A stretch of 61,019 nucleotides of DNA from Caldilineaceae bacterium (GTDB lineage Bacteria; Chloroflexota; Anaerolineae; Caldilineales; Caldilineaceae). Positions 1 through 61,019 of the stretch are shown one piece after another. The notes below the pieces were generated by a model, which saw only the letters and a program-made list of their open reading frames with translations, was not told the origin of the DNA and did not search any database. The stretch spans positions 1-61,019 of the forward strand of contig JALSIX010000084.1 of assembly GCA_026989655.1 (NCBI GenBank). The letters are read 5' to 3'. Every line of letters starts with the position of its first letter. The stretch's first letter is position 1. The position numbers and the translations under genes were made by a program.

Positions 1-853
1 CCACCCACTCCCCCAGCTCCAGGAGGTAGAGCATGGCCTGGGCCTCGGACAGCCCGGCCGGTGCGGCAACGGTACGCGCGGGGATGCGTCGCCGTCGAAA
101 GACGGTCTCCAGCCCCTCCAGCCATCCGGGTGGGCTCTCCTGGGCTTGGGCCAGCCGCACGTAGACCGCGGTGTGGGGCCAGTAACGGGGAAAGCGGGCC
201 ATCACCTCGGCGTAGCGGACCTGTTCGTCTGTGGCCCACTGGGCCTTCAGCTCCGCGTAGTGAAGATAGCGGAGCCACCAGTCGTAGGCCACGGGCGCGA
301 GGGGTTCCAGGGCCCAGAACACCGGCAGGCGCTCGTTCAACTGCCGGGCCAGGGCCTTGGCCGGATTGTCGGCGGTCTCCCGGTCCGGAGCCAGTGTCTC
401 CAGCCGATCCACCAGTTCCGCCTCGGCGCGGGCCAGCTCTGGGGCCAGCTCCCGACCCTGCCAGCCCTCCAACAAGCACACCAAGAGGAGGAAGACGTCC
501 GCGGGGTGCTCGGTGCCGTGCAGGTGTGCGGCCAGATCGGGCACGGCAGAGGCCTCGACCATGGGCGGTGTGTCGGCCATGCCGAGCAGAGGAGGGCGGC
601 CACCGACATGGCCCCCGTAGACCTCCAGCGGGAGCGCCCATTCCCGAGCCACCACCCGCTGGACGGCCTTGGCCACACCGAACAGCTCTCGGGGGACCCG
701 CACCGCCAGGGGACGCGGGGGCGGAATCTGGTCTGCCAGGCGATGCCCCTGTTCCCGGGCCTGGGCCCAGCGGACAGGCCAGTGGGCCGCCCGTCGCAGC
801 CGCTTCTCTCGGTCGGCCAGGGCGATCTGGCTCAGGTCGTCCAGGTCAAGCAT
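1..853 (-). CDS. SIS-domain protein, phosphoglucose/phosphomannose isomerase-like (C-terminus cut by window edge)
   Basis: The reading frame opens at ATG 853 on the minus strand and runs off the left edge with no stop, so about 284 residues are visible. The part near 150-200 carries NPAKALARQL followed by a stretch ending LAPVAY. This resembles the second sugar-isomerase (SIS) half of bifunctional phosphoglucose/phosphomannose isomerases and the actinobacterial TobH-like relatives. The protein may be an active isomerase interconverting fructose-6-phosphate with glucose- or mannose-6-phosphate, or a divergent relative. Catalytic residues cannot be checked because the end is missing. It is divergent from hemH, with about 260 bp between the two starts. 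The family call rests on one motif and the overall pattern. Confidence 0.6.
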   Translation of the reverse strand, partial: MLDLDDLSQIALADREKRLRRAAHWPVRWAQAREQGHRLADQIPPPRPLAVRVPRELFGVAKAVQRVVAREWALPLEVYGGHVGGRPPLLGMADTPPMVEASAVPDLAAHLHGTEHPADVFLLLVCLLEGWQGRELAPELARAEAELVDRLETLAPDRETADNPAKALARQLNERLPVFWALEPLAPVAYDWWLRYLHYAELKAQWATDEQVRYAEVMARFPRYWPHTAVYVRLAQAQESPPGWLEGLETVFRRRRIPARTVAAPAGLSEAQAMLYLLELGEWV

Positions 854-976
854 GGCGTCTCCGGTCGTGTCCGAACATGGGGGGCGCGTCCACGATCCAC
901 GCCGAGGTCACCGCCCCAGGGGCGTGTGGTCCTGTATCCACCGACCAGGTGGGTTTTCCGACCCCTCGGGCAGATC

Positions 977-985
977 TGCTACAAT
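977..985 (+). promoter_or_regulatory. Extended -10 promoter for hemH
   Basis: TGCTACAAT is an extended -10 element (TGn followed by TACAAT, five of six matches to TATAAT). No convincing -35 lies 16-19 bp upstream, as is usual for extended -10 promoters. The predicted start of transcription near 992 would give a leader of about 120 nt before hemH. Two tandem TAGAAAACCA copies sit exactly at the predicted start. Confidence 0.5.
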
Positions 986-990
986 AACTG

Positions 991-1010
991 TAGAAAACCA
1001 TAGAAAACCA
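991..1010 (+). repeat. Tandem 10-bp direct repeat TAGAAAACCA x2
   Basis: Two perfect adjacent copies of TAGAAAACCA (991-1000 and 1001-1010) lie directly downstream of the hemH -10 element, one helical turn apart. They are AT-rich in a GC-rich setting. They could be an operator near +1 or simply a slippage repeat. Confidence 0.6.
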
Positions 1011-1111
1011 CAGGGTAGGAGTGGCTTCGAGCCGAGTCGAAGGCCACCTCATAAGCGTTAGGACCATCCCTGGCGATCCAGGACCAGGGCCACCACGAGA
1101 TAGGAGTTCCG

Positions 1112-2206
1112 ATGCCCGCCTCCACTGCACCCTACGACGCCCTGTTGGTCGTCTCCTTCGGAGGGCCTGAGGGGCCTGACGACGTGATCCCCTTTCTGGA
1201 GAACGTGCTCCGGGGACGGAACGTTCCTCGGGCTCGGCTGGAGGAGGTGGCCGAGCACTACTTCCACTTCGGCGGCGTGAGCCCCCTGAACGCCCAGAAC
1301 CGAGCCCTCATCGGGGCCCTGGAACAGGAGCTCCGGGCCCATGGCCTGGAGCTGCCCATCTACTTCGGCAACCGCAACTGGCACCCTCTGTTGCCGGACA
1401 CCCTGCGCCGGATGGCTGCCGACGGGGTGCGCCGGGCCCTGGCCTTCCTCACCAGCGCGTACAGCAGCTACTCGGGGTGTCGCCAGTACCGGGAGAACCT
1501 CCTGGCCGCCCAGGCCCAGGTAGGAGCCCAGGCCCCCCAACTGGATCGGCTGCGCTTCTTCTTCAACCACCCCCTCTTCATCCAGGCCAACGCGGACCGA
1601 CTGGCCCAGGCCCTGGATCGGTTTCCCCCGGAACAGCGGGACCGGGTCGTCTTGGCCTTCACCGCCCACAGCCTGCCGATGGAGATGGCCCGCCACTCGG
1701 CCTATGTGGAACAGCTCCAGGAGACCATCCGGCTGGTCCTGGCCCACCTGGAGCTCCCCAATTCCTGGGAGCTGGTCTACCAGAGCCGGAGTGGTCCGCC
1801 CCAACAGCCCTGGCTGGAGCCCGACATCCTGGACCACATGGAGGCCCTGGCCGCTCGCGGCGTGCAGGAGCTGGTCATCGTGCCCATCGGCTTCCTCTCG
1901 GACCACATGGAGATCCTCTACGATCTGGATACAGAGGCCATGGACAAGGGCCGGGAGCTGGGGATGCAGGTGGTCCGAGCCGAGACGGTGGGTACCCATC
2001 CCCGCTTTGTGGCCATGATCCGGGAGCTGATCCAGGAGCGGATCGCGGCGGAGCGGGGCGAGAACCCGGTGCGACGGGCCCTGGGGAACCTGGGCGTCAA
2101 CCCGGACCAATGTCCGCCGGACTGCTGTCTGGCCGGTCGGCCCTATCGGCCCCGCCACGTTCCGGGAGGGGCTACGCGACCTCGGAGAGATACGGCAAGC
2201 CTCTGA
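1112..2206 (+). CDS. hemH: Ferrochelatase (coproporphyrin ferrochelatase type)
   Basis: Inserts ferrous iron into a porphyrin in the last steps of heme synthesis. The 364-residue protein has the family hallmarks: SFGGPEGPDDVIPFL near the start, TAHSLP with the catalytic His at 186, the substrate-pocket stretch QSRSGPPQQPW near 225-234, and Glu267 in GFLSDHMEILYD. Cys123 in SGCRQY and the C-terminal CPPDCC (334, 338, 339) match the pattern of actinobacterial ferrochelatases that carry a [2Fe-2S] cluster; a cluster here is inferred. The ATG has an AGGAG ribosome site 6 nt upstream. The last 35 bp overlap the end of the convergent gene on the other strand, and the tail beyond the CC pair is unusually long and rich in Arg and Pro. 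Confidence 0.92.
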   Translation: MPASTAPYDALLVVSFGGPEGPDDVIPFLENVLRGRNVPRARLEEVAEHYFHFGGVSPLNAQNRALIGALEQELRAHGLELPIYFGNRNWHPLLPDTLRRMAADGVRRALAFLTSAYSSYSGCRQYRENLLAAQAQVGAQAPQLDRLRFFFNHPLFIQANADRLAQALDRFPPEQRDRVVLAFTAHSLPMEMARHSAYVEQLQETIRLVLAHLELPNSWELVYQSRSGPPQQPWLEPDILDHMEALAARGVQELVIVPIGFLSDHMEILYDLDTEAMDKGRELGMQVVRAETVGTHPRFVAMIRELIQERIAAERGENPVRRALGNLGVNPDQCPPDCCLAGRPYRPRHVPGGATRPRRDTASL

Positions 2207-2867
2207 ACACGGCCCTCCACCGTGCCCGCTGGTAGGGGGGCAGAAGGGTCCACTGCACCCGGGCCGGGCCGGCCGCGGTCAGCCATCTGGACACCTGCCG
2301 GGCCAGCTCGGTACGGCCGGGGCCGTCCAGGCCGGCCAGGACAGCCCCGGCCAGGATGCCATGGTGCAACAGGACCTGGGCCTCGTCGAAGCCGTCCGCG
2401 GAGTGGCCGAAGAGACGGCGCAGATGGGCCTCGCTGAGCCTCTGGAGAAGCCGGGCGAAGATCGCCACCACCTCGGGGCTCTCGCTCTCCGCGGCCAGGG
2501 CCGCGGCCCGGCTGAAACAGAGATCCCCGGCCAGGACCGTGCCGCCCACCAGGGAACGGTCCGGGGTCCGATCCTCCTGGAGAGGGACCACCAGCAGCTT
2601 GTGGATGTCCAGCCCTCGGTACAGGAGCTCCAGGGCCGCGGCCAGGGCCACCCGCCGTCCTCCCGCCGACGCCGAGTCCTCGGGGGGGAACGCCGCGGCC
2701 AGAATGACCAGGGCCAGGAGAGAGGGTTCGGTGCCCTCCTGGGTGCGCACAAACTCGGTGACCGTGGGATGCAGGGCGTCGGTGGCACCCACCAGACGGC
2801 GGCGGACCCCCTCCATCTCCTGGGCCATGGCTGGGGACAGGTGGTCCATCTGGACAGGCCAGTCCAT
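2172..2867 (-). CDS. Degenerate polyprenyl-synthetase-like protein
   Basis: A 231-residue protein whose ATG (2867) lies a few bases after the dnaJ stop, so the two are probably co-transcribed. The layout follows trans-polyprenyl diphosphate synthases: a helix pair, then AALELLYRGLDIHKLLVV where active enzymes have HDDxxD, then VLAGDLCFSRAAALAAE matching the conserved VLAGDxLxARA stretch. The Asp-rich metal-binding motif is replaced by DIHKLLVV and I see no second DDxxD. It is also shorter than the usual ~320 residues. It is therefore likely a non-catalytic homologue, perhaps a regulatory or partner subunit; this is inference. Its end overlaps hemH by 35 bp. Confidence 0.55.
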   Translation of the reverse strand: MDWPVQMDHLSPAMAQEMEGVRRRLVGATDALHPTVTEFVRTQEGTEPSLLALVILAAAFPPEDSASAGGRRVALAAALELLYRGLDIHKLLVVPLQEDRTPDRSLVGGTVLAGDLCFSRAAALAAESESPEVVAIFARLLQRLSEAHLRRLFGHSADGFDEAQVLLHHGILAGAVLAGLDGPGRTELARQVSRWLTAAGPARVQWTLLPPYQRARWRAVFRGLPYLSEVA

Positions 2868-2872
2868 GATCT

Positions 2873-4012
2873 TCACGAGTCTGGGTGCAGAAGGCGGTCC
2901 AGGAATCCCCTTCGGTTGTTGCTCACCGTGCGGTCCTCGAAGCTCTCTGCCAGGCGCCGGAAGAGCTCCCGCTGTTCCGGCGTCAGCTTGGTGGGGATCT
3001 CCACCCGCACCGTCACCAACATGTCCCCTCGACCGCTGCGCTGGAGCCGGGGGATGCCCAGCCCCCGCTTGCGGAAGGTGGTCCCCGATTGGGTTCCCGG
3101 CGGGATCTCCAGGGTCTCCTCGTGGCCGTCCAGGGTGGGGATGGGGATCCGGGCCCCCAGTGCGGCCTGGGCCACGTTGATGGGCAGTTCCATGTGGATG
3201 TCGAACTCCTCCCGCACGAAGACGGGATGGGGCTCCACGTGGATCACCACGTACAGGTTTCCCGGAGGCCCTCCCTGGAGCCCTGCCTCTCCCTCTCCGG
3301 TGAGCCGGATACGGGTGCCGTCGTCCACACCGGCGGGGATGTTCACCTTGATGGTGCGTTGCACCTGGACCCGTTTGCGGCCATGGCACTGGCTACACGG
3401 GGTGGGGATCACCTCGCCGGTGCCGTTGCAGGTGGGGCAGGTCTCCGCGGTGATGATCATGCCGAAGAGCGGGCTCTGGCGACGGTGCTGGACCTCTCCC
3501 CGGCCGCCACAGGTGTTGCAACGCTGGGGCGAGGTGCCGGGTTCGGCACCGCTGCCCCGACAATGTTCGCAGGGCTCCAGCCGGGGCACGGTGATCTCCC
3601 GCTCGGTGCCAAAGGCCGCCTCCTCGAAGGAGAGGGTCACATCCACCCGCAGGTCCGCGCCGCGGCGGGCCCCGCCGCGGCGCGTGCGGCCGCCCATGCC
3701 CGTGAACCCCGCGAAGAACTCCTCGAAGAGACTGCCCAGATCGCCGAACCCGCCGAGATCCCCGAAGTCCGGTGCACCCCGTCCCCCCGGGCCAAAGGCC
3801 GCGTGGCCCAGCCGGTCGTAGAGAGCCCGTTTCTCCGGATCGCTGAGCACCTGGTAGGCCTCGTTGATCTCCTTGAACTTGGCCTCCGCGTCCGGCGAGC
3901 GGTTCACGTCCGGGTGGTATTGCTGGGCCAGACGCCGGAAGGCCTTCTTGATGGTCTGGGGATCCGCGCTGCGGTCCACCCCCAGGACCTCGTAGTAGTC
4001 TCGTTTGCTCAT
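2873..4012 (-). CDS. dnaJ: Chaperone protein DnaJ
   Basis: Co-chaperone that delivers unfolded clients to DnaK and stimulates its ATPase. The 379 residues show a complete type I architecture: a J domain at 1-70 with HPD at 33-35, a Gly/Phe-rich linker at about 72-125, a zinc-binding region with four CxxCxGxG-type repeats (starting [32 protein letters not shown]), and the two C-terminal substrate-binding domains. No dnaK or grpE is adjacent. It is followed within a few bases by the polyprenyl-synthetase-like gene. Confidence 0.95.
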
Positions 4013-4122
4013 GGGTCACCTGCTCGGTCGAGTTGCGGTCCGGCCCCTGGGCGGACGGCTCCATGGCCGACGGCCACTGCCACCGGGCTTCCTCCGTGTC
4101 TCTCCGGCCTCCTTGGGCCGCC

Positions 4123-4314
4123 CTACTCCCAGCTCAGGATCCAGGCGCAGAGGCCGGCCAGGGCCACGGTGGCCAGGACGAGGGCTGCCCACTGGGAGGG
4201 CAGGAAGCCCACGTCCCGGGCGCTCCACACCAGGATGACGACGAAGCCCACGGCCAACACGACCCAATTGCTCAGGGTCGGGTGCTCGTTCCAGAAGCGT
4301 CGGAGTCCCTCCAT
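4123..4314 (-). CDS. Small membrane protein, two transmembrane segments
   Basis: A 63-residue protein with two hydrophobic stretches (about 18-34 and 42-60) and a charged N-terminus, so a small two-helix inner-membrane protein. I do not recognise a family. It follows coaE: the ATG at 4314 is 14 nt past the coaE stop, with GAGAGGAG just upstream. An alternative GTG start at 4332 overlaps the coaE stop as GTGA and would add six residues. Its position suggests co-transcription with coaE and the ABC-F gene. Confidence 0.6.
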   Translation of the reverse strand: MEGLRRFWNEHPTLSNWVVLAVGFVVILVWSARDVGFLPSQWAALVLATVALAGLCAWILSWE

Positions 4315-4328
4315 GGCTCCTCTCTCGG

Positions 4329-5012
4329 TCACTCTGCCCTCCGGTCCGCCGAGCCCACGCCGGCCTCCTGGCCGTCCGCGCGGCCCACCAGTGCGGCCAT
4401 CCGTGCCGGGTACTTCCGGGCCAGATCGGCCCAGATGGTGTCGAGCTGGGCGTACAGCTCCTCCAGGCTGCCATTGTTGACGATCACCCGGTCCGCCTGG
4501 TTCACCTTGGCGGCCTGGGGAGGCTGGATCGCGAGGATGCGACGGGCCCGTTCCGGGTCCAGGCCCCGGAGTTCCACCAGCCGCTGAAACTGGACCTCGG
4601 GCGAAGCGGTGACCACCCAGATCTCGTCGCAGAGGGTGACCATCATGCCGGCCTCCAACAGCTTGACCGCCTCCAGGATGACCACCGGCGAGTCCGCCCG
4701 CTCGATCTCCTGCTGGCCCAGCTCGAACACCCTGGGATGGACGATCTTCTCCAACACGCCCAGCTTGGCCGAGTCGGAGAAGACGATGTCGCCCAGCTTT
4801 CCCCGATCGATGGTGCCGTCGGGATTCACGATCCCGGGGCCAAAGGTCTGGACGATCTCCGAGTAGGCCGGTTCCCCGGGCTCCATGGTCCGATGGGCCA
4901 GCTTGTCCGCGTCCACCACGGCCGCCCCTTTCTCGGCCAGGTACTTCAGAACCGTGCTCTTCCCGGTGGCGATGTTGCCCGTCAGTCCAATCACGAGAGA
5001 ACGCCTGCTCAT
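4329..5012 (-). CDS. coaE: Dephospho-CoA kinase
   Basis: Phosphorylates the ribose 3'-hydroxyl of dephospho-CoA, the last step of coenzyme A synthesis. The 227-residue protein starts MSRRSLVIGLTGNIATGKST, a P-loop at 9-20. It goes on with DADKLAHR (the CoaE DAD motif) and ends with the LID and CoA domains, including an Asp-Arg-Val-Ile-Val-Asn-Asn stretch typical of the family. The C-terminal tail is somewhat longer than the ~200-residue norm. The start at 5012 was chosen because family homology begins there. It lies about 40 bp after the ABC-F gene on the same strand. Confidence 0.93.
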   Translation of the reverse strand: MSRRSLVIGLTGNIATGKSTVLKYLAEKGAAVVDADKLAHRTMEPGEPAYSEIVQTFGPGIVNPDGTIDRGKLGDIVFSDSAKLGVLEKIVHPRVFELGQQEIERADSPVVILEAVKLLEAGMMVTLCDEIWVVTASPEVQFQRLVELRGLDPERARRILAIQPPQAAKVNQADRVIVNNGSLEELYAQLDTIWADLARKYPARMAALVGRADGQEAGVGSADRRAE

Positions 5013-5053
5013 GGATGTCGCCGTCTCCTGGATGCTGTGGGCTCGGTGTGCCA

Positions 5054-7048
5054 TCAGGTCGTTTCCACGGCCTCGGCCAGGGCGGTCCAGTGTTCCATCT
5101 CCTGTTCCAGCCGACGTTCCAGGGCCCGTCGTTCGGCCTCCAAGGCCTGGAGCCGGGCCAGGTCCTGGGCCTGCCCCGCCTCGGCCAGGGCCATGTCCAG
5201 CCGTTCCAACCGCTGTTCCAGTTCGTGGATCCGATCCTCCAGCGCCTGGAGGGTCTGCTGCCGCTTGCGTTCGGCCTGGCGGCGGCGCCGCTCGGCCCGG
5301 AGGGCCGCCCAGGACAGGTGAGCCGTGGAGCGATCCGGGGCCGTAGAGCGGTTCTCCGCGGTGGGGCCAACAGGGGAATCCCCTCCCTCCTGGGCCCGTT
5401 CCTGGCGCCATTGACGCCAGGTACCCCGGAAGACCTCCAGCCGACCTGGGGCGCCGCCGTTTCCAGGCGTCACCCACCAGAGCTCTGTGGCCAGGGCGTC
5501 CACCAGAGCCCTGTCGTGGGTCACCAGGAGGACCGTGCCGTCGAACCCCCGCAGGGCCTCCTCCAGGATCTCCTGGCTGTCCAGATCCAGGTGATTGGTG
5601 GGTTCGTCCAGGACCAGGAAGTTCGCGCCCTGGAGGGCCAGGCAGGCCAGGGCCAGACGGCTCCGCTGTCCTCCCGAGAGGCTGCCCACCGGCTGGAAGA
5701 CCTCCTCGCCCCGGAAGAGGAACTGGGCCAGGTAGCTTCGAGCCTGTCCGACCGGCATGGGACGCACGTCCAGCACGCTGTCCAAGACCGTCCGGTCCGG
5801 ATCCAGCAGACGGTGGTGCTGTTGGGGCAGGTAGCCCACTACCACGCCCACCCCGAGATGTACCTGGCCCTGCAGAGGGTCCAGCTCCCCCAACAGCGTG
5901 CGCACCAGGGTGGTCTTGCCCGCGCCGTTGGGCCCCAGGAGCGCGACCACCTGGCCCCGACGGAGCTCCAGGTCCGGCACCTCCAACACCCGCATCGCCC
6001 CGGAGGCGCCGTTGTCCTCCGCCAGCCGGTAACCGACCGCCAGCCTGCGGGTGTAGAGCACCCGTTCGCCGCTCCGGGTGGTGGCCTGCAGGAGCAGGCG
6101 CATGCGCTGCTCCTGAGGGGGTGGGGGCAGGGCTTCGGTCTCCAGGAAGCGCTGCAGCCGGGTCTCCCGACCTCGGGCCTCTCTGCTGCGCTGGCCCGCG
6201 CGGTACCGACGGATGAACGCCTGGGTCTCCCGGATGAAGTGCTGTTGTCGCGCGTACTCGGCTCGCCACCGGGCCAGCCGCTCCTCCCGCTGCCGACGGT
6301 AGTGGCTGTAGTTCCCACGATACACATCCAGCCGTCGATGGGCCAGCTCCCAGACCCGGGTGACCACCGTGTCCAGGAAGTACCGATCGTGGGAGACCAC
6401 CACCAGGGCCCCTTTCCAGGCCAGGAGCTGTTGTTCCAGCCACTCCACCGCGGCCACGTCCAGGTGGTTGGTGGGCTCGTCCAGGAGCAACAGGGGCGGC
6501 TCCTCCAACAACAGACGGGCCAGCAGGGCGCGGGTCCGCTGGCCGCCGCTCAGATGGGCCAACGGACGATGCCACAGCTCCTTGGGCAGGCCCAGGCCCG
6601 TGAGCACGGTGCGGATGCGGTGCTCGATGGCATAGCCACCGGCCTGTTCGAAGGCCTCCTGCATGGTTCCGTACTCGGCCAGGAGGGCGTCCACCTGAGC
6701 CTCCGAGAGCCCGGGCTCGGTCATACGGGCCTCCAGGGCCCGCAGGGCCTCTGCCTGGGCCAACAGGGATGCGAAGACCTGCTCCAGATCGGCCCAGAGG
6801 GTGTGCTCTTCCCGGGACACGGGTGCGTCCTGGGGCAGATAGCCCATCCGGATGGAGCGGGCCCGCCGGACAGTGCCCGCGTCCGGGGGCTCCATCTCCG
6901 CGAGGATCCGCAGCAGGGTGGTCTTGCCCGAGCCGTTGGGCCCCACCAGGCCAATCCGGTCCCCGTGTTCCACCCGCAGGTGGACGTCCACGAAGACGTC
7001 GTGGGCCCCGTAGCTCTTGGCAAGCCCTTCGCCGACCAACACGCTCAT
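5054..7048 (-). CDS. ABC-F family ATPase (duplicated ABC domain, no membrane domain)
   Basis: A soluble 664-residue protein with two nucleotide-binding domains: Walker A GPNGSGKTTLL near residue 36 and [11 protein letters not shown] in the second half, LSGGQRTRALLAR and LSGGQRSRLALAC signatures, and two LLLDEPTNHLD / LVLDEPTNHLD Walker B motifs. A basic inter-domain linker and a charged coiled-coil C-terminus rich in Arg, Glu and Gln complete the ABC-F layout. Such proteins act on ribosomes as translation factors or antibiotic-protection factors; which applies here cannot be told. The start at 7048 (MSVLVGEG) fits the family better than ATGs further upstream. A minus-strand TATAAT lies at 7151-7146, with a poor -35. 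Confidence 0.88.
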   Translation of the reverse strand: MSVLVGEGLAKSYGAHDVFVDVHLRVEHGDRIGLVGPNGSGKTTLLRILAEMEPPDAGTVRRARSIRMGYLPQDAPVSREEHTLWADLEQVFASLLAQAEALRALEARMTEPGLSEAQVDALLAEYGTMQEAFEQAGGYAIEHRIRTVLTGLGLPKELWHRPLAHLSGGQRTRALLARLLLEEPPLLLLDEPTNHLDVAAVEWLEQQLLAWKGALVVVSHDRYFLDTVVTRVWELAHRRLDVYRGNYSHYRRQREERLARWRAEYARQQHFIRETQAFIRRYRAGQRSREARGRETRLQRFLETEALPPPPQEQRMRLLLQATTRSGERVLYTRRLAVGYRLAEDNGASGAMRVLEVPDLELRRGQVVALLGPNGAGKTTLVRTLLGELDPLQGQVHLGVGVVVGYLPQQHHRLLDPDRTVLDSVLDVRPMPVGQARSYLAQFLFRGEEVFQPVGSLSGGQRSRLALACLALQGANFLVLDEPTNHLDLDSQEILEEALRGFDGTVLLVTHDRALVDALATELWWVTPGNGGAPGRLEVFRGTWRQWRQERAQEGGDSPVGPTAENRSTAPDRSTAHLSWAALRAERRRRQAERKRQQTLQALEDRIHELEQRLERLDMALAEAGQAQDLARLQALEAERRALERRLEQEMEHWTALAEAVETT

Positions 7049-7145
7049 GGATGGACGCTCTTGTGGCTGTCGTCTCGGCGCTCGCGCACAGGGATCTCCG
7101 CACCCGGCCGCCAGGGCCCTGGAACCACTGTGACCGGTGCACTCC

Positions 7146-7151
7146 ATTATA
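7146..7151 (-). promoter_or_regulatory. Candidate -10 element for the ABC-F gene
   Basis: Reading the minus strand, TATAAT (7151 to 7146) lies about 100 nt upstream of the ABC-F start. The best -35 is a weak TTGCCC with a 19-bp spacer. It is a candidate only. Confidence 0.35.
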
Positions 7152-7238
7152 ACGTACCTGCGCGCCCTGAGGGCAAACCCGGATCCAGGGGGCTCGGCGT
7201 GAACCCCGGGACAGGGGTCAGAGGTCCCTTCCCCAGAG

Positions 7239-9473
7239 CTATCGGGACACGAGGGGCAGGAAAAGGGCGGTGGGAAAGTGGAAGGTTCGATACTGGAATC
7301 CCGTTCCCGGTACGCCCACCCAGACCTGGTGAGGCAGGGCGGGGTGAAAGGCCACGGGATTGGCGAAGGGCCAGGCCATGCCGTCGTTCTCCCGGCTCCA
7401 GGTCAGGCCTCCATCCGTGGAGAGGAGCACGCCGTTGGAGCCGGGTTCGTAGCCCCCGGCCATGAACGCGCTGGAGGAGGTGGCGACGAGGATCCGGGGA
7501 TCCGCGGGGGAGACGGCCACATCCCGCAGGAAATCGTCCCTCCACAGCTTCGTCCAGGTCTGCCCCCGGTCCTGGCTCCGATAGAGCCCCTTGCCCTGAC
7601 CGTGGACCGCGACGTAGACCGTTCCCGACGTGTGGGGGTCCGGAGTGATCGCAAACACGCCCTCCCATCCCCACTCCCAGATCTCGCCAGCCACGTTGCC
7701 CCGCATCTCGGGGCGGCCCACCTCCCGCCAGGAACCGGGCTCGCCTCCCTGCTCTGAACGCCACAGGCCGGCCTCGCCCCCCGCATAGACCAGGCGACCG
7801 TCCCAGGCATCCACCCCGGTGAACCGACAGCCACCGCAGTCGAACACCCGCTGCCAGGTCGCGCCGTCGTCCAGGCTGCGGTAGACATGCCCCTGCGCGG
7901 TGACGAACAGGGTGCGACGCTCCACCGGGCTGGTGCGGTCCAGGGAGAGCCCCAGAAGGGGGGCCGGAGGAAGGCCCGACGCGGCTGTCCAGGTCTTGCC
8001 GTGGTCGTGGCTGCGCAACAGCGTGCCCGGCGCGTCCCACGAAGGGGCCTGGGCCATCCACACCACCCCGTCTCGGGATGGGTCGGCCACCAGGGTGGTC
8101 GCGTTGCCGCCGGCCCCTTCCCACGCGCCCGTGTGGTCCGGATCGTTGCAGTTCATCCAGCTCAGGCCGCCGTCCGGGCTGTGCCAGCACCCCAGGTCGA
8201 AGTAGCCCAGGTAGATGTGCCGGGGATCGGCCTCGCTGATGGCCAGGTCGAACATGACCACGTTGTCCACCCCCCGGGAACGCCAACGCCCTGGGGCCAC
8301 CTCCTGGGTGTAGATGTTGCGGAACTGTTGGCCGCCGTCATCGGTGGTGAAGAGGAACTGGCTGTCGGCCCAGTGCAGGGCGTCCGGATCGGAGAGGTCG
8401 TCGCCCAGGGCCTGGAGATCGGTGCTGTAGGCCCAGTAGGCCGTGGTCCAGCCCACATCCCACTGCTCCACGGTGCCCACCCGTTGCCAGATGTGGCCGT
8501 CGTCCCGGCTCTCCCAGACGCCCTGACGGTCGTCCCAGGGGAACTGGTGGACAGGGTCGATGAGGCGGATGAGCCCGGGGCTCCTGGGCTTCAGCCAGAT
8601 GCGCCCTCCACGACGGGCGACCTGGGTCCACAGATGGCCCCGATCCGAGCTGCGGTAGAGGATGCCCGGGGCGTCCGGCGTGTCCTCCGCCACCGTCAGG
8701 TAGATCCGACGGGGATCGTCCGGGGAGACCGCCAGGTCCACGGCCGGGCCCAGATCGGCCCCGATCCGGGTCCAGTGGACCCCACCGTCGGTGCTGCGAT
8801 ATACGGCCGGCGATCCCGCGACCGAGCGGTCTTCCCCCGAGAGCACGTAGAGGATGTCCGGGTCCATGGGATCGAGCACCACCTTGAGGATGCGGAGGCC
8901 GTCGGGCAGGTCCTGGCTCACCTGGGACCAGGACCTGCCTCCGTCCGCGGTCCGGTACACCTGGCCATCGGCCACGTCCCAGGTAGAATGATAGGCCACA
9001 TAGCCGATCCGAGGATCTCTGGGAGAGAGGGCAATGGACGTGATGTAGCCCTCGTCCAACACCCGATGGACCCGATGGCCTCGGTCCTGGGAACGGTAGA
9101 GCCCCTCGTCCGTGCCCAGGAAGAGGATCTCCGGGTCGGTGGGGTGGAAGCCCACTGCGCTGGCATGGGTGGTCCTCAGGCCCTGGGCCGCGCCGATGAC
9201 CTCCCAGCTCTGGCCCCGGTCCTGGGAACGGTAGAAGCCGCTGAGATCACTGGCCACGAGGATGAGCCCGTCGGGCCCCGCGCCGACCGCCATGAACCAG
9301 CCTCCGCCCCCGGGATTGGTGCGCACCCAGGAGGTGTCCGCGGGACCGGCCTGCTCGGCAGCCCTCCCGGCCGGCTGGAGCGGCATAGCCCCGGAGACGG
9401 GGACCAGGAGCGGGATGGGCAGCCAGACCAGGGACGAGAAGAGCAGCAGGATGGACAGAGGGTTCCGTTGCAT
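7239..9473 (-). CDS. Secreted BNR/sialidase-type beta-propeller protein
   Basis: A 744-residue protein with a hydrophobic signal segment (about 6-30) at the chosen start, MQRNPLSILLLF (ATG 9473). The body is a run of BNR-type repeats, Ser-x-Asp-x-Gly-x-x-Trp, for example YRSQDRGQSW, YRSTDGGVHW, YRSLDDGATW and YRSQDRGQTW, spaced as in VPS10/sortilin-like or sialidase-like propellers. There is no recognisable catalytic domain, so binding of a surface ligand or glycan is possible but unproven. The protein ends TALFLPLVSR, a short hydrophobic-LPxV-Arg tail also seen on the small secreted protein at 15135-15470. A minus-strand promoter is placed at 9705-9678. Confidence 0.75.
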   Translation of the reverse strand: MQRNPLSILLLFSSLVWLPIPLLVPVSGAMPLQPAGRAAEQAGPADTSWVRTNPGGGGWFMAVGAGPDGLILVASDLSGFYRSQDRGQSWEVIGAAQGLRTTHASAVGFHPTDPEILFLGTDEGLYRSQDRGHRVHRVLDEGYITSIALSPRDPRIGYVAYHSTWDVADGQVYRTADGGRSWSQVSQDLPDGLRILKVVLDPMDPDILYVLSGEDRSVAGSPAVYRSTDGGVHWTRIGADLGPAVDLAVSPDDPRRIYLTVAEDTPDAPGILYRSSDRGHLWTQVARRGGRIWLKPRSPGLIRLIDPVHQFPWDDRQGVWESRDDGHIWQRVGTVEQWDVGWTTAYWAYSTDLQALGDDLSDPDALHWADSQFLFTTDDGGQQFRNIYTQEVAPGRWRSRGVDNVVMFDLAISEADPRHIYLGYFDLGCWHSPDGGLSWMNCNDPDHTGAWEGAGGNATTLVADPSRDGVVWMAQAPSWDAPGTLLRSHDHGKTWTAASGLPPAPLLGLSLDRTSPVERRTLFVTAQGHVYRSLDDGATWQRVFDCGGCRFTGVDAWDGRLVYAGGEAGLWRSEQGGEPGSWREVGRPEMRGNVAGEIWEWGWEGVFAITPDPHTSGTVYVAVHGQGKGLYRSQDRGQTWTKLWRDDFLRDVAVSPADPRILVATSSSAFMAGGYEPGSNGVLLSTDGGLTWSRENDGMAWPFANPVAFHPALPHQVWVGVPGTGFQYRTFHFPTALFLPLVSR

Positions 9474-9677
9474 CGGATGGAAACCAGGAGGAAGCTGGAT
9501 AACGGATGGAGGGGAAGACCGTCGCGACACGAAGGGCACGTCCAGCCCGGAGCTATCCCGGGCCTGGAGGGACAAGGCCCTTTTCCCAAGGAGGGAGATC
9601 TGCGGTCGACCAGGGCCCATACCGCCCCGGGCTTCCCCACGACAACGAGCGTCCTGCCTGCGAAGGCGCACAGGTAG

Positions 9678-9705
9678 CTTACAACCCCGGGCCACGTCCT
9701 GTCAA
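9678..9705 (-). promoter_or_regulatory. Sigma70-type promoter for the propeller gene
   Basis: On the minus strand TTGACA (9705-9700) is followed after 16 bp by TGTAAG (9683-9678; four of six matches). The leader to the ATG at 9473 would be about 200 nt. Confidence 0.45.
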
Positions 9706-9860
9706 CTTGACCCCCACCGGAATTTCACCGTTCCGAGATCGGCCCGAGTGGCTCCCGTTCCCGCCCCCCTCACCTGGGGCTGGGATCCCTCCGTGGACGC
9801 CCGTCCCATCGGGAGGGCACGCGCGCGCAGCCTCGAAAATTTCCCTTGTCCGGCCACTGC

Positions 9861-9869
9861 TGCTATATA
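9861..9869 (+). promoter_or_regulatory. Extended -10 promoter for the pst operon
   Basis: TGCTATATA forms an extended -10 (TGn plus TATATA). No good -35 is present. The predicted leader to pstS is about 60 nt. Confidence 0.45.
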
Positions 9870-9936
9870 GAGGGTGTGCCCACAGGGCCACACCTTCCAA
9901 AACGACGGTGCGTTCCAGAGGTTGGAGGAGCATCCC

Positions 9937-11031
9937 ATGCCCCGGTTCTCCTGGCTGTGGCCCCTTTTTCTCGCGATGGGGGCCGCGGTCCTGTTCGCGG
10001 CCTGCAGTGATGAGCCCCTGGTCACCCCGTCCCTCCGGCACCCCAGGACCCCCCGGGCCGAGCCGATCCCGACCCTGGATGGGGTCCCCACGGCCCAGGC
10101 TCTCCTCGGACTTCCCCCCGGGTATCGGACCCCGGTCCGCTGGGTGGGCGGGCAACTCCGCCTGCCGGAGGTGGACCCCACGGCCTTCCGGGGCACGGTG
10201 GTCACCGCGGGCTCCTCCACCGTGTTTCCCCTCACCGAGCGCCTGGCCGAACGCTTCCAGGAGGAGGGCTTTTCCGGCCGGATCACGGTGGACTCCATCG
10301 GCAGCGGCGCGGGCTTCGAGCGCTTCTGCAAGGCCGGCGAGACGGACATCGCGAACGCCAGCCGGCCGATTCGGCCCTCGGAGGTGGCGAACTGCCGGCG
10401 CATCGGACGGACCCCGGTGGAGTTCCGGGTGGGCACGGACGCGCTGGCTGTGGTGGTCTCCCGGGAGAACGACTTCGTGGACAACCTGACGCTGGAGGAG
10501 TTGGCACAGATCTTCTCCACCGCGACCACCTGGGCCGAGGTACGCGACGGCTGGCCTGCCCGGCCCATCCTGCGCTTCAGCCCAGGCACGGACAGCGGCA
10601 CCTTCGACTTCTTCGTGGAACACGTGTTCCAGAAGGACGAGGCGCCGCTGCTGTCCGCGGACAACCTCAACCTCTCGGAGGACGACAACGTGCTGGTGCG
10701 GGGCGTGGAGGGTTCGCCCTACGCCATCGGCTACCTGGGCTTCGCCTACTATCTGGAGAACGCGGACCGGTTGCGGGCCGTCGCCATCCAGGGAATAGCC
10801 CCCAACCAGGAGAGCGCGGAGGCGGGCACCTATCCCCTGGCCCGTCCCCTTCTCCTCTACTCCGACGAGACCATCCTCCGGACCAGACCCCAGGTGGCGG
10901 CCTTCATCGCCTTCTATCTGAACCGTGTGAACGAGGAGATCCTGGATGTCGGATATTTTCCGGCCAGCCCAGAGGCCTTGGACCGATCCCGGCAGAAGTG
11001 GCTGGCCGCGATGGGGATCGCCCTGCCGTAG
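9937..11031 (+). CDS. pstS: Phosphate ABC transporter substrate-binding lipoprotein
   Basis: Extracytoplasmic phosphate receptor of the Pst system. The 364-residue protein starts with a lipoprotein signal ending LFAAC (Cys23). The phosphate-binding loops are recognisable: AGSSTVFPLTERLAE near 90, SIGSGAGFERF near 120, and SPGTDSGTFDFF near 205. The ATG at 9937 was preferred over an upstream ATG because GGAGGAG lies 6 nt before it and the signal peptide begins there. It is the first gene of pstSCAB-phoU, all on the plus strand. No phoR or phoB lies in the window. Confidence 0.92.
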   Translation: MPRFSWLWPLFLAMGAAVLFAACSDEPLVTPSLRHPRTPRAEPIPTLDGVPTAQALLGLPPGYRTPVRWVGGQLRLPEVDPTAFRGTVVTAGSSTVFPLTERLAERFQEEGFSGRITVDSIGSGAGFERFCKAGETDIANASRPIRPSEVANCRRIGRTPVEFRVGTDALAVVVSRENDFVDNLTLEELAQIFSTATTWAEVRDGWPARPILRFSPGTDSGTFDFFVEHVFQKDEAPLLSADNLNLSEDDNVLVRGVEGSPYAIGYLGFAYYLENADRLRAVAIQGIAPNQESAEAGTYPLARPLLLYSDETILRTRPQVAAFIAFYLNRVNEEILDVGYFPASPEALDRSRQKWLAAMGIALP

Positions 11032-11106
11032 CCCGGTTCCGCGGCCTCCCACACCGTTGGATGGGCATGGGCCTGCCCCATCTCGGGCCGAAGAGGAGAT
11101 GCCCCC

Positions 11107-12267
11107 ATGGACGGAACCCACTCCAGACAGCCCATGGCGTCGGCCCTGCACCGACGCCCACGCCGAACCGAGGCCCTGATCCAGGTCCTGTTGGGCCTGA
11201 GCGGCCTGATCACCGTGCTGGTGACCCTGGGCATCGTGTACGAGCTGGCCCGGGGCGCCTGGGACTTCTTCCGCCACCCCCTGTGGGAGGAGACCCACCG
11301 CTCCCTGGCCGCTCCCGTGGGTCCGGCAACCCCCCGCTTTCTCCTCCCGACAGAGGGCCGGGAGCTCCCCGAGGGCAGCGTGCTCCGGGTGGGGGACGAG
11401 CTCGTGCGGGTGGTGGCCGTGGAGGGAGAGACCCTGGTGGTGGAGCGGGGCATCCAGGGCACCGGGCCGGCACCCCACCCGGCCGGCACCCCCCTCCTCC
11501 TCCAGAGCCGGGTATCGGTGTGGGCGTTCCTCACCGGCCGGGAGTGGATCCCCCAGTTGGGTCGGTTCGGGGTCCTGCCCCTGCTCACCGCCACGTTGAT
11601 GGTCAGCCTGATCGCGATGGCGGTGGCGTTGCCCTTGGGGCTGGGGATCGCCATCTACCTGAGCGAGTACGCCTCGCCCAGGATGCGCCACCTCCTCAAG
11701 CCGCTGTTGGAGGTGCTGACCGGGGTTCCCACCGTGGTCTACGGCTACTTCGCCCTCACCTGGGTCACCCCCGGGCTCCGTCGCCTTCTGGGCGCGGACA
11801 CGGTGGGCGTCTACAACATGGCCTCCGCCGGGCTCGTGGTGGGGGTGTTGGTCATTCCCCTGGTCAGCTCCATGAGCGAGGACGCGCTCCGCGCGGTGCC
11901 GGACAGCCTGCGAGAGGCGGCCTACGCGCTGGGCGCGACCCGGCTGGAGACCGCGCTGCAGGTGGTGGTGCCCGCGGCCTTCTCCGGCCTGACCGCAGCC
12001 TTCATCGTGGCCATCTCCCGAGCCATCGGCGAGACCATGATCGTGGCCCTGGCCGCGGGCGCGGGGCCCCGCCTCACCCTCAACCCCTTCCAGGCTGCAG
12101 AGACCCTCACCGGCCACATCGTCCGCATCAGCGGTGGCGACCTGAGCTACGACTCCATCGACTACCGGAGCATCTTCGCCCTGGGCCTGGTGCTGTTCAC
12201 CCTGACCCTGGGGCTGAACCTCCTCAGCCAACGGGTGGTGGCCCACTTCCGCGAGGAGTACCGATGA
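11107..12267 (+). CDS. pstC: Phosphate ABC transporter permease PstC with extracellular insertion
   Basis: Inner-membrane permease of the Pst importer. After the first transmembrane helix (about 25-50) comes an insertion of roughly 90 residues. It includes GSVLRVGDELVRVVAVEG and a following VERGIQGT motif, reminiscent of a small beta domain seen in phage-structural and other proteins. The canonical permease core follows, with YGYFALTWVTP and the EAAYALGATRLE cytoplasmic coupling loop. It ends by overlapping pstA in an ATGA junction. The insertion should lie on the outer face, next to PstS; that is inference from topology. Confidence 0.9.
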   Translation: MDGTHSRQPMASALHRRPRRTEALIQVLLGLSGLITVLVTLGIVYELARGAWDFFRHPLWEETHRSLAAPVGPATPRFLLPTEGRELPEGSVLRVGDELVRVVAVEGETLVVERGIQGTGPAPHPAGTPLLLQSRVSVWAFLTGREWIPQLGRFGVLPLLTATLMVSLIAMAVALPLGLGIAIYLSEYASPRMRHLLKPLLEVLTGVPTVVYGYFALTWVTPGLRRLLGADTVGVYNMASAGLVVGVLVIPLVSSMSEDALRAVPDSLREAAYALGATRLETALQVVVPAAFSGLTAAFIVAISRAIGETMIVALAAGAGPRLTLNPFQAAETLTGHIVRISGGDLSYDSIDYRSIFALGLVLFTLTLGLNLLSQRVVAHFREEYR

Positions 12268-13496
12268 ACAGATCCCCGGCCTTCGCACCGAACCTCTCGT
12301 CCCGGCATCGCAAGGGCCTGATCGGCCTGGCCCTCTTCCAACTGGCCACCCTGTCCAGCGTGGTGGCCCTGATGGCCCTCCTGTACACCCTGGTGGACCA
12401 CGCCTTCGGCTACGCGGCCATCGAGTACCAGGTCTACCCCGGCGACCTGGGCATGGACATCTACCGGCTGGACGACCTGCCACCGGAGACCCTGGCCCAG
12501 GTGCTGGCGGAGTACCTGCCTCCCCAGGTGTACCGCAGCCTGGACCAGGACAGGCCCCTGGCCGGACGCCCGGGGCCGGAGCTGGCAGCCCTGGTGATCC
12601 AGCGGGTCTTCCAGCCCAAGGTGGTGCGCACCTGGTCCCTGACAGAATCCCTCCTCCAGCGGGAACGGATCGCGGCCCAGGCCCGAGCCGAGCTCCCCTA
12701 CGCCGAGGTCCGCTTCGTGGACTGGATCAACGCCCGCTTCCTCTCCCGGCCCCAGTCCAGCGACCCCCTGCGGGCCGGCGTGCGGACGGCCATCCTGGGC
12801 TCTCTGTGGCTGATGGCCATCGCCCTGTTCACCGGACTGCCCTTGGGAGTCAGCGCGGCCATCTACCTGGAGGAGTACGCGGACCGCGGACACTGGTTCC
12901 ACCGGCTCGTCCAGGCCAACATCCATAACCTGGCCGGCGTGCCCTCCATCATCTACGGGATCCTGGGCCTCGCGGTGTTCGTCCGGGGGCTGGCCCCCAT
13001 CACCAGCGGAGCGATCTTCGGCCCGGCCGGGGCCACGGTGAACGGTCGCACCCTCCTCTCTGGAGGCATGACCCTGGGCCTGCTGGTCTTGCCCCTGGTG
13101 ATCATCAACACCCAGGAGGCCATCCGCGCGGTGCCGGCCAGCCTCCGCGAGGCGGCCTACGGGCTGGGCGCGACCCGGTGGCAGGTGGTGTGGCACCATG
13201 TGCTGCCCGTGGCCCTGCCCGGCATCATGACCGGCACCATCCTGGCCCTCTCCCGAGCCCTGGGCGAGACCGCACCCCTGGTGGTGGTGGGGGCCTCCAC
13301 CTTCATCACCTTCGATCCCTCCGGCCCGTTCGACCGGTTCACCGCGCTGCCCATCCAGATCTACCAGTGGACTGCCCGACCCCAGGACGTGTTCCGCAAC
13401 CTGGCCGCGGCGGCCAGCATCACCCTGTTGGTGCTGCTGCTCCTGTTGAACAGCACCGCGGTCTACATCCGTTACCGAGCCCGCCAGGGTCGCTGA
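12264..13496 (+). CDS. pstA: Phosphate ABC transporter permease PstA with extracellular insertion
   Basis: Second Pst permease subunit, 410 residues against about 290 in most bacteria. The extra length is an insertion of about 130 residues between the first helix (about 20-45) and the permease core, with a run of Leu/Glu-rich helices (for example [19 protein letters not shown]). The core has [20 protein letters not shown], the ABC-coupling loop, and [15 protein letters not shown]. The ATG (12264) overlaps the pstC stop by four bases, which argues for translational coupling. Confidence 0.9.
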
Positions 13497-13545
13497 GCAG
13501 TCGCCCTGGGGGCGAAGAGCCACCGAGACAGCGAGGAGGCGCCCC

Positions 13546-14322
13546 ATGGAGGACACGGCCATCGAGACCCGAGGGCTGCGGGTCTACTACGGCGATTTCC
13601 TGGCCGTCCGGGACGTGGACCTGCGCATCCCCCGGAACCGGGTGACGGCCATCATCGGCCCATCCGGGTGTGGCAAGAGCACGGTGCTGCGCGCGCTCAA
13701 CCGAATGAACGACCTGATCCCCCATGTACGGGTCCAGGGCACGGTGCTCTTCGAGGGGCAGGACATCTACGGCCCCGAGGTGGATCCGGTGGAGGTGCGG
13801 CGGCGCATCGGCATGGTGTTCCAGAAGCCGAACCCCTTTCCCAAGAGCATCTACGAGAACGTGGCCTGGGGCGTGCGCATCAACGGCTTCCAAGGCAGCC
13901 GCAAGGAGCTGGACGATCTGGTGGAACAGGCCCTGCGGGGGGCGGCCCTGTGGGACGAGGTGAAGGACAAGCTCGGCCAGAGCGGGCTCTCCCTCTCCGG
14001 GGGGCAACAACAGCGGCTGTGCATCGCCCGGGCCATCGCGGTGCGGCCCCAGATCATCCTGATGGACGAGCCTGCCTCGGCCCTGGACCCCATCGCCACC
14101 CTGAAGATCGAGGAGCTGATGCGTCGGCTGGCCGAGAACTACACCATCCTGGTGGTCACCCACAACATGCAACAGGCGGCCCGGGTGTCGGACTACACGG
14201 CCTTCTTCACCACGGACCCAGGGCGCACGGGCCACCTGGTGGAGTTCGGCCCCACCGAGCAGATCTTCACCAACCCCAAGGACCGACGGACAGAGGACTA
14301 CATCACCGGACGGTTTGGCTGA
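13546..14322 (+). CDS. pstB: Phosphate ABC transporter ATP-binding protein
   Basis: ATPase that drives PstCA. The 258 residues hold a Walker A at GPSGCGKST, the PstB-specific [16 protein letters not shown]-loop region, [14 protein letters not shown] signature, [14 protein letters not shown] Walker B/D-loop, and THNMQQA switch His. Length and motifs match the family throughout. GAGGAGG lies a few bases upstream of the ATG. It sits about 50 bp after pstA and 60 bp before phoU. Confidence 0.95.
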
Positions 14323-14383
14323 GGGGACCCCGCTCCCCGATGCCGGGAAGCCGTGGAGAACCACGGGCAGAGGGAGGAGGCGG

Positions 14384-15073
14384 ATGCCCAGACAACGGCT
14401 GGACAGGAAACTGCAGGAACTGATGGCGGAGATCCAAGGGCTGGGCAGCATGGTGGCCCAGGCCACCTTTCAGGCCGTAGAGGCCCTGAAAAACCAGGAC
14501 CCAGAACTGGCCCGCCGGGTCTACCGGGAAGATCAGGCCATCAACGAGAGACGATACGCCATCGAGAGCCAGGCCCTGATCGTCATCGCCACCCAACAGC
14601 CCATGGCCGGCGACCTGCGGAAGCTGGCCTCCATCCTGGAGATCGCCACCGAGCTGGAACGGATGGGCGACTACGCCAAGGGCATCGCCAAGATCCAGCT
14701 CCTGATGGGGGAACGGCCGCCTCTGAAACCCCTCATCGACCTGCCCCGGATGGCCGAGCAGGTGGTGGACATGCTGGACCGGGCACTGGCCGCGTTCGCG
14801 GCCGGCGACGTGGAACAGGCCCTGGCCATTCCCCAGGAGGACGACCAGGTGGACGCCCTCTACAACCAGATCCACCGCGAGCTCCTGACCTTCATGATCG
14901 CGGACCCAAGCACCATCGACCCCGCGAACTACCTGCTCTGGGCCGCCCACAACCTGGAACGGATGGCCGATCGGGTGACCAACATCTGCGAGCGCACCCT
15001 CTTCACCGTGACCGGGGAGATCCGGGAGCTGGACGCCTCGGACGATCTCCTGGACGATCGGACGCCCTCGTGA
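14384..15073 (+). CDS. phoU: Phosphate transport regulator PhoU
   Basis: Negative regulator that links PstSCAB activity to the PhoR/PhoB two-component system and helps limit phosphate uptake. The 229-residue all-helical protein has the two PhoU repeats, each with the metal-binding Glu/Asp-rich motif: ATELERMGDYAKGIAK near 88 and AHNLERMADRVTNICE near 190. The ATG at 14384 follows AGGGAGGAGG at optimal spacing; upstream in-frame ATGs lack such a site. Last gene of the pst operon. Confidence 0.93.
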   Translation: MPRQRLDRKLQELMAEIQGLGSMVAQATFQAVEALKNQDPELARRVYREDQAINERRYAIESQALIVIATQQPMAGDLRKLASILEIATELERMGDYAKGIAKIQLLMGERPPLKPLIDLPRMAEQVVDMLDRALAAFAAGDVEQALAIPQEDDQVDALYNQIHRELLTFMIADPSTIDPANYLLWAAHNLERMADRVTNICERTLFTVTGEIRELDASDDLLDDRTPS

Positions 15074-15134
15074 TCCCCGGAGGCCGATGGCCATCCCGTG
15101 GCCTTTGCCCCGGAACGGCCGGCCGTGGAGGGCC

Positions 15135-15470
15135 TCAGCGCACCACCCAGGGCAGGTAGAGCCGGCTGCCCGACGGGGCGGGAGGAGGGGTCGAGGTGGC
15201 CGAGGCCGCCAGGCCGCCCACAAAGCCACCTACCAGCCTGTAGCCACCGGCCTCCAGGGTCCCGGCCGCGGGCTGGCCCACCGCGGCGCTCAGCACATAG
15301 CTCCCCGAGCTGGAGGTGCCGCCGCTGCTCAGGGTCCACCAGGAGAGGGTGTAGTGGCCCTGGGCCAGGGCCAGGCCGGCCAGCCCCAGGAGAGCAAAGC
15401 CGGCCAGGATGGACACCGTACGCCGAACCCATACCCCGGGCCATTGTGTCCTTGGAAAACTCCCGCGCAT
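15135..15470 (-). CDS. Small secreted protein with Ser/Gly repeat and LPxVxR tail
   Basis: A 111-residue protein with a basic N-terminus, a hydrophobic signal segment (about 18-36) ending near ALA-QG, and a Gly/Ser-rich body (YTLSWWTLSSGG, SYVLSAAVGQP, GGYRLVGGFVGG). After a Thr/Pro-rich linker comes the terminal SRLYLPWVVR. Proteins with this LSWW...VLSGxxGQP...GGF pattern are, to my knowledge, common and uncharacterised in Chloroflexota. The tail resembles that of the propeller protein. GGAGG lies 10 nt before the ATG. It converges on phoU. Confidence 0.65.
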   Translation of the reverse strand: MRGSFPRTQWPGVWVRRTVSILAGFALLGLAGLALAQGHYTLSWWTLSSGGTSSSGSYVLSAAVGQPAAGTLEAGGYRLVGGFVGGLAASATSTPPPAPSGSRLYLPWVVR

Positions 15471-15626
15471 GGCTGTGTATGCCTCCTTTCCCTGGGGATG
15501 TCCGGGTGTCCCTCATCACCGCGGGGAGTCCTGCGTCCCCAGCCGGGGAAACCGGGTCTCCAATGCCCGGAGCGGAGCTCCCAGAGCGGCGACAGGTGGA
15601 TCGACCGTGGGGCTCAGCCTATCAGG

Positions 15627-15647
15627 GAGATATCTCAGAGATGTCTC
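15627..15647. promoter_or_regulatory. Two tandem palindromes GAGATATCTC / GAGATGTCTC
   Basis: GAGATATCTC (15627-15636) is a perfect 10-bp palindrome. GAGATGTCTC (15638-15647) is the same with one change, 11 bp on, so the two lie on the same face of the helix. They are about 90 bp upstream of the livJ -35. This looks like a two-site operator or activator site. Confidence 0.45.
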
Positions 15648-15733
15648 AAAAGCCCCCCATCTCCGGGCCGGAGAACGGGGCCCAAAGGCACGGCCGGATC
15701 TCCTGCATTCGAACAAGTGTCTGGACAAATTCT

Positions 15734-15762
15734 TTGACAGCCTCGCCGGGTTTCCCTATAAT
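15734..15762 (+). promoter_or_regulatory. Consensus sigma70 promoter for livJ
   Basis: TTGACA (15734-15739), a 17-bp spacer, then TATAAT (15757-15762): a perfect match to the housekeeping consensus at optimal spacing. Start of transcription is expected near 15769, giving a leader of about 135 nt. Strong expression fits a highly abundant binding protein. Confidence 0.8.
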
Positions 15763-15793
15763 GGTCTTCAGGATCGATGGTCTCCAAGATCCG

Positions 15794-15817
15794 ACGAGAT
15801 CGGTTGTTGGATCTCGT
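15794..15817 (+). promoter_or_regulatory. Inverted repeat in the livJ leader
   Basis: ACGAGATC (15794-15801) and GATCTCGT (15810-15817) are perfect 8-bp arms separated by GGTTGTTG. Being about 25 nt downstream of the predicted start, it could be a repressor operator or an RNA hairpin. Confidence 0.4.
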
Positions 15818-15905
15818 TCTTCCCCCGTCGAAGGTTTCGGAGCGCACGCCGCGATCCCATGAGTAGAGCCCTTCCAACCCATCCACCTTGCAAGAGGAGG
15901 GAACA

Positions 15906-17252
15906 ATGAAGCGACTCTCCGTAGTGTTGGCGGTCCTGTCGATCTTCGCCCTGGTCCTCTCTGCCTGTGCCCCGGCGGCCGCGCCGCCGGCCGGGGAGCA
16001 GCCGGCCGCGGAACAGCCGGCAGAGCAGCCCGCGGAGGCACCGGCCGAAGAGCCTGCCGAGGAGAAGGCCATGGAGATCCAGCCGGTCAAGATCGGCGTC
16101 ATGATCCCCTTGACCGGTGCCCTGTCCGAGTTCGGCCCCAACTTCCAGAAGGCCGCAGAGCTGGCCCAGAAGCACCTGGCCGAGGCCGGCTACGAGATCG
16201 AGCTGGTCTTCGGCGACACCGAGACCAACGCGATCCCGGCCGTGGAGACGGCCCGGCAGCTGGTGGAGGTGGAGGGGGTCCACGCGCTGGTCGGGGCAGC
16301 GGCCAGCGGCGTGACCGTGCCCATCGCCGAGTCGGTGACCATCCCCAACCAGGTGCCCCAGATCTCCTACGCCTCCACATCGCCCCTGATCACCAACCTG
16401 CCCGCGGACGAGGGCCAGGACTTCCTCTTCCGGACCGCGGCCTCGGACGCGCTCCAGGGCGTGGTGCTGGCCAGCCTGGCCCAGGCCCAGGGCTTCGAGA
16501 AGGTCGCGGTCCTCTACGTGAACAACCCCTACGGCCAGGGGCTGACCGACGTGTTCAAGGCGAACTTCGAGGAGATGGGCGGCACGGTGACCGCGGCCAT
16601 CCCCCACGACGAGAACCCCGCCCCCACCTACCAGGCCGAGCTCGCCCAGGCCGCGGAGGGTGAGCCGGACGCCCTGGCCGCCATCAGCTATCCCGGCCAC
16701 GCGACGGTCTACCTCCGCGAGGCCCTGGAGGCCGGCCTCTTCGACCAGTTCCTCTTCGTAGACGGCACCAAGTCCATGGAGATCGTCTCCGCCGTGGGCG
16801 CAGAGCCCCTGGAGGGCATGTGTGGCACGGCCGGCGGCTCCGAGGAGACCCCCTCCCTGGACCTCTTCAACCAGGCCTACGAGGCCGAGTACGGGGAACT
16901 GCCCCCCCTGCCCTTCATGACCAACACCTACGACGCGGTGGTCATCGCGGCCCTGGCCGCGTACGAGGCCCAGATCCAGGGGCAGGAGCTCTCCGGTGTG
17001 GCGGTCCGGGATCACCTGCGCAGCGTGGCCAACCCGGGCGGTGAGGTGGTGACCCCCGGCGTGGAGGGCATGCGCAAGGCCCTGCAGCTGCTGGCCGAGG
17101 GCCAGGAGATCAACTACGAGGGCGCGGCCGGCTCCGAGGACTTCGACGAGTTCGGCGACGTGGTCACCCCCATCGAGATCTGGTGCTACGAGGGCGGCGA
17201 GCTGGTGACCAAGCAGTTGGTCCGCCCGGGCGAGGCGATCCAGCTGGACTGA
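15906..17252 (+). CDS. livJ: Branched-chain amino acid ABC transporter substrate-binding lipoprotein
   Basis: Extracytoplasmic receptor of a Leu/Ile/Val-type (HAAT) ABC importer, 448 residues. The lipoprotein signal ends VLSAC (Cys21). A flexible Pro/Ala/Glu linker of about 30 residues follows, then the type I periplasmic-binding fold starting KIGVMIPLTGALSEFG and including LVGAAASGVTVP and YVNNPYGQGLTD. The ATG at 15906 follows GAGGAGGG. The actual ligand may be another amino acid or amide, since this family is broad. It faces the livGFHM genes, which converge on it, and has its own strong promoter and a 12-bp terminal hairpin. Confidence 0.85.
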   Translation: MKRLSVVLAVLSIFALVLSACAPAAAPPAGEQPAAEQPAEQPAEAPAEEPAEEKAMEIQPVKIGVMIPLTGALSEFGPNFQKAAELAQKHLAEAGYEIELVFGDTETNAIPAVETARQLVEVEGVHALVGAAASGVTVPIAESVTIPNQVPQISYASTSPLITNLPADEGQDFLFRTAASDALQGVVLASLAQAQGFEKVAVLYVNNPYGQGLTDVFKANFEEMGGTVTAAIPHDENPAPTYQAELAQAAEGEPDALAAISYPGHATVYLREALEAGLFDQFLFVDGTKSMEIVSAVGAEPLEGMCGTAGGSEETPSLDLFNQAYEAEYGELPPLPFMTNTYDAVVIAALAAYEAQIQGQELSGVAVRDHLRSVANPGGEVVTPGVEGMRKALQLLAEGQEINYEGAAGSEDFDEFGDVVTPIEIWCYEGGELVTKQLVRPGEAIQLD

Positions 17253-17294
17253 GGGACTGACCGGGACCCAGAAGCCTATCCGCCGAGACACCAC

Positions 17295-17322
17295 AGCGCC
17301 CCGACCGAACGGTCGGGGCGCT
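17295..17322. terminator. GC-rich hairpin between livJ and livM
   Basis: Perfect 12-bp arms AGCGCCCCGACC (17295-17306) and GGTCGGGGCGCT (17311-17322) around a GAAC loop, about 40 bp after the livJ stop. No T-run follows on either strand. It probably ends or protects both convergent transcripts. Confidence 0.65.
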
Positions 17323-17402
17323 CGCATTCCGGTTCCCGATCGCCCCCTTGGGGAACAACAGGAGGGCAGGAGGGCGACGGTGCGCGCCCTCGGAAGCTCA
17401 GC

Positions 17403-18380
17403 TCATGTCAGGCGGGAGACCTCCTTTTCCTCGCCCAACAGGCCCTGGGGCCGGGTCAACAGGATGAAGAGCAGGAGCAGGCCGATGAGCAGGAGGCGGA
17501 TGTAGGGCGCCTGGGCAGAGAACTCCACCGGCACCACCTGGCGGATGAGGTAGGCGCTGCCCGACCAGATGGCCCACACGATGAAGGCCCCCAGGATGGC
17601 CCCCTTGTTGTTGCCGCTGCCCCCCAAGATCAGCATGACCCAGACCACGAAGGTGCCGAACAGGGGCGTGAACACGCTGGGCTGGATGGCCCGGGCAAAG
17701 TGGGCGTAGAGGGCCCCACCGATGCCCATGATCACCGCGCCCAGCACCAGGGACTGCATCTTGAAGCGGAAGACATCCTTGCCCACGGTCTCGGGCACCA
17801 CCTCGTCCTCCCGGATGGCCCGCAGCACCCGCCCCCAGGGAGAGCGGATCCCCCGCTCCAACGCCAGGTAGATCAGGACCATCAGCAGGATCACGATGAC
17901 CAGGTAGAAGAAGTTGTAGAAGTTCGGCGGCATCCCCCGCTCGATGAGCCACTCCCGAAGGGGCTGCTTGATGCCCACCAGGCCCTGGGGCCCGTTGGCC
18001 AGCCATCGGGCGTTGTTGAAGATCAGGCGGATGGTCTCGGAGATGCCGATGGTGGCGATGGCCAGGTAGTCCTCCCGGAGGCGCAGGGTGGGGAAGCCGA
18101 TGATCCACGCCACCAGGCCGGACACGATCCCCGCGGCCAGGACCCCCACCAGGAAGGGCTGGTCCAGGCCAAAGGCCTGTTCCACGTACTGGGCCTGGAC
18201 CCCTGCGGGCATGGGGCTGGTCACCAGCGCGGAGGTGTACGCGCCCACCGCGAAGAACCCCGCGATGCCGATGTTGAAGAGCCCCGTGTAGCCCCAGTGG
18301 ACGTTCAGGGCCAGGGACATGATGGCGAAGATGCCGGCCATGGCCAGAAAGCCGGCCGTGAAGGTCAGGATCCCGGTCAT
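17403..18380 (-). CDS. livM: Branched-chain amino acid ABC transporter permease LivM
   Basis: One of two inner-membrane permeases of the HAAT-type importer, 325 residues with about eight to nine hydrophobic segments. Family features include the N-terminal LALNVHWGYTGLFNIGIAGFFAVGAY and the coupling stretch SPWGRVLRAIREDE near the middle, followed by GAVIMGIGGALYAHF. The ATG at 18380 overlaps the livH stop (ATGA), so the two are translationally coupled. Last gene of livGFHM. Confidence 0.9.
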   Translation of the reverse strand: MTGILTFTAGFLAMAGIFAIMSLALNVHWGYTGLFNIGIAGFFAVGAYTSALVTSPMPAGVQAQYVEQAFGLDQPFLVGVLAAGIVSGLVAWIIGFPTLRLREDYLAIATIGISETIRLIFNNARWLANGPQGLVGIKQPLREWLIERGMPPNFYNFFYLVIVILLMVLIYLALERGIRSPWGRVLRAIREDEVVPETVGKDVFRFKMQSLVLGAVIMGIGGALYAHFARAIQPSVFTPLFGTFVVWVMLILGGSGNNKGAILGAFIVWAIWSGSAYLIRQVVPVEFSAQAPYIRLLLIGLLLLFILLTRPQGLLGEEKEVSRLT

Positions 18381-19291
18381 GAGGACTTGCTCCCCCCGAA
18401 GATGCCCTGGGGCCGCACCAACAGCACCAGGATCATGATGATGAAGGCCACCGCAGGCTTGTAGGACGGGCTCATGAACGCGGTGGAGACCTGTTGCACC
18501 ACTCCCAGGATGAGCCCCCCGGCCAGCGCGCCGTAGGCGTTGCCGATGCCCCCCAGGATCACCGCGGCGAAGAGGGGCAGGAGCATGAGCCAGCCCATCT
18601 CCGGCCGCACCTGGCTGTCGATGCCCAACAGGATGCCGGCCGCCGCGGCCATGGCCCCGCCGATGAACCAGGTCAGGGTGATCATCCGCTCTGTGGCGAT
18701 GCCGGAGACCCGGGCCAGATCCGGGTTGTCGGCCAGGGCCCGCAGGGCCTTGCCCGTCTTGGTCCGCTGGAGAAAGGTGTAGAGCCCTACCACCATGGCC
18801 CAGGCCACCACCAGCACCACCACCTGATCCGGCCGGAGGGTGATGCCCAGGGGAAGCTTCCAGGTGGTCCGCAGCCCCTGGGAGTAGAAGTGGAAGTCGG
18901 CCCCCCACAGGATGTAGATGACGCTGCGCATGACGAAGGCCACGGCCAAGGCCGCGATGGCCAGCATGATGGGGCGCACCCGACGCTCCCGCAGGCGCCG
19001 GTAGACCAGCCGATCCGCTGCGATGGCCGCCAGCCCCGTGACCCCCATCGCGGGCAGGAAGGAGACCAGCATCACCCAGCCGAAGGAAAGGGGACCGATG
19101 GGCGTGTCCACCAGGCCCAGGGCCGGGAAGATCGTGGCCGTCATCAGCAGGGCAATGTACGCCCCCAGGGTCATCATGTCGCCGTGGGCGAAGTTGCCGA
19201 AGTTGACGATGCCGTAGAGCAGGGTCAGCCCTACCGCTCCCAAGGTGATGATGCTGCCCAAGATGATTCCGGACACAACGAGATTGGCCAT
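18377..19291 (-). CDS. livH: Branched-chain amino acid ABC transporter permease LivH
   Basis: Partner permease of LivM, 304 residues, strongly hydrophobic. The start MANLVVSGIILGSIITLGAV and the stretch YGIVNFGNFAHGDMMTLGAY are diagnostic of LivH. RTKTGKALRALADNPDLARVSGI is the ATPase-coupling loop, and LGGIGNAYGALAGGLILG the conserved C-terminal motif. It lies a few bases downstream of livF and overlaps livM by four bases. Confidence 0.92.
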   Translation of the reverse strand: MANLVVSGIILGSIITLGAVGLTLLYGIVNFGNFAHGDMMTLGAYIALLMTATIFPALGLVDTPIGPLSFGWVMLVSFLPAMGVTGLAAIAADRLVYRRLRERRVRPIMLAIAALAVAFVMRSVIYILWGADFHFYSQGLRTTWKLPLGITLRPDQVVVLVVAWAMVVGLYTFLQRTKTGKALRALADNPDLARVSGIATERMITLTWFIGGAMAAAAGILLGIDSQVRPEMGWLMLLPLFAAVILGGIGNAYGALAGGLILGVVQQVSTAFMSPSYKPAVAFIIMILVLLVRPQGIFGGSKSS

Positions 19292-19297
19292 CGCGGG

Positions 19298-20023
19298 TTA
19301 CCCTCCCAGGAAGAGACGTCCGATCTCCTCGTTCGCCAACAGTTCCCGACCGGTGCCCTCCACCCGGTTGCGGCCGTCCACCAGGACATAGCCCCGGTGG
19401 CTGATCTCCAGGGCTTTGCGGGCGTTCTGCTCCACCATGAGAATGGTGACCCCGGCCTGGCGGTTGATGTTCACCACGGTCTCGAAGATCAGCTCCACCA
19501 CCAGAGGGGCCAGGCCGGCCGAGGGCTCGTCCAACAGGAGCATCTGGGGCTCCAGCATCATGGCCCGACCGAAGGCCACCATCTGGCGCATGCCACCGCT
19601 GAGCTTGCCTGCAGGGGTCCTCCGCCGATCCGCGATCTCCGGGAACATCTGGTAGATCCTCTCCATCTGGGGCCGGAAGTCGTCCTCCCGCAGGTAGGCC
19701 CCCATCTCCAGGTTCTCCTCCACGGTGAGGCTGGGAAAGATGTTCTCCACCTGGGGCACGTAGGAGATCCCCCGCCGCACGATCTGTTCCGGCGGCAGGG
19801 CAGTGATGGGCTCGCCGTCGAAGACCACCTGGCCGGACCAGGCCGGCACCAGGCCGAAGATGGTCTTGATCACCGTGGACTTGCCGGCTCCATTGGGCCC
19901 GATCAGGGAGACGATCTCCCCCCGGTCCACATGCAGGGTCACCCCGTGGAGGATCTCCATCTCCCCATAGCCCGAGACCACGTCCGCGACCTCCAGGAGC
20001 CGCCCGCTGCCGTTCTCGGTCAT
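19298..20023 (-). CDS. livF: Branched-chain amino acid ABC transporter ATP-binding protein LivF
   Basis: ATPase subunit, 241 residues. Walker A GPNGAGKSTVI, the LivF-type YVPQVENIFPSLTVEENL Q-loop, signature LSGGMRQMVAFGRAMM, Walker B LLLDEPSAGLAP and VEQNARKAL H-loop region variant typical of LivF. The ATG at 20023 overlaps the livG stop (ATGA). The signature has Met where most have Gln (LSGGM), which is common in this subfamily. Confidence 0.92.
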   Translation of the reverse strand: MTENGSGRLLEVADVVSGYGEMEILHGVTLHVDRGEIVSLIGPNGAGKSTVIKTIFGLVPAWSGQVVFDGEPITALPPEQIVRRGISYVPQVENIFPSLTVEENLEMGAYLREDDFRPQMERIYQMFPEIADRRRTPAGKLSGGMRQMVAFGRAMMLEPQMLLLDEPSAGLAPLVVELIFETVVNINRQAGVTILMVEQNARKALEISHRGYVLVDGRNRVEGTGRELLANEEIGRLFLGG

Positions 20024-20829
20024 CGGTACTGACCTCCCAGGTAGGCCTCCAACACGTCCGGGTTCCGTCGGATCTCCTCCGGGGTGCCCTCGGCCAACAG
20101 GGCACCGCTGCTCATGACAATGACCCGCTCGCACACGCTCATGATCAGGTCCATATCGTGTTCGATGAGGAAGATGGTCACCCCCCGCTCCTCCACCAGC
20201 CGTCGGATGTAGCCCACCAACTGCTTCATCAGGGTCGGGTTCACCCCCGCGCCCGGCTCGTCCAACAGGATCAGATCCGGGTCGGCCATCATGGTGCGGG
20301 CCAGCTCCAGGAGCTTCTTCTGGCCGCCGGAGAGGTTGGCCGCGTACTCGTTCTGCAGCCGGCTCAACCCCACGAAATCCAGCACGGCCAGGGCCTTCTC
20401 CCGGATCTCCCGTTCCTGGGCCCGGACCATGTCCGGCCGCAGCCAGGTGTAGAACAGGTTCTCGCCCCGCTGGCCCGACGGCACCAGCATCAGGTTCTCC
20501 AGCACGGTCATGAGCTTCAGCTCCCGGGCCACCTGGAAGGTCCGGGTAAGCCCCCGATGGAAGATGGCGTGGGGCGGGAGACCTGCGATGTCCTCCCCCT
20601 TGAAGAAGATCTCCCCCCGATCCGGCCGGTAGAAGCCGGAGATCAGGTTGAAGGTGGTGGTCTTGCCCGCGCCGTTGGGACCGATGAGCCCGGTGATGAT
20701 GCCGGGCTGGACCTGGAAGGTGACGCCGTTGACGGCCATCAGGCCGCCGAAGCTCTTGTAGAGGTTCCGGACCCGGAGGATGGGGGTGCTCCGTCCGTTC
20801 TGCTGGGTGGACCCGTTCTGGGTTGACAA
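20020..20829 (-). CDS. livG: Branched-chain amino acid ABC transporter ATP-binding protein LivG
   Basis: ATPase subunit of the HAAT importer. Walker [38 protein letters not shown] (typical LivG), signature [16 protein letters not shown], Walker [12 protein letters not shown], and [16 protein letters not shown] switch region. I place the start at TTG 20829 because GGAGGG lies about 8 nt upstream, giving 269 residues. An upstream in-frame ATG at 20874 would add 15 residues of basic, non-family sequence. First gene of livGFHM, under the promoter at 20927-20899. Confidence 0.88.
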
Positions 20830-20898
20830 GTTCTTCCCTCCGTCTCTGCGTCGCGGAAGATGGGGTACAGACATCCAGGGTGCGGGGGGTTGTCCCGC

Positions 20899-20927
20899 AT
20901 TATATGGAGAGTGGGACGTTTGGACAA
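20899..20927 (-). promoter_or_regulatory. Sigma70 promoter for livGFHM
   Basis: On the minus strand TTGTCC (20927-20922), 17-bp spacer, then TATAAT (20904-20899). Transcription should begin near 20892, about 60 nt before the livG start. Confidence 0.7.
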
Positions 20928-21025
20928 ACCCGCGGAGCCGACAGGAAAAGGCCCTGCCCGGGAACAGGCCCGCCGGATGGGGTCGGCCCCCTGAGCGGAG
21001 CAGCCCCGACCCACCGCCCCCCGGG

Positions 21026-21655
21026 TCATCGGGAATCCGGGCCCTGGCCAGGGGGCTGGGCCAGCCACCGGGCCAGCACCCTGCGGGCCGCGGCCGCGGC
21101 CCGGGCCCGATGGCTGATGCGGTTCTTCTCTGCCGGGGAAAGCTCGGCCAGGGTACGGCCCCGATCGGGCAGGTAGAAGATCGGATCGTAGCCGAAGCCA
21201 TGGGTTCCCCGGGGCGTGTGGATGATCTGGCCCTCCAAGGTACCGTGGCACACGGCCTCCTGGCCGTCCTCCGGGCGCACCAGGGCCACCGCACAGCGGA
21301 AACGGGCCCTCCAGGGCCGGGGATGGCCCTGGAGTTCGGCCAGGAGCCGATAGCAGCGCTCCTGATCGGTGGCATCGGGCCCCGCGTAGCGGGCCGAATG
21401 GATGCCAGGCCGTCCTCCCAGAGCGTCCACCTCCAGGCCACTGTCATCGGCCCAGGTCCACAGCCCGGTCCGCGCGGCGTAGGCCCGGGCCTTCCGCTCC
21501 GCGTTCTCCTGGAAGGTGGACCCCGTCTCCTCCACCGCCTCCTGGATGCCCAGGTCTGCCAGAGAGACCAGCGCCAGGGGGAGATCGGCCAGGAGCGCTC
21601 GGTATTCCCGTACCTTGCCCGGGTTGTGGGTCGCGATCAAGAGCTGTCGAGCCAT
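21026..21655 (-). CDS. rdgB: XTP/dITP diphosphatase (RdgB/HAM1 family)
   Basis: House-cleaning pyrophosphatase that removes dITP, XTP and related deaminated purine nucleotides. The 209 residues begin [22 protein letters not shown], the SxNxxK-type nucleotide-binding start, with [25 protein letters not shown] in the middle and GFGYDPIFY and the [11 protein letters not shown] motif near the C-terminus. All diagnostic motifs are present. It is divergent from prs and upstream of livG on the same strand, with a separate promoter between. Confidence 0.94.
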
Positions 21656-21677
21656 GGCATCCCCTCCGATGGACGAT

Positions 21678-21723
21678 GGGACCGGAGACGGGGGACAGTC
21701 CCCCGACATCGGGTCCCGTTTTT
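21678..21723 (+). terminator. Stem-loop followed by T5, abutting the prs promoter
   Basis: Nested arms: GGGACC (21678-21683) with GGTCCC (21712-21717) outside, and CGGGGGA (21689-21695) with TCCCCCG (21699-21705) inside. These are followed by GTTTTTG, with the T-run at 21719-21723. It has the shape of an intrinsic terminator in the plus direction, yet no plus-strand gene ends here. The last T residues are part of the prs -35 element. On the minus strand it would lie in the rdgB leader. Confidence 0.4.
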
Positions 21724-21751
21724 GACCCCGCCAACTGACGTATCCTATAAT
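21722..21751 (+). promoter_or_regulatory. Sigma70 promoter for prs
   Basis: TTGACC (21722-21727), 18-bp spacer, TATAAT (21746-21751). Leader of about 55 nt to the prs start. Confidence 0.7.
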
Positions 21752-21811
21752 GCACCCGCAGGACCCAGGCGCCAAACCGTCCCGCCACCTCTGTATTGGA
21801 GTTGGGCCCCC

Positions 21812-22762
21812 ATGTCCCACCACCCACTGCGGATCTTCACCGGCTCGGCCCACCCCGACCTGGCCCAGGAGATCGCGGATATCCTGGGCGTTGCCCTGGG
21901 CAAGTCCACCACCCGACACCTGCCCGACTCGGAGATCCACGTGATGATCGACGAGGTGGTGCGGGACCAGGACATCTTCCTGATCCAGCCCTGCAGCGTG
22001 CCGGTGAACGACAACCTGATGGAGCTGTGCCTCTACATCGACGCGTTCCGCCGGGCCAGTGCCCACAGCATCAGCGTGGTGGTGCCCTACTACCCCTACA
22101 GCCGCCAGGAACGCATGGCCCGGGGCCGAGAGGCCATCAGCGCCCGGGTGGTGGCCAACATCCTGGAGATGCTGGGCGCGTCCCGGATCATCTTCGTGGA
22201 CATCCACGCCCGGGCCATCCAGGGCTTCTTCAACATCCCGGTGGATCCCCTGAGCGCGGTGCCGCTCCTGGCCGACTACTTCCGCCAGCCCCAGTTCGAG
22301 AACGCGGCCATCGTCAGCCCCGATGTGGGCCGGGCCAGCATGGCAGGCCGCTACGCGGAGCTGCTGAACCTGCCCCTGGTGGTGATGCACAAGCGCCGCC
22401 TGAGCTTCACCGCCGCGGAGACCACCCACGTGGTGGGGGACATCGCAGGCCGACGGCCCATCGTCATCGACGACATGATGGCCAGCGGAAGTGTCCTCAA
22501 GCAGGTGGACGCGCTCTACGAGCGGGGGGCCGAGGGAAAGGCCTACTTCGCGGTCACCCACGGCATCCTCCTGCCATCGGCCCTGGAACGCCTCTACGCG
22601 GACGATCGGATCGAGAAGCTGGTGGTGACCAATACCATCCCCATTCCCCCGGAGAAACGGGGCCCCAAGCTGGAGGTCCTCTCGGTGGCCCCGTTGCTGG
22701 CCGAGATCATCCTCCGCATCCACCAGGGCCGCAGCATCTCGGAAAAGCTCGTCCTGGTGTAG
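21812..22762 (+). CDS. prs: Ribose-phosphate pyrophosphokinase
   Basis: Makes phosphoribosyl pyrophosphate from ribose-5-phosphate and ATP for nucleotide, histidine and tryptophan synthesis. The 316-residue protein matches the family length. Motifs: [14 protein letters not shown] at the N-terminus, [14 protein letters not shown] flexible loop region, [20 protein letters not shown], and the PRPP-binding loop [12 protein letters not shown] near 222. The usual VDDMIDTGGT loop is thus slightly altered ([10 protein letters not shown]), as in some divergent Prs proteins. It carries its own promoter. The bactofilin gene follows within 25 bp. Confidence 0.9.
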
Positions 22763-22784
22763 CCCATTGACCGAGGAGAGTCCC

Positions 22785-23177
22785 GTGTTTCGCTCCCCTG
22801 CCCGACGCCCGGAACCCGATGCCATCGAGGTCATCATCGGTCCCCGTGCCACCTTCACCGGGGCCCTGCGCAACGACACCAGCATCCGGGTGGACGGGGT
22901 GGTGGAGGAGGGCTACCTGGAAACCCCGGCCAACATCATCCTCACCGAGACGGCCCAGGTCCACGGCGAGCTCCGCTGCCGGACGGTGAGCATCCGCGGC
23001 CGCTTCACCGGCACCATCCACGCCGATCGCGCGGAGCTGCTCAGCGGCTGTCACGTGGGCGGCGCCCTCTACGTGAACAGCTTCCTCCTGGACGAAGGAG
23101 CGCTGTTCGACGGCGAGCTCCACATGTTGGACGCCGCGGAATCCTCCCCCGCGCCCGCGGCGCCCGAGCCAAGCTAA
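22785..23177 (+). CDS. Bactofilin / polymer-forming protein (DUF583)
   Basis: Small beta-helical cytoskeletal protein, 130 residues. The core TSIRVDGVVEEGYLETPANIILTETAQVHGELRCRTVSIRGRFTG is split here only to note its repeated IRVDG, VHGEL and IRGRF turns, which give the bactofilin right-handed beta-helix. The C-terminus is Ala/Pro-rich. I choose GTG 22785 because GAGGAG lies 6 nt upstream; a TTG at 22767 has no such site. It is a few bases after prs and probably shares its transcript. Bactofilins form polymers that localise cell-wall or surface machinery; a role here is unknown. Confidence 0.75.
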   Translation: MFRSPARRPEPDAIEVIIGPRATFTGALRNDTSIRVDGVVEEGYLETPANIILTETAQVHGELRCRTVSIRGRFTGTIHADRAELLSGCHVGGALYVNSFLLDEGALFDGELHMLDAAESSPAPAAPEPS

Positions 23178-23213
23178 CCCCCCGGGATCCGTGCCCGGCT
23201 CCCGGGAGCACAT

Positions 23214-23283
23214 ATCCCAACGTTATCCCAAGAAATCCCAAGTCCGTCGGGCCTTTTCCCAAGATCTATCCCAACTTACCCAA
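23214..23283. promoter_or_regulatory. Six helix-phased (A/T)(T/A)CCCAA repeats
   Basis: Six copies of a TCCCAA/ACCCAA heptamer lie at 23214, 23225, 23235, 23256, 23268 and 23277. The steps are 11, 10, 21, 12 and 9 bp, close to whole helical turns, so all would face one side of the DNA. The array ends about 25 bp before the start of the duplicated amino acid binding protein. It looks like a multi-site operator; the binding protein is unknown. Confidence 0.55.
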
Positions 23284-23309
23284 ATCCCCGAGCGGAAGGA
23301 GGTATGGCC

Positions 23310-24872
23310 ATGCCACGTGACACCCGACGTCTCACCCTCTGGCTCTCCCTGTTCCTGGTGGCCCTCCTGGCCCTGGCCGGCTGCGCCGCGCCCGCCTCCC
23401 AGCCCCAGGCCGGCCCCGCCCAGGAACAGGCAGCAGAGCCCCCGGCGGAGGTGGCCGCGGACGCCTGCCTGGCCGACGGCACCGTGGTGGTGGGCACCAA
23501 CGCCGAGTACCGACCCTTCGAGTTCGTGGACGAAAACGGCAACATCGTCGGCTTCGACATCGACCTCATGGACGCCCTGGCCCAACGGGCCGGCTTCGAC
23601 GTCCAGTACGTCAACACCAAGTGGGACGGCATCTTCGTCGCCCTGGCCAACGGCGAGTTCGAGGCCGTCATCAGCGCCGTCACCATCACCCCAGAACGCG
23701 CCCAGGTCGTCGACTTCTCCGACCCCTACTTCAACGCCGGACAGGCCATCGCCGTCCGCGCCGACGACAACCGCATCCAGGGACCCGATGACCTCGACGA
23801 AAACATCGTCGTCGGCGTCCAGCTCGGCACCACCGGCGACATCTGGGTCACCGACAACACCAACGCCTCCGTCCAGCGCTTCGAGGAAACACCCCTGGCC
23901 ATCCAGGCCCTGGCCAACGGCGACGTGGATGCCGTGGTCGTCGACGCACCCACCCTGGCCGACTACATCCGCGCCAACCCCGAACTCAACCTCAAGATCG
24001 TCGGCGAACCCTTCACCGACGAACTCTACGGCATCGCCGTCCGCAAGGACTGCCCCAGCCTCCTCCAGGCCATCAACAACGCCCTCGCCCAGGTCCGGCA
24101 GGACGGCACCTACGACCAGATCTTCGACCAGTGGTTCGGCGTCCCCACCGTGGCTGAGGAGCCCCCGGCGGAGGTGGCCGCGGACGCCTGCCTGGCCGAC
24201 GGCACCGTGGTGGTGGGCACCAACGCCGAGTACCGACCCTTCGAGTTCGTGGACGAAAACGGCAACATCGTCGGCTTCGACATCGACCTCATGGACGCCC
24301 TGGCCCAACGGGCCGGCTTCGACGTCCAGTACGTCAACACCAAGTGGGACGGCATCTTCGTCGCCCTGGCCAACGGCGAGTTCGAGGCCGTCATCAGCGC
24401 CGTCACCATCACCCCAGAACGCGCCCAGGTCGTCGACTTCTCCGACCCCTACTTCAACGCCGGACAGGCCATCGCCGTCCGCGCCGACGACAACCGCATC
24501 CAGGGACCCGATGACCTCGACGAAAACATCGTCGTCGGCGTCCAGCTCGGCACCACCGGCGACATCTGGGTCACCGACAACACCAACGCCTCCGTCCAGC
24601 GCTTCGAGGAAACACCCCTGGCCATCCAGGCCCTGGCCAACGGCGACGTGGATGCCGTGGTCGTCGACGCACCCACCCTGGCCGACTACATCCGCGCCAA
24701 CCCCGAACTCAACCTCAAGATCGTCGGCGAACCCTTCACCGACGAACTCTACGGCATCGCCGTCCGCAAGGACTGCCCCAGCCTCCTCCAGGCCATCAAC
24801 AACGCCCTCGCCCAGGTCCGGCAGGACGGCACCTACGACCAGATCTTCGACCAGTGGTTCGGCGTCCAGTGA
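23310..24872 (+). CDS. Amino acid ABC transporter binding lipoprotein with two identical fused SBP domains
   Basis: A 520-residue lipoprotein (signal ending ALAGC, Cys25) with two tandem family 3 solute-binding domains (about 43-283 and 284-520). Each has GTNAEYRPFEFVDENGNIVGFDIDL-type sequence, AVISAVTITPERAQ and QLGTTGDIW, as in HisJ/GlnH-like receptors for polar amino acids. The two halves are encoded by a 709-bp direct repeat that I read as identical base for base, joined by a 14-bp linker. The start is ATG 23310, because the AAGGAGGT site ends directly at an earlier ATG (23304) and is 6 nt from this one. Valine codons inside the repeat are mostly GTC, whereas neighbours favour GTG. The permease follows, but no ATPase gene is nearby. 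Confidence 0.85.
   Translation: MPRDTRRLTLWLSLFLVALLALAGCAAPASQPQAGPAQEQAAEPPAEVAADACLADGTVVVGTNAEYRPFEFVDENGNIVGFDIDLMDALAQRAGFDVQYVNTKWDGIFVALANGEFEAVISAVTITPERAQVVDFSDPYFNAGQAIAVRADDNRIQGPDDLDENIVVGVQLGTTGDIWVTDNTNASVQRFEETPLAIQALANGDVDAVVVDAPTLADYIRANPELNLKIVGEPFTDELYGIAVRKDCPSLLQAINNALAQVRQDGTYDQIFDQWFGVPTVAEEPPAEVAADACLADGTVVVGTNAEYRPFEFVDENGNIVGFDIDLMDALAQRAGFDVQYVNTKWDGIFVALANGEFEAVISAVTITPERAQVVDFSDPYFNAGQAIAVRADDNRIQGPDDLDENIVVGVQLGTTGDIWVTDNTNASVQRFEETPLAIQALANGDVDAVVVDAPTLADYIRANPELNLKIVGEPFTDELYGIAVRKDCPSLLQAINNALAQVRQDGTYDQIFDQWFGVQ
23436..24867 (+). repeat. Perfect 709-bp tandem duplication
   Basis: Unit 1 is 23436-24144 and unit 2 is 24159-24867, offset 723 bp (241 codons), so the frame is kept. 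Reading both copies side by side I found no difference. The 14-bp linker CCCACCGTGGCTGA joins them. Confidence 0.9.
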
Positions 24873-24885
24873 CCGGAAACGGGAT

Positions 24886-24917
24886 GAGGAGGGGCGGCGC
24901 ACGGGCCGCCCCTCCTC
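24886..24917 (+). terminator. 13-bp hairpin between binding protein and permease
   Basis: Perfect arms GAGGAGGGGCGGC (24886-24898) and GCCGCCCCTCCTC (24905-24917) around a GCACGG loop, 13 bp after the stop codon, with no T-run. It may stabilise the binding-protein mRNA or partly end transcription, so that the receptor outnumbers the permease. Confidence 0.6.
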
Positions 24918-24989
24918 CTGGACATGGCATCCCCTCGGGAACGCCCCCTCCTTGGGCGCCCAGGGGTCCGTGAGCGAGAGGGCCGTCCC

Positions 24990-25799
24990 ATGGAGAGCAC
25001 GTACTCCCCTCAACCCTATGCCCCTCCGCCCCCTCCTGGCCAGACCCTGGGCCAGAGGGTGGCGGGCCTTCCCTGGTGGGCCATCATCGTCCTGCTGGTG
25101 GGCGCCTGGATCGCGTTCAACGTCCTGCCGAACCCCATCTACCGGGACGCCTTCGCGGCCATCGCGCCCGGGATCCGGCTCACCCTGACGGTGACCTTCC
25201 AGGCCTATGCCCTGGCCATGGTCATCGGCCTGATCTTCGCGCTCATGCGGGTGAGCAAGAACCCGGTCCTCTACGCCCTCTCCACCCTCTACGTGGAGGT
25301 GATCCGGGGCCTGCCCATGCTGGTCATCGTGCTGTACGCGGGGTACGTCATCGGCCCCGCGGTGCGGGACATGTCCCAGGGCCAGCTGGATCCCCCCATG
25401 TTGGTACGGGCCATCCTGGGGCTGGCCATCGGATACGGGGCCTACCTGGCCGAGATCTTCCGGGCCGGCATCCAGTCCATCGAACGGGGCCAGACCGAGG
25501 CGGCCCTGAGCCTGGGCATGACCTATGCCCAGGCCATGCGGCTGGTGATCCTGCCCCAGGCCATCCGGCGCATTCTGCCGCCCCTGGGGAACGACCTGAT
25601 CGCCATGTTGAAGGACAGCTCCCTGATCGCGATCCTGGCCGTGCCCGAGACCCTACAGCTCGGCCGGCTCTTCATCAGCCGGAGCTTCCGGGCCTTCGAG
25701 GGGTACAACTCCGTGGCCCTGGCCTTTCTGGCCATGACCCTGGTCCTCTCCTTCGGCGTCCGCTACATGGAGCGCCGCCTGGGCGTGGGCGGCCACTGA
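24990..25799 (+). CDS. Amino acid ABC transporter permease (HisM/GlnP type)
   Basis: A 269-residue inner-membrane permease. After a Pro-rich cytoplasmic start (YAPPPPPGQTLG) come about five to six hydrophobic segments. LTLTVTFQAYALAMVIGL marks the polar amino acid permease family, and EIFRAGIQSIERGQTEAALS is the ATPase-coupling EAA loop. ATG 24990 was chosen as the end of the upstream low-homology stretch; its ribosome site is weak. It should work with the duplicated binding protein just upstream. Only one permease gene is seen, so a homodimer is likely. The ATPase must come from elsewhere in the genome. Confidence 0.87.
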   Translation: MESTYSPQPYAPPPPPGQTLGQRVAGLPWWAIIVLLVGAWIAFNVLPNPIYRDAFAAIAPGIRLTLTVTFQAYALAMVIGLIFALMRVSKNPVLYALSTLYVEVIRGLPMLVIVLYAGYVIGPAVRDMSQGQLDPPMLVRAILGLAIGYGAYLAEIFRAGIQSIERGQTEAALSLGMTYAQAMRLVILPQAIRRILPPLGNDLIAMLKDSSLIAILAVPETLQLGRLFISRSFRAFEGYNSVALAFLAMTLVLSFGVRYMERRLGVGGH

Positions 25800-25829
25800 G
25801 CCCATCCAACCGTCACGCGGGAACCGACC

Positions 25830-26474
25830 ATGGAGAACCTCTTCCCTGTGCTGGGCGCCCTGCTGGGCTACCTGTTGGGCTCCGTGCCCGTCGGCCTGGT
25901 GGTCTGTCGGCTCTACGGAGTGGACATCCGCCAGGTGGGCAGCGGCCGGATCGGCGGCACCAATGCCTGGCGGGCCGCGGGGCTGAAGGCCGCGGTGCCC
26001 ACCATCCTGGGCGACGCGGCCAAGGGCGCGGTGGCCATCTGGATCGTCCGAGGGCTGGCCGGCGCCCTGCTGGATCCCGCGGCGCCCTCCACGCCCACCC
26101 TCCAGGCCCTGGCCGAGGCCCTGGCGGCCGGCGCGGCGGTCTGGGGACACAACTGGCCGGTGTTCCTCGGCTTTCGCGGCGGGGCCGGGGGGATCACCGC
26201 GGCCGCGACCGCCATGGCCCTGACCCCACTGGTGGGCGGGCTGGTCTGGCTCGTGGGTGGGCTGCTGATCGGGTGGAGCCGCATCGCCTCGGTGGGCACC
26301 TTCGCGGTGGGCTCCACCGCCCTGGCAGCCACCCTGGTGCTGGCCCTGGACGGCCGCATCCCCTGGCCCTACCTGCTGTTCGGGGCCATGGCCCTGGCAG
26401 GGATCGCCCTGGCCCTGCGCCCCAACCGCGAGCGGCTCCGCCAGAACCAGGAACGGATCATCACCCTCTGGTGA
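25830..26474 (+). CDS. PlsY-like acyl-phosphate:glycerol-3-phosphate acyltransferase
   Basis: A 214-residue membrane protein with about five to seven hydrophobic segments and the PlsY layout: LLGSVPVGLVVCRLYG at the N-terminus, GSGRIGGTNAWRAAG (motif 1 region), and WGHNWPVFLGFRGGAGG (motif 2/3 region). PlsY transfers acyl groups from acyl-phosphate to glycerol-3-phosphate, the first step of phospholipid synthesis. Two changes stand out. The usual GSGNxGATN is GSGRIGGTN, and the usual FKGGKG is FRGGAG, which loses a conserved lysine. It may be a paralogue with altered activity. It precedes the glycerol cluster, which handles the same metabolite, but has its own terminator hairpin. Confidence 0.7.
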   Translation: MENLFPVLGALLGYLLGSVPVGLVVCRLYGVDIRQVGSGRIGGTNAWRAAGLKAAVPTILGDAAKGAVAIWIVRGLAGALLDPAAPSTPTLQALAEALAAGAAVWGHNWPVFLGFRGGAGGITAAATAMALTPLVGGLVWLVGGLLIGWSRIASVGTFAVGSTALAATLVLALDGRIPWPYLLFGAMALAGIALALRPNRERLRQNQERIITLW

Positions 26475-26475
26475 A

Positions 26476-26496
26476 CCGCCCGGTTTTCCCGGGCGG
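26476..26496 (+). terminator. Hairpin directly after plsY-like gene
   Basis: CCGCCCGG (26476-26483) and CCGGGCGG (26489-26496) pair perfectly around a TTTTC loop, starting 2 nt after the stop codon. No T-run follows. Confidence 0.55.
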
Positions 26497-26663
26497 CCCT
26501 CTCCCTGGACATCGCCCAACCGTTCTCCATCCACCAGAGCCCAGGGCCGATCACCGTGGGGGATACGGGACGTGCCTGGGGCATCTGGAGGGAAGCGCCG
26601 GATGCCCGACGTCCGGCCGCGGCCTGATCCCGTCTCCAGCCTGGGGCCAGTCCTCCCATCCCG

Positions 26664-26692
26664 TTGTCGAAAACACCGAAACCGATTACAAT
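26664..26692 (+). promoter_or_regulatory. Sigma70 promoter for the dha/glp cluster, placed for a leaderless mRNA
   Basis: TTGTCG (26664-26669), 17-bp spacer, TACAAT (26687-26692). The dhaK ATG begins at 26700, only 7 nt past the -10, exactly where transcription should start. No ribosome-binding site precedes the ATG. Confidence 0.6.
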
Positions 26693-26699
26693 AGCAGCC

Positions 26700-27683
26700 A
26701 TGAGCGGCGTTGCCCTTGCCCCAGGTCGTTCCATCACCGCCAGCCTGGAAGGCATGGTCCTGGCCTATCCCGACCTCCTGCAGTTCCACCGGGACCCAGA
26801 CTACGTGGCCTGGGCCGTTCCCCCGACCGAGGAGAAGGTGGCCGTCATCAGCGGCAGCGGCAGCGGCCACGAGCCCCTGCCGGTGGGCTACGTGGGGCCG
26901 GGGATGCTGGATGCGGCCTGTCCGGGCCGGGTGTTCACCAGCCCATCGCCGGTCCAGTTGGTGGCCGCCACCCGGGCCGTGGCCCAGGAGGCCGGGGCCG
27001 TGTACGTGGTCAAGAACTACGCCGGAGGCGTGATGACCGCGGAGATGGCCCTGGACCTGCTGGGGGACGAGGCCATCCCGGTGCGGACGGTGTTGGTCAA
27101 CGACGATGTGGCCATCCCCGATCCGGCACGGCGCCGGGGGTTGGGGGCCGCGGTGCTGGCCAGCAAGATCGCAGGGGCAGCGGCTCAGGCCGGCCTGCCC
27201 CTGGACCAGGTGGCCGACCTGGCGGAGCGGATGGTCCAGAACACCCGGAGCCTGGGCGTGGCCACAGACGCCTGTACCCTGGCCCGAGCGGGCATCCGGG
27301 AACCCCTGCCCCCGGACCAGGTGGAGTGGGGTGTGGGGATCCACGGGGAGCCCGGCCAGGTCCGTCCCCTGCCCAAGGACCCGGTGCTTCTCCTGGAGGA
27401 GATGGCCGAGGCCCTGCGGGCGGATCTGGAGCTCCGTCCCGGCGAGCCCTTGCTCCTCATGTTGAGCAGCCTGGGCGGCACCCCCCAGGCCGAACTGTAC
27501 TGGGCCTTCCGCCACCTGCACCGCACACTCCAGGCCATGGGGCTTTCCATCGCCCGCCACCTGGTGGGCACCTTCATCACCTGCCTGGGCCGTGGGGGCT
27601 GGATCGCCACCCTGGCCCGGATGGACGGCCAACTGTTGGAGTTGTGGGACGCGCCGGTGCATACCCCGGTGCTCCACTGGTGA
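26700..27683 (+). CDS. dhaK: PEP-dependent dihydroxyacetone kinase, substrate-binding subunit DhaK
   Basis: Binds dihydroxyacetone covalently and presents it for phosphorylation by DhaL. The 327-residue length matches E. coli DhaK. Motifs: VISGSGSGHEPLPVGYVGPGM near 49, KNYAGGVMTAEMA near 105, and GVGIHGEPG at 211-219, whose His215 would form the hemiaminal with the substrate. The ATG at 26700 coincides with the predicted transcription start and has no Shine-Dalgarno, so translation is probably leaderless. A TTG at 26664 in the same frame lies inside the promoter and is not used. First gene of a nine-gene cluster. Confidence 0.93.
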   Translation: MSGVALAPGRSITASLEGMVLAYPDLLQFHRDPDYVAWAVPPTEEKVAVISGSGSGHEPLPVGYVGPGMLDAACPGRVFTSPSPVQLVAATRAVAQEAGAVYVVKNYAGGVMTAEMALDLLGDEAIPVRTVLVNDDVAIPDPARRRGLGAAVLASKIAGAAAQAGLPLDQVADLAERMVQNTRSLGVATDACTLARAGIREPLPPDQVEWGVGIHGEPGQVRPLPKDPVLLLEEMAEALRADLELRPGEPLLLMLSSLGGTPQAELYWAFRHLHRTLQAMGLSIARHLVGTFITCLGRGGWIATLARMDGQLLELWDAPVHTPVLHW

Positions 27684-27741
27684 TCTGCGGGCGGGTCGAA
27701 CCGGCTCCGCCCCCTGTCGGCAACGAGGAGAACCGCATACC

Positions 27742-28449
27742 ATGGGCCAGCAAAACGGCCAGGCAGGCAACGGCCAGGCCATCTCCGTGGAACAGATCCG
27801 CCGCTGGCTCCTTGCCTACGCGCACCGGATCATCGAACAGGAGGAGTACCTGACCGCCCTGGACGCGGACATCGGCGACGCCGACCACGGCACCAACATG
27901 CGCCGCGGTCTGGAGAAGGTGAAGGAACGGCTGGAGGATCCCGACTGCCCCTGCAACAGCGTGGGCAGCCTGCTCCGCTCCGTGGCCATGACCCTGATCA
28001 GCGCGGTGGGCGGCGCGGCCGGACCCCTGTACGGCACCTTCTTCCTCCGGGCCGCGACGAGCTGCAACAACAGCCCGGCCATCACCCCGGCCCAGTTCGC
28101 CGCCATGTTGCGCCAGGGATTGGAGGGCGTGAAACAACGGGGCAAGGCCCACCTGGACGACAAGACCATGGTGGATTCCATCCAGCCCGCGGTGGAGGCC
28201 CTGGAGGCGGCCATCGGACAACACAAGGACCTGCGCCAGGCCCTGCACGAGGCCGCGGAGGCCGCCCGCCGGGGCATGGAGCACACGGCCGAGATCCCGG
28301 CCCGCAAGGGCCGAGCCAGCTACCTGGGCCCCCGCTCCATCGGCCACCAGGACCCAGGGGCCACCAGCGCCTACTATCTCTTCGAGACCGCGGCCCAGGT
28401 CCTGGCCACGCCCGCCCACCGACGGGAGAGCCCGTCCCGACACCGCTGA
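27742..28449 (+). CDS. dhaL: PEP-dependent dihydroxyacetone kinase, ADP-binding subunit DhaL
   Basis: Carries a tightly bound ADP that is phosphorylated by DhaM and then donates to dihydroxyacetone on DhaK. The 235-residue protein has [18 protein letters not shown] (metal/nucleotide Asp cluster), [16 protein letters not shown], and [20 protein letters not shown] near the C-terminus, all diagnostic of DhaL. The N-terminus has a short Gln/Gly-rich extension. It starts 59 bp after dhaK, with GAGGAG about 11 nt upstream of the ATG. Confidence 0.93.
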
Positions 28450-28493
28450 CCCACCGCGACCACCACCCGCCCAGCACCAGGAGGAAGCCTCCC

Positions 28494-30011
28494 ATGGCCA
28501 AGTACGTGGGCGCTATCGACTCCGGCACCACCAGCACCCGCTTCATGCTCTTCGACCGCTCGGGCGCCATCGTGGCCTACGACCAGCGGGAACATCGACA
28601 GATCTTCCCCCAGAGCGGCTGGGTCGAACACGATCCCCAGGAGATCTGGGAGCGGACCCAACAGGTGATCGCCACCACCCTGGACAAGGCCGACGTCCGC
28701 CCCGAGGAGATCGCGGCCATCGGCGTGACCAACCAACGGGAGACCACCATCCTGTGGGACCGGACCACAGGGGAGCCCATCCACAACGCCATCGTCTGGC
28801 AGGACACCCGTACCGCGGCCCTCTGCCGAGAGCTGGAGGCGGCCGGCCACGGTCCCCTGTTCCATCGCCGTACCGGCCTCCCCCTGGCCACCTACTTCTC
28901 CGGCCCCAAGATCCGATGGCTCCTGGACCATGTGCCCGGTGCTCGGCAGCGGGCCGAGGCCGGAGAGCTCCTCTTCGGCACGGTGGACACCTGGCTCATC
29001 TGGCAGCTCACCGGCGGCCAGCATGTCACAGACCCCACCAATGCCAGTCGCACCATGCTCATGGACCTGGCGAGCCTCCAGTGGGACTCGGAGCTCCTGG
29101 CCATCCTGGGCGTGCCGCAGAGCCTCCTGCCCACCATCCGTCCCAGCAGTGATCCCGAGCTCTACGGCACCACCCGACCGGATGGCCCCTTCGGAGGCGA
29201 GATCCCGGTCTGCGGCGACCTGGGCGACCAACAGGCGGCCACCGTGGGCCAGGCCTGCTTCAGCCCCGGCGAGGCCAAGAACACCTACGGCACCGGCTGC
29301 TTCATGCTCCTGAACACCGGCACCGAGATCGTCCACAGCCGCAACGGCCTGCTCACCACCGTCTGCTACCAGATGGGCCAGGGGCCGGCCGTCTACGCCC
29401 TGGAGGGCTCCATCGCCATGGCCGGCGCCACCGTCCAGTGGCTCCGGGACAACCTGGGCCTGATCCGCCACGCCGCGGAGACCGAGGAGATCGCCCAGAG
29501 CGTGCCCGACACGGGCGGCTGCTACTTCGTCCCGGCCTTCAGCGGCCTCTTTGCCCCCTACTGGCGCAGCGACGCCCGGGGAGTCATCGTGGGCCTCACC
29601 CGCTACACGAACCGAGCCCACCTGGTCCGGGCCGCGCTGGAGGCCATCTGCTACCAGACCCGAGAGGTATTGGACGCCATGCACGCGGACAGCGGCGTCC
29701 GCCTGAAGGCCCTGAAGGTGGACGGCGGAGCCACCGTGAACAACTTCCTGATGCAGCTCCAGGCCGACATCCTGGGCGCCGAGGTGATCCGCCCCCAGGT
29801 GGCCGAGACCACCAGCCTGGGCGCGGCCTACGCGGCCGGCCTGGCCGTGGGCTTCTGGCAGGACCTGGAGAGCCTCCGGCACCACTGGAAGGCCGATCGC
29901 CGCTGGCAGCCCCAGATCTCCGAGCGACAACGGGCCGCGGGCTACCGGGGATGGAAGCGGGCCGTGGAACGCAGCTTCGGTTGGGCCGAGGAGGAACCGT
30001 CCGCGCCGTGA
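28494..30011 (+). CDS. glpK: Glycerol kinase
   Basis: Phosphorylates glycerol to sn-glycerol-3-phosphate with ATP. The 505-residue protein has [15 protein letters not shown] phosphate-1 loop, ITNQRET-type TNQRETT, GDQQAA, and the C-terminal [14 protein letters not shown] adenosine motif. In low-GC Gram-positives HPr activates GlpK by phosphorylating a His in a YHFYGGE-like loop. Here the equivalent reads [12 protein letters not shown], with Gly at the His position, so that control appears to be absent even though an HPr/EI pair is encoded in the same cluster. The stop overlaps the next gene as GTGA. Confidence 0.95.
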
Positions 30012-30445
30012 TCGCCATCGTCATCGTCTCCCACAGCCGCTGCCTGGCCGAGGGCGTGCGGGAGGTCGCGGACCAGATGGCCAGCGGCCAGGTCACCATC
30101 GTCCCGGTGGGCGGCGTCCAGGACCAGGAGGGCACGCACCTGGGCACCGACCCCATGGCCGTGCTCCAGGCCATCCAGGACGCGTGGACCCCGGACGGGG
30201 TCCTCATCCTGGCCGACCTGGGCAGCGCCATCCTCAGCGCGGAGACGGCCCTGGAGTTCCTGCCACCCGAGCAGCGACGCCGCTGCCGCATCAGCAACGC
30301 CCCCCTGGTGGAGGGCGCCATCGTGGCCGCGCTGGAGGCCAGCCTGGGGGGCTCCTTGGACGCGGTCAACGCGGCCGCGGAGGGAACCGGCTCCCTGGTC
30401 AAGGTGGCCCGTCCCCACCCCGATCCCAGGGGCTCGACGCCATGA
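30008..30445 (+). CDS. dhaM: DhaM EIIA subunit (PTS mannose-family EIIA fold), single domain
   Basis: Phosphoryl carrier that rephosphorylates ADP on DhaL. The 145 residues begin [17 protein letters not shown], with the phospho-accepting His at residue 9, followed by [13 protein letters not shown] and [13 protein letters not shown], as in DhaM EIIA domains. E. coli DhaM fuses this to HPr-like and EI-like domains; here those functions are separate genes immediately downstream. GTG start at 30008 overlaps the glpK stop by four bases, and the end overlaps the HPr start by four bases, so translation is probably coupled. Confidence 0.9.
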
Positions 30446-30777
30446 GCCGTCCCCGCCCTCCCCACCCCCAGCCCGGCCCGGAAGGGCCCGCCTCCTGCTC
30501 CCGAACGGTGACGGTACAGGAGCCCATGGGCCTCCACCTGCGCACAGGCAAGGCCATCGTGCAGACCGCCAACCGCTTCCAGGCCCGCATCGCCATCCGC
30601 AACCTGGACCAGGACGTGGGCCCGGTAGATGCCAAGAGCATCCTCCAGATCATGCAGCTCCAAGCCCGCCAGGGCCACCGCCTGGAGCTGGTGGCCCAGG
30701 GCCCAGACGCCCGCCCAGCCCTGGAGGCCCTGGCCCAGATCTTCGCACAACCGGGTGAACCCGCGCCCCCATCCTGA
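30442..30777 (+). CDS. PTS phosphocarrier protein HPr
   Basis: Small carrier between EI and DhaM, 111 residues, with a Pro-rich N-terminal extension of about 20. The active-site region is MGLHLRTGKAIVQTA, with His32 and Arg34 kept but the common HARPA changed to HLRTG. VDAKSILQIMQL holds Ser66 at the position of the HPr-kinase serine. No hprK is in the window. It overlaps dhaM (ATGA) and shares one base with the next gene (TGATG). Confidence 0.88.
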   Translation: MSRPRPPHPQPGPEGPASCSRTVTVQEPMGLHLRTGKAIVQTANRFQARIAIRNLDQDVGPVDAKSILQIMQLQARQGHRLELVAQGPDARPALEALAQIFAQPGEPAPPS

Positions 30778-32501
30778 TGACGACCCAGATCTTCTCCGGC
30801 CTCCCGGCCTCGCCCGGCATCGGCCTGGGACACACCTACATCTACCGACCACGCACCCTTCTCCCCCAGCTCCTGGGGCCCGAGGACGCCCAGGCAGCGC
30901 CCCAGGAGGAGTGGGAACGGTTCCTGGAGGCCCGCGCTCAAGTGGACCAGGAGCTGGTGCGCCTGGCCGAGCGGGCCGATGCCATGGTGGCCGAGATCTT
31001 CCTGGTCCACCGGGAGATCCTCCACGACAAGACCCTCTCCCAGGCCGTCCGCCGTCACATCCAGGCGGGGCTCCACGCGACCGCGGCCACCCAACAGGCC
31101 ATCGTGGAGTTGGCCCAGTCCCTGGCCGAGCTCGGGGACGAGTACTTCGCGTCCCGCTCCGCAGACGTCCGAGACGTGGGACAGCGGCTGTTGGCCCACC
31201 TGAGCAAGGATTCCCGAGCCCATGCCCTGGCCCACCTGCCCCGGAACACGGTGCTCATCGCGGAGGAGCTGACCGCCTTCGACATCACCCACCTCTCGCC
31301 GGACCACGTGGTGGGCATCGGGCTGCTGAACAGCGCGCCCACCGCCCACACGGCCATCCTGGCCCGCAGCCTGGGCCTGCCCATGGTCTGCGGCCTGAGC
31401 CCCGAGGTGCTCCAGCTCCCCTTCGGCCGCCTGGCCATCCTGGACGGCATCCAGGGCCGCCTCTTCGTGGATCCCGACCAGGAGACCCTGGAGAGCTACC
31501 AGGACACCCGGGACCGACTGCGGCGCTTTCGGGTCCGGGCCGAGGAACACGCCCAGGAACCCGCGATCACCCTGGACCGCATCCCGGTGCCGGTCCAGGT
31601 GAACATCAACAACCGCCAGGACCTGCTGACCGCCAGCGGCAGCGGCGCGGACGGGGTGGGCCTGCTCCGCACCGAGTATCTGCTGCGAGACCGGGACGCC
31701 CTGCCCGATGCCCAGGAGCAGTTGGCCGCCTACCTGGAGGTGGCCCGCCACTTCCCCAACCGTCCCCTGACCGTCCGCCTGCTGGACCTGGGCGGCGACA
31801 AGCCCCTGGCCTTCCTGCCGGTGCCCCAGGAGCCGAACCCCTTCCTGGGCCTCCGGGGGATCCGGTACCTCCTGCACCACCCGGAGATCCTCCGCACCCA
31901 ACTGGAGGCCCTGGTGCGGCTGGCCGTGGAGGCGCCGGTCAGCCAGGTCCGGATCCTGATCCCCATGGTGAGCAAGGTGAGCGAGGTCCGCCGGACCCTG
32001 GCCGCCCTGGCCGAGATGCCCCGGGCCCAGGAGCTCCGGCGGAGCGGCCGGCTCCGGCTGGGGGTGTTGGTAGAGGTGCCCTCGGCCGCGGTGCTGGCCG
32101 ACAAGCTGGCCCCTCTGGTGGACTTCCTCAGCATCGGCACCAACGACCTGGCCCAGTACATGCTCGCGGCCGACCGCTCCAACAGCGCGGTGGCCGCCCT
32201 GGCCTCGGCCATGGACCCCTCGGTCCTGCGGGTCATGGCCCAGACCGTCCAGGCCGGACAGGTCCACGAGATCCCCGTAGCCATCTGCGGGGAGTTCGCC
32301 AGCGATCCCTCGGTGGTGCCCCTGCTCCTGGGGCTGGGCATCGGCGAGCTCAGCGTGGTGGCCCCGGCCGTGGCCCTGGTCAAACACGCGGTCCGCCAGA
32401 CCCACGTGGCCCAGGCCCGGCGGCTGGCCGAACAGGCCCTCCGCTGCGCCCGGGCCCAGGAGGTCCATCGGCTGCTGGAGCGGATCCGGGCCCAACAGTA
32501 G
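30777..32501 (+). CDS. PTS enzyme I (PEP-protein phosphotransferase)
   Basis: Takes phosphate from PEP and passes it to HPr. The 574-residue length matches EI. The N-terminal half carries the active His191 in APTAHTAILARSLGLPMVCG; the usual GGRTSHTA is changed to SAPTAHTA, so flanking residues diverge while the His is kept. The C-terminal PEP-binding barrel has GADGVGLLRTEYLL, LDLGGDKPLAFLP, FLSIGTNDLAQYMLAADR, and Cys504 in AICGEFASDP. ATG at 30777 shares its A with the HPr stop. As no sugar EIIBC gene is seen, this EI probably serves DHA kinase only. Confidence 0.93.
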   Translation: MTTQIFSGLPASPGIGLGHTYIYRPRTLLPQLLGPEDAQAAPQEEWERFLEARAQVDQELVRLAERADAMVAEIFLVHREILHDKTLSQAVRRHIQAGLHATAATQQAIVELAQSLAELGDEYFASRSADVRDVGQRLLAHLSKDSRAHALAHLPRNTVLIAEELTAFDITHLSPDHVVGIGLLNSAPTAHTAILARSLGLPMVCGLSPEVLQLPFGRLAILDGIQGRLFVDPDQETLESYQDTRDRLRRFRVRAEEHAQEPAITLDRIPVPVQVNINNRQDLLTASGSGADGVGLLRTEYLLRDRDALPDAQEQLAAYLEVARHFPNRPLTVRLLDLGGDKPLAFLPVPQEPNPFLGLRGIRYLLHHPEILRTQLEALVRLAVEAPVSQVRILIPMVSKVSEVRRTLAALAEMPRAQELRRSGRLRLGVLVEVPSAAVLADKLAPLVDFLSIGTNDLAQYMLAADRSNSAVAALASAMDPSVLRVMAQTVQAGQVHEIPVAICGEFASDPSVVPLLLGLGIGELSVVAPAVALVKHAVRQTHVAQARRLAEQALRCARAQEVHRLLERIRAQQ

Positions 32502-32534
32502 CGCCATCCCGAGAGCCATTCGGAGGGACCATCC

Positions 32535-34310
32535 ATGCGCACCATCCACACGGAGATCCTGGTCATCGGCGGTGGGGCCACGGGCACCGGCGTGGCCTGG
32601 GACGCGGCCCTCCGGGGCTTCCGCACGGTGTTGGTGGAGAAGCGGGACCTGACCCACGGTACCACGGGTCGGTACCACGGCCTGCTCCACAGCGGCGGCC
32701 GCTACGCGGTCAAGGACCCCCAGAGCGCCCGGGAATGCATCCACGAGAACCGTGTCCTGCGCCGCACCCACACCCATTGCATCGAGGACACCGGCGGCTT
32801 CTTCGTGGTCACCCCCGAGGACGCGGACAGCGACTACCCCGACCGGTTCCAGCAGGCCTGTCGCGAGGTGGGCATCCCTTGCGTGGAGATCCCGGTGGCC
32901 GAGGCCCTGCGCCGGGAACCCCTGCTCCACCCCCGGATCGCCCGGGTGTTCCAGGTGCCCGACGCGGCCGCGGACAGCTTCCTGGCCACCCACGCCACCG
33001 CGCAGGCCGCGCGCCAGGAAGGCGCAGAGATCCGGATCTACCACGAGGTGACCCGGCTCCTGGTGGAGGGGGGCGAGGGCGACCGCCGGGTGGTGGGCGC
33101 CCAGGTCCAGGACCTGGTCCGAGGGGAGCCGGTGCGCATCCTCGCGGACATGACCATCAACGCGGCCGGGGCATGGGCCGGCCAGGTGGCCCGCCTGGCC
33201 GGCATCCAGGTGTCCATCATCCCGGGCAAAGGCGTCATGCTGGCCGCCAGCCATCGGCTGGTGAACACGGTGATCAACCGCTGCAAGATGCCCAGCGACG
33301 GCGACATCATCGTGCCCATCCACACGGTGGCCGTCATCGGCACCACCGACGTGAAGGTCGCGGACCCCGAACACCTGGCCATCGAACCCTGGGAGGTGCG
33401 CTACATGCTGGAGGAGGCGGACAAGCTGGTGCCCGGCTTCAGCCGCACCCGGATCCTCCGGGCCTGGGCCGGGGTGCGTCCCCTCTACCAGGAGAACGCC
33501 CAGGGGATGGAGAGCCGAGACGTGACCCGGGCCCTGGCCCTGTTGGATCACCGAGAACGGGATGGAGTGGCCGGCTTCCTCACCATCACCGGCGGCAAGT
33601 GGACCACCTTCCGCCTCATGGCAGAGAAGACCCTGGACCGGGCCTGCGCCCACCTGGGGGTAGAGCGGCCCTGCCGCACCGCGGAGATCCCCGTGCCCGG
33701 CAGGGAACAGGGCCCCTACTGGCTGGGCCATCGCCTCCACGAGGTGGAGACGGCACAGCTCCAGGGAGAGCTGGTGTGCGAGTGTGAGCTGGTCACCCGG
33801 GACATGCTGGTGCAGGCGGCCCGTTTCAACCCCACCGTCACCCTGGACGACCTGCGCCGAGACGTGCGCCTGGGCATGGGGCCGTGCCAGGGCGGGTTCT
33901 GCACCTACCGGGCCGTGGGCATCCTCCACGAGCTGGCCAATGAGCCCCCCGAGGCCCCGACAGGAGACGCCCAGGCCTGGGAAGTGGCCCATCTGCAGAG
34001 TCCCCGCCAGGCCGCACGGACGCCCACCCCGGACAAGCGCTCCCCGTCCAGCGCTCCCAGGCCACGTCCCTCCCCGGTCCTGGAGCGAACACACCCCATG
34101 GCCAACCCCAACCTGCTCCTGCGGGACTTCCTCCAGGAACGGTGGAAGGGAGTCCTGCCCATCCTGTGGGGCCAACAGCTCAAGCAGGAACGCCTGGACC
34201 AGCTCCTCTACCTGAGCCTGATGAACGTGGACCACCTGCCAGACCCGGAGCTGGTCAGCCCCATGAGCGACTTCTACACCCGGATCCCCACCGCGGAGAC
34301 GGAGGGCTGA
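32535..34310 (+). CDS. glpA: Anaerobic-type glycerol-3-phosphate dehydrogenase subunit A
   Basis: FAD-dependent subunit oxidising glycerol-3-phosphate to dihydroxyacetone phosphate. The 591 residues start MRTIHTEILVIGGGATGTGVAWD, the FAD-binding Rossmann motif, with YHGLLHSGGRYAV and ITGGKWTTFRLMAE of the GlpA/GlpD family. Near 415-460 a BFD-like [2Fe-2S] domain shows CECELVTR and GMGPCQGGFC. A basic, Pro-rich linker and a C-terminal helical domain ending near GlpB follow. CGGAGGGA precedes the ATG. glpB begins 1 nt after the stop. Confidence 0.93.
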   Translation: MRTIHTEILVIGGGATGTGVAWDAALRGFRTVLVEKRDLTHGTTGRYHGLLHSGGRYAVKDPQSARECIHENRVLRRTHTHCIEDTGGFFVVTPEDADSDYPDRFQQACREVGIPCVEIPVAEALRREPLLHPRIARVFQVPDAAADSFLATHATAQAARQEGAEIRIYHEVTRLLVEGGEGDRRVVGAQVQDLVRGEPVRILADMTINAAGAWAGQVARLAGIQVSIIPGKGVMLAASHRLVNTVINRCKMPSDGDIIVPIHTVAVIGTTDVKVADPEHLAIEPWEVRYMLEEADKLVPGFSRTRILRAWAGVRPLYQENAQGMESRDVTRALALLDHRERDGVAGFLTITGGKWTTFRLMAEKTLDRACAHLGVERPCRTAEIPVPGREQGPYWLGHRLHEVETAQLQGELVCECELVTRDMLVQAARFNPTVTLDDLRRDVRLGMGPCQGGFCTYRAVGILHELANEPPEAPTGDAQAWEVAHLQSPRQAARTPTPDKRSPSSAPRPRPSPVLERTHPMANPNLLLRDFLQERWKGVLPILWGQQLKQERLDQLLYLSLMNVDHLPDPELVSPMSDFYTRIPTAETEG

Positions 34311-34311
34311 G

Positions 34312-35601
34312 ATGGGAACGCCTGCAGCAGGATCCCCGGGGAGGATACCGGACCTCCTGGTGATCGGGGCCGGCCTGGCCGGGCTCATGGCGGCCCAGAC
34401 CGGAGCCGACGCGGGCCTCTCCGTCCGGGTGGTGGCCAAGGGCATGGGGGCCACCCACTGGGCCGCGGGCACTGTCGACGTGTTGGGCTACCTGCCCACG
34501 GACGACACACCGGTCCACCACCCCCTGGAGGCCGTGGAGCGCCTGCCCGAGGACCATCCCTACCGACGGGTAGGCGGGGCGCCCAGGGTGGCCAGAGGGT
34601 TGGCCCGGTTCCAGGAGCTCACCCAGGCCCTGAAACTGCCCTACGTGGCCCGGGAGGACGGCCAGAACTGGTGGCTCCCCTCGCCGGCAGGGGCCCCTCG
34701 CCCGGCCTACCTGGCGCCCCAGGCCCAGGCCCGGGGCGACCTGGAGCGAAAGGAGCCCCTGCTGATCGTCGGCTTTGCCGGGCTGCGGGACTTCTACCCC
34801 CGCCTCATCGCAGAGAACCTGGCCCGCCAGGGGATCCAGGCCCGGGCAGCATCCCTGCCCCTGAACCTGCTCACCCCCCGGCGGGATGTGAACACCGTGC
34901 AGTTGGCCCGAACCCTGGACCGACCCGACCCGGTGGAGCGTCTGGGCCGAGAGCTCCGGGCCCTGGCTCGGCCCGGCGAACGGATCGGCCTGCCGGCCAT
35001 CCTGGGGCTGGAACGCCATCTGTGGACCTGGCATCGCCTGGAGGCGATCACGGAGGCCCCGGTCTTCGAGATCCCCACCCTGCCGCCGAGCGTCCCAGGC
35101 ATCCGCCTGTTCCAGGCCTGGCAACGCCACCTGCTGGCCCAGGGCGTGCGGGTGGAGATGGGGATGGCGGCCATCGGCTTCCAGGCCGCGGGAGATCGGA
35201 TCCTGTGGGTGGAGACCGAGAGCGCGGCCCGCCCCCTGCGCCATCGCGCGGGCCGCTTCGTCCTGGCCACCGGGGGCATCCTGGGCGGCGGCATCGCTGC
35301 AGGGCCCGACGGCCCGGCCCGAGAGGTGGTCTTCGGCCTGCCCCTGGCCGTGCCGACAGAGCGGCGCCACTGGTTCCGGCCCCGATTCCTGGACCCTGCC
35401 GGCCATCCCCTCTTCCAGGGCGGTGTGGCCGTGGATCCGGCACTGCGGCCGGTGGATCCACGGACAGGCCAGACGATCTACACGAACCTCCACGCGGCCG
35501 GGGAGATCCTGGCCGGCACGGACAGCATCCGGGAACGGAGCCTGGAGGGCATCGCCCTGGCGACGGGCGCGGCCATCCTCCCTGCCGCGGCATCTCCATG
35601 A
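34312..35601 (+). CDS. glpB: Anaerobic glycerol-3-phosphate dehydrogenase subunit B
   Basis: Flavoprotein subunit that works with GlpA. The 429-residue protein has a short Gly/Pro-rich start, then DLLVIGAGLAGLMAAQTGAD, the FAD-binding motif, and MGATHWAAGTVDVLGYLP, a GlpB hallmark. The C-terminus holds LATGGILGGGIAAG and the GlpB-type TIYTNLHAAGEILAGTDS. The stop lies 7 nt before the glpC start. Confidence 0.9.
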   Translation: MGTPAAGSPGRIPDLLVIGAGLAGLMAAQTGADAGLSVRVVAKGMGATHWAAGTVDVLGYLPTDDTPVHHPLEAVERLPEDHPYRRVGGAPRVARGLARFQELTQALKLPYVAREDGQNWWLPSPAGAPRPAYLAPQAQARGDLERKEPLLIVGFAGLRDFYPRLIAENLARQGIQARAASLPLNLLTPRRDVNTVQLARTLDRPDPVERLGRELRALARPGERIGLPAILGLERHLWTWHRLEAITEAPVFEIPTLPPSVPGIRLFQAWQRHLLAQGVRVEMGMAAIGFQAAGDRILWVETESAARPLRHRAGRFVLATGGILGGGIAAGPDGPAREVVFGLPLAVPTERRHWFRPRFLDPAGHPLFQGGVAVDPALRPVDPRTGQTIYTNLHAAGEILAGTDSIRERSLEGIALATGAAILPAAASP

Positions 35602-35608
35602 GGACGCC

Positions 35609-36892
35609 ATGTTCACCACATCCTGGCATTCGGTCAACCTGACCGCCAACGAGTGCATCAAGTGCAACATCTGCACCAGCTACTGCCCGGTGGCCGAGGT
35701 CACGGACCGCTTCCCCGGGCCCAAGTACGCGGGGCCCCAGTCCGAGCGCTTCCGGGAGAACGGCCAGCCCCACTCCCCGGATCGCTCGGTGGACTACTGC
35801 TCCGGCTGTCGGGTGTGCAACGAGGTCTGCCCCACCGGGGTACGCATCGCGGAGATCAACGCCCGGGCTCGGGCCCAGATGGTGGCCGAACACGGCATCC
35901 CCCTGCGCAACCGCCTGCTGGGGCGCAACGAGCTGCTGGGACGCCTGGGCAGCCTGGCTCCCCACCTGGCCAACCGGAGCCTCCACAACCCGGTCAGCCG
36001 GCTCCTGGCCGAGAAGGTGATGGGCATCGCCCGCCACGCCCCCCTGCCCCGGTGGAGCGAGACGGGCACGCTCCACCACTGGCTGCGCCGGACCGCGGCC
36101 CACCGACGACGGGCCGAGCGCAAGGTGGTCTACTTCCACGGCTGTGCCACCCAGTACTACGAGCCCTTCGTGGGCCAGGCCGCGGTGCTGGTGCTGGAGC
36201 ACCTGGGCTACCAGGTCATCGTCCCGCCCCAGAACTGCTGCGGTCTGCCCCTCCTCTCCAACGGCGAGTTCGAGGCCGCGGAGCGCTACCACCGGGGCAA
36301 TGTGGCCCGGCTGGCCGGCTTCGCCTGGGCCGGATACCCCATCGTGGGCACCTCCACCAGCTGCACCCTGACCCTGAAGGAGGAGGCCCCCGAGCTGCTG
36401 GACCGCACGGACAGCGGCACCCTGGCCCTGAAGCAGGCCACCTGGGACATCTTCGAGTTCCTCCGGGAGCGGGCCCAGGCCGGAGAACTGCCCACGGATT
36501 TCCGCCCCCTGGGCACCGACGCGGAGCCCCTGGTGCTGCCCTACCACGCGCCCTGCCAATACCGGGCCCACCGGGTGGGCAAACCCGCACTGGAGATCCT
36601 GTCCTGGATCCCCGGGGTGGCAGTGCGGGAGAGCCTGGCCCGCTGCTGCGGCATCGCCGGCACCTACGGCTACAAGGCGGAGAAGTACACCATCGCCATG
36701 GACGTGGGCCAGGAGCTGTTCGACTTCGTGCGATCCCAGGGCCCCGGGGTGCGCCTCACCGCGTGCGACTCCGAGACCTGTCGCTGGCAACTGGAACACG
36801 GCACAGGCATCCCCTCGCGCCACCCCATCGAGGTGTTGGCCGCGGCCTATGGCCTGTACGACCTGGAAGGACGGAGGCCTGTGGTGGAATGA
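35609..36892 (+). CDS. glpC: Anaerobic glycerol-3-phosphate dehydrogenase subunit C (iron-sulfur, CCG domains)
   Basis: Membrane-associated electron-transfer subunit linking GlpAB to the quinone pool. The 427 residues start with two [4Fe-4S] motifs, CIKCNICTSYCP and CSGCRVCNEVCP. Two cysteine-rich CCG domains follow, with NCCGLP and RCCGIAG, as in heterodisulfide-reductase subunit B relatives. There is no clear transmembrane helix. Last confident gene of the glycerol/DHA cluster. Confidence 0.92.
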   Translation: MFTTSWHSVNLTANECIKCNICTSYCPVAEVTDRFPGPKYAGPQSERFRENGQPHSPDRSVDYCSGCRVCNEVCPTGVRIAEINARARAQMVAEHGIPLRNRLLGRNELLGRLGSLAPHLANRSLHNPVSRLLAEKVMGIARHAPLPRWSETGTLHHWLRRTAAHRRRAERKVVYFHGCATQYYEPFVGQAAVLVLEHLGYQVIVPPQNCCGLPLLSNGEFEAAERYHRGNVARLAGFAWAGYPIVGTSTSCTLTLKEEAPELLDRTDSGTLALKQATWDIFEFLRERAQAGELPTDFRPLGTDAEPLVLPYHAPCQYRAHRVGKPALEILSWIPGVAVRESLARCCGIAGTYGYKAEKYTIAMDVGQELFDFVRSQGPGVRLTACDSETCRWQLEHGTGIPSRHPIEVLAAAYGLYDLEGRRPVVE

Positions 36893-36947
36893 ACGCCGCC
36901 CCGCAGCGATCCAGCCCCCGGCGGAAACAGAAAGGAACGGCAGCCCC

Positions 36948-38033
36948 TTGCAGACCCTGATCGTCGGCGCTGGGGCCATCGGCTGTCTGGTGGGTGGGCT
37001 GCTGGCCCAGGCAGACCTGCCGGTGACCCTGGTAGGGCGGCCCAGGCTGGTGGAAGCGATCCGCGACCGGGGACTTCGCCTGGAGCTCCCCCACCAGGCC
37101 CTCCAGGTGAAGGCCGTGGCCGCATGCACCACCGTGGACCAGGCCCTGGCCCACGCGATGGAGGCCCGCCGCCCCGTGGCCCTCGCGGTGCTCACGGTGA
37201 AGAGCTACGACACCGCCGCCGCCCTGGACGAGCTGGACCAGGCCCTCCGCGGCCACGGCCATCCCCAGCCCTACCTGCTCAGCCTCCAGAACGGCGTGGG
37301 CAACGAGGAGGCTCTGGCCGAGCGGTTCGGCCCGGAACGGGTGCTCGCGGGCACCATCACCGCCCCTGCGGAGATCCCCGAACCGGGCACGGTGCGGATC
37401 GGCAAGGCCCGTTTCGCGGTCGGCATAGCCCCCTGGCACCGGGAGGCCTGTCACGCGGCCGAACGCGTCCAGGCCCTCTGGTCCCGAGCCGGCATGGCGG
37501 TGACCCTCTACCGGGACGCCCGGTCCATGAAGTGGACCAAGCTCCTCATGAACATGATCGGCAACGCGACCAGCGCCATCCTGGCCGAACCCCCCGGGCT
37601 CACCTTCCAGGATCCCCACATCGCAGACCTGGAGATCCGGGCCCTGCGGGAGGCCCTGCAGGTGATGGCCGCCCAGGCGATCCGCCCGGTGAACCTGGAG
37701 CCCTATCCCCTGGGCACAGCCGCGCCCCTGCTCCGCCGGGCACCCTACAGCCTCCTGCGCCTGGCCCTGCGCCGCATCGTCTCCGGGGCCCGGGGCGGCA
37801 AGATGCCCAGCCTCTACCTGGACCTGGAGCGGGGCAAGGGGAAGAGCGAGATCCGGTGGCTCCACGGCGCGGTGGCCCGGGCGGGCGAATCCCTCCAGAT
37901 CCCCACCCCGGTGAACCGAGCCCTCACCGAGATCGTCCTCCGCCTGGTGTCCCATCCGGAGGAATGGCCGGCCTGGCAAGGGGCACACCGCCGCCTGGTG
38001 GAGGCCGTCCAGAGCTACCGGGGACAGGCGTAG
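36948..38033 (+). CDS. Ketopantoate reductase-like (ApbA/PanE family) dehydrogenase
   Basis: A 361-residue NAD(P)-dependent reductase: TLIVGAGAIGCLVGGLLAQ at the N-terminus (GxGxxG), LTVKSYDT, SLQNGVGNEE (PanE hallmark), and KWTKLLMNMIGNATSAIL in the C-terminal helical domain. Ketopantoate reductase makes pantoate for coenzyme A, but the family also includes other 2-oxo-acid reductases, so the substrate is not certain. I place the start at TTG 36948, with AAAGGA upstream; an ATG at 36849 would overlap glpC by 44 bp. Its 3' end overlaps the convergent M42 peptidase by 19 bp. Confidence 0.78.
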   Translation: MQTLIVGAGAIGCLVGGLLAQADLPVTLVGRPRLVEAIRDRGLRLELPHQALQVKAVAACTTVDQALAHAMEARRPVALAVLTVKSYDTAAALDELDQALRGHGHPQPYLLSLQNGVGNEEALAERFGPERVLAGTITAPAEIPEPGTVRIGKARFAVGIAPWHREACHAAERVQALWSRAGMAVTLYRDARSMKWTKLLMNMIGNATSAILAEPPGLTFQDPHIADLEIRALREALQVMAAQAIRPVNLEPYPLGTAAPLLRRAPYSLLRLALRRIVSGARGGKMPSLYLDLERGKGKSEIRWLHGAVARAGESLQIPTPVNRALTEIVLRLVSHPEEWPAWQGAHRRLVEAVQSYRGQA

Positions 38034-39070
38034 GCCATCAGGGTGTCCACCACCCGATCGAACACCGCCAGCCGGGCCACCTCGTAGCCGTGGCTGTTCT
38101 CCCGCACATGGCCGAAACAGGCCACCCGATACGCGCCGCCGCCGGCCCACACCAGGCTCCCGTCGCTGGCCGCGGACGCGTACACCACCGGCTGCAGCTC
38201 GGTACCCGCCCGATGGGCCGCGGCCATCAGTTCCCGAACCAGTTCCTGGTCGTAGTGGCCCAGCCGATCCTTGCTCCAGATCCCGGGCCGGCCATCCAGG
38301 GCCAGGGGCGCCTCCGGCGGCATGGGACACCCATCCACCGCGATGAAGATGTCCGGGCGCTCCCGATGGGCCACCAGCTTCGCGCCCTGGCCACCGCCCT
38401 CCTCGTGGACGGTGAAGGCCACCAGGGTGGGGTATCGAGGACGCCGCTCCTCTCGGGCCAGCCGCTCCAGGAAGCGCAGCAGGGCCACCACCCCCATGCG
38501 GTCGTCGAAGGTCCACGCGGCCACCAACGGGTCCTGGGGAGGGCCGAACAGGACCGGGCCCCGTCGCTCCGGGGCAGGGACCGCGACCGAGCCAGGGCGC
38601 ACGCCGGCCGCCGCCAGCTCCTCCCGCGAGAGGCCGGTGAGGATGCGCACGTCCGCCCAGGTCACAGCTCCCCGGCCGGCTTCCTCGGTATGGGTGGACC
38701 CCATGGAGAGGATCCCGGTCACCGGCTCCCCATCGCCCAGGATCGTCACCGGCCCCTCGCCCAGCTTCCAGGGATAGAGGCCGCCGGAACGGTCCACCCG
38801 GAGGGTCCCATCTGCCTCCACCCGGGTGACCACCATGCCGATCTCGTCCATGTGGGCTGCGTAACAGGTCCGGGGGCCATCCTGTTCGCCGGAGATGCGG
38901 ACCACCACGTTGCCGGCCGGATCGGTCTCGTGTGGGTAGCCCAGCCCGGCCAGACGGGCCCGCACCACATCGGCCACGGCCTGTTCCCGGCCCGACGGAC
39001 CGGGCACCAGCAGCTCCCGGAACCACACCAGCGCGGGATGATCGTGGGGATAGCTCGTTGCGTGGGTCAT
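38015..39070 (-). CDS. M42 family aminopeptidase
   Basis: Dinuclear-zinc aminopeptidase of the tetrahedral type, 351 residues. Metal ligands are in AHMDEIGMVV, WTFDDRMGVVALL, TVHEEGGGQGA (catalytic Glu pair) and IAVDGCPM. All the expected His/Asp/Glu positions appear present near residues 70, 185, 225 and 245, plus a His in the C-terminal region. The ATG at 39070 has GGAGGG upstream. It is divergent from the glycosidase and converges, with overlap, on the ketopantoate-reductase-like gene. The substrate may be a peptide, as in cytosolic peptide recycling. Confidence 0.88.
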   Translation of the reverse strand: MTHATSYPHDHPALVWFRELLVPGPSGREQAVADVVRARLAGLGYPHETDPAGNVVVRISGEQDGPRTCYAAHMDEIGMVVTRVEADGTLRVDRSGGLYPWKLGEGPVTILGDGEPVTGILSMGSTHTEEAGRGAVTWADVRILTGLSREELAAAGVRPGSVAVPAPERRGPVLFGPPQDPLVAAWTFDDRMGVVALLRFLERLAREERRPRYPTLVAFTVHEEGGGQGAKLVAHRERPDIFIAVDGCPMPPEAPLALDGRPGIWSKDRLGHYDQELVRELMAAAHRAGTELQPVVYASAASDGSLVWAGGGAYRVACFGHVRENSHGYEVARLAVFDRVVDTLMAYACPR

Positions 39071-39184
39071 GGCAAGCCCTCCCATGGGGTGAAGAGAGTG
39101 CGGTGCAGAGGAGATGCAGAGGACAGGACAAAACGGCCCGCTCCAGGGCCACAGAGCCACCGGAATGGCCTCCTTCCCCCGACC

Positions 39185-39227
39185 GGAAACTGCCCAGGCC
39201 CGGGCAGCCCAGACCTGGACAGTTTCC
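39185..39227. promoter_or_regulatory. Inverted repeat upstream of the glycosidase promoter
   Basis: GGAAACTGCCCAGG (39185-39198) and CCTGGACAGTTTCC (39214-39227) are 14-bp arms with one mismatch, 15 bp apart, ending 6 bp before the -35. It is a candidate regulator site in the M42/glycosidase divergent region. Confidence 0.5.
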
Positions 39228-39233
39228 CCGTGT

Positions 39234-39262
39234 TTGACAGATCCGTCAACCTGGGACAGGAT
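39234..39262 (+). promoter_or_regulatory. Promoter for the GH38-like gene, overlapped by a palindrome
   Basis: TTGACA (39234-39239), 17-bp spacer, CAGGAT (39257-39262; weak). The 16-bp TTGACAGATCCGTCAA (39234-39249) is a near-perfect palindrome (two mismatched positions) covering the -35. This is the placing and form expected of a LacI- or GntR-type operator. Transcription would begin at about 39270, at or next to the ATG. Confidence 0.5.
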
Positions 39263-39270
39263 CCGAGAGG

Positions 39271-42063
39271 ATGAAGCCGACGGCCGAGATGCCCATCGAT
39301 GGGACGCCAGGACCCGTCCCCCGGCCCGAGGAGGCCCTCTGGCACGTCCTCCATCCCCAGCTCTACCGAGGCCAGACCATGCCCACCGTCCACACCGTCT
39401 ACCTGGTCCACCACAGCCACACGGACATAGGCTACACCCACGACCCGCCCATCGTCTGGGAGCTGCACACCCGGTTTCTGGACGAGGCCCTGCGCCTGGC
39501 CTGCAACCACATGGATCGGGAGGACGACGCCGCGTTCCGCTGGACCGTGGAAGCCACAGCCGTGTTGCGCCACTGGCTGGACCGGGCGGCGCCGGAGGAG
39601 GTGGACCGCTTCCTGGCCCTGGAACGGGCCGGTCGGATCGAGGTCACGGCCATGTTCGCCAACGTGACCCCCCTCTACGACACGGACGAACTGGTGGAGA
39701 GCCTCCAGCTCGTGGGCTCCCTCCGCCGTACCTACGGCATCACCGTCCGCCACGCCATGAACTGCGACGTGAACGGCCAGAACTGGCCCCTGGTGGACCT
39801 CCTCTTGGACGCGGGCGTCCAGGGTTTCAGCATGGCCATCAACACCCATTTCGGCGGCGCCCTTCGTCCCCGCCCCTATCCCTTCCTCTGGGAAGGGCCC
39901 AGCGGACGACACCTGCCCACCTACAACGGGTGGACCTACGACAAGGGGCTGCGCTTCGGCATCGGCCGGGACCCAGAGGCCTTTGCCCAGGTCTGGTGGC
40001 CCCGGGTCCAGGCCTACCTGGACGCGATCGGCTATCCCCTGCCGGTGCTCATGCTCCAGGCCTACCATCCCTTCGGCGACAACGGGCCGGCCTACGACTT
40101 CACCGCCTTCATCGAGCGCTGGAACCAGGAGGGACGCGCGCCCCGCCTGGTCATGGCCACCCCCTCGATCTGGTGGAAGGCCGTGGAGCGCCACCGAGAT
40201 CGGCTGCCGGTCTGGTCCGGCGACTGGACGGATTTCTGGAACTTCGGCTCCATCAGCAGCGCCCGAGAGCAGGCCATCGTCCGGGCCAGCCGGGAACGAC
40301 TGCGCCGCGCAGACCTGCTCCACGCCGCAGTCCACACGTTGGCCCAGAAGAGGGCCCAGGAGCAGGATGGGCCCAGGCTCTGGGCGCCCCTGGCCCATGC
40401 CCGCCATCGGGAACAGGCCTGGCAGGCCCTCATGCTCTGGGACGAGCACACCTGGGGCGCGGATGTCTCCGTCCGCTCCCCGGAGAGCGAGGACACCGTT
40501 GCCCAGTGGCACCACAAGGCCGCCCACGCCTACCAGGCCCGCAGCCTGAGCCTCCTGCTCCAGCGGGATGGCCTGGGCGACCTGGCCCGCTTCGTGGAGG
40601 AGGCCGACGAGGAGGCCTACCTGCTCTTCAACCCCCTGCCCTGGGAACGGATCGTGGCCGGCTTCCTCTGGCCCACCCAGGCCCAGACCCGAGGCACGCC
40701 GGACGACACCACCGCGGGACGCCATCACCGGGACCGCCGGCCCCTGCCCTTCCCCTTCCCCTGGCCAGAAGAGCACCCCGAGACCGGCGAGGCCCAGACG
40801 GTCCTCCCACCCGTATCGGTCCCCGCGTGTGGCTACACCGTGGTCCGCGGTTCGGACCTGGACGTGGGCCCCGGAGCGATCCAGGTCCGAGAGGCCGAGG
40901 AGGTCCACAACCACCGCTTCCGGATACGCTTTGACCGGGAACGAGGAGGCATCCGCTCCCTGTACGACCTGGCGCTGGACTGGGAATGGGTGGATCCAGA
41001 GGCCGAGTGGCCCTTCCACGGCTACGTCCACGAGGAGGTGGCCGACCGCTCCCACCCCTGGCCTCGCCATCGGATCGCCCACCAGGAATGGGATGCCCCC
41101 ACGCCGGAGATCCCCATCGGCTGGAAGCCCGACTGGTGGGCCCGCCGACAGGGCCCTACCCGACTGGTGGCCCACAGGGCCTATCACACCCCCCTGGGAT
41201 GGGTGGTGGTGCAGGAGCTGGAGGTCCCCGGGATGGACGGGCTGCTGACCCAGTGGGTCTTCCTGCCCGACTACGATGACTTCGTGGAGTGCCTTTCCTG
41301 CTGGACCTCCGGGCTGGACACCCACCCCCAGGCCGCCTATCTGGCCTTCCCCTTCCACCTGCCCGGCGCGACGCCCTGTTTGGACGTAGGGGGCGTGCCG
41401 GTGGTGCCGGACAGGGACCAGCTCCCAGGAGCCTGTCGGGACTACTTCACCGTCCAGGGCTGGGTGGATTTCTCCACCCAGGAGCGGGGCATCACCGTCA
41501 CCATGCCCGAGAACCCCCTGGTCCAGATCGGCGGGTTCCACTTCGGGCGCTACCAGCAGGGGCGCCCGACGATGCCCCCCTTGCTCCTGGGATGGGTGAC
41601 GAACAACTACTGGGAGACGAACTTCCGGGCCCACCAACCGGGGCGGGTCCATGCCCGCTACCGGCTCTACCCCCACCGCGGCCCTCTGGTGGAGGCCGAG
41701 GCCCACCGCCGGGCCCAGGAGAGCGCCCACAGCGAGCTCCTCCTGCACCCTCTGGGCGAGCCCAAGGCGTCTCCTCCCCGGCTGCCCCGGACCGGGTCCC
41801 TGCTGGCCCTGCCCCAGCCGCCGGTGCTGGTGCTCCATGTGTTGCCCCACGGCCCGGGGCGGATGTTGCTCCGGCTCTTCAACCCGGATAGGGCGCCCCG
41901 GCGCGCGACCGTGGCCTCGGCCCTGTTGCGGATCCGACGGGCCTACCGGGCCGACCTCTTCGGCGAGCGCCTGGAGGCGCTGGAGGTGACCGACGAACAC
42001 CTGCAGGTGGAGCTGCCTTCCCGCAGGGTGACGGTCCTCTCCCTGGATGTGGTGCCGCCCTGA
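39271..42063 (+). CDS. Glycoside hydrolase family 38-like (alpha-mannosidase-related) protein
   Basis: A large 930-residue cytosolic protein without signal peptide. VHHSHTDIGYTHDPP near 46-60 is the GH38-type HxHxDxG metal site, and HAMNCDVNGQNWPLVD near 165-180 is the nucleophile region. The C-terminal half is beta-rich, as in GH38. This resembles the GH38-related group with uncharacterised extra domain (DUF5054-like). Substrate is unknown; a mannoside would fit the mannose-6-phosphate isomerase-like gene downstream. The first ATG at 39271 lies at the predicted transcription start. A second in-frame ATG at 39379 is nearer the start of family homology, so the true start is uncertain. Confidence 0.72.
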   Translation: MKPTAEMPIDGTPGPVPRPEEALWHVLHPQLYRGQTMPTVHTVYLVHHSHTDIGYTHDPPIVWELHTRFLDEALRLACNHMDREDDAAFRWTVEATAVLRHWLDRAAPEEVDRFLALERAGRIEVTAMFANVTPLYDTDELVESLQLVGSLRRTYGITVRHAMNCDVNGQNWPLVDLLLDAGVQGFSMAINTHFGGALRPRPYPFLWEGPSGRHLPTYNGWTYDKGLRFGIGRDPEAFAQVWWPRVQAYLDAIGYPLPVLMLQAYHPFGDNGPAYDFTAFIERWNQEGRAPRLVMATPSIWWKAVERHRDRLPVWSGDWTDFWNFGSISSAREQAIVRASRERLRRADLLHAAVHTLAQKRAQEQDGPRLWAPLAHARHREQAWQALMLWDEHTWGADVSVRSPESEDTVAQWHHKAAHAYQARSLSLLLQRDGLGDLARFVEEADEEAYLLFNPLPWERIVAGFLWPTQAQTRGTPDDTTAGRHHRDRRPLPFPFPWPEEHPETGEAQTVLPPVSVPACGYTVVRGSDLDVGPGAIQVREAEEVHNHRFRIRFDRERGGIRSLYDLALDWEWVDPEAEWPFHGYVHEEVADRSHPWPRHRIAHQEWDAPTPEIPIGWKPDWWARRQGPTRLVAHRAYHTPLGWVVVQELEVPGMDGLLTQWVFLPDYDDFVECLSCWTSGLDTHPQAAYLAFPFHLPGATPCLDVGGVPVVPDRDQLPGACRDYFTVQGWVDFSTQERGITVTMPENPLVQIGGFHFGRYQQGRPTMPPLLLGWVTNNYWETNFRAHQPGRVHARYRLYPHRGPLVEAEAHRRAQESAHSELLLHPLGEPKASPPRLPRTGSLLALPQPPVLVLHVLPHGPGRMLLRLFNPDRAPRRATVASALLRIRRAYRADLFGERLEALEVTDEHLQVELPSRRVTVLSLDVVPP

Positions 42064-42118
42064 ACTGCACGAGCGCACCGACCGCGGCCCCACTTCACCC
42101 GACAGCCATGCCCTTGCC

Positions 42119-42214
42119 ATGACCAGTCATTCACGATTTGAGCCAAACGGAGGAGTGCGCATCCTCCGATGCGGCATCGCCCCTCTGGAATCGGCATCTG
42201 AGGATGCCGATTCC
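42119..42214 (+). promoter_or_regulatory. Structured leader with competing hairpins upstream of the isomerase gene
   Basis: The 173-bp gap before 42237 holds ordered elements. ATGACCAGTCAT (42119-42130) is a palindrome. GGAGGA pairs with TCCTCC (42149-42154, 42162-42167). GCATCCTC (42159-42166) can pair with GAGGATGC (42200-42207). GGAATCGGCATC (42187-42198) pairs perfectly with GATGCCGATTCC (42203-42214) around TGAG. The last two pairings exclude each other. Confidence 0.5.
42169..42201 (+). CDS. Possible 10-residue leader peptide
   Basis: ATG 42169 to TGA 42201 would encode MRHRPSGIGI. GGAGGAG lies 13 nt upstream but is itself inside the first hairpin. The stop codon falls in the loop of the 12-bp stem, so a ribosome here would break that stem. 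Coding is unproven; the distance to the ribosome site is long. Confidence 0.25.
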   Translation: MRHRPSGIGI

Positions 42215-42236
42215 GCTACGAATTCGTGAACTGCTG

Positions 42237-44051
42237 ATGACCCGTTCCACCCCGCTCCCGCCCATCCGCTGGAAAGGTCGCCTGCGCACCGACTGGCGAC
42301 AGACCACCCAGACCCTCATGCCGGCCAGCCATCCCGGTCGGCCGGGACACTACGATCTCTACCCGGCCCACCCCCTGCCCCCAGGGGCTGTCCGACGGGG
42401 TGTGGATGCCCTGGCCCAGGTGCTGGCGGCCCAGGGCGCCCGTCAGGTGGTCCTGGACGGCTATGTGGGGGTCTTCTGGGAGGATCTGCGGGAACGCCTG
42501 GACCGTGCGTTCCGGACCCTGGGCAGACGGTCTGCGTGGCGGGATGTATCGCAGGCCCTGAAACCGCCGACGGCCATCCAGTCCCTGGTGATGCCCTTCC
42601 TGGGCGGGGACGATCCGCTCTTCGGCACCCGTTTCACCGGCACGCTGGCCGATCTCTTCGACCGAGAGCGGTTGCAGGGGCTGGCGCCGGATCCCCAGGC
42701 AGACGTGACGGTGCTCTACGGCTGCGGCGCGGCCCTGGCCGGGTGGAGCGGTCCCCTGGTCTACGTGGACCTGCCCAAGAACGAGCTCCAGTTTCGGGCC
42801 CGGGCCGGGGCGGCCACCAACCTGGGCTGCTCCCATCCCGATGCCCCCAAGGCCATGTACAAACGCTTCTACTTCGTGGACTGGCCGGCCCTCAACGGGC
42901 ACAAGGCGGCCCTGGTGGACCGGGTGGACTGGCTGGTGGATGGGCAGCGGCCCCACGACCCGACCTTCCTGGCCGGGGACGTCTGGCGACAGGCCCTGGA
43001 TCGGATGGCCCACTCCTGGTTTCGAGCCCGACCCTGGTTCGAGCCGGGCCCCTGGGGCGGCCAATGGCTGAAGCGCCACATCCCCGAACTGCCCGCCGAG
43101 GCGCCGAACTACGCCTGGTCCTTCGAGCTCATCGCGCCGGAAAACGGCCTGCTGGTGGAGGGGGACGGCCTGCTGGTGGAGTTCAGCCTGGACTGGCTCA
43201 TGTACCGGAACCACCGGGCGATCCTGGGCCGGGGCGCCGCACGCTTCGGCACAGACTTCCCCATCCGCTTCGACTACCTGGACACGGTGGAAGGGGGGCC
43301 CCTCTCCCTGCAATGCCATCCGCGCCCGGAGTACATGCGTGAGCACTTCGGCGAGCCCTTCACCCAGGACGAGACCTACTACATCCTGGACTGTGTGCCC
43401 GGCGCCCAGGTCTACCTGGGTTTCCAGGAGGAGATCGACCCGTCCGCGTTTCGAAACGCGCTGGAGCGGAGCCTCCGGGAGGGCGTCCCCGTGGAGGTGG
43501 AGCGCTTCGTGCGCACAGAGCCGGCCCATCCAGGCGCTCTCTTCCGGATCCCCAGCGGCACGGTCCACTGCTCGGGCCCGGGGAACCTGGTGCTGGAGAT
43601 CAGCGCCACGCCCTACATCTTCACCTTCAAGATGTACGACTGGTTGCGGCGAGACCTGGACGGCCGACCCCGGCCCCTGAACATCCAACGGGCCTTCGAG
43701 AACCTGGTCTTCGAGCGCCAGGGAGAACGGGCCCACCGGGAGCTGGTCAGCCGCCCGCGGACGGTTGAGAAAGGACCGGACTGGCGGATCGTCCACCTGC
43801 CCACCCATCCGGAGCACTTCTACGACGTGTGGCGCTACGAGTTCGAGACCGAGATCCAGGGCGAGACCCGGGGGTCGCCCCATGTGATGAACCTGGTGGA
43901 GGGCTCCGCGGTGGCCCTGGAGATGGCAGACGGCACGGCTGCCGTCCTCCACTTCGCGGAGAGCGTGGTGGTCTCGGCCGGGGCAGGCCTCTATCGGCTC
44001 CGTAACCTGGGAAGGGGAACGGCCCAGGTGGTGGTGGCCTTTCTCAAGTGA
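42237..44051 (+). CDS. Class I mannose-6-phosphate isomerase-like protein with N-terminal extension
   Basis: A 604-residue protein. The C-terminal half (about 360-500) has the zinc-cupin signature of class I mannose-6-phosphate isomerases: GGPLSLQCHPRPEYMREHF, ETYYILD, and HCSGPGNLVLEISATPYIFTF. The N-terminal ~300 residues (with VLYGCGAALAGWSGPLVYVDLPK near 160) are not part of classic ManA and I do not recognise them. It could isomerise mannose-6-phosphate or another sugar in the pathway of the upstream glycosidase. ATG 42237 lacks a Shine-Dalgarno site. An alternative TTG at 42138 in the same frame would read through the hairpins. Confidence 0.65.
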   Translation: MTRSTPLPPIRWKGRLRTDWRQTTQTLMPASHPGRPGHYDLYPAHPLPPGAVRRGVDALAQVLAAQGARQVVLDGYVGVFWEDLRERLDRAFRTLGRRSAWRDVSQALKPPTAIQSLVMPFLGGDDPLFGTRFTGTLADLFDRERLQGLAPDPQADVTVLYGCGAALAGWSGPLVYVDLPKNELQFRARAGAATNLGCSHPDAPKAMYKRFYFVDWPALNGHKAALVDRVDWLVDGQRPHDPTFLAGDVWRQALDRMAHSWFRARPWFEPGPWGGQWLKRHIPELPAEAPNYAWSFELIAPENGLLVEGDGLLVEFSLDWLMYRNHRAILGRGAARFGTDFPIRFDYLDTVEGGPLSLQCHPRPEYMREHFGEPFTQDETYYILDCVPGAQVYLGFQEEIDPSAFRNALERSLREGVPVEVERFVRTEPAHPGALFRIPSGTVHCSGPGNLVLEISATPYIFTFKMYDWLRRDLDGRPRPLNIQRAFENLVFERQGERAHRELVSRPRTVEKGPDWRIVHLPTHPEHFYDVWRYEFETEIQGETRGSPHVMNLVEGSAVALEMADGTAAVLHFAESVVVSAGAGLYRLRNLGRGTAQVVVAFLK

Positions 44052-44148
44052 AGGGATCGAGGGGCGCGGTGGGCCGTCTCGCCCGGGCAGTCCCTACGTC
44101 CCTCCTCTGCCCTCGGCCGGGCAGGCTCGCGCGGACATCCCTCTTGAC

Positions 44149-44177
44149 ATGACAGCTTCCGGAATAGCTGGTAGAAT
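44149..44177 (+). promoter_or_regulatory. Sigma70 promoter for the antiporter gene
   Basis: ATGACA (44149-44154), 17-bp spacer, TAGAAT (44172-44177), each five of six matches. A TTGACA at 44144 overlaps but is too far from any -10. Leader about 50 nt. Confidence 0.6.
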
Positions 44178-44235
44178 CCCGTAGCGCGGGTTGTTCGAGC
44201 GCACCGTCTCCAACGCTGCGAGAATTGCTCCCTCC

Positions 44236-46032
44236 ATGTATCTCGAACTCGCTATCCTGGCCGGGATCCTGGCCCTGGGCATCGCCTGCCAGTGGGTGGC
44301 CTGGCGGCTGCGCATCCCGGCCATCATCCCGTTGCTGGCCGCGGGCTTCGCCGTGGGCCCGGGGCTGGGCTGGCTCTATCCGGAAGAGCTGCTCGGTCGT
44401 CTCTTCTTCCCGGTGATCTCGCTGTCCGTCGCGGTCATCCTCTTCGAAGGGGCCCTGACCCTGGAGTTCCGGGAGATCCGCCAGGTGCGGCGGGCCGTAC
44501 GGAACCTGATCACCGTGGGCGCGGGGGTCACCTTGGTGGCCGGCGCGCTGGCTGCCCGGTGGACCGTGGGCCTGAGCTGGCCTCTGGCCATCCTCTTCGG
44601 CGCGCTCATCGTGGTCACAGGCCCCACCGTCATCGGCCCCCTGTTGCGAAACATCCGCCCCAGCCCACAGGTGGCCTCCATCCTGAAATGGGAGGGGATC
44701 CTCATCGACCCCATCGGGGCCCTGCTGGCGGTGATCGTCTTCGACGTCATCGTGGCCGAGGGCTCTGCGAACTTCTTCCAGTGGCATGCCCTGGGCACCC
44801 TGGTGCGCATCCTGGGCTCGGGCGCGGTGGTGGGGGTCCTGGGCGGCATCTTCACCGCGGCAGCCCTCAAACGATACTGGGTGCCGGACTACCTGCGGGA
44901 GGCCTTTGTCCTGGCCACCGTCCTGGTCTCCTTTGCCCTCTCGGACACCCTGCAGAGCGAGTCGGGCCTGTTGGCGGTGACCATCATGGGCATCTGGCTG
45001 GCCAATGTGGGCCTGCACCAGCTCCACGAGGTGTGGCACTTCAAGGAGCGGATCAGCGTGCTCCTCATCTCCGGCCTCTTCATCCTCCTGGCAGCCAACA
45101 TCTCCCGGGCCGAGCTGGCCCTGCTGGACCTGCGCAGCCTGCTCCTCCTGGGAGCGGTGCTCTTCCTGATCCGTCCCCTGAGCGTCCTGGCCAGCACCCT
45201 CCGCTCTCGCCTGGCCTGGAACGAACGGCTCTTCCTGGCCTGGGTGGCCCCTCGGGGCATCGTGGCCGCGTCCGTCTCCTCCCTCTTCGCCTTCCGTCTG
45301 CAGGAGATGGGCTACACCGAGGCCCGCCTCCTGGCCCCTCTCACCTTCCTGGTGATCGTGGGCACGGTGCTCCTCCATGGGAGCACGGCCAAGTGGTGGG
45401 CCCGGCGGCTGGGCGTGGCCGAGGAGGAACCCCAGGGCTTCCTCTTCATGGGGGCCATGCCCTTCACCCGGATGCTGGCCGCGGCCTTGAGCCGGGAGGG
45501 CTTCACCACCCTGATGGTGGACACCAACCACCACAACGTGCATCTGGCCCGTCTCCAGGGGCTGCAGGCCGTCCACGGCAACCTCCTCTCGTCGGTGGTC
45601 CAGGACGAGCTGGACCTGGCCGGCATCGGCCGCCTGCTGGCCCTGACCAGCAACGACGAGGCCAATGCCCTGGCCTGCATCCAGTTTCGGGGCACCTTCG
45701 GCTCCAACGAGGTCTACCAACTCCCGCCGGACGTGGACGGGCCGCCCGAGGGCACGCCGGTCTACGCGGTGGGGGCCATGGGGCGTCTGCTCTTTGCCCC
45801 CCATGCCACCTTCGACTGGCTGGACACCTGGGTCCACCAGGGAGCCGAGGTGAAGGTCACCCAGTTGACGGAGGAGTTCACCTACGCCCACTACCAGGAG
45901 CGGTGGGGCGAGCAGGCCTTGCCCCTCATGGCCATCCAGAACGGCCGGGTGGTGGTGGCCACCGCGAACGCGCCTCTGCAGCCCCAGCCCGGGTGGAAGG
46001 TGGTGGCCCTGGTACGCAATGGGCGCGAATAG
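44236..46032 (+). CDS. CPA1-family cation/proton antiporter with C-terminal RCK/TrkA-N-like domain
   Basis: A 598-residue protein. Residues 1-395 have about twelve hydrophobic segments typical of Na+(K+)/H+ antiporters, including FGALIVVTGPTVIGPLLR and KWEGILIDPIGALLAV, the CPA1 exchange-site region. From about 410 a Rossmann-like cytoplasmic domain (GFLFMGAMPFTRMLA, LMVDTNHHNVHLARLQGL) resembles TrkA-N/RCK regulatory domains. Its Gly-rich turn reads GAMPFT, not GxGxxG, so NAD binding is doubtful. ATG 44236 begins directly with the first membrane helix. The ion cannot be told from sequence. Confidence 0.85.
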   Translation: MYLELAILAGILALGIACQWVAWRLRIPAIIPLLAAGFAVGPGLGWLYPEELLGRLFFPVISLSVAVILFEGALTLEFREIRQVRRAVRNLITVGAGVTLVAGALAARWTVGLSWPLAILFGALIVVTGPTVIGPLLRNIRPSPQVASILKWEGILIDPIGALLAVIVFDVIVAEGSANFFQWHALGTLVRILGSGAVVGVLGGIFTAAALKRYWVPDYLREAFVLATVLVSFALSDTLQSESGLLAVTIMGIWLANVGLHQLHEVWHFKERISVLLISGLFILLAANISRAELALLDLRSLLLLGAVLFLIRPLSVLASTLRSRLAWNERLFLAWVAPRGIVAASVSSLFAFRLQEMGYTEARLLAPLTFLVIVGTVLLHGSTAKWWARRLGVAEEEPQGFLFMGAMPFTRMLAAALSREGFTTLMVDTNHHNVHLARLQGLQAVHGNLLSSVVQDELDLAGIGRLLALTSNDEANALACIQFRGTFGSNEVYQLPPDVDGPPEGTPVYAVGAMGRLLFAPHATFDWLDTWVHQGAEVKVTQLTEEFTYAHYQERWGEQALPLMAIQNGRVVVATANAPLQPQPGWKVVALVRNGRE

Positions 46033-46070
46033 CCCCTCGGCCGGGGGAAGCCCGGGGTGCGGGCCAGCCC

Positions 46071-48002
46071 TCAGGAGGCCTCTCCCCGGCGCTGGGCCGG
46101 GGTGAGCACCTCCAACACCTGACAGGCCACCTCGTAGCGGCCGAAGCTGGGCATCAGGTAGACCCCCTGGACATGGGGCGCCTCCACCAACTGCAACAGG
46201 AGCTCCTGGGCCATCTTCACCCCTTCCTGGCGGCCCTGGGCCCCGGCCCTGCGCATCCGCTCCAGGGCCTCCTCGGTCAACGTGATGCCCGGCACCTCGT
46301 TGTGGAGGAAGGTCGCGTGGCGGTGGCTCTGCAGGGGCAACACCCCGATGAGGACCGGCACGGGGAACTCCCCGTACCGACGCTCGTAGGCCTCCAGGAA
46401 ACGAAGCCATACGGCCGGGTCGTAGATGGGCTGGGTCATGGTGAAGTGCGCGCCCCCGCTCACCTTCTGGTGGAACCGCTCCACCTCCTCCTCCAGGTCG
46501 GGGCGGGTGGGATCGCAGGCCACCCCGATGGTGAAGTGGCCGGGCGCGCCCAGGGACCGGTCCGCCAGGTCCTGGCCCTGGTTGAAGCGGTCGATGATCC
46601 GGACCAGCCCGATGGAGTCCACGTCGTAGACCGGAGTGCTGTTCTGGCTGTCCCCCAGGCTGGGGGGATCCCCGGTCAGGGCCAGGATGTTGCGCACCCC
46701 CAGGGCACGGGCCCCGATCAGGTCGGCTTGGAGGCCCATGAGGGAGCGATCCCGGGTGGTGAAGTGGACGATGGTCTCGATGCCCACCTGTTGCTGGATG
46801 AGCACACAGAGGGCCAGCGCGCCCATGCGGACCCGGGCCATGGGGCTGTCGGCCACGTTGACCGCGTCCGCGCCCACGGCCTTGGCGTGGCGGGCCCCCT
46901 CGATCTGTTTCTGGGGATTGAACCCCCGGGGCGGGTCCACCTCCACGCTGATGACGAAGCGGCCGGCCTTCAGCTTGCGCAGGAGCTCGGTCTCGCCAGG
47001 ACCGGCCTCGCCCTCCACCGTGTCCAGGGCCACATGTACCGCCGGCTGCTCCTGGGACACGACCACCTGTCCGGTCCGCGCGCCATTGGCCTGGCCCAGC
47101 CGTCGGTCCAGGGCCTGGCGCATGGCCTGGATGTGGGCCGGGGTGGTGCCGCAGCAGCCTCCCACCAGCCGGGCCCCGTGTTCCAGGAACGGATCCACGT
47201 GGGCTGCGAAGTACTCGGGGCTGGCCGGGTAGAGGAAGCGGCCGTCCACCCGTTCCGGGAAGCCTGCGTTGGGCATGCAGCTCAGCCACTGGCCGGGTCC
47301 AGCTCGGTGCATGCGCTCCAGGATCTCCAGGGTAGGCGCCGGCCCCATGGAGCAGTTGATGCCCACCAGGTCCGCCCCGGCCGCGCGCAGGCGCTCCAGG
47401 GCTTCCGCGGGCGTGGTGCCCGAGCCCGTGCGTCCATCCTGGTGGTAGGTCATGGAGGCCACGATGGGGAGATCGCACACGGCCTTGGCGGCCTGCACAG
47501 CGATCTCCAGCTCCACGATCTCCCCGAAGGTCTCCAAGAGGAGCAGGTCCGCGCCCGCCTCCCAGAGGGCCAGGATCTGTTCCTCGAACGCGGCCCGGGC
47601 CGCGTCCAGGGTCACCGGCCCATAAGGTTGAAGCCGCTTGCCCAGAGGGCCGACGTCGCCCGCGATGAAGAGGGCCCGCCCCACCACCTCGCGGACGTCC
47701 CGCACCAGCTTCACCGCCCGGAAGTTGAGGTCCCGGACCCGATGGGCCAGGCCGTAGTCGGCCAGCCGGATCCGGTTGGCGCCAAAGGTATGGGTGGTGA
47801 TCAGGTCCGCGCCGGCCACCGCGAAGGCCTGGTGGATCTCCGTCACCCAGCGGGGATGGCTGACCACCAGGAACTCCAGACACTGATCTGTGCTGGCCCC
47901 CTTGGCGTAGAGCATGGTGCCCATGCCCCCGTCCCCGAGCAGGGGACGACGTTGCAACGCCTGGAGGAACGGAGAGATGCTCTTCGGGCTCGAATCGGAC
48001 AT
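46071..48002 (-). CDS. Bifunctional homocysteine S-methyltransferase / 5,10-methylenetetrahydrofolate reductase
   Basis: A 643-residue fusion. Residues 1-300 form a BHMT-like zinc methyltransferase: [14 protein letters not shown] start, GINCSMGP, and [10 protein letters not shown] with the zinc cysteines. From about 340 a MetF barrel follows: [43 protein letters not shown] and LALTGDPP. It would reduce methylene-THF and use methyl groups to make methionine, perhaps channelling between domains. This fused form is known in Firmicutes (YitJ-type) and Chloroflexota. ATG 48002 follows AAAGGAG. It is divergent from the M50 protease gene; I see no SAM riboswitch in the short leader. Confidence 0.92.
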
Positions 48003-48080
48003 GGTGCGGACTCCTTTCCCGGCCCTCCACAGGCCCAGCCCCGGTATGTGCCGGATCCCCACAACCACCCGGGAGGCTAT

Positions 48081-48086
48081 AGTATA
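48081..48086 (-). promoter_or_regulatory. Candidate -10 for the methyltransferase/MetF gene
   Basis: TATACT on the minus strand (48086-48081) in the context CGCTATACT; no acceptable -35. Transcription would start about 70 nt before the ATG. Confidence 0.35.
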
Positions 48087-48184
48087 GCGTGAAAGCCCCT
48101 TTTCGGGTAGAATGGAAGGCCGGTGCTGCCTGCAGAGGAGCCTCTGGAGGGAGCCTGCATCCACCTGTGGAGAAGTCCCAGAAC

Positions 48185-49399
48185 ATGAGCCACGAACCGT
48201 TGTCGTTGGATCCCTATCTGGAACTCATCGAGACCAGCGAGCCGGTGGACTACCTGATCGCGCTCACCCGGCAGATCACGGGCCCGGATCTGGAGATCCT
48301 GGCCGTCCAGCGGCCTGGCAACCCCGCTCGAGAGCCCCTGGTGGTCCGAGGACGGCTGCTTCGGCCCAGCCAGGAGGTCTACGAACGGTGGCTGGCCGAG
48401 TTCAAGCGGCGGGGGTACACGCCCATGCTCCGCCGGGCCCCGGACGAGAGCGGCGACGTCCTCCTCCAGGTGGTGCCCGGCGTGGTCCGGCCCGCGCCCT
48501 CGGATCCCCGGATCAACGCGGTCCTCTTCGCGATCACCCTGGTCAGCACCCTCTGGGTCGGTGCCATCCACAACCTGGGCCTGGACGGCGGGCTCTTCCC
48601 GCGCTCGTTGGCGGAGTGGGCCCTGGGCATTCCCTTCGCCGCCACCCTCTTGAGCATCCTGGTCGCGCACGAGTTCGGCCACTACTTCGCGGCCCGCTAC
48701 CATCGGGTGGCCGTGAGCTTGCCCTACTTCATCCCCATGCCCCTGGGCTTCGGCACCCTGGGGGCTTTCATCAAGATGAAGGAGCCCGTGTCCAACCGGC
48801 GCAAGCTCTTCGACATCGGTGTGGCCGGCCCCCTGGCCGGGCTGGTGTTGGCCCTTCCCCTCCTCGTCTACGGCCTGATCACCAGCCCCGTGACGGTGCC
48901 CCCACCGCAGCCCGGGGCGATGCTGGAGGGCAACAGCATCCTCTACTACACCCTCAAGCTCCTGATCTTCGGCCAACCCCTGCCCAACCCGGCCACAGGC
49001 GTGGATGTGTTGCTGAACGACGTGGCCTTCGCGGCGTGGATCGGGCTGTTGGTGACCGCGCTGAACCTGCTGCCCGTGGGCCAACTGGACGGCGGCCACA
49101 CGGTCTTCGCCCTCTTCGGCCCACGGGCTCGGAGCGTCAACCTGGCCGCCATGGGAGGGATGCTGGTCCTGGGCATCGCCGGCCTGCCCCCCATCCAGGC
49201 CCTTCTCCCCGGTCTGGTGGATGTGGGCTGGACCGGATGGTTCATCTGGCTCCTTCTCATCGGGCTCATCGGCGGGCCCTTCCACCCGCCCACCCTGGAC
49301 GACGTCACCGAGCTGGATGCCCGCCGCCGCTGGATCGGCTACCTGGTCCTGTTCATCTTCGTGATCACGTTCGTGCCCGTGCCGCTGCGCCCCCTGTAG
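48185..49399 (+). CDS. M50 family site-2-protease-like membrane metalloprotease
   Basis: A 404-residue intramembrane zinc protease. The cytoplasmic N-terminal ~110 residues are followed by hydrophobic segments. HEFGH at 162-166 in a membrane helix and [12 protein letters not shown] near 300 provide the zinc ligands (two His and Asp). The layout, with an N-terminal soluble domain and [20 protein letters not shown], matches plastid EGY/cyanobacterial-type S2P relatives. These cleave membrane proteins such as anti-sigma factors; an ECF sigma/anti-sigma pair lies 3 kb downstream, but a link is speculation. Confidence 0.85.
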
Positions 49400-49475
49400 G
49401 CCGCATGGGAGATCTTCCGCCACCGCTTCGCTTCACACCATCCGTCTCGCCCTGTCCCACCGAGGTTTCGACACC

Positions 49476-52520
<3,045 letters not shown>

Positions 52521-52595
52521 CAAATGGCGGATGGCCTCGGCCGCGACCCTGGATACCGTGGTGTGTTGTAACGCTCACAGACGGGCCTTTGCTCC

Positions 52596-53270
52596 ATGAA
52601 CCGTGGTGGATCCGGACGGGAAGCGTCCGCCCAGAGGGCAGCTCCCGAACCCCAGCCCCCCGCGCTCCCAGAGGACGGGGACGAACGGACGCTGATCGCC
52701 CAGGCCAAACAGGACCCGCAGGCCTTCGGCGCCCTCTACCAGCGCTATGTGGACCGCATCTACGCCTACATCTACCACCGGGTCCACAACGTCCAGGACG
52801 CGGAGGACCTCACCGCCCGGACCTTCGTCCGAGCCCTGGAGCATCTGCCCAGGTACCAGGATCGGGGCGCGCCGTTCTCGGCCTGGCTGTATCGCATCGC
52901 CCACAACCTGGTGGCCAACTGGCATCGGGACCACAGCCGTCGTCGCTTCATCCCCCTGGAGGGGCTCTCCCTCAGGGGACGGGACGCAGAGGAGCCGGAG
53001 GCCGCGGTGGAACAGGAGGAGGAGCACCGCCTGCTGTGGGAGGCCATTGAGCAGCTTCCCCAGGAACGCCGGGATCTGCTCATCTACAAGTTTGGGAGCC
53101 GGCTCTCCAATGTGGAGATCGGGCAGATCATGAACCGCAGCGAGGGAGCCATCAAATCCCTCTACTTCCGAACCCTGGCCGCGCTGCGCCAGGAACTGCG
53201 TCGTCGCCTGGATCCAGAACCCCCTGAACCCAGGCCCACCCCTCAGGAGAAGCCGAGAAGGGCACCATGA
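52596..53270 (+). CDS. ECF-type RNA polymerase sigma factor
   Basis: A 224-residue sigma70-family factor of the extracytoplasmic type. The N-terminus is a Pro/Ala-rich extension of about 30 residues. Region 2 begins DPQAFGALYQRYVDRIYAYI and includes NVQDAEDLTARTFVRALE. Region 4 has LPQERRDLLIYKFGSRLSN and VEIGQIMNRSEGAIKSLYFR (DNA-binding helix-turn-helix). The C-terminal tail is Pro/Arg-rich. Its stop overlaps the next gene as ATGA. I could not identify a convincing autoregulatory ECF promoter upstream. Confidence 0.9.
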   Translation: MNRGGSGREASAQRAAPEPQPPALPEDGDERTLIAQAKQDPQAFGALYQRYVDRIYAYIYHRVHNVQDAEDLTARTFVRALEHLPRYQDRGAPFSAWLYRIAHNLVANWHRDHSRRRFIPLEGLSLRGRDAEEPEAAVEQEEEHRLLWEAIEQLPQERRDLLIYKFGSRLSNVEIGQIMNRSEGAIKSLYFRTLAALRQELRRRLDPEPPEPRPTPQEKPRRAP

Positions 53271-53716
53271 ACCCACGTCGTTTCCTGTCCGGCCCAGGAC
53301 GCCGGTTTCCCTGGCAACGGCAGAGCCCGCGTCCCCCTACAGAGCCCCCCTTGGACTCCGAGGCGGTCGCCCTGGTGGAGGCCCATGCCCGCCTTCTGTT
53401 GGGGCAGCTCAGCGCCCAGGACGAACGCCTGCTCCGAGCACGGCTGGAAGCCCGGCCCGACCTGAAGGAGCTCACCCGGCTGGCAGAGGCCCTGGCCGCG
53501 GCCATCCACCCCGTGGCCCCCGAGAAGACCTTTCGGGACGACCTGGCCCGTCGTCTGGCGGAACACCACCCGGCCTCTTCCCAGGAGGAGACCCTCCGGG
53601 CCTGGCTGAGCCAGGCCCCTCTGTGGACCTGGCCCGTGGCCGCAGGGGTGCCCGTGATGTTGGGGCTGCTGGCCTTTGTCTGGCTCCGTCGGCAACAGGT
53701 GACCACAGGCCTGTGA
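53267..53716 (+). CDS. Probable anti-sigma factor, single transmembrane segment
   Basis: A 149-residue protein overlapping the sigma gene by four bases, the usual arrangement for a sigma/anti-sigma pair. The helical N-terminal ~115 residues have no Cys or HxxxCxxC zinc motif. A single transmembrane helix (about 122-140) is followed by only about 9 residues outside. So it is tail-anchored, with almost no sensor domain outside the membrane. The anti-sigma role is inferred from position and topology; I do not recognise a family. Confidence 0.6.
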   Translation: MNPRRFLSGPGRRFPWQRQSPRPPTEPPLDSEAVALVEAHARLLLGQLSAQDERLLRARLEARPDLKELTRLAEALAAAIHPVAPEKTFRDDLARRLAEHHPASSQEETLRAWLSQAPLWTWPVAAGVPVMLGLLAFVWLRRQQVTTGL

Positions 53717-53856
53717 ACCGCTCTGGGGGAACAGGCCGCCCCGGCCATCTCCCCCACTCCGGGGACGCTGCCCCGGGCTGCCCTGCCCGAGATGCCCCAA
53801 CAGCCCTTCCCGGCCAACGGGAGGAGAGCCGGGTCGCCTCGGCCCCCTTCTGCGCG

Positions 53857-54594
53857 CTACACCATTTCCCGGAAGAGACTGCGATGGAGGACCTCCGCGT
53901 ACCGCTCTGCCACCGCGCCCCGGGGCGGCGGGGGCGCACCCTCTCGGGCCTGGGCGCCTCGCACGGGCACGGGCCCCACACCGGGCACCTCCACGGTCCG
54001 GGCGCTCTCCAACTGGCCCAGCCGCAACACGCCCTCGGCCAGGGCGGCCGCGGCCTGTTCCCGCTGTTTCAGCGCGCTGTTGCCGGCGAAGTTCTTGATC
54101 TGGGTGATCAGGACCAGGATGTCATGGGCAGGCTTGGAGCCGGCCCCGATGACCAGGCCAGTGATGATGATGTCCCATTCCGAGGGCACCGCGTCCAGGA
54201 AACCGGGAACAAAGGGGCGCAGGTAGGTGAGCAGACGCAGCCCACCGTAGTTGGCCACCAGAACCCCCAGCACCAGGCCGGCCAGGAGGCTGGTGCCGCT
54301 CTTGAACCCCTGGTAGCTGGGGGTCTTCAGGTCGGCCGGGCTCCAACGGGCAAAGCGGATCAGGATCCACTCCAGATAGTTCCAGCCCAGCTCGATGGCC
54401 CGCTCCACCGTGCCGGCGGCCACCACCAGGGGCACCAACACCGGCCAGACCGAGGTGGTGTCCACCATGGGTTCGCCCCCCTGGAGCACCGGAGCGGCCG
54501 CGGCCACGGTGCTCCACGCGACCACGCCCAGGGCCGCCAATCCGGTCCCCAATAGGCCGCGCCCCAGGGCCTCCCGCAGTCCTCGATGTCGCAT
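53857..54594 (-). CDS. Membrane protein of unknown function
   Basis: A 245-residue protein with an N-terminal hydrophobic segment (about 14-34, signal or anchor, ending AAAAP), two further hydrophobic stretches (about 50-70 and 100-130), then GLVIGAGSKPAHDILVLITQIKNFAG and a long charged C-terminal region with a Pro/Arg-rich linker. GAGSKPAHD, ending in an amphipathic helix, recalls small holin-like membrane proteins, but I cannot assign a family. AGGAGGAAA lies upstream of the ATG. It ends a minus-strand group led by the DUF2231 gene and starts 37 bp after the pepA stop. Confidence 0.65.
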   Translation of the reverse strand: MRHRGLREALGRGLLGTGLAALGVVAWSTVAAAAPVLQGGEPMVDTTSVWPVLVPLVVAAGTVERAIELGWNYLEWILIRFARWSPADLKTPSYQGFKSGTSLLAGLVLGVLVANYGGLRLLTYLRPFVPGFLDAVPSEWDIIITGLVIGAGSKPAHDILVLITQIKNFAGNSALKQREQAAAALAEGVLRLGQLESARTVEVPGVGPVPVRGAQAREGAPPPPRGAVAERYAEVLHRSLFREMV

Positions 54595-54630
54595 CGCGCT
54601 TTCCTCCTCTGTGTGCGGATGGGTCGGGTA

Positions 54631-56136
54631 TTACAGGTGTTCACCGGCCAGCCAGTGAACCAGTAGACGGACTCCGTAGCCCGTGGGCCCAGCCGGAAGC
54701 TCCGGCACCTGGCCGTTGTCCACCCATACCATGGACGCGATGTCCAGATGGGCCCACGGATAGCCCTCGGTGAAGTGCTCCAGGAACTTGGCGCTGGAGC
54801 TGACCCCGCTGCGACGGCCGCCGCTGTTCTTCACCTCGGCCATGTCGCTGCGGATGCTCTCCTTGTACTCCTCCCACATGGGCATGGGCCACAGCCGCTC
54901 ACCGGAGCGCTCCGCCGCGGCCAGGAGCGCTTCCTGGAGCGCCGGGTCGTTCGCGAAACAGCCCGCGGCCTGGCTGCCCAGGGCCACACCGATGGCCCCG
55001 GTGAGCGTGGCCAGGTCCACCACCGCCTGGGGGCGAAAGCGGGCCACGTAGGCCAGGGCATCCGCAAGGACCAGGCGGCCCTCCGCGTCGGTGCTGATGA
55101 CCTCCACGGTCTTGCCCGTCATGCCGGTGAGGATGTCGCCCGGGCGGTAGGCCCGGCCATCGGGCATGTTCTCCACACACGCGGCCACGCCGATGACACG
55201 CCGGGGGACCTGCAGACGGGCCACCGCCTCCAGGGCACCGATGACCGCCGCCGCGCCGCCCATGTCGTCCTTCATGTACCACATGTCCTCGGCCCGTTTC
55301 AGGCTGATGCCCCCCGTATCGAAGGTGATGCCCTTGCCCACCACCACCCACGGCGGCTCCTCCTGATGGCCCTCCGGGGCGTGCTCCAGCACAATGAGCT
55401 GGGCCTCGTTGGCGCTGCCCTGGCTGACGGCCAGGAGAATGCCCATGCCCAACTCCCGCATGGCCGCCTCGTCCAACACAGTCACCTTCAACCCCACCGA
55501 GTCGGCCACCTGCCGGGCTCGAGCGGCCATCTCCACCGGGGTCAGAAGGTTGGGAGGCTCCGCCACCAGATCCCGGGCCGTGGAGACCCCCTGGACGATG
55601 GCCCGGGCCTGGGCCACGCCCTTCTCCACAGCGGCCAGCCGCTCCGAGGCGAACTCCACCACTGTGCAGCGCTCGGGCCTCTGCTCCGGGACCTCGCGGC
55701 GGTACTGGGGCATCCGGTAGGCCGCCAACAGCGTCCCCTCGGCCACGGACCGCGCGGCCAGGGACACATCCAGGCCGCCGGCACCGCCGCCGTGGACCAC
55801 GGTGGCCAGATGGCGGACGCTCGGCACCTTCCGGAGGGCCCGGACGGCCGCGGCCGCGGCTCGCCGGGCCCGATGATGGTCGAATCGTTCCGGGGGCCCC
55901 AGGCCCACCACCAGCACCCACGAGGCCGGCAGCCGTCCCCGCGCGTGGAGCAGGACGGTGGCATGGCTCTCCCCGACGAAGTCACCGGCCGCGATCAGCT
56001 CCCGGATGGCGCCCCCCAGCGCGGCATCCACCGCGGCGGTCGCGCCCCCGGGCTCGGTGACCCCTTGGAAGAGGTTGACCACGATGCAATCGGCCTGGAA
56101 CTGGGCGATGTTGCCCTGTTGGACACGGATCTCCAT
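54631..56136 (-). CDS. pepA: Cytosol leucyl aminopeptidase (M17 family)
   Basis: Dizinc/manganese aminopeptidase releasing N-terminal amino acids, 501 residues. The C-terminal catalytic domain has VVGKGITFDTGGISLKRAEDM, MKDDMGGAAAVIGAL and STDAEGRLVLADAL (the M17 NTDAEGRL with Ser for Asn). The metal Lys, Asp and Glu ligands are all present. ATG 56136 has a GAGGGAGC site upstream and begins MEIRVQQG; further in-frame ATGs upstream lie in non-homologous sequence. Confidence 0.94.
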   Translation of the reverse strand: MEIRVQQGNIAQFQADCIVVNLFQGVTEPGGATAAVDAALGGAIRELIAAGDFVGESHATVLLHARGRLPASWVLVVGLGPPERFDHHRARRAAAAAVRALRKVPSVRHLATVVHGGGAGGLDVSLAARSVAEGTLLAAYRMPQYRREVPEQRPERCTVVEFASERLAAVEKGVAQARAIVQGVSTARDLVAEPPNLLTPVEMAARARQVADSVGLKVTVLDEAAMRELGMGILLAVSQGSANEAQLIVLEHAPEGHQEEPPWVVVGKGITFDTGGISLKRAEDMWYMKDDMGGAAAVIGALEAVARLQVPRRVIGVAACVENMPDGRAYRPGDILTGMTGKTVEVISTDAEGRLVLADALAYVARFRPQAVVDLATLTGAIGVALGSQAAGCFANDPALQEALLAAAERSGERLWPMPMWEEYKESIRSDMAEVKNSGGRRSGVSSSAKFLEHFTEGYPWAHLDIASMVWVDNGQVPELPAGPTGYGVRLLVHWLAGEHL

Positions 56137-56259
56137 GGTGCTCCCTCGTCTGGACGGATCCCTCATCTGGGCAGAAGTGGAGAAGACCTCGCGAGGCCAG
56201 GGAACCGCCCTCGGTGCGCGCCCCACGTCCAGGGCAACGTCCGAGGCGGATCGGGCGCC

Positions 56260-57516
56260 CTACCCACTGCCAAGACGCACAGCGAGACGACGGGCCGCCT
56301 CGTCCAGGGCCTCGTCGGTTTTGCAGAAGGTGAAACGGGCCAGATGGGCCACCAGATGCCTGTGGCCCGGGCTGTAGAAGGCCGAGGGGGGGATGGCCGC
56401 CACTCCCACCTGGGTGGTGAGCCAGCGACAGACGGCCACATCCCGTCGCTCCCCCTGGGGCACCGGCACGTCCAGGTGCCCGGTGTCGGCCAGGACGAAG
56501 TAGGAGCCATCCGGCACGGTGGGGGTGAGGCCGGCCTGTTCCAGCGCCCGGACGAGCTTGTCCCGTTTGGCCTGGTACATGGCCACCAGCTCCTGGAAGT
56601 AGCCCCGGGCCTCGGCCTGCTCGAAGGCCACCGCCACAGCCTCCTGCAGAGGGGTGGCCACACAGAAGGGGATCCACTGGTGGGCCATGAGGATGGCGTG
56701 GACCAGGTGGGGCGGCCCGATGGCCCACCCGATCTTCCACCCCGTCACCGAGAAGGTCTTGCCCGCGCTGCCCAGGGTGACCGTTCGCTCCCACATGCCG
56801 GGCAAGGCCCCGATCCGCACGTGGGACGCGTCCGGGTAGACCATCCACTCGTAGACCTCGTCGCTGAGCACCCACACGTCGTGCTGCTGAGCCAGCTCGC
56901 CAATGGCCTGGAGCTCCTCCCGGGTGAAGACCTTGCCCACGGGATTGTGGGGCGTGTTCAGGATCAGGAGCCGGGTCCGGGGCGAGAAGGCCCGGGCCAG
57001 CTCGTCCCGATCCAGGCTCCACTCTCGAGCGCTGTAGGCCCCGGCAGGGGCGCGGAGAGGCACGTAGACCGGGACCCCCCCGGCCATGGTCACCGAGGCG
57101 GGATAGCTGTCGTAGAAGGGTTCGATGAGGATGACCTCGTCGCCGGGATCCACCAGAGCCTGGATGGTGGCGAAGATCCCCTCGGTGGCGCCGGTGGTGA
57201 CCACGATCTCCGTCAGGGGATCCACGGTGCGCCCGAAGAGCGGGCTGTAGATCCGGCTCAGCGCGTGGACCAGGCGGGGATGCCCGGCACTCCGGGTGTA
57301 CTGGTTCAGGTGGCCGTCGATGGCCTCCTTCGCGGCCTGGAGGATGAAGGCCGGGGCCGGGAAGTCGGGAAAGCCCTGGCCCAGGTTCACGGCCTTCACC
57401 TGGTTGGCCAGCGCGGTGAACTCCGCGAAGACGGTGGTGCCGAAGGCCCGAACCCGTCGGGCAGGCTGGAAGGGCTCCCGAGCTCGGGCACCGGAGGCGG
57501 GAGAGGGGACGGTCAT
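56260..57516 (-). CDS. Class I/II aminotransferase (kynurenine aminotransferase-like)
   Basis: A 418-residue PLP-dependent aminotransferase. NLGQGFPDFPAP near 44 and NTPHNPVGKVFTREEL near 180 are typical. SAGKTFSVTGWKIGWA carries the PLP lysine (Lys in SVTGWKIG-type context), and RFTFCKTDEAL near the C-terminus holds the carboxylate-binding Arg. Nearest groups act on kynurenine, glutamine or methionine-derived keto acids, so the substrate is open. It lies between the methyltransferase (10 bp upstream) and pepA on the minus strand. Confidence 0.88.
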   Translation of the reverse strand: MTVPSPASGARAREPFQPARRVRAFGTTVFAEFTALANQVKAVNLGQGFPDFPAPAFILQAAKEAIDGHLNQYTRSAGHPRLVHALSRIYSPLFGRTVDPLTEIVVTTGATEGIFATIQALVDPGDEVILIEPFYDSYPASVTMAGGVPVYVPLRAPAGAYSAREWSLDRDELARAFSPRTRLLILNTPHNPVGKVFTREELQAIGELAQQHDVWVLSDEVYEWMVYPDASHVRIGALPGMWERTVTLGSAGKTFSVTGWKIGWAIGPPHLVHAILMAHQWIPFCVATPLQEAVAVAFEQAEARGYFQELVAMYQAKRDKLVRALEQAGLTPTVPDGSYFVLADTGHLDVPVPQGERRDVAVCRWLTTQVGVAAIPPSAFYSPGHRHLVAHLARFTFCKTDEALDEAARRLAVRLGSG

Positions 57517-57526
57517 GGTCGAACGC

Positions 57527-58456
57527 TCAGCTGGGTGGATGGCCGGATGGAGGCTTGATCCCGATCAGATATCGATGGTGGGCCCAGATGGCCTTCACCT
57601 GCCAGGGCAGAGGGGCCCGTTCCAGCCAGGCGAACCGCATCACCCGATCCCGCAGATCCGGCTCCTGCCCTGTGTAGTAGGCCATGGTGCTCCACTGCCA
57701 GCGCTCCTCCGAGAACCGCCGCTCCAACCACGGGGTGCGGATGCCCAAGCGCCTGAGCACCTGGTTGGCCGGCATCACCGTGTCCGGCCAGGGCGGCACG
57801 TCCAGAACCCCCTGCTCCACGATGGTCACGCCCGCCCCTTCCAACACCCGGCGAATGCGGGCCATGTCCGTCCAGGAGGCATCGTGGGTCGCGAAGAACT
57901 CCCGATCCAGGATCCACCGACGCATCCAGTAGCCCACCTGGAGCCGATTGGGCATGGCCACGAAGACCACATGCCGACTCACCCGGACCAGCTCCCGCAG
58001 CAGGGCCGCTGGGTCGGGGATGTGCCACAGGGCCGCCCATTCCCAGGCCAGGTCGAAACATCCATCGGGAAAGGGGAGTTGCCCCCACCCGGAACGGGCC
58101 ACCTGGACCAGGTGCACGGGCCGGCGCAGGTGCTCCTGCCAGATCCGCTGCACCCCGGCCAGCCGCTCCGGGTGGTCGTCCACCAGGGTCACCCGGACCC
58201 CCTCCCGGGCCAGCGTGTAGCTGTTGATCCCGCTGACCCCGGCCATGCCGTAGAGGGGAGCCTCCAACAGGGTCCGGATCCCGTAGAGCTGCCGGAGACG
58301 GCGCAGGAAGTCGTCGAGGACAAAGCGCTCATAGACCAGCCCCAGCCCCTCGTTGTGGTCGGTCAGGTGACGCCGCCAGGGCTCCTCCTGGGCGTCCCCC
58401 TCCCCATCCAGGCTCGACCAGATCGGTTGAGACTTCGTTCCGGGATCCGCAACCAT
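57527..58456 (-). CDS. Class I SAM-dependent methyltransferase
   Basis: A 309-residue protein with a methyltransferase type 11 core: LLEAPLYGMAGVSGINSYTLA (motif I, altered), VTLVDDHPERL (acidic end of strand 2), FDLAWEWAALWHIPDPAALL (motif around strand 4), and VRVSRHVVFVAMPN (post-strand 5). The C-terminal half has an uncharacterised region ending near WAHHRYLIGIKPP. Substrate unknown. The start is uncertain: ATG 58456 has a weak site, and an in-frame ATG at 58501 would add 15 residues. Confidence 0.75.
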   Translation of the reverse strand: MVADPGTKSQPIWSSLDGEGDAQEEPWRRHLTDHNEGLGLVYERFVLDDFLRRLRQLYGIRTLLEAPLYGMAGVSGINSYTLAREGVRVTLVDDHPERLAGVQRIWQEHLRRPVHLVQVARSGWGQLPFPDGCFDLAWEWAALWHIPDPAALLRELVRVSRHVVFVAMPNRLQVGYWMRRWILDREFFATHDASWTDMARIRRVLEGAGVTIVEQGVLDVPPWPDTVMPANQVLRRLGIRTPWLERRFSEERWQWSTMAYYTGQEPDLRDRVMRFAWLERAPLPWQVKAIWAHHRYLIGIKPPSGHPPS

Positions 58457-58524
58457 TGTGTAAGAACTTCCATGGACAATGGAGCCATGGAGCTGGGCCA
58501 TGGACAGCGAGGCGGCCTGAGGCC

Positions 58525-59004
58525 TCAGTCCACCCCCACGCCCCAGCCGTAGACCAGCTCGCCGCCCAGCCAGCCGGTGAAGGCCAGGATGGCCAATCCC
58601 AGGAGAAGCTGCACCATGGTCCAGATCCGACGCTCGGGCAGGTCCCAGAACCCCACATCCGGCTGGGAGGCGGCTGGCCCCCTCTGGGAAGAGCGCCGTC
58701 GGCCCCTGCGGAGCCATCCCCGATACAGGAGGTCGCCGTAGACCGCCAACAGGGCGAAGCCGCCGGTGATGTGGAGGTTCAACAGGCCCCGATAGGGGGC
58801 ATCGGGCGGCAGGATGCCCTGGGCCAACAGCCCGGACAGGATGGCCAGCCCGTTGCCCACCCATCCCAGGCCGAGAAGCCACCAGGCCAGGGTCGCCATC
58901 TCCGAACGGCGCCAGCCCATCAGGTACAGCAGGGCCACCACGGTCCCGGTGGACAACAGGGCAACGGGGAAGTGGACGACCATGGCATGGAGGCGGGGAA
59001 ACAT
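58525..59004 (-). CDS. DUF2231 family four-helix membrane protein
   Basis: A 159-residue membrane protein with four hydrophobic segments, starting MFPRLHAMVVHFPVALL, the DUF2231 hallmark with two conserved His. HITGGFALLAVYGDLLY is the third helix, followed by a basic loop rich in Arg. Members are often near redox or copper/heme genes, and msrPQ is divergent here, though no function is proven. It leads a minus-strand cluster ending at 53857. Confidence 0.82.
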   Translation of the reverse strand: MFPRLHAMVVHFPVALLSTGTVVALLYLMGWRRSEMATLAWWLLGLGWVGNGLAILSGLLAQGILPPDAPYRGLLNLHITGGFALLAVYGDLLYRGWLRRGRRRSSQRGPAASQPDVGFWDLPERRIWTMVQLLLGLAILAFTGWLGGELVYGWGVGVD

Positions 59005-59071
59005 GGCTGTTCCGACCCTCGATATGCTGGGATGGGTGATGGGCAGAGGCTTCGGGCCGATCTGTCCCGAT

Positions 59072-59080
59072 AGTATAGCA
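59072..59080 (-). promoter_or_regulatory. Extended -10 promoter for the DUF2231 cluster
   Basis: On the minus strand TGCTATACT (59080-59072), an extended -10 with weak -35. Leader about 60 nt. It lies 26 bp from the divergent msrP extended -10. Confidence 0.55.
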
Positions 59081-59105
59081 TATCACCGAGAGGGGGGCGA
59101 ACCCA

Positions 59106-59114
59106 TGCTATAAT
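59106..59114 (+). promoter_or_regulatory. Extended -10 promoter for msrPQ
   Basis: TGCTATAAT (59106-59114), extended -10 with perfect TATAAT and no good -35 17-18 bp upstream. Transcription would begin near 59121, 60 nt before msrP. Confidence 0.65.
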
Positions 59115-59180
59115 GGGCGGTGCCCAACCGACAGGTGAACCCAGATGAACCGCTCTGCACTTCGACAGGAGGGAAGTCCC

Positions 59181-60143
59181 ATGGCCTATCGCGACCCGTC
59201 CATCCCGTGGTGGGAGATCACCCCGGAACATCTCTACCTGGACCGCCGCCGGTTCATGCGAGGGCTTGCGCTGGTGGCCGGAAGCGGCCTTCTGGCAGCT
59301 TGTGGGGCGGGGGACCGAGCCCAGGAAGCCGAGGCTCCCGCGCCCGGGGCCCAGGAGCTGGAGGTCCAGGCCCAGACGGATGAACTGGGCGATCCCCTGA
59401 ACACCTATCGGGAGATCACCAACTACAACAACTACTACGAGTTCTCCACGGACAAACAGGCGGTGGCCCAGATGGCCCGGGAGTTCCCGGTCCGACCATG
59501 GACCGTGACCGTGGGCGGGCTGGTCCGCAACCCGACCACCTTCGATGTGGACGACCTGAAGGCCCTGTTCGACATCGAGGAGCGGATCTACCGGCTCCGC
59601 TGCGTGGAGGGATGGTCCATGGTGATCCCCTGGAACGGCTTCCCCCTGCGCAAACTGCTGGAGAAGGTGGAGCCGCTGCCCCAGGCCAAGTACGTGCGGT
59701 TCGAGGCCATCCACGCGCCGGAGCAGATGCCCGGCCAGCGCAATGGCTTCTTCAACTGGCCCTACGTGGAGGGGCTGCGTCTCGACGAGGCCATGCACGA
59801 CCTGACCATCCTGGCCACCGGCCTCTACGGCAAGGACCTGCCCCCCCAGAACGGCGCGCCGGTCCGGCTGGTGGTGCCCTGGAAGTACGGCTTCAAGAGC
59901 ATCAAGGCCATCGTGAAGATCGACCTGGTGGAGATCCAGCCCGTCTCCCTGTGGATGGCCGCCGCGCCCCACGAGTACGGCTTCTACGCGAACGTGAACC
60001 CCGAGGTGCCCCACCCCCGCTGGTCCCAGGCCACAGAGCGCCGGATCGGCGAACGAGGCCGCCGCAAGACCTTGCCCTTCAACGGCTATGCCGACCAGGT
60101 GGCCCATCTCTACGCGGGGATGGACCTGAGCAAGTACTTCTGA
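59181..60143 (+). CDS. msrP: Protein-methionine-sulfoxide reductase catalytic subunit (molybdopterin)
   Basis: Periplasmic/extracytoplasmic Mo enzyme repairing oxidised methionine in exported proteins. The 320-residue protein has a Tat signal ([21 protein letters not shown], twin Arg at 22-25) that also fits a lipobox (Cys41). Cys141 in [15 protein letters not shown] is the Mo ligand, followed by [15 protein letters not shown] of the MsrP family. ATG 59181 was preferred because AGGAGGGA lies 6 nt upstream; ATG 59145 has no such site. MsrQ follows 10 nt downstream. Confidence 0.93.
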
Positions 60144-60152
60144 GGGCTGCCC

Positions 60153-60860
60153 ATGACCACCTTGATGCAGCGGCTTCGGGTGGGCCGCCGAACCTCCTGG
60201 GAACGGCCCATCCCCCGGAGAGAGAGCCCCTGGCTGCGGAGCCCGGCCCGGCTGCGGTGGCTCACCCATCTGGGCGCGCTGTTCCCCCTGGCCTGGCTGC
60301 TGTGGGACGCGTACACCGGCCGCCTGAGCGTGAACCCCATCCAGGACATCACCTTCCGCACCGGGAGGCCGGCCTTCGTCCTCCTGATCCTGTCCCTGGC
60401 CTGTACCCCGGCCTACATCCTCACGGGGTGGCGGAGCGTCATCGGGGTCCGGCGGCTGCTGGGCCTGTACGCCTTCTTCTACGCCACCCTGCACTTCCTG
60501 GTCTTCGTAGGGCTCGACTACGGCTTCGACTGGCCTTTGATCCAGGAGGCCATCTTCGAGAAGCGCTTTGCCCTGGCGGGCTTCGCGGCCTGGCTGGTCC
60601 TGTTGCCCCTGGCCGTCACCTCCACCCAGAACTGGATGCGCCGGCTGGGTCGGCGCTGGAAGAGCCTACACCGAACCGCATACCTGGCCGGCGTCCTGGC
60701 GGTGGTCCACTTCCTGTGGCTGGTCAAGGGAGACTACCGGCGACCGGTGGCCTGGGGCATCCTGCTCGCCTTCCTGCTCCTGGTGCGGATCCCCCCCATC
60801 CGCCGGGCCATCGTCCGCCTGCGCGGCCGCGGTCTCGGGCCTCGCCCAGCGAACCCCTAG
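60153..60860 (+). CDS. msrQ: Heme-binding membrane subunit MsrQ
   Basis: Inner-membrane b-heme protein that passes electrons from the quinone pool to MsrP. The 235 residues have six hydrophobic segments, ILTGWRSVIGVRRLLGLYAFFYATLHFL with a conserved His, and KSLHRTAYLAGVLAVVHFLWL with two more His, the heme ligands. The N-terminal ~40 residues are basic and cytosolic. Starting 10 nt after msrP, it completes the pair. Confidence 0.92.
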   Translation: MTTLMQRLRVGRRTSWERPIPRRESPWLRSPARLRWLTHLGALFPLAWLLWDAYTGRLSVNPIQDITFRTGRPAFVLLILSLACTPAYILTGWRSVIGVRRLLGLYAFFYATLHFLVFVGLDYGFDWPLIQEAIFEKRFALAGFAAWLVLLPLAVTSTQNWMRRLGRRWKSLHRTAYLAGVLAVVHFLWLVKGDYRRPVAWGILLAFLLLVRIPPIRRAIVRLRGRGLGPRPANP

Positions 60861-61019
60861 ACCCGGCCCAAGCGGCTCCCCCCGAGGCCGGGAACCCCCA
60901 CCGGGGAACACCCGCCCCCGCGGACCGGCGCGAAGGACGCCCCCGTTCCTTGCCGGCACGGTTCACCCCCCATGGGGCCGTGGGGCAAGCGAGGCCCTCC
61001 CCGCCCCGGCAGCCCGGAG
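60861..61019. other. Right-edge intergenic stretch
   Basis: No coding region is supported in the 159 bp after msrQ. A 7-bp inverted repeat (CCCGGCC with GGCCGGG) with a long loop lies just after the stop. Nothing else is clear before the window ends. Confidence 0.5.

Follow-up and report, generated by a model that had tools for sequence, protein, structure and literature searches.

A tandem amino acid receptor gene with two identical domains in a Caldilineaceae bacterium, and homogenised twin receptors across the Anaerolineae

Here, we describe an amino acid receptor gene from a Caldilineaceae bacterium that carries two copies of its receptor domain with the same DNA sequence, within a contiguous stretch of 61,019 nucleotides (hereafter, the window). 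The best explanation, which we hold to be likely, is a real tandem duplication that gave rise to a lipid-anchored protein with two identical receptors, i.e., equal capture sites, that were recently reset to identity by recombination or are the product of a fresh duplication. The larger finding is a class-wide set of homogenised twin receptors, in which many copy pairs are more alike than their nearest orthologues.

The gene, encoding a tandem substrate-binding lipoprotein of 522 aa, occupies a single open reading frame on the forward strand (23304-24872). Its first stretch (23304-23384, +) reads as a signal peptide with the lipobox LAGC, corresponding to a helix at residues 5-24 of the structural model, and Cys27 is the presumed lipidation site. 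Repeat copy 1 (23436-24144, +; receptor domain 1) and repeat copy 2 (24159-24867, +; receptor domain 2) match over 709 of 709 bp with 0 mismatches at an offset of 723 bp, the longest exact match at that offset, and the two encoded domains are identical at 236 of 236 residues. Both copies are in frame, as the initial annotation had stated in describing two copies without a base difference, 723 bp apart, inside one lipoprotein gene. The identity ends abruptly, with the flanks diverging at once on both sides. Between the copies lies a 14-bp spacer, CCACCGTGGCTGAG (24145-24158, +), which is unique, has no match beside either copy and forms part of the flexible inter-domain linker. No further copy of the repeat unit was found elsewhere in the window's genome, and an exact DNA pattern from the unit had no match in the wider genome-contig collection. 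In 2000 synonymous redraws from the unit's own codon bias, third positions agreed at about 0.79 (0.86 at most), as opposed to the observed 1.00; codon bias therefore cannot account for the identical copies.

Exact identity of two units in a draft assembly of 150 contigs is also what an assembly artefact would produce, i.e., a genome with one unit to which the assembler added a second. The initial annotation had listed such an artefact next to recent origin and gene conversion. We consider it very unlikely. The unique spacer is in frame and flanked by the unit on each side, an arrangement that a single unit cannot supply, and the assembly graph must therefore have held unit, spacer and unit in succession. 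Furthermore, the 709-bp pair is the sole exact direct repeat of at least 40 bp in the 61-kb window, and 67 similar tandems exist in the class (see below), including five in single-contig genomes (G031, G310, G389, G343 and G066). The tandem appears to be a genuine design that recurs, not an error of sequencing, and the number of repeats in the cell may be above the two that were assembled. Elsewhere in this assembly, contigs C35 and C58 of genome G000 (loci L216 and L217) both end inside a tuf gene, coding elongation factor Tu; the assembly seems to be broken there by the two copies of tuf, the assembler stopping at that repeat.

The SBP_bac_3 profile (Pfam PF00497) matches two stretches of the protein (E = 1.3e-93; 310 bits, with a cut-off of 26.4), placing it in this family, and the protein also scores above the NCBIfam TIGR01096 cut-off, with a score that is the sum over the two domains. 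The AlphaFold model contains two complete lobed domains (pLDDT 84, pTM 0.47) and a linker with pLDDT below 50 at residues 281-293; the low pTM probably reflects an undefined relative orientation of the two domains in the model. Each domain resembles the arginine receptor ArgBP of T. maritima, ArtJ, GlnH and the reconstructed AncQR, and the closest single-domain structures to the model include AncQR bound to Gln or Arg (47% identity). The Arg and Asp positions that we take to form the SBP_bac_3 amino acid clamp are occupied in 142 of 142 domains (Arg) and 141 of 142 (Asp), and each window copy holds both residues. By homology, arginine- or glutamine-like ligands would be the best fit for this receptor.

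Ligand pockets are conserved in general. At 14 presumed pocket positions, which we placed approximately after the LAO-binding protein, the copies differ in 20 of 907 cells (2.2%) vs. 11.4% elsewhere across 65 pairs. Because presumed pocket residues rarely differ between copies, the pair most likely represents one receptor doubled rather than the addition of a second specificity. Two receptors of differing specificity, similar to GlnPQ, would share the tandem architecture, and the GlnPQ SBD1-SBD2 tandem (6h30) is indeed the nearest solved structure to the model, followed by BvgS; in a few relatives (e.g., G022, G010 and G219), copies that are 63-71% alike do differ at presumed pocket positions. 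However, the window domains are identical in sequence, and across the 65 pairs divergence is lower in the presumed pocket than in the remainder of the domain, which leaves differing specificity in the window protein barely credible.

The codon choice of the unit had been described as GTC-rich and unlike its neighbours, and codon analysis agrees: GTC makes up 0.74 of Val codons in the unit vs. 0.31 elsewhere in the window. The unit strongly prefers C-ending codons and is an outlier within the window, its codon distance (0.218) exceeding that of all 65 length-matched windows from other window genes. It has no resemblance in codon use to the ribosomal-protein region, which we used as an expression signal. 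Transfer was first proposed from codon choice; recent horizontal transfer from a genome that favours C-ending codons would fit both the distance and the unlikeness to the ribosomal-protein region. Nonetheless, receptor genes are more C-ending than their permease and ATPase genes in 32 of 35 related tandem operons, the contrast in G343 (0.92 vs. 0.52) is as extreme as in the window (0.88 vs. 0.51), and the nearest clade of the window receptor consists of same-family genomes. Since receptor genes generally lean towards C-ending codons, transfer is not needed to explain the bias; the argument from codon use appears weak, and we regard transfer as unlikely.

Loci with tandem receptors were collected from 396 genomes of the class and 60 relatives. 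The class holds 67 tandem-SBP proteins in 65 genomes, spanning 13 families and 35 genera. Outside the class, the phylum sample gave single-domain matches, and the non-Chloroflexota loci from the genome-contig scan were single-domain too. Copy identity across the tandem set has a median of 93% at the amino acid level and 79.5% at third positions, and reaches at least 0.97 at third positions in six proteins, one of which is from a single-contig genome. Identical domains occur in the window and in G342, whereas one codon differs in each of G238 and G256:C57, four in G345 and five in G343. In 38 of 65 cases, the copies are closer to each other in protein sequence than to their nearest orthologues. 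The set splits in two, with one group resembling the window protein and a second, larger group. We found no description of tandem receptors, or of their conversion, in Chloroflexota in the open-access literature.

Receptor architecture varies further within these genomes. An 820-aa reading frame in G165 (L102) carries three SBP_bac_3 domains, the first two being 95% alike and the third about 80%, and G235 (L110) has two such domains plus the end of a third, truncated where the contig stops. The domains of G283 (L111) show no amino acid difference in the compared stretch, yet 50 synonymous codon differences. A diverged tandem receptor (54%) in G010:C598 (L105) has a C-terminal tail that is LysM-like by eye. 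G218 (L114:1262-3703) encodes three receptors per chain, i.e., Peripla_BP_6 and then a pair of SBP_bac_3 copies (91% alike). Fusions of SBP_bac_3 with a peptide-type SBP_bac_5 receptor, of ~800 aa, are common in the class (L125:3073-5532, L123:1494-4103, L009, L011, L013 and L018); in L125, two BPD_transp_1 permeases come after the fusion gene, and one of them includes an OppC_N domain. Finally, L155:1-1761 and L184:2713-4998 join an SBP_bac_3 module to a PnrA/Bmp-type receptor, with either of the two coming first.

Second-group linkers from families f1, f15, f21 and f31 agree in length and motif (246-aa spacing; WFFLTDPN..DIYD..LPDLGG), and in most of these the ends of the first and second domains (D1 and D2) are position-specific (WFFLT vs. 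WFF.YDP). As domain ends and linker are shared by position across families, the tandem is old in this group. Despite that, D1 and D2 of G310, G033 and G024 share 0.83-0.93 of third positions within the protein vs. 0.56-0.62 with the nearest orthologous domains. Two genera of the window's own family illustrate the pattern. In f1g8 (11 species), a tree of the domain core joins D1 to its own species' D2 in 7 of 11 cases (support 0.95-1.0), whereas the tree of the last 35 codons gathers every D1 in one clade (0.956) and every D2 in another (0.878). In f1g6, the core gives this same-species pairing in 4 of 4, and the last 35 codons again place D1 and D2 fully apart. Independent duplication in each species would not leave the ends agreeing by position; the trees show the mark of gene conversion, or conversion-like exchange, acting on an old tandem.

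Identical tracts between diverged ends extend over 185 codons in G027, 129 in G319 and 173 in G048 (P = 0.0005 each), and a 217-codon tract in G004 reaches one diverged end (P = 0.0005). In a shuffle test that takes constraint as even along the domain, tracts are longer than expected (P < 0.01) in 15 of 66 proteins; because constraint may be uneven, we give the trees more weight than the tract test. Concerted evolution, in which the copies of an old arrangement resemble one another more than their orthologues, is thus found in f1g8 and f1g6 and, in part, in f20g141. Copies in f1g2 and in part of f20g141 are 63-72% alike and not homogenised. At equal synonymous divergence, the copies were no more alike in protein than orthologues, indicating ordinary constraint with no sign of extra selection for identity. 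Copy identity correlates weakly with C-bias and more strongly with GC3 (rho = 0.54). It is conceivable, though we hold it to be doubtful, that self-homogenising tandem receptors in Anaerolineae are a standing device, in which recombination that continues between the in-frame copies keeps the twins identical and shifts the number of receptors per anchor among one, two and three, thereby tuning capture capacity with specificity unchanged.

The initial annotation had proposed a search for single-copy orthologues; in the tree of the window's subfamily, the window domains are sister to the single-copy receptors L125 and L126 of the same family (support 0.992). The subfamily is mostly single-copy and often fused to an SBP_bac_5 receptor; five or more other branches carry tandems (G052, G256, L144, L154 and L158), which in this subfamily probably arose repeatedly among single-copy relatives. 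No congeneric genome that would give positional markers for the window pair was found. Given single-copy sister lineages and no congener, recent duplication and recent conversion fit the window pair equally well. Of the origins first suggested, these two are therefore retained, conversion being demonstrated in same-family relatives. A stricter version, in which the pair is a fresh duplication only, a new and unstable event in one strain with no upkeep by selection or conversion, is in our judgement somewhat less probable than its opposite. The 0 differences in 709 bp, the single-copy sister clade and the scatter of subfamily tandems among single-copy relatives speak for it. However, a clean event leaves a perfect 723-bp period, while the 14-bp spacer matches beside neither copy, and near-identical tandems of similar kind recur in 13 families. 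An unmatched spacer and abrupt ends are as seen in old homogenised tandems, although duplication with a 14-bp insertion would look alike.

Downstream of the receptor gene, a separate gene (24924-25799, +) encodes an amino acid ABC transporter permease of the BPD_transp_1 family, GlnP/EhuD-like by profile matches and, by its position, the presumed partner. Receptor and family permease adjoin, as is typical of a polar amino acid ABC importer operon, and the view of a tethered receptor pair beside one permease is upheld by two SBP_bac_3 domains in one lipoprotein. Most tandem receptors in related genomes likewise have the permease next in line. No ATPase gene lies adjacent to the window's receptor and permease. 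In the relative G052, receptor, permease and ATPase are consecutive, and the best match to that ATPase in the window's genome lies on contig C132 (G000:C132:27503-28228; 65% identity), adjoining genes that read by eye as permease-like; this candidate may power the window permease. The genes after the transporter (25830-30011) are glycerol-related, namely G3P acyltransferase and DhaK, with DhaL and glycerol kinase read by eye.

Considering the above, we propose that tandem duplication inside an amino acid receptor gene produced a protein, held by one lipid anchor, in which a flexible linker connects two identical Venus-flytrap receptors, and whose copies were recently reset to identity by recombination (gene conversion or unequal crossing-over) or by fresh duplication. 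Each anchored protein would hold a pair of equivalent sites for capturing one and the same amino acid near one permease, which is the simplest function of the pair, and the permease would draw on an ATPase encoded elsewhere, the C132 gene being a candidate. We infer that the doubled receptor might confer higher capture capacity or quicker delivery.

Several known systems offer partial parallels. Stand-alone family-3 receptors (T. maritima ArgBP, ArtJ, GlnH and AncQR) share the fold and the conserved amino acid clamp; the ArtJ, ArgBP and AncQR structures are 39-47% identical to the window domains but consist of a single domain. The sensor kinases BvgS and EvgS (PDB 4q0c and 9ilw) also have two Venus-flytrap domains in a row, whereas the window protein lacks a kinase part and is a lipoprotein beside a permease. 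In OpuA-type importers, as in the window protein, two identical receptor domains per transporter are covalently held near the permease, and for OpuA the concentration that such anchored domains experience of each other around a single permease has been estimated as millimolar (PMC11065425); there, however, one domain comes from each of two permease-fused protomers, while here both belong to one separate lipoprotein chain. The Firmicute parallel drawn initially, for which we take GlnPQ of Lactococcus lactis, holds in principle: two family-3 receptor domains per chain, with a short flexible linker, serve an amino acid ABC importer, and in GlnPQ these two domains work for the most part independently of each other (PMC8025302). 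It does not hold in detail, as the SBD1 and SBD2 domains of GlnPQ differ in sequence, take different ligands and share a chain with the permease (PMC8025302; PDB 6h30), whereas those of the window are identical and belong to a lipoprotein distinct from the permease. Conversion tracts inside single genes provide a way to study intragenic conversion acting on protein domains, and twin receptors are a natural system for asking what identical receptor doubling buys an ABC importer. While the studied tandem pair, GlnPQ, joins two specificities to a permease, the class instead presents the same apparent specificity twice on one lipid anchor, in many genera.
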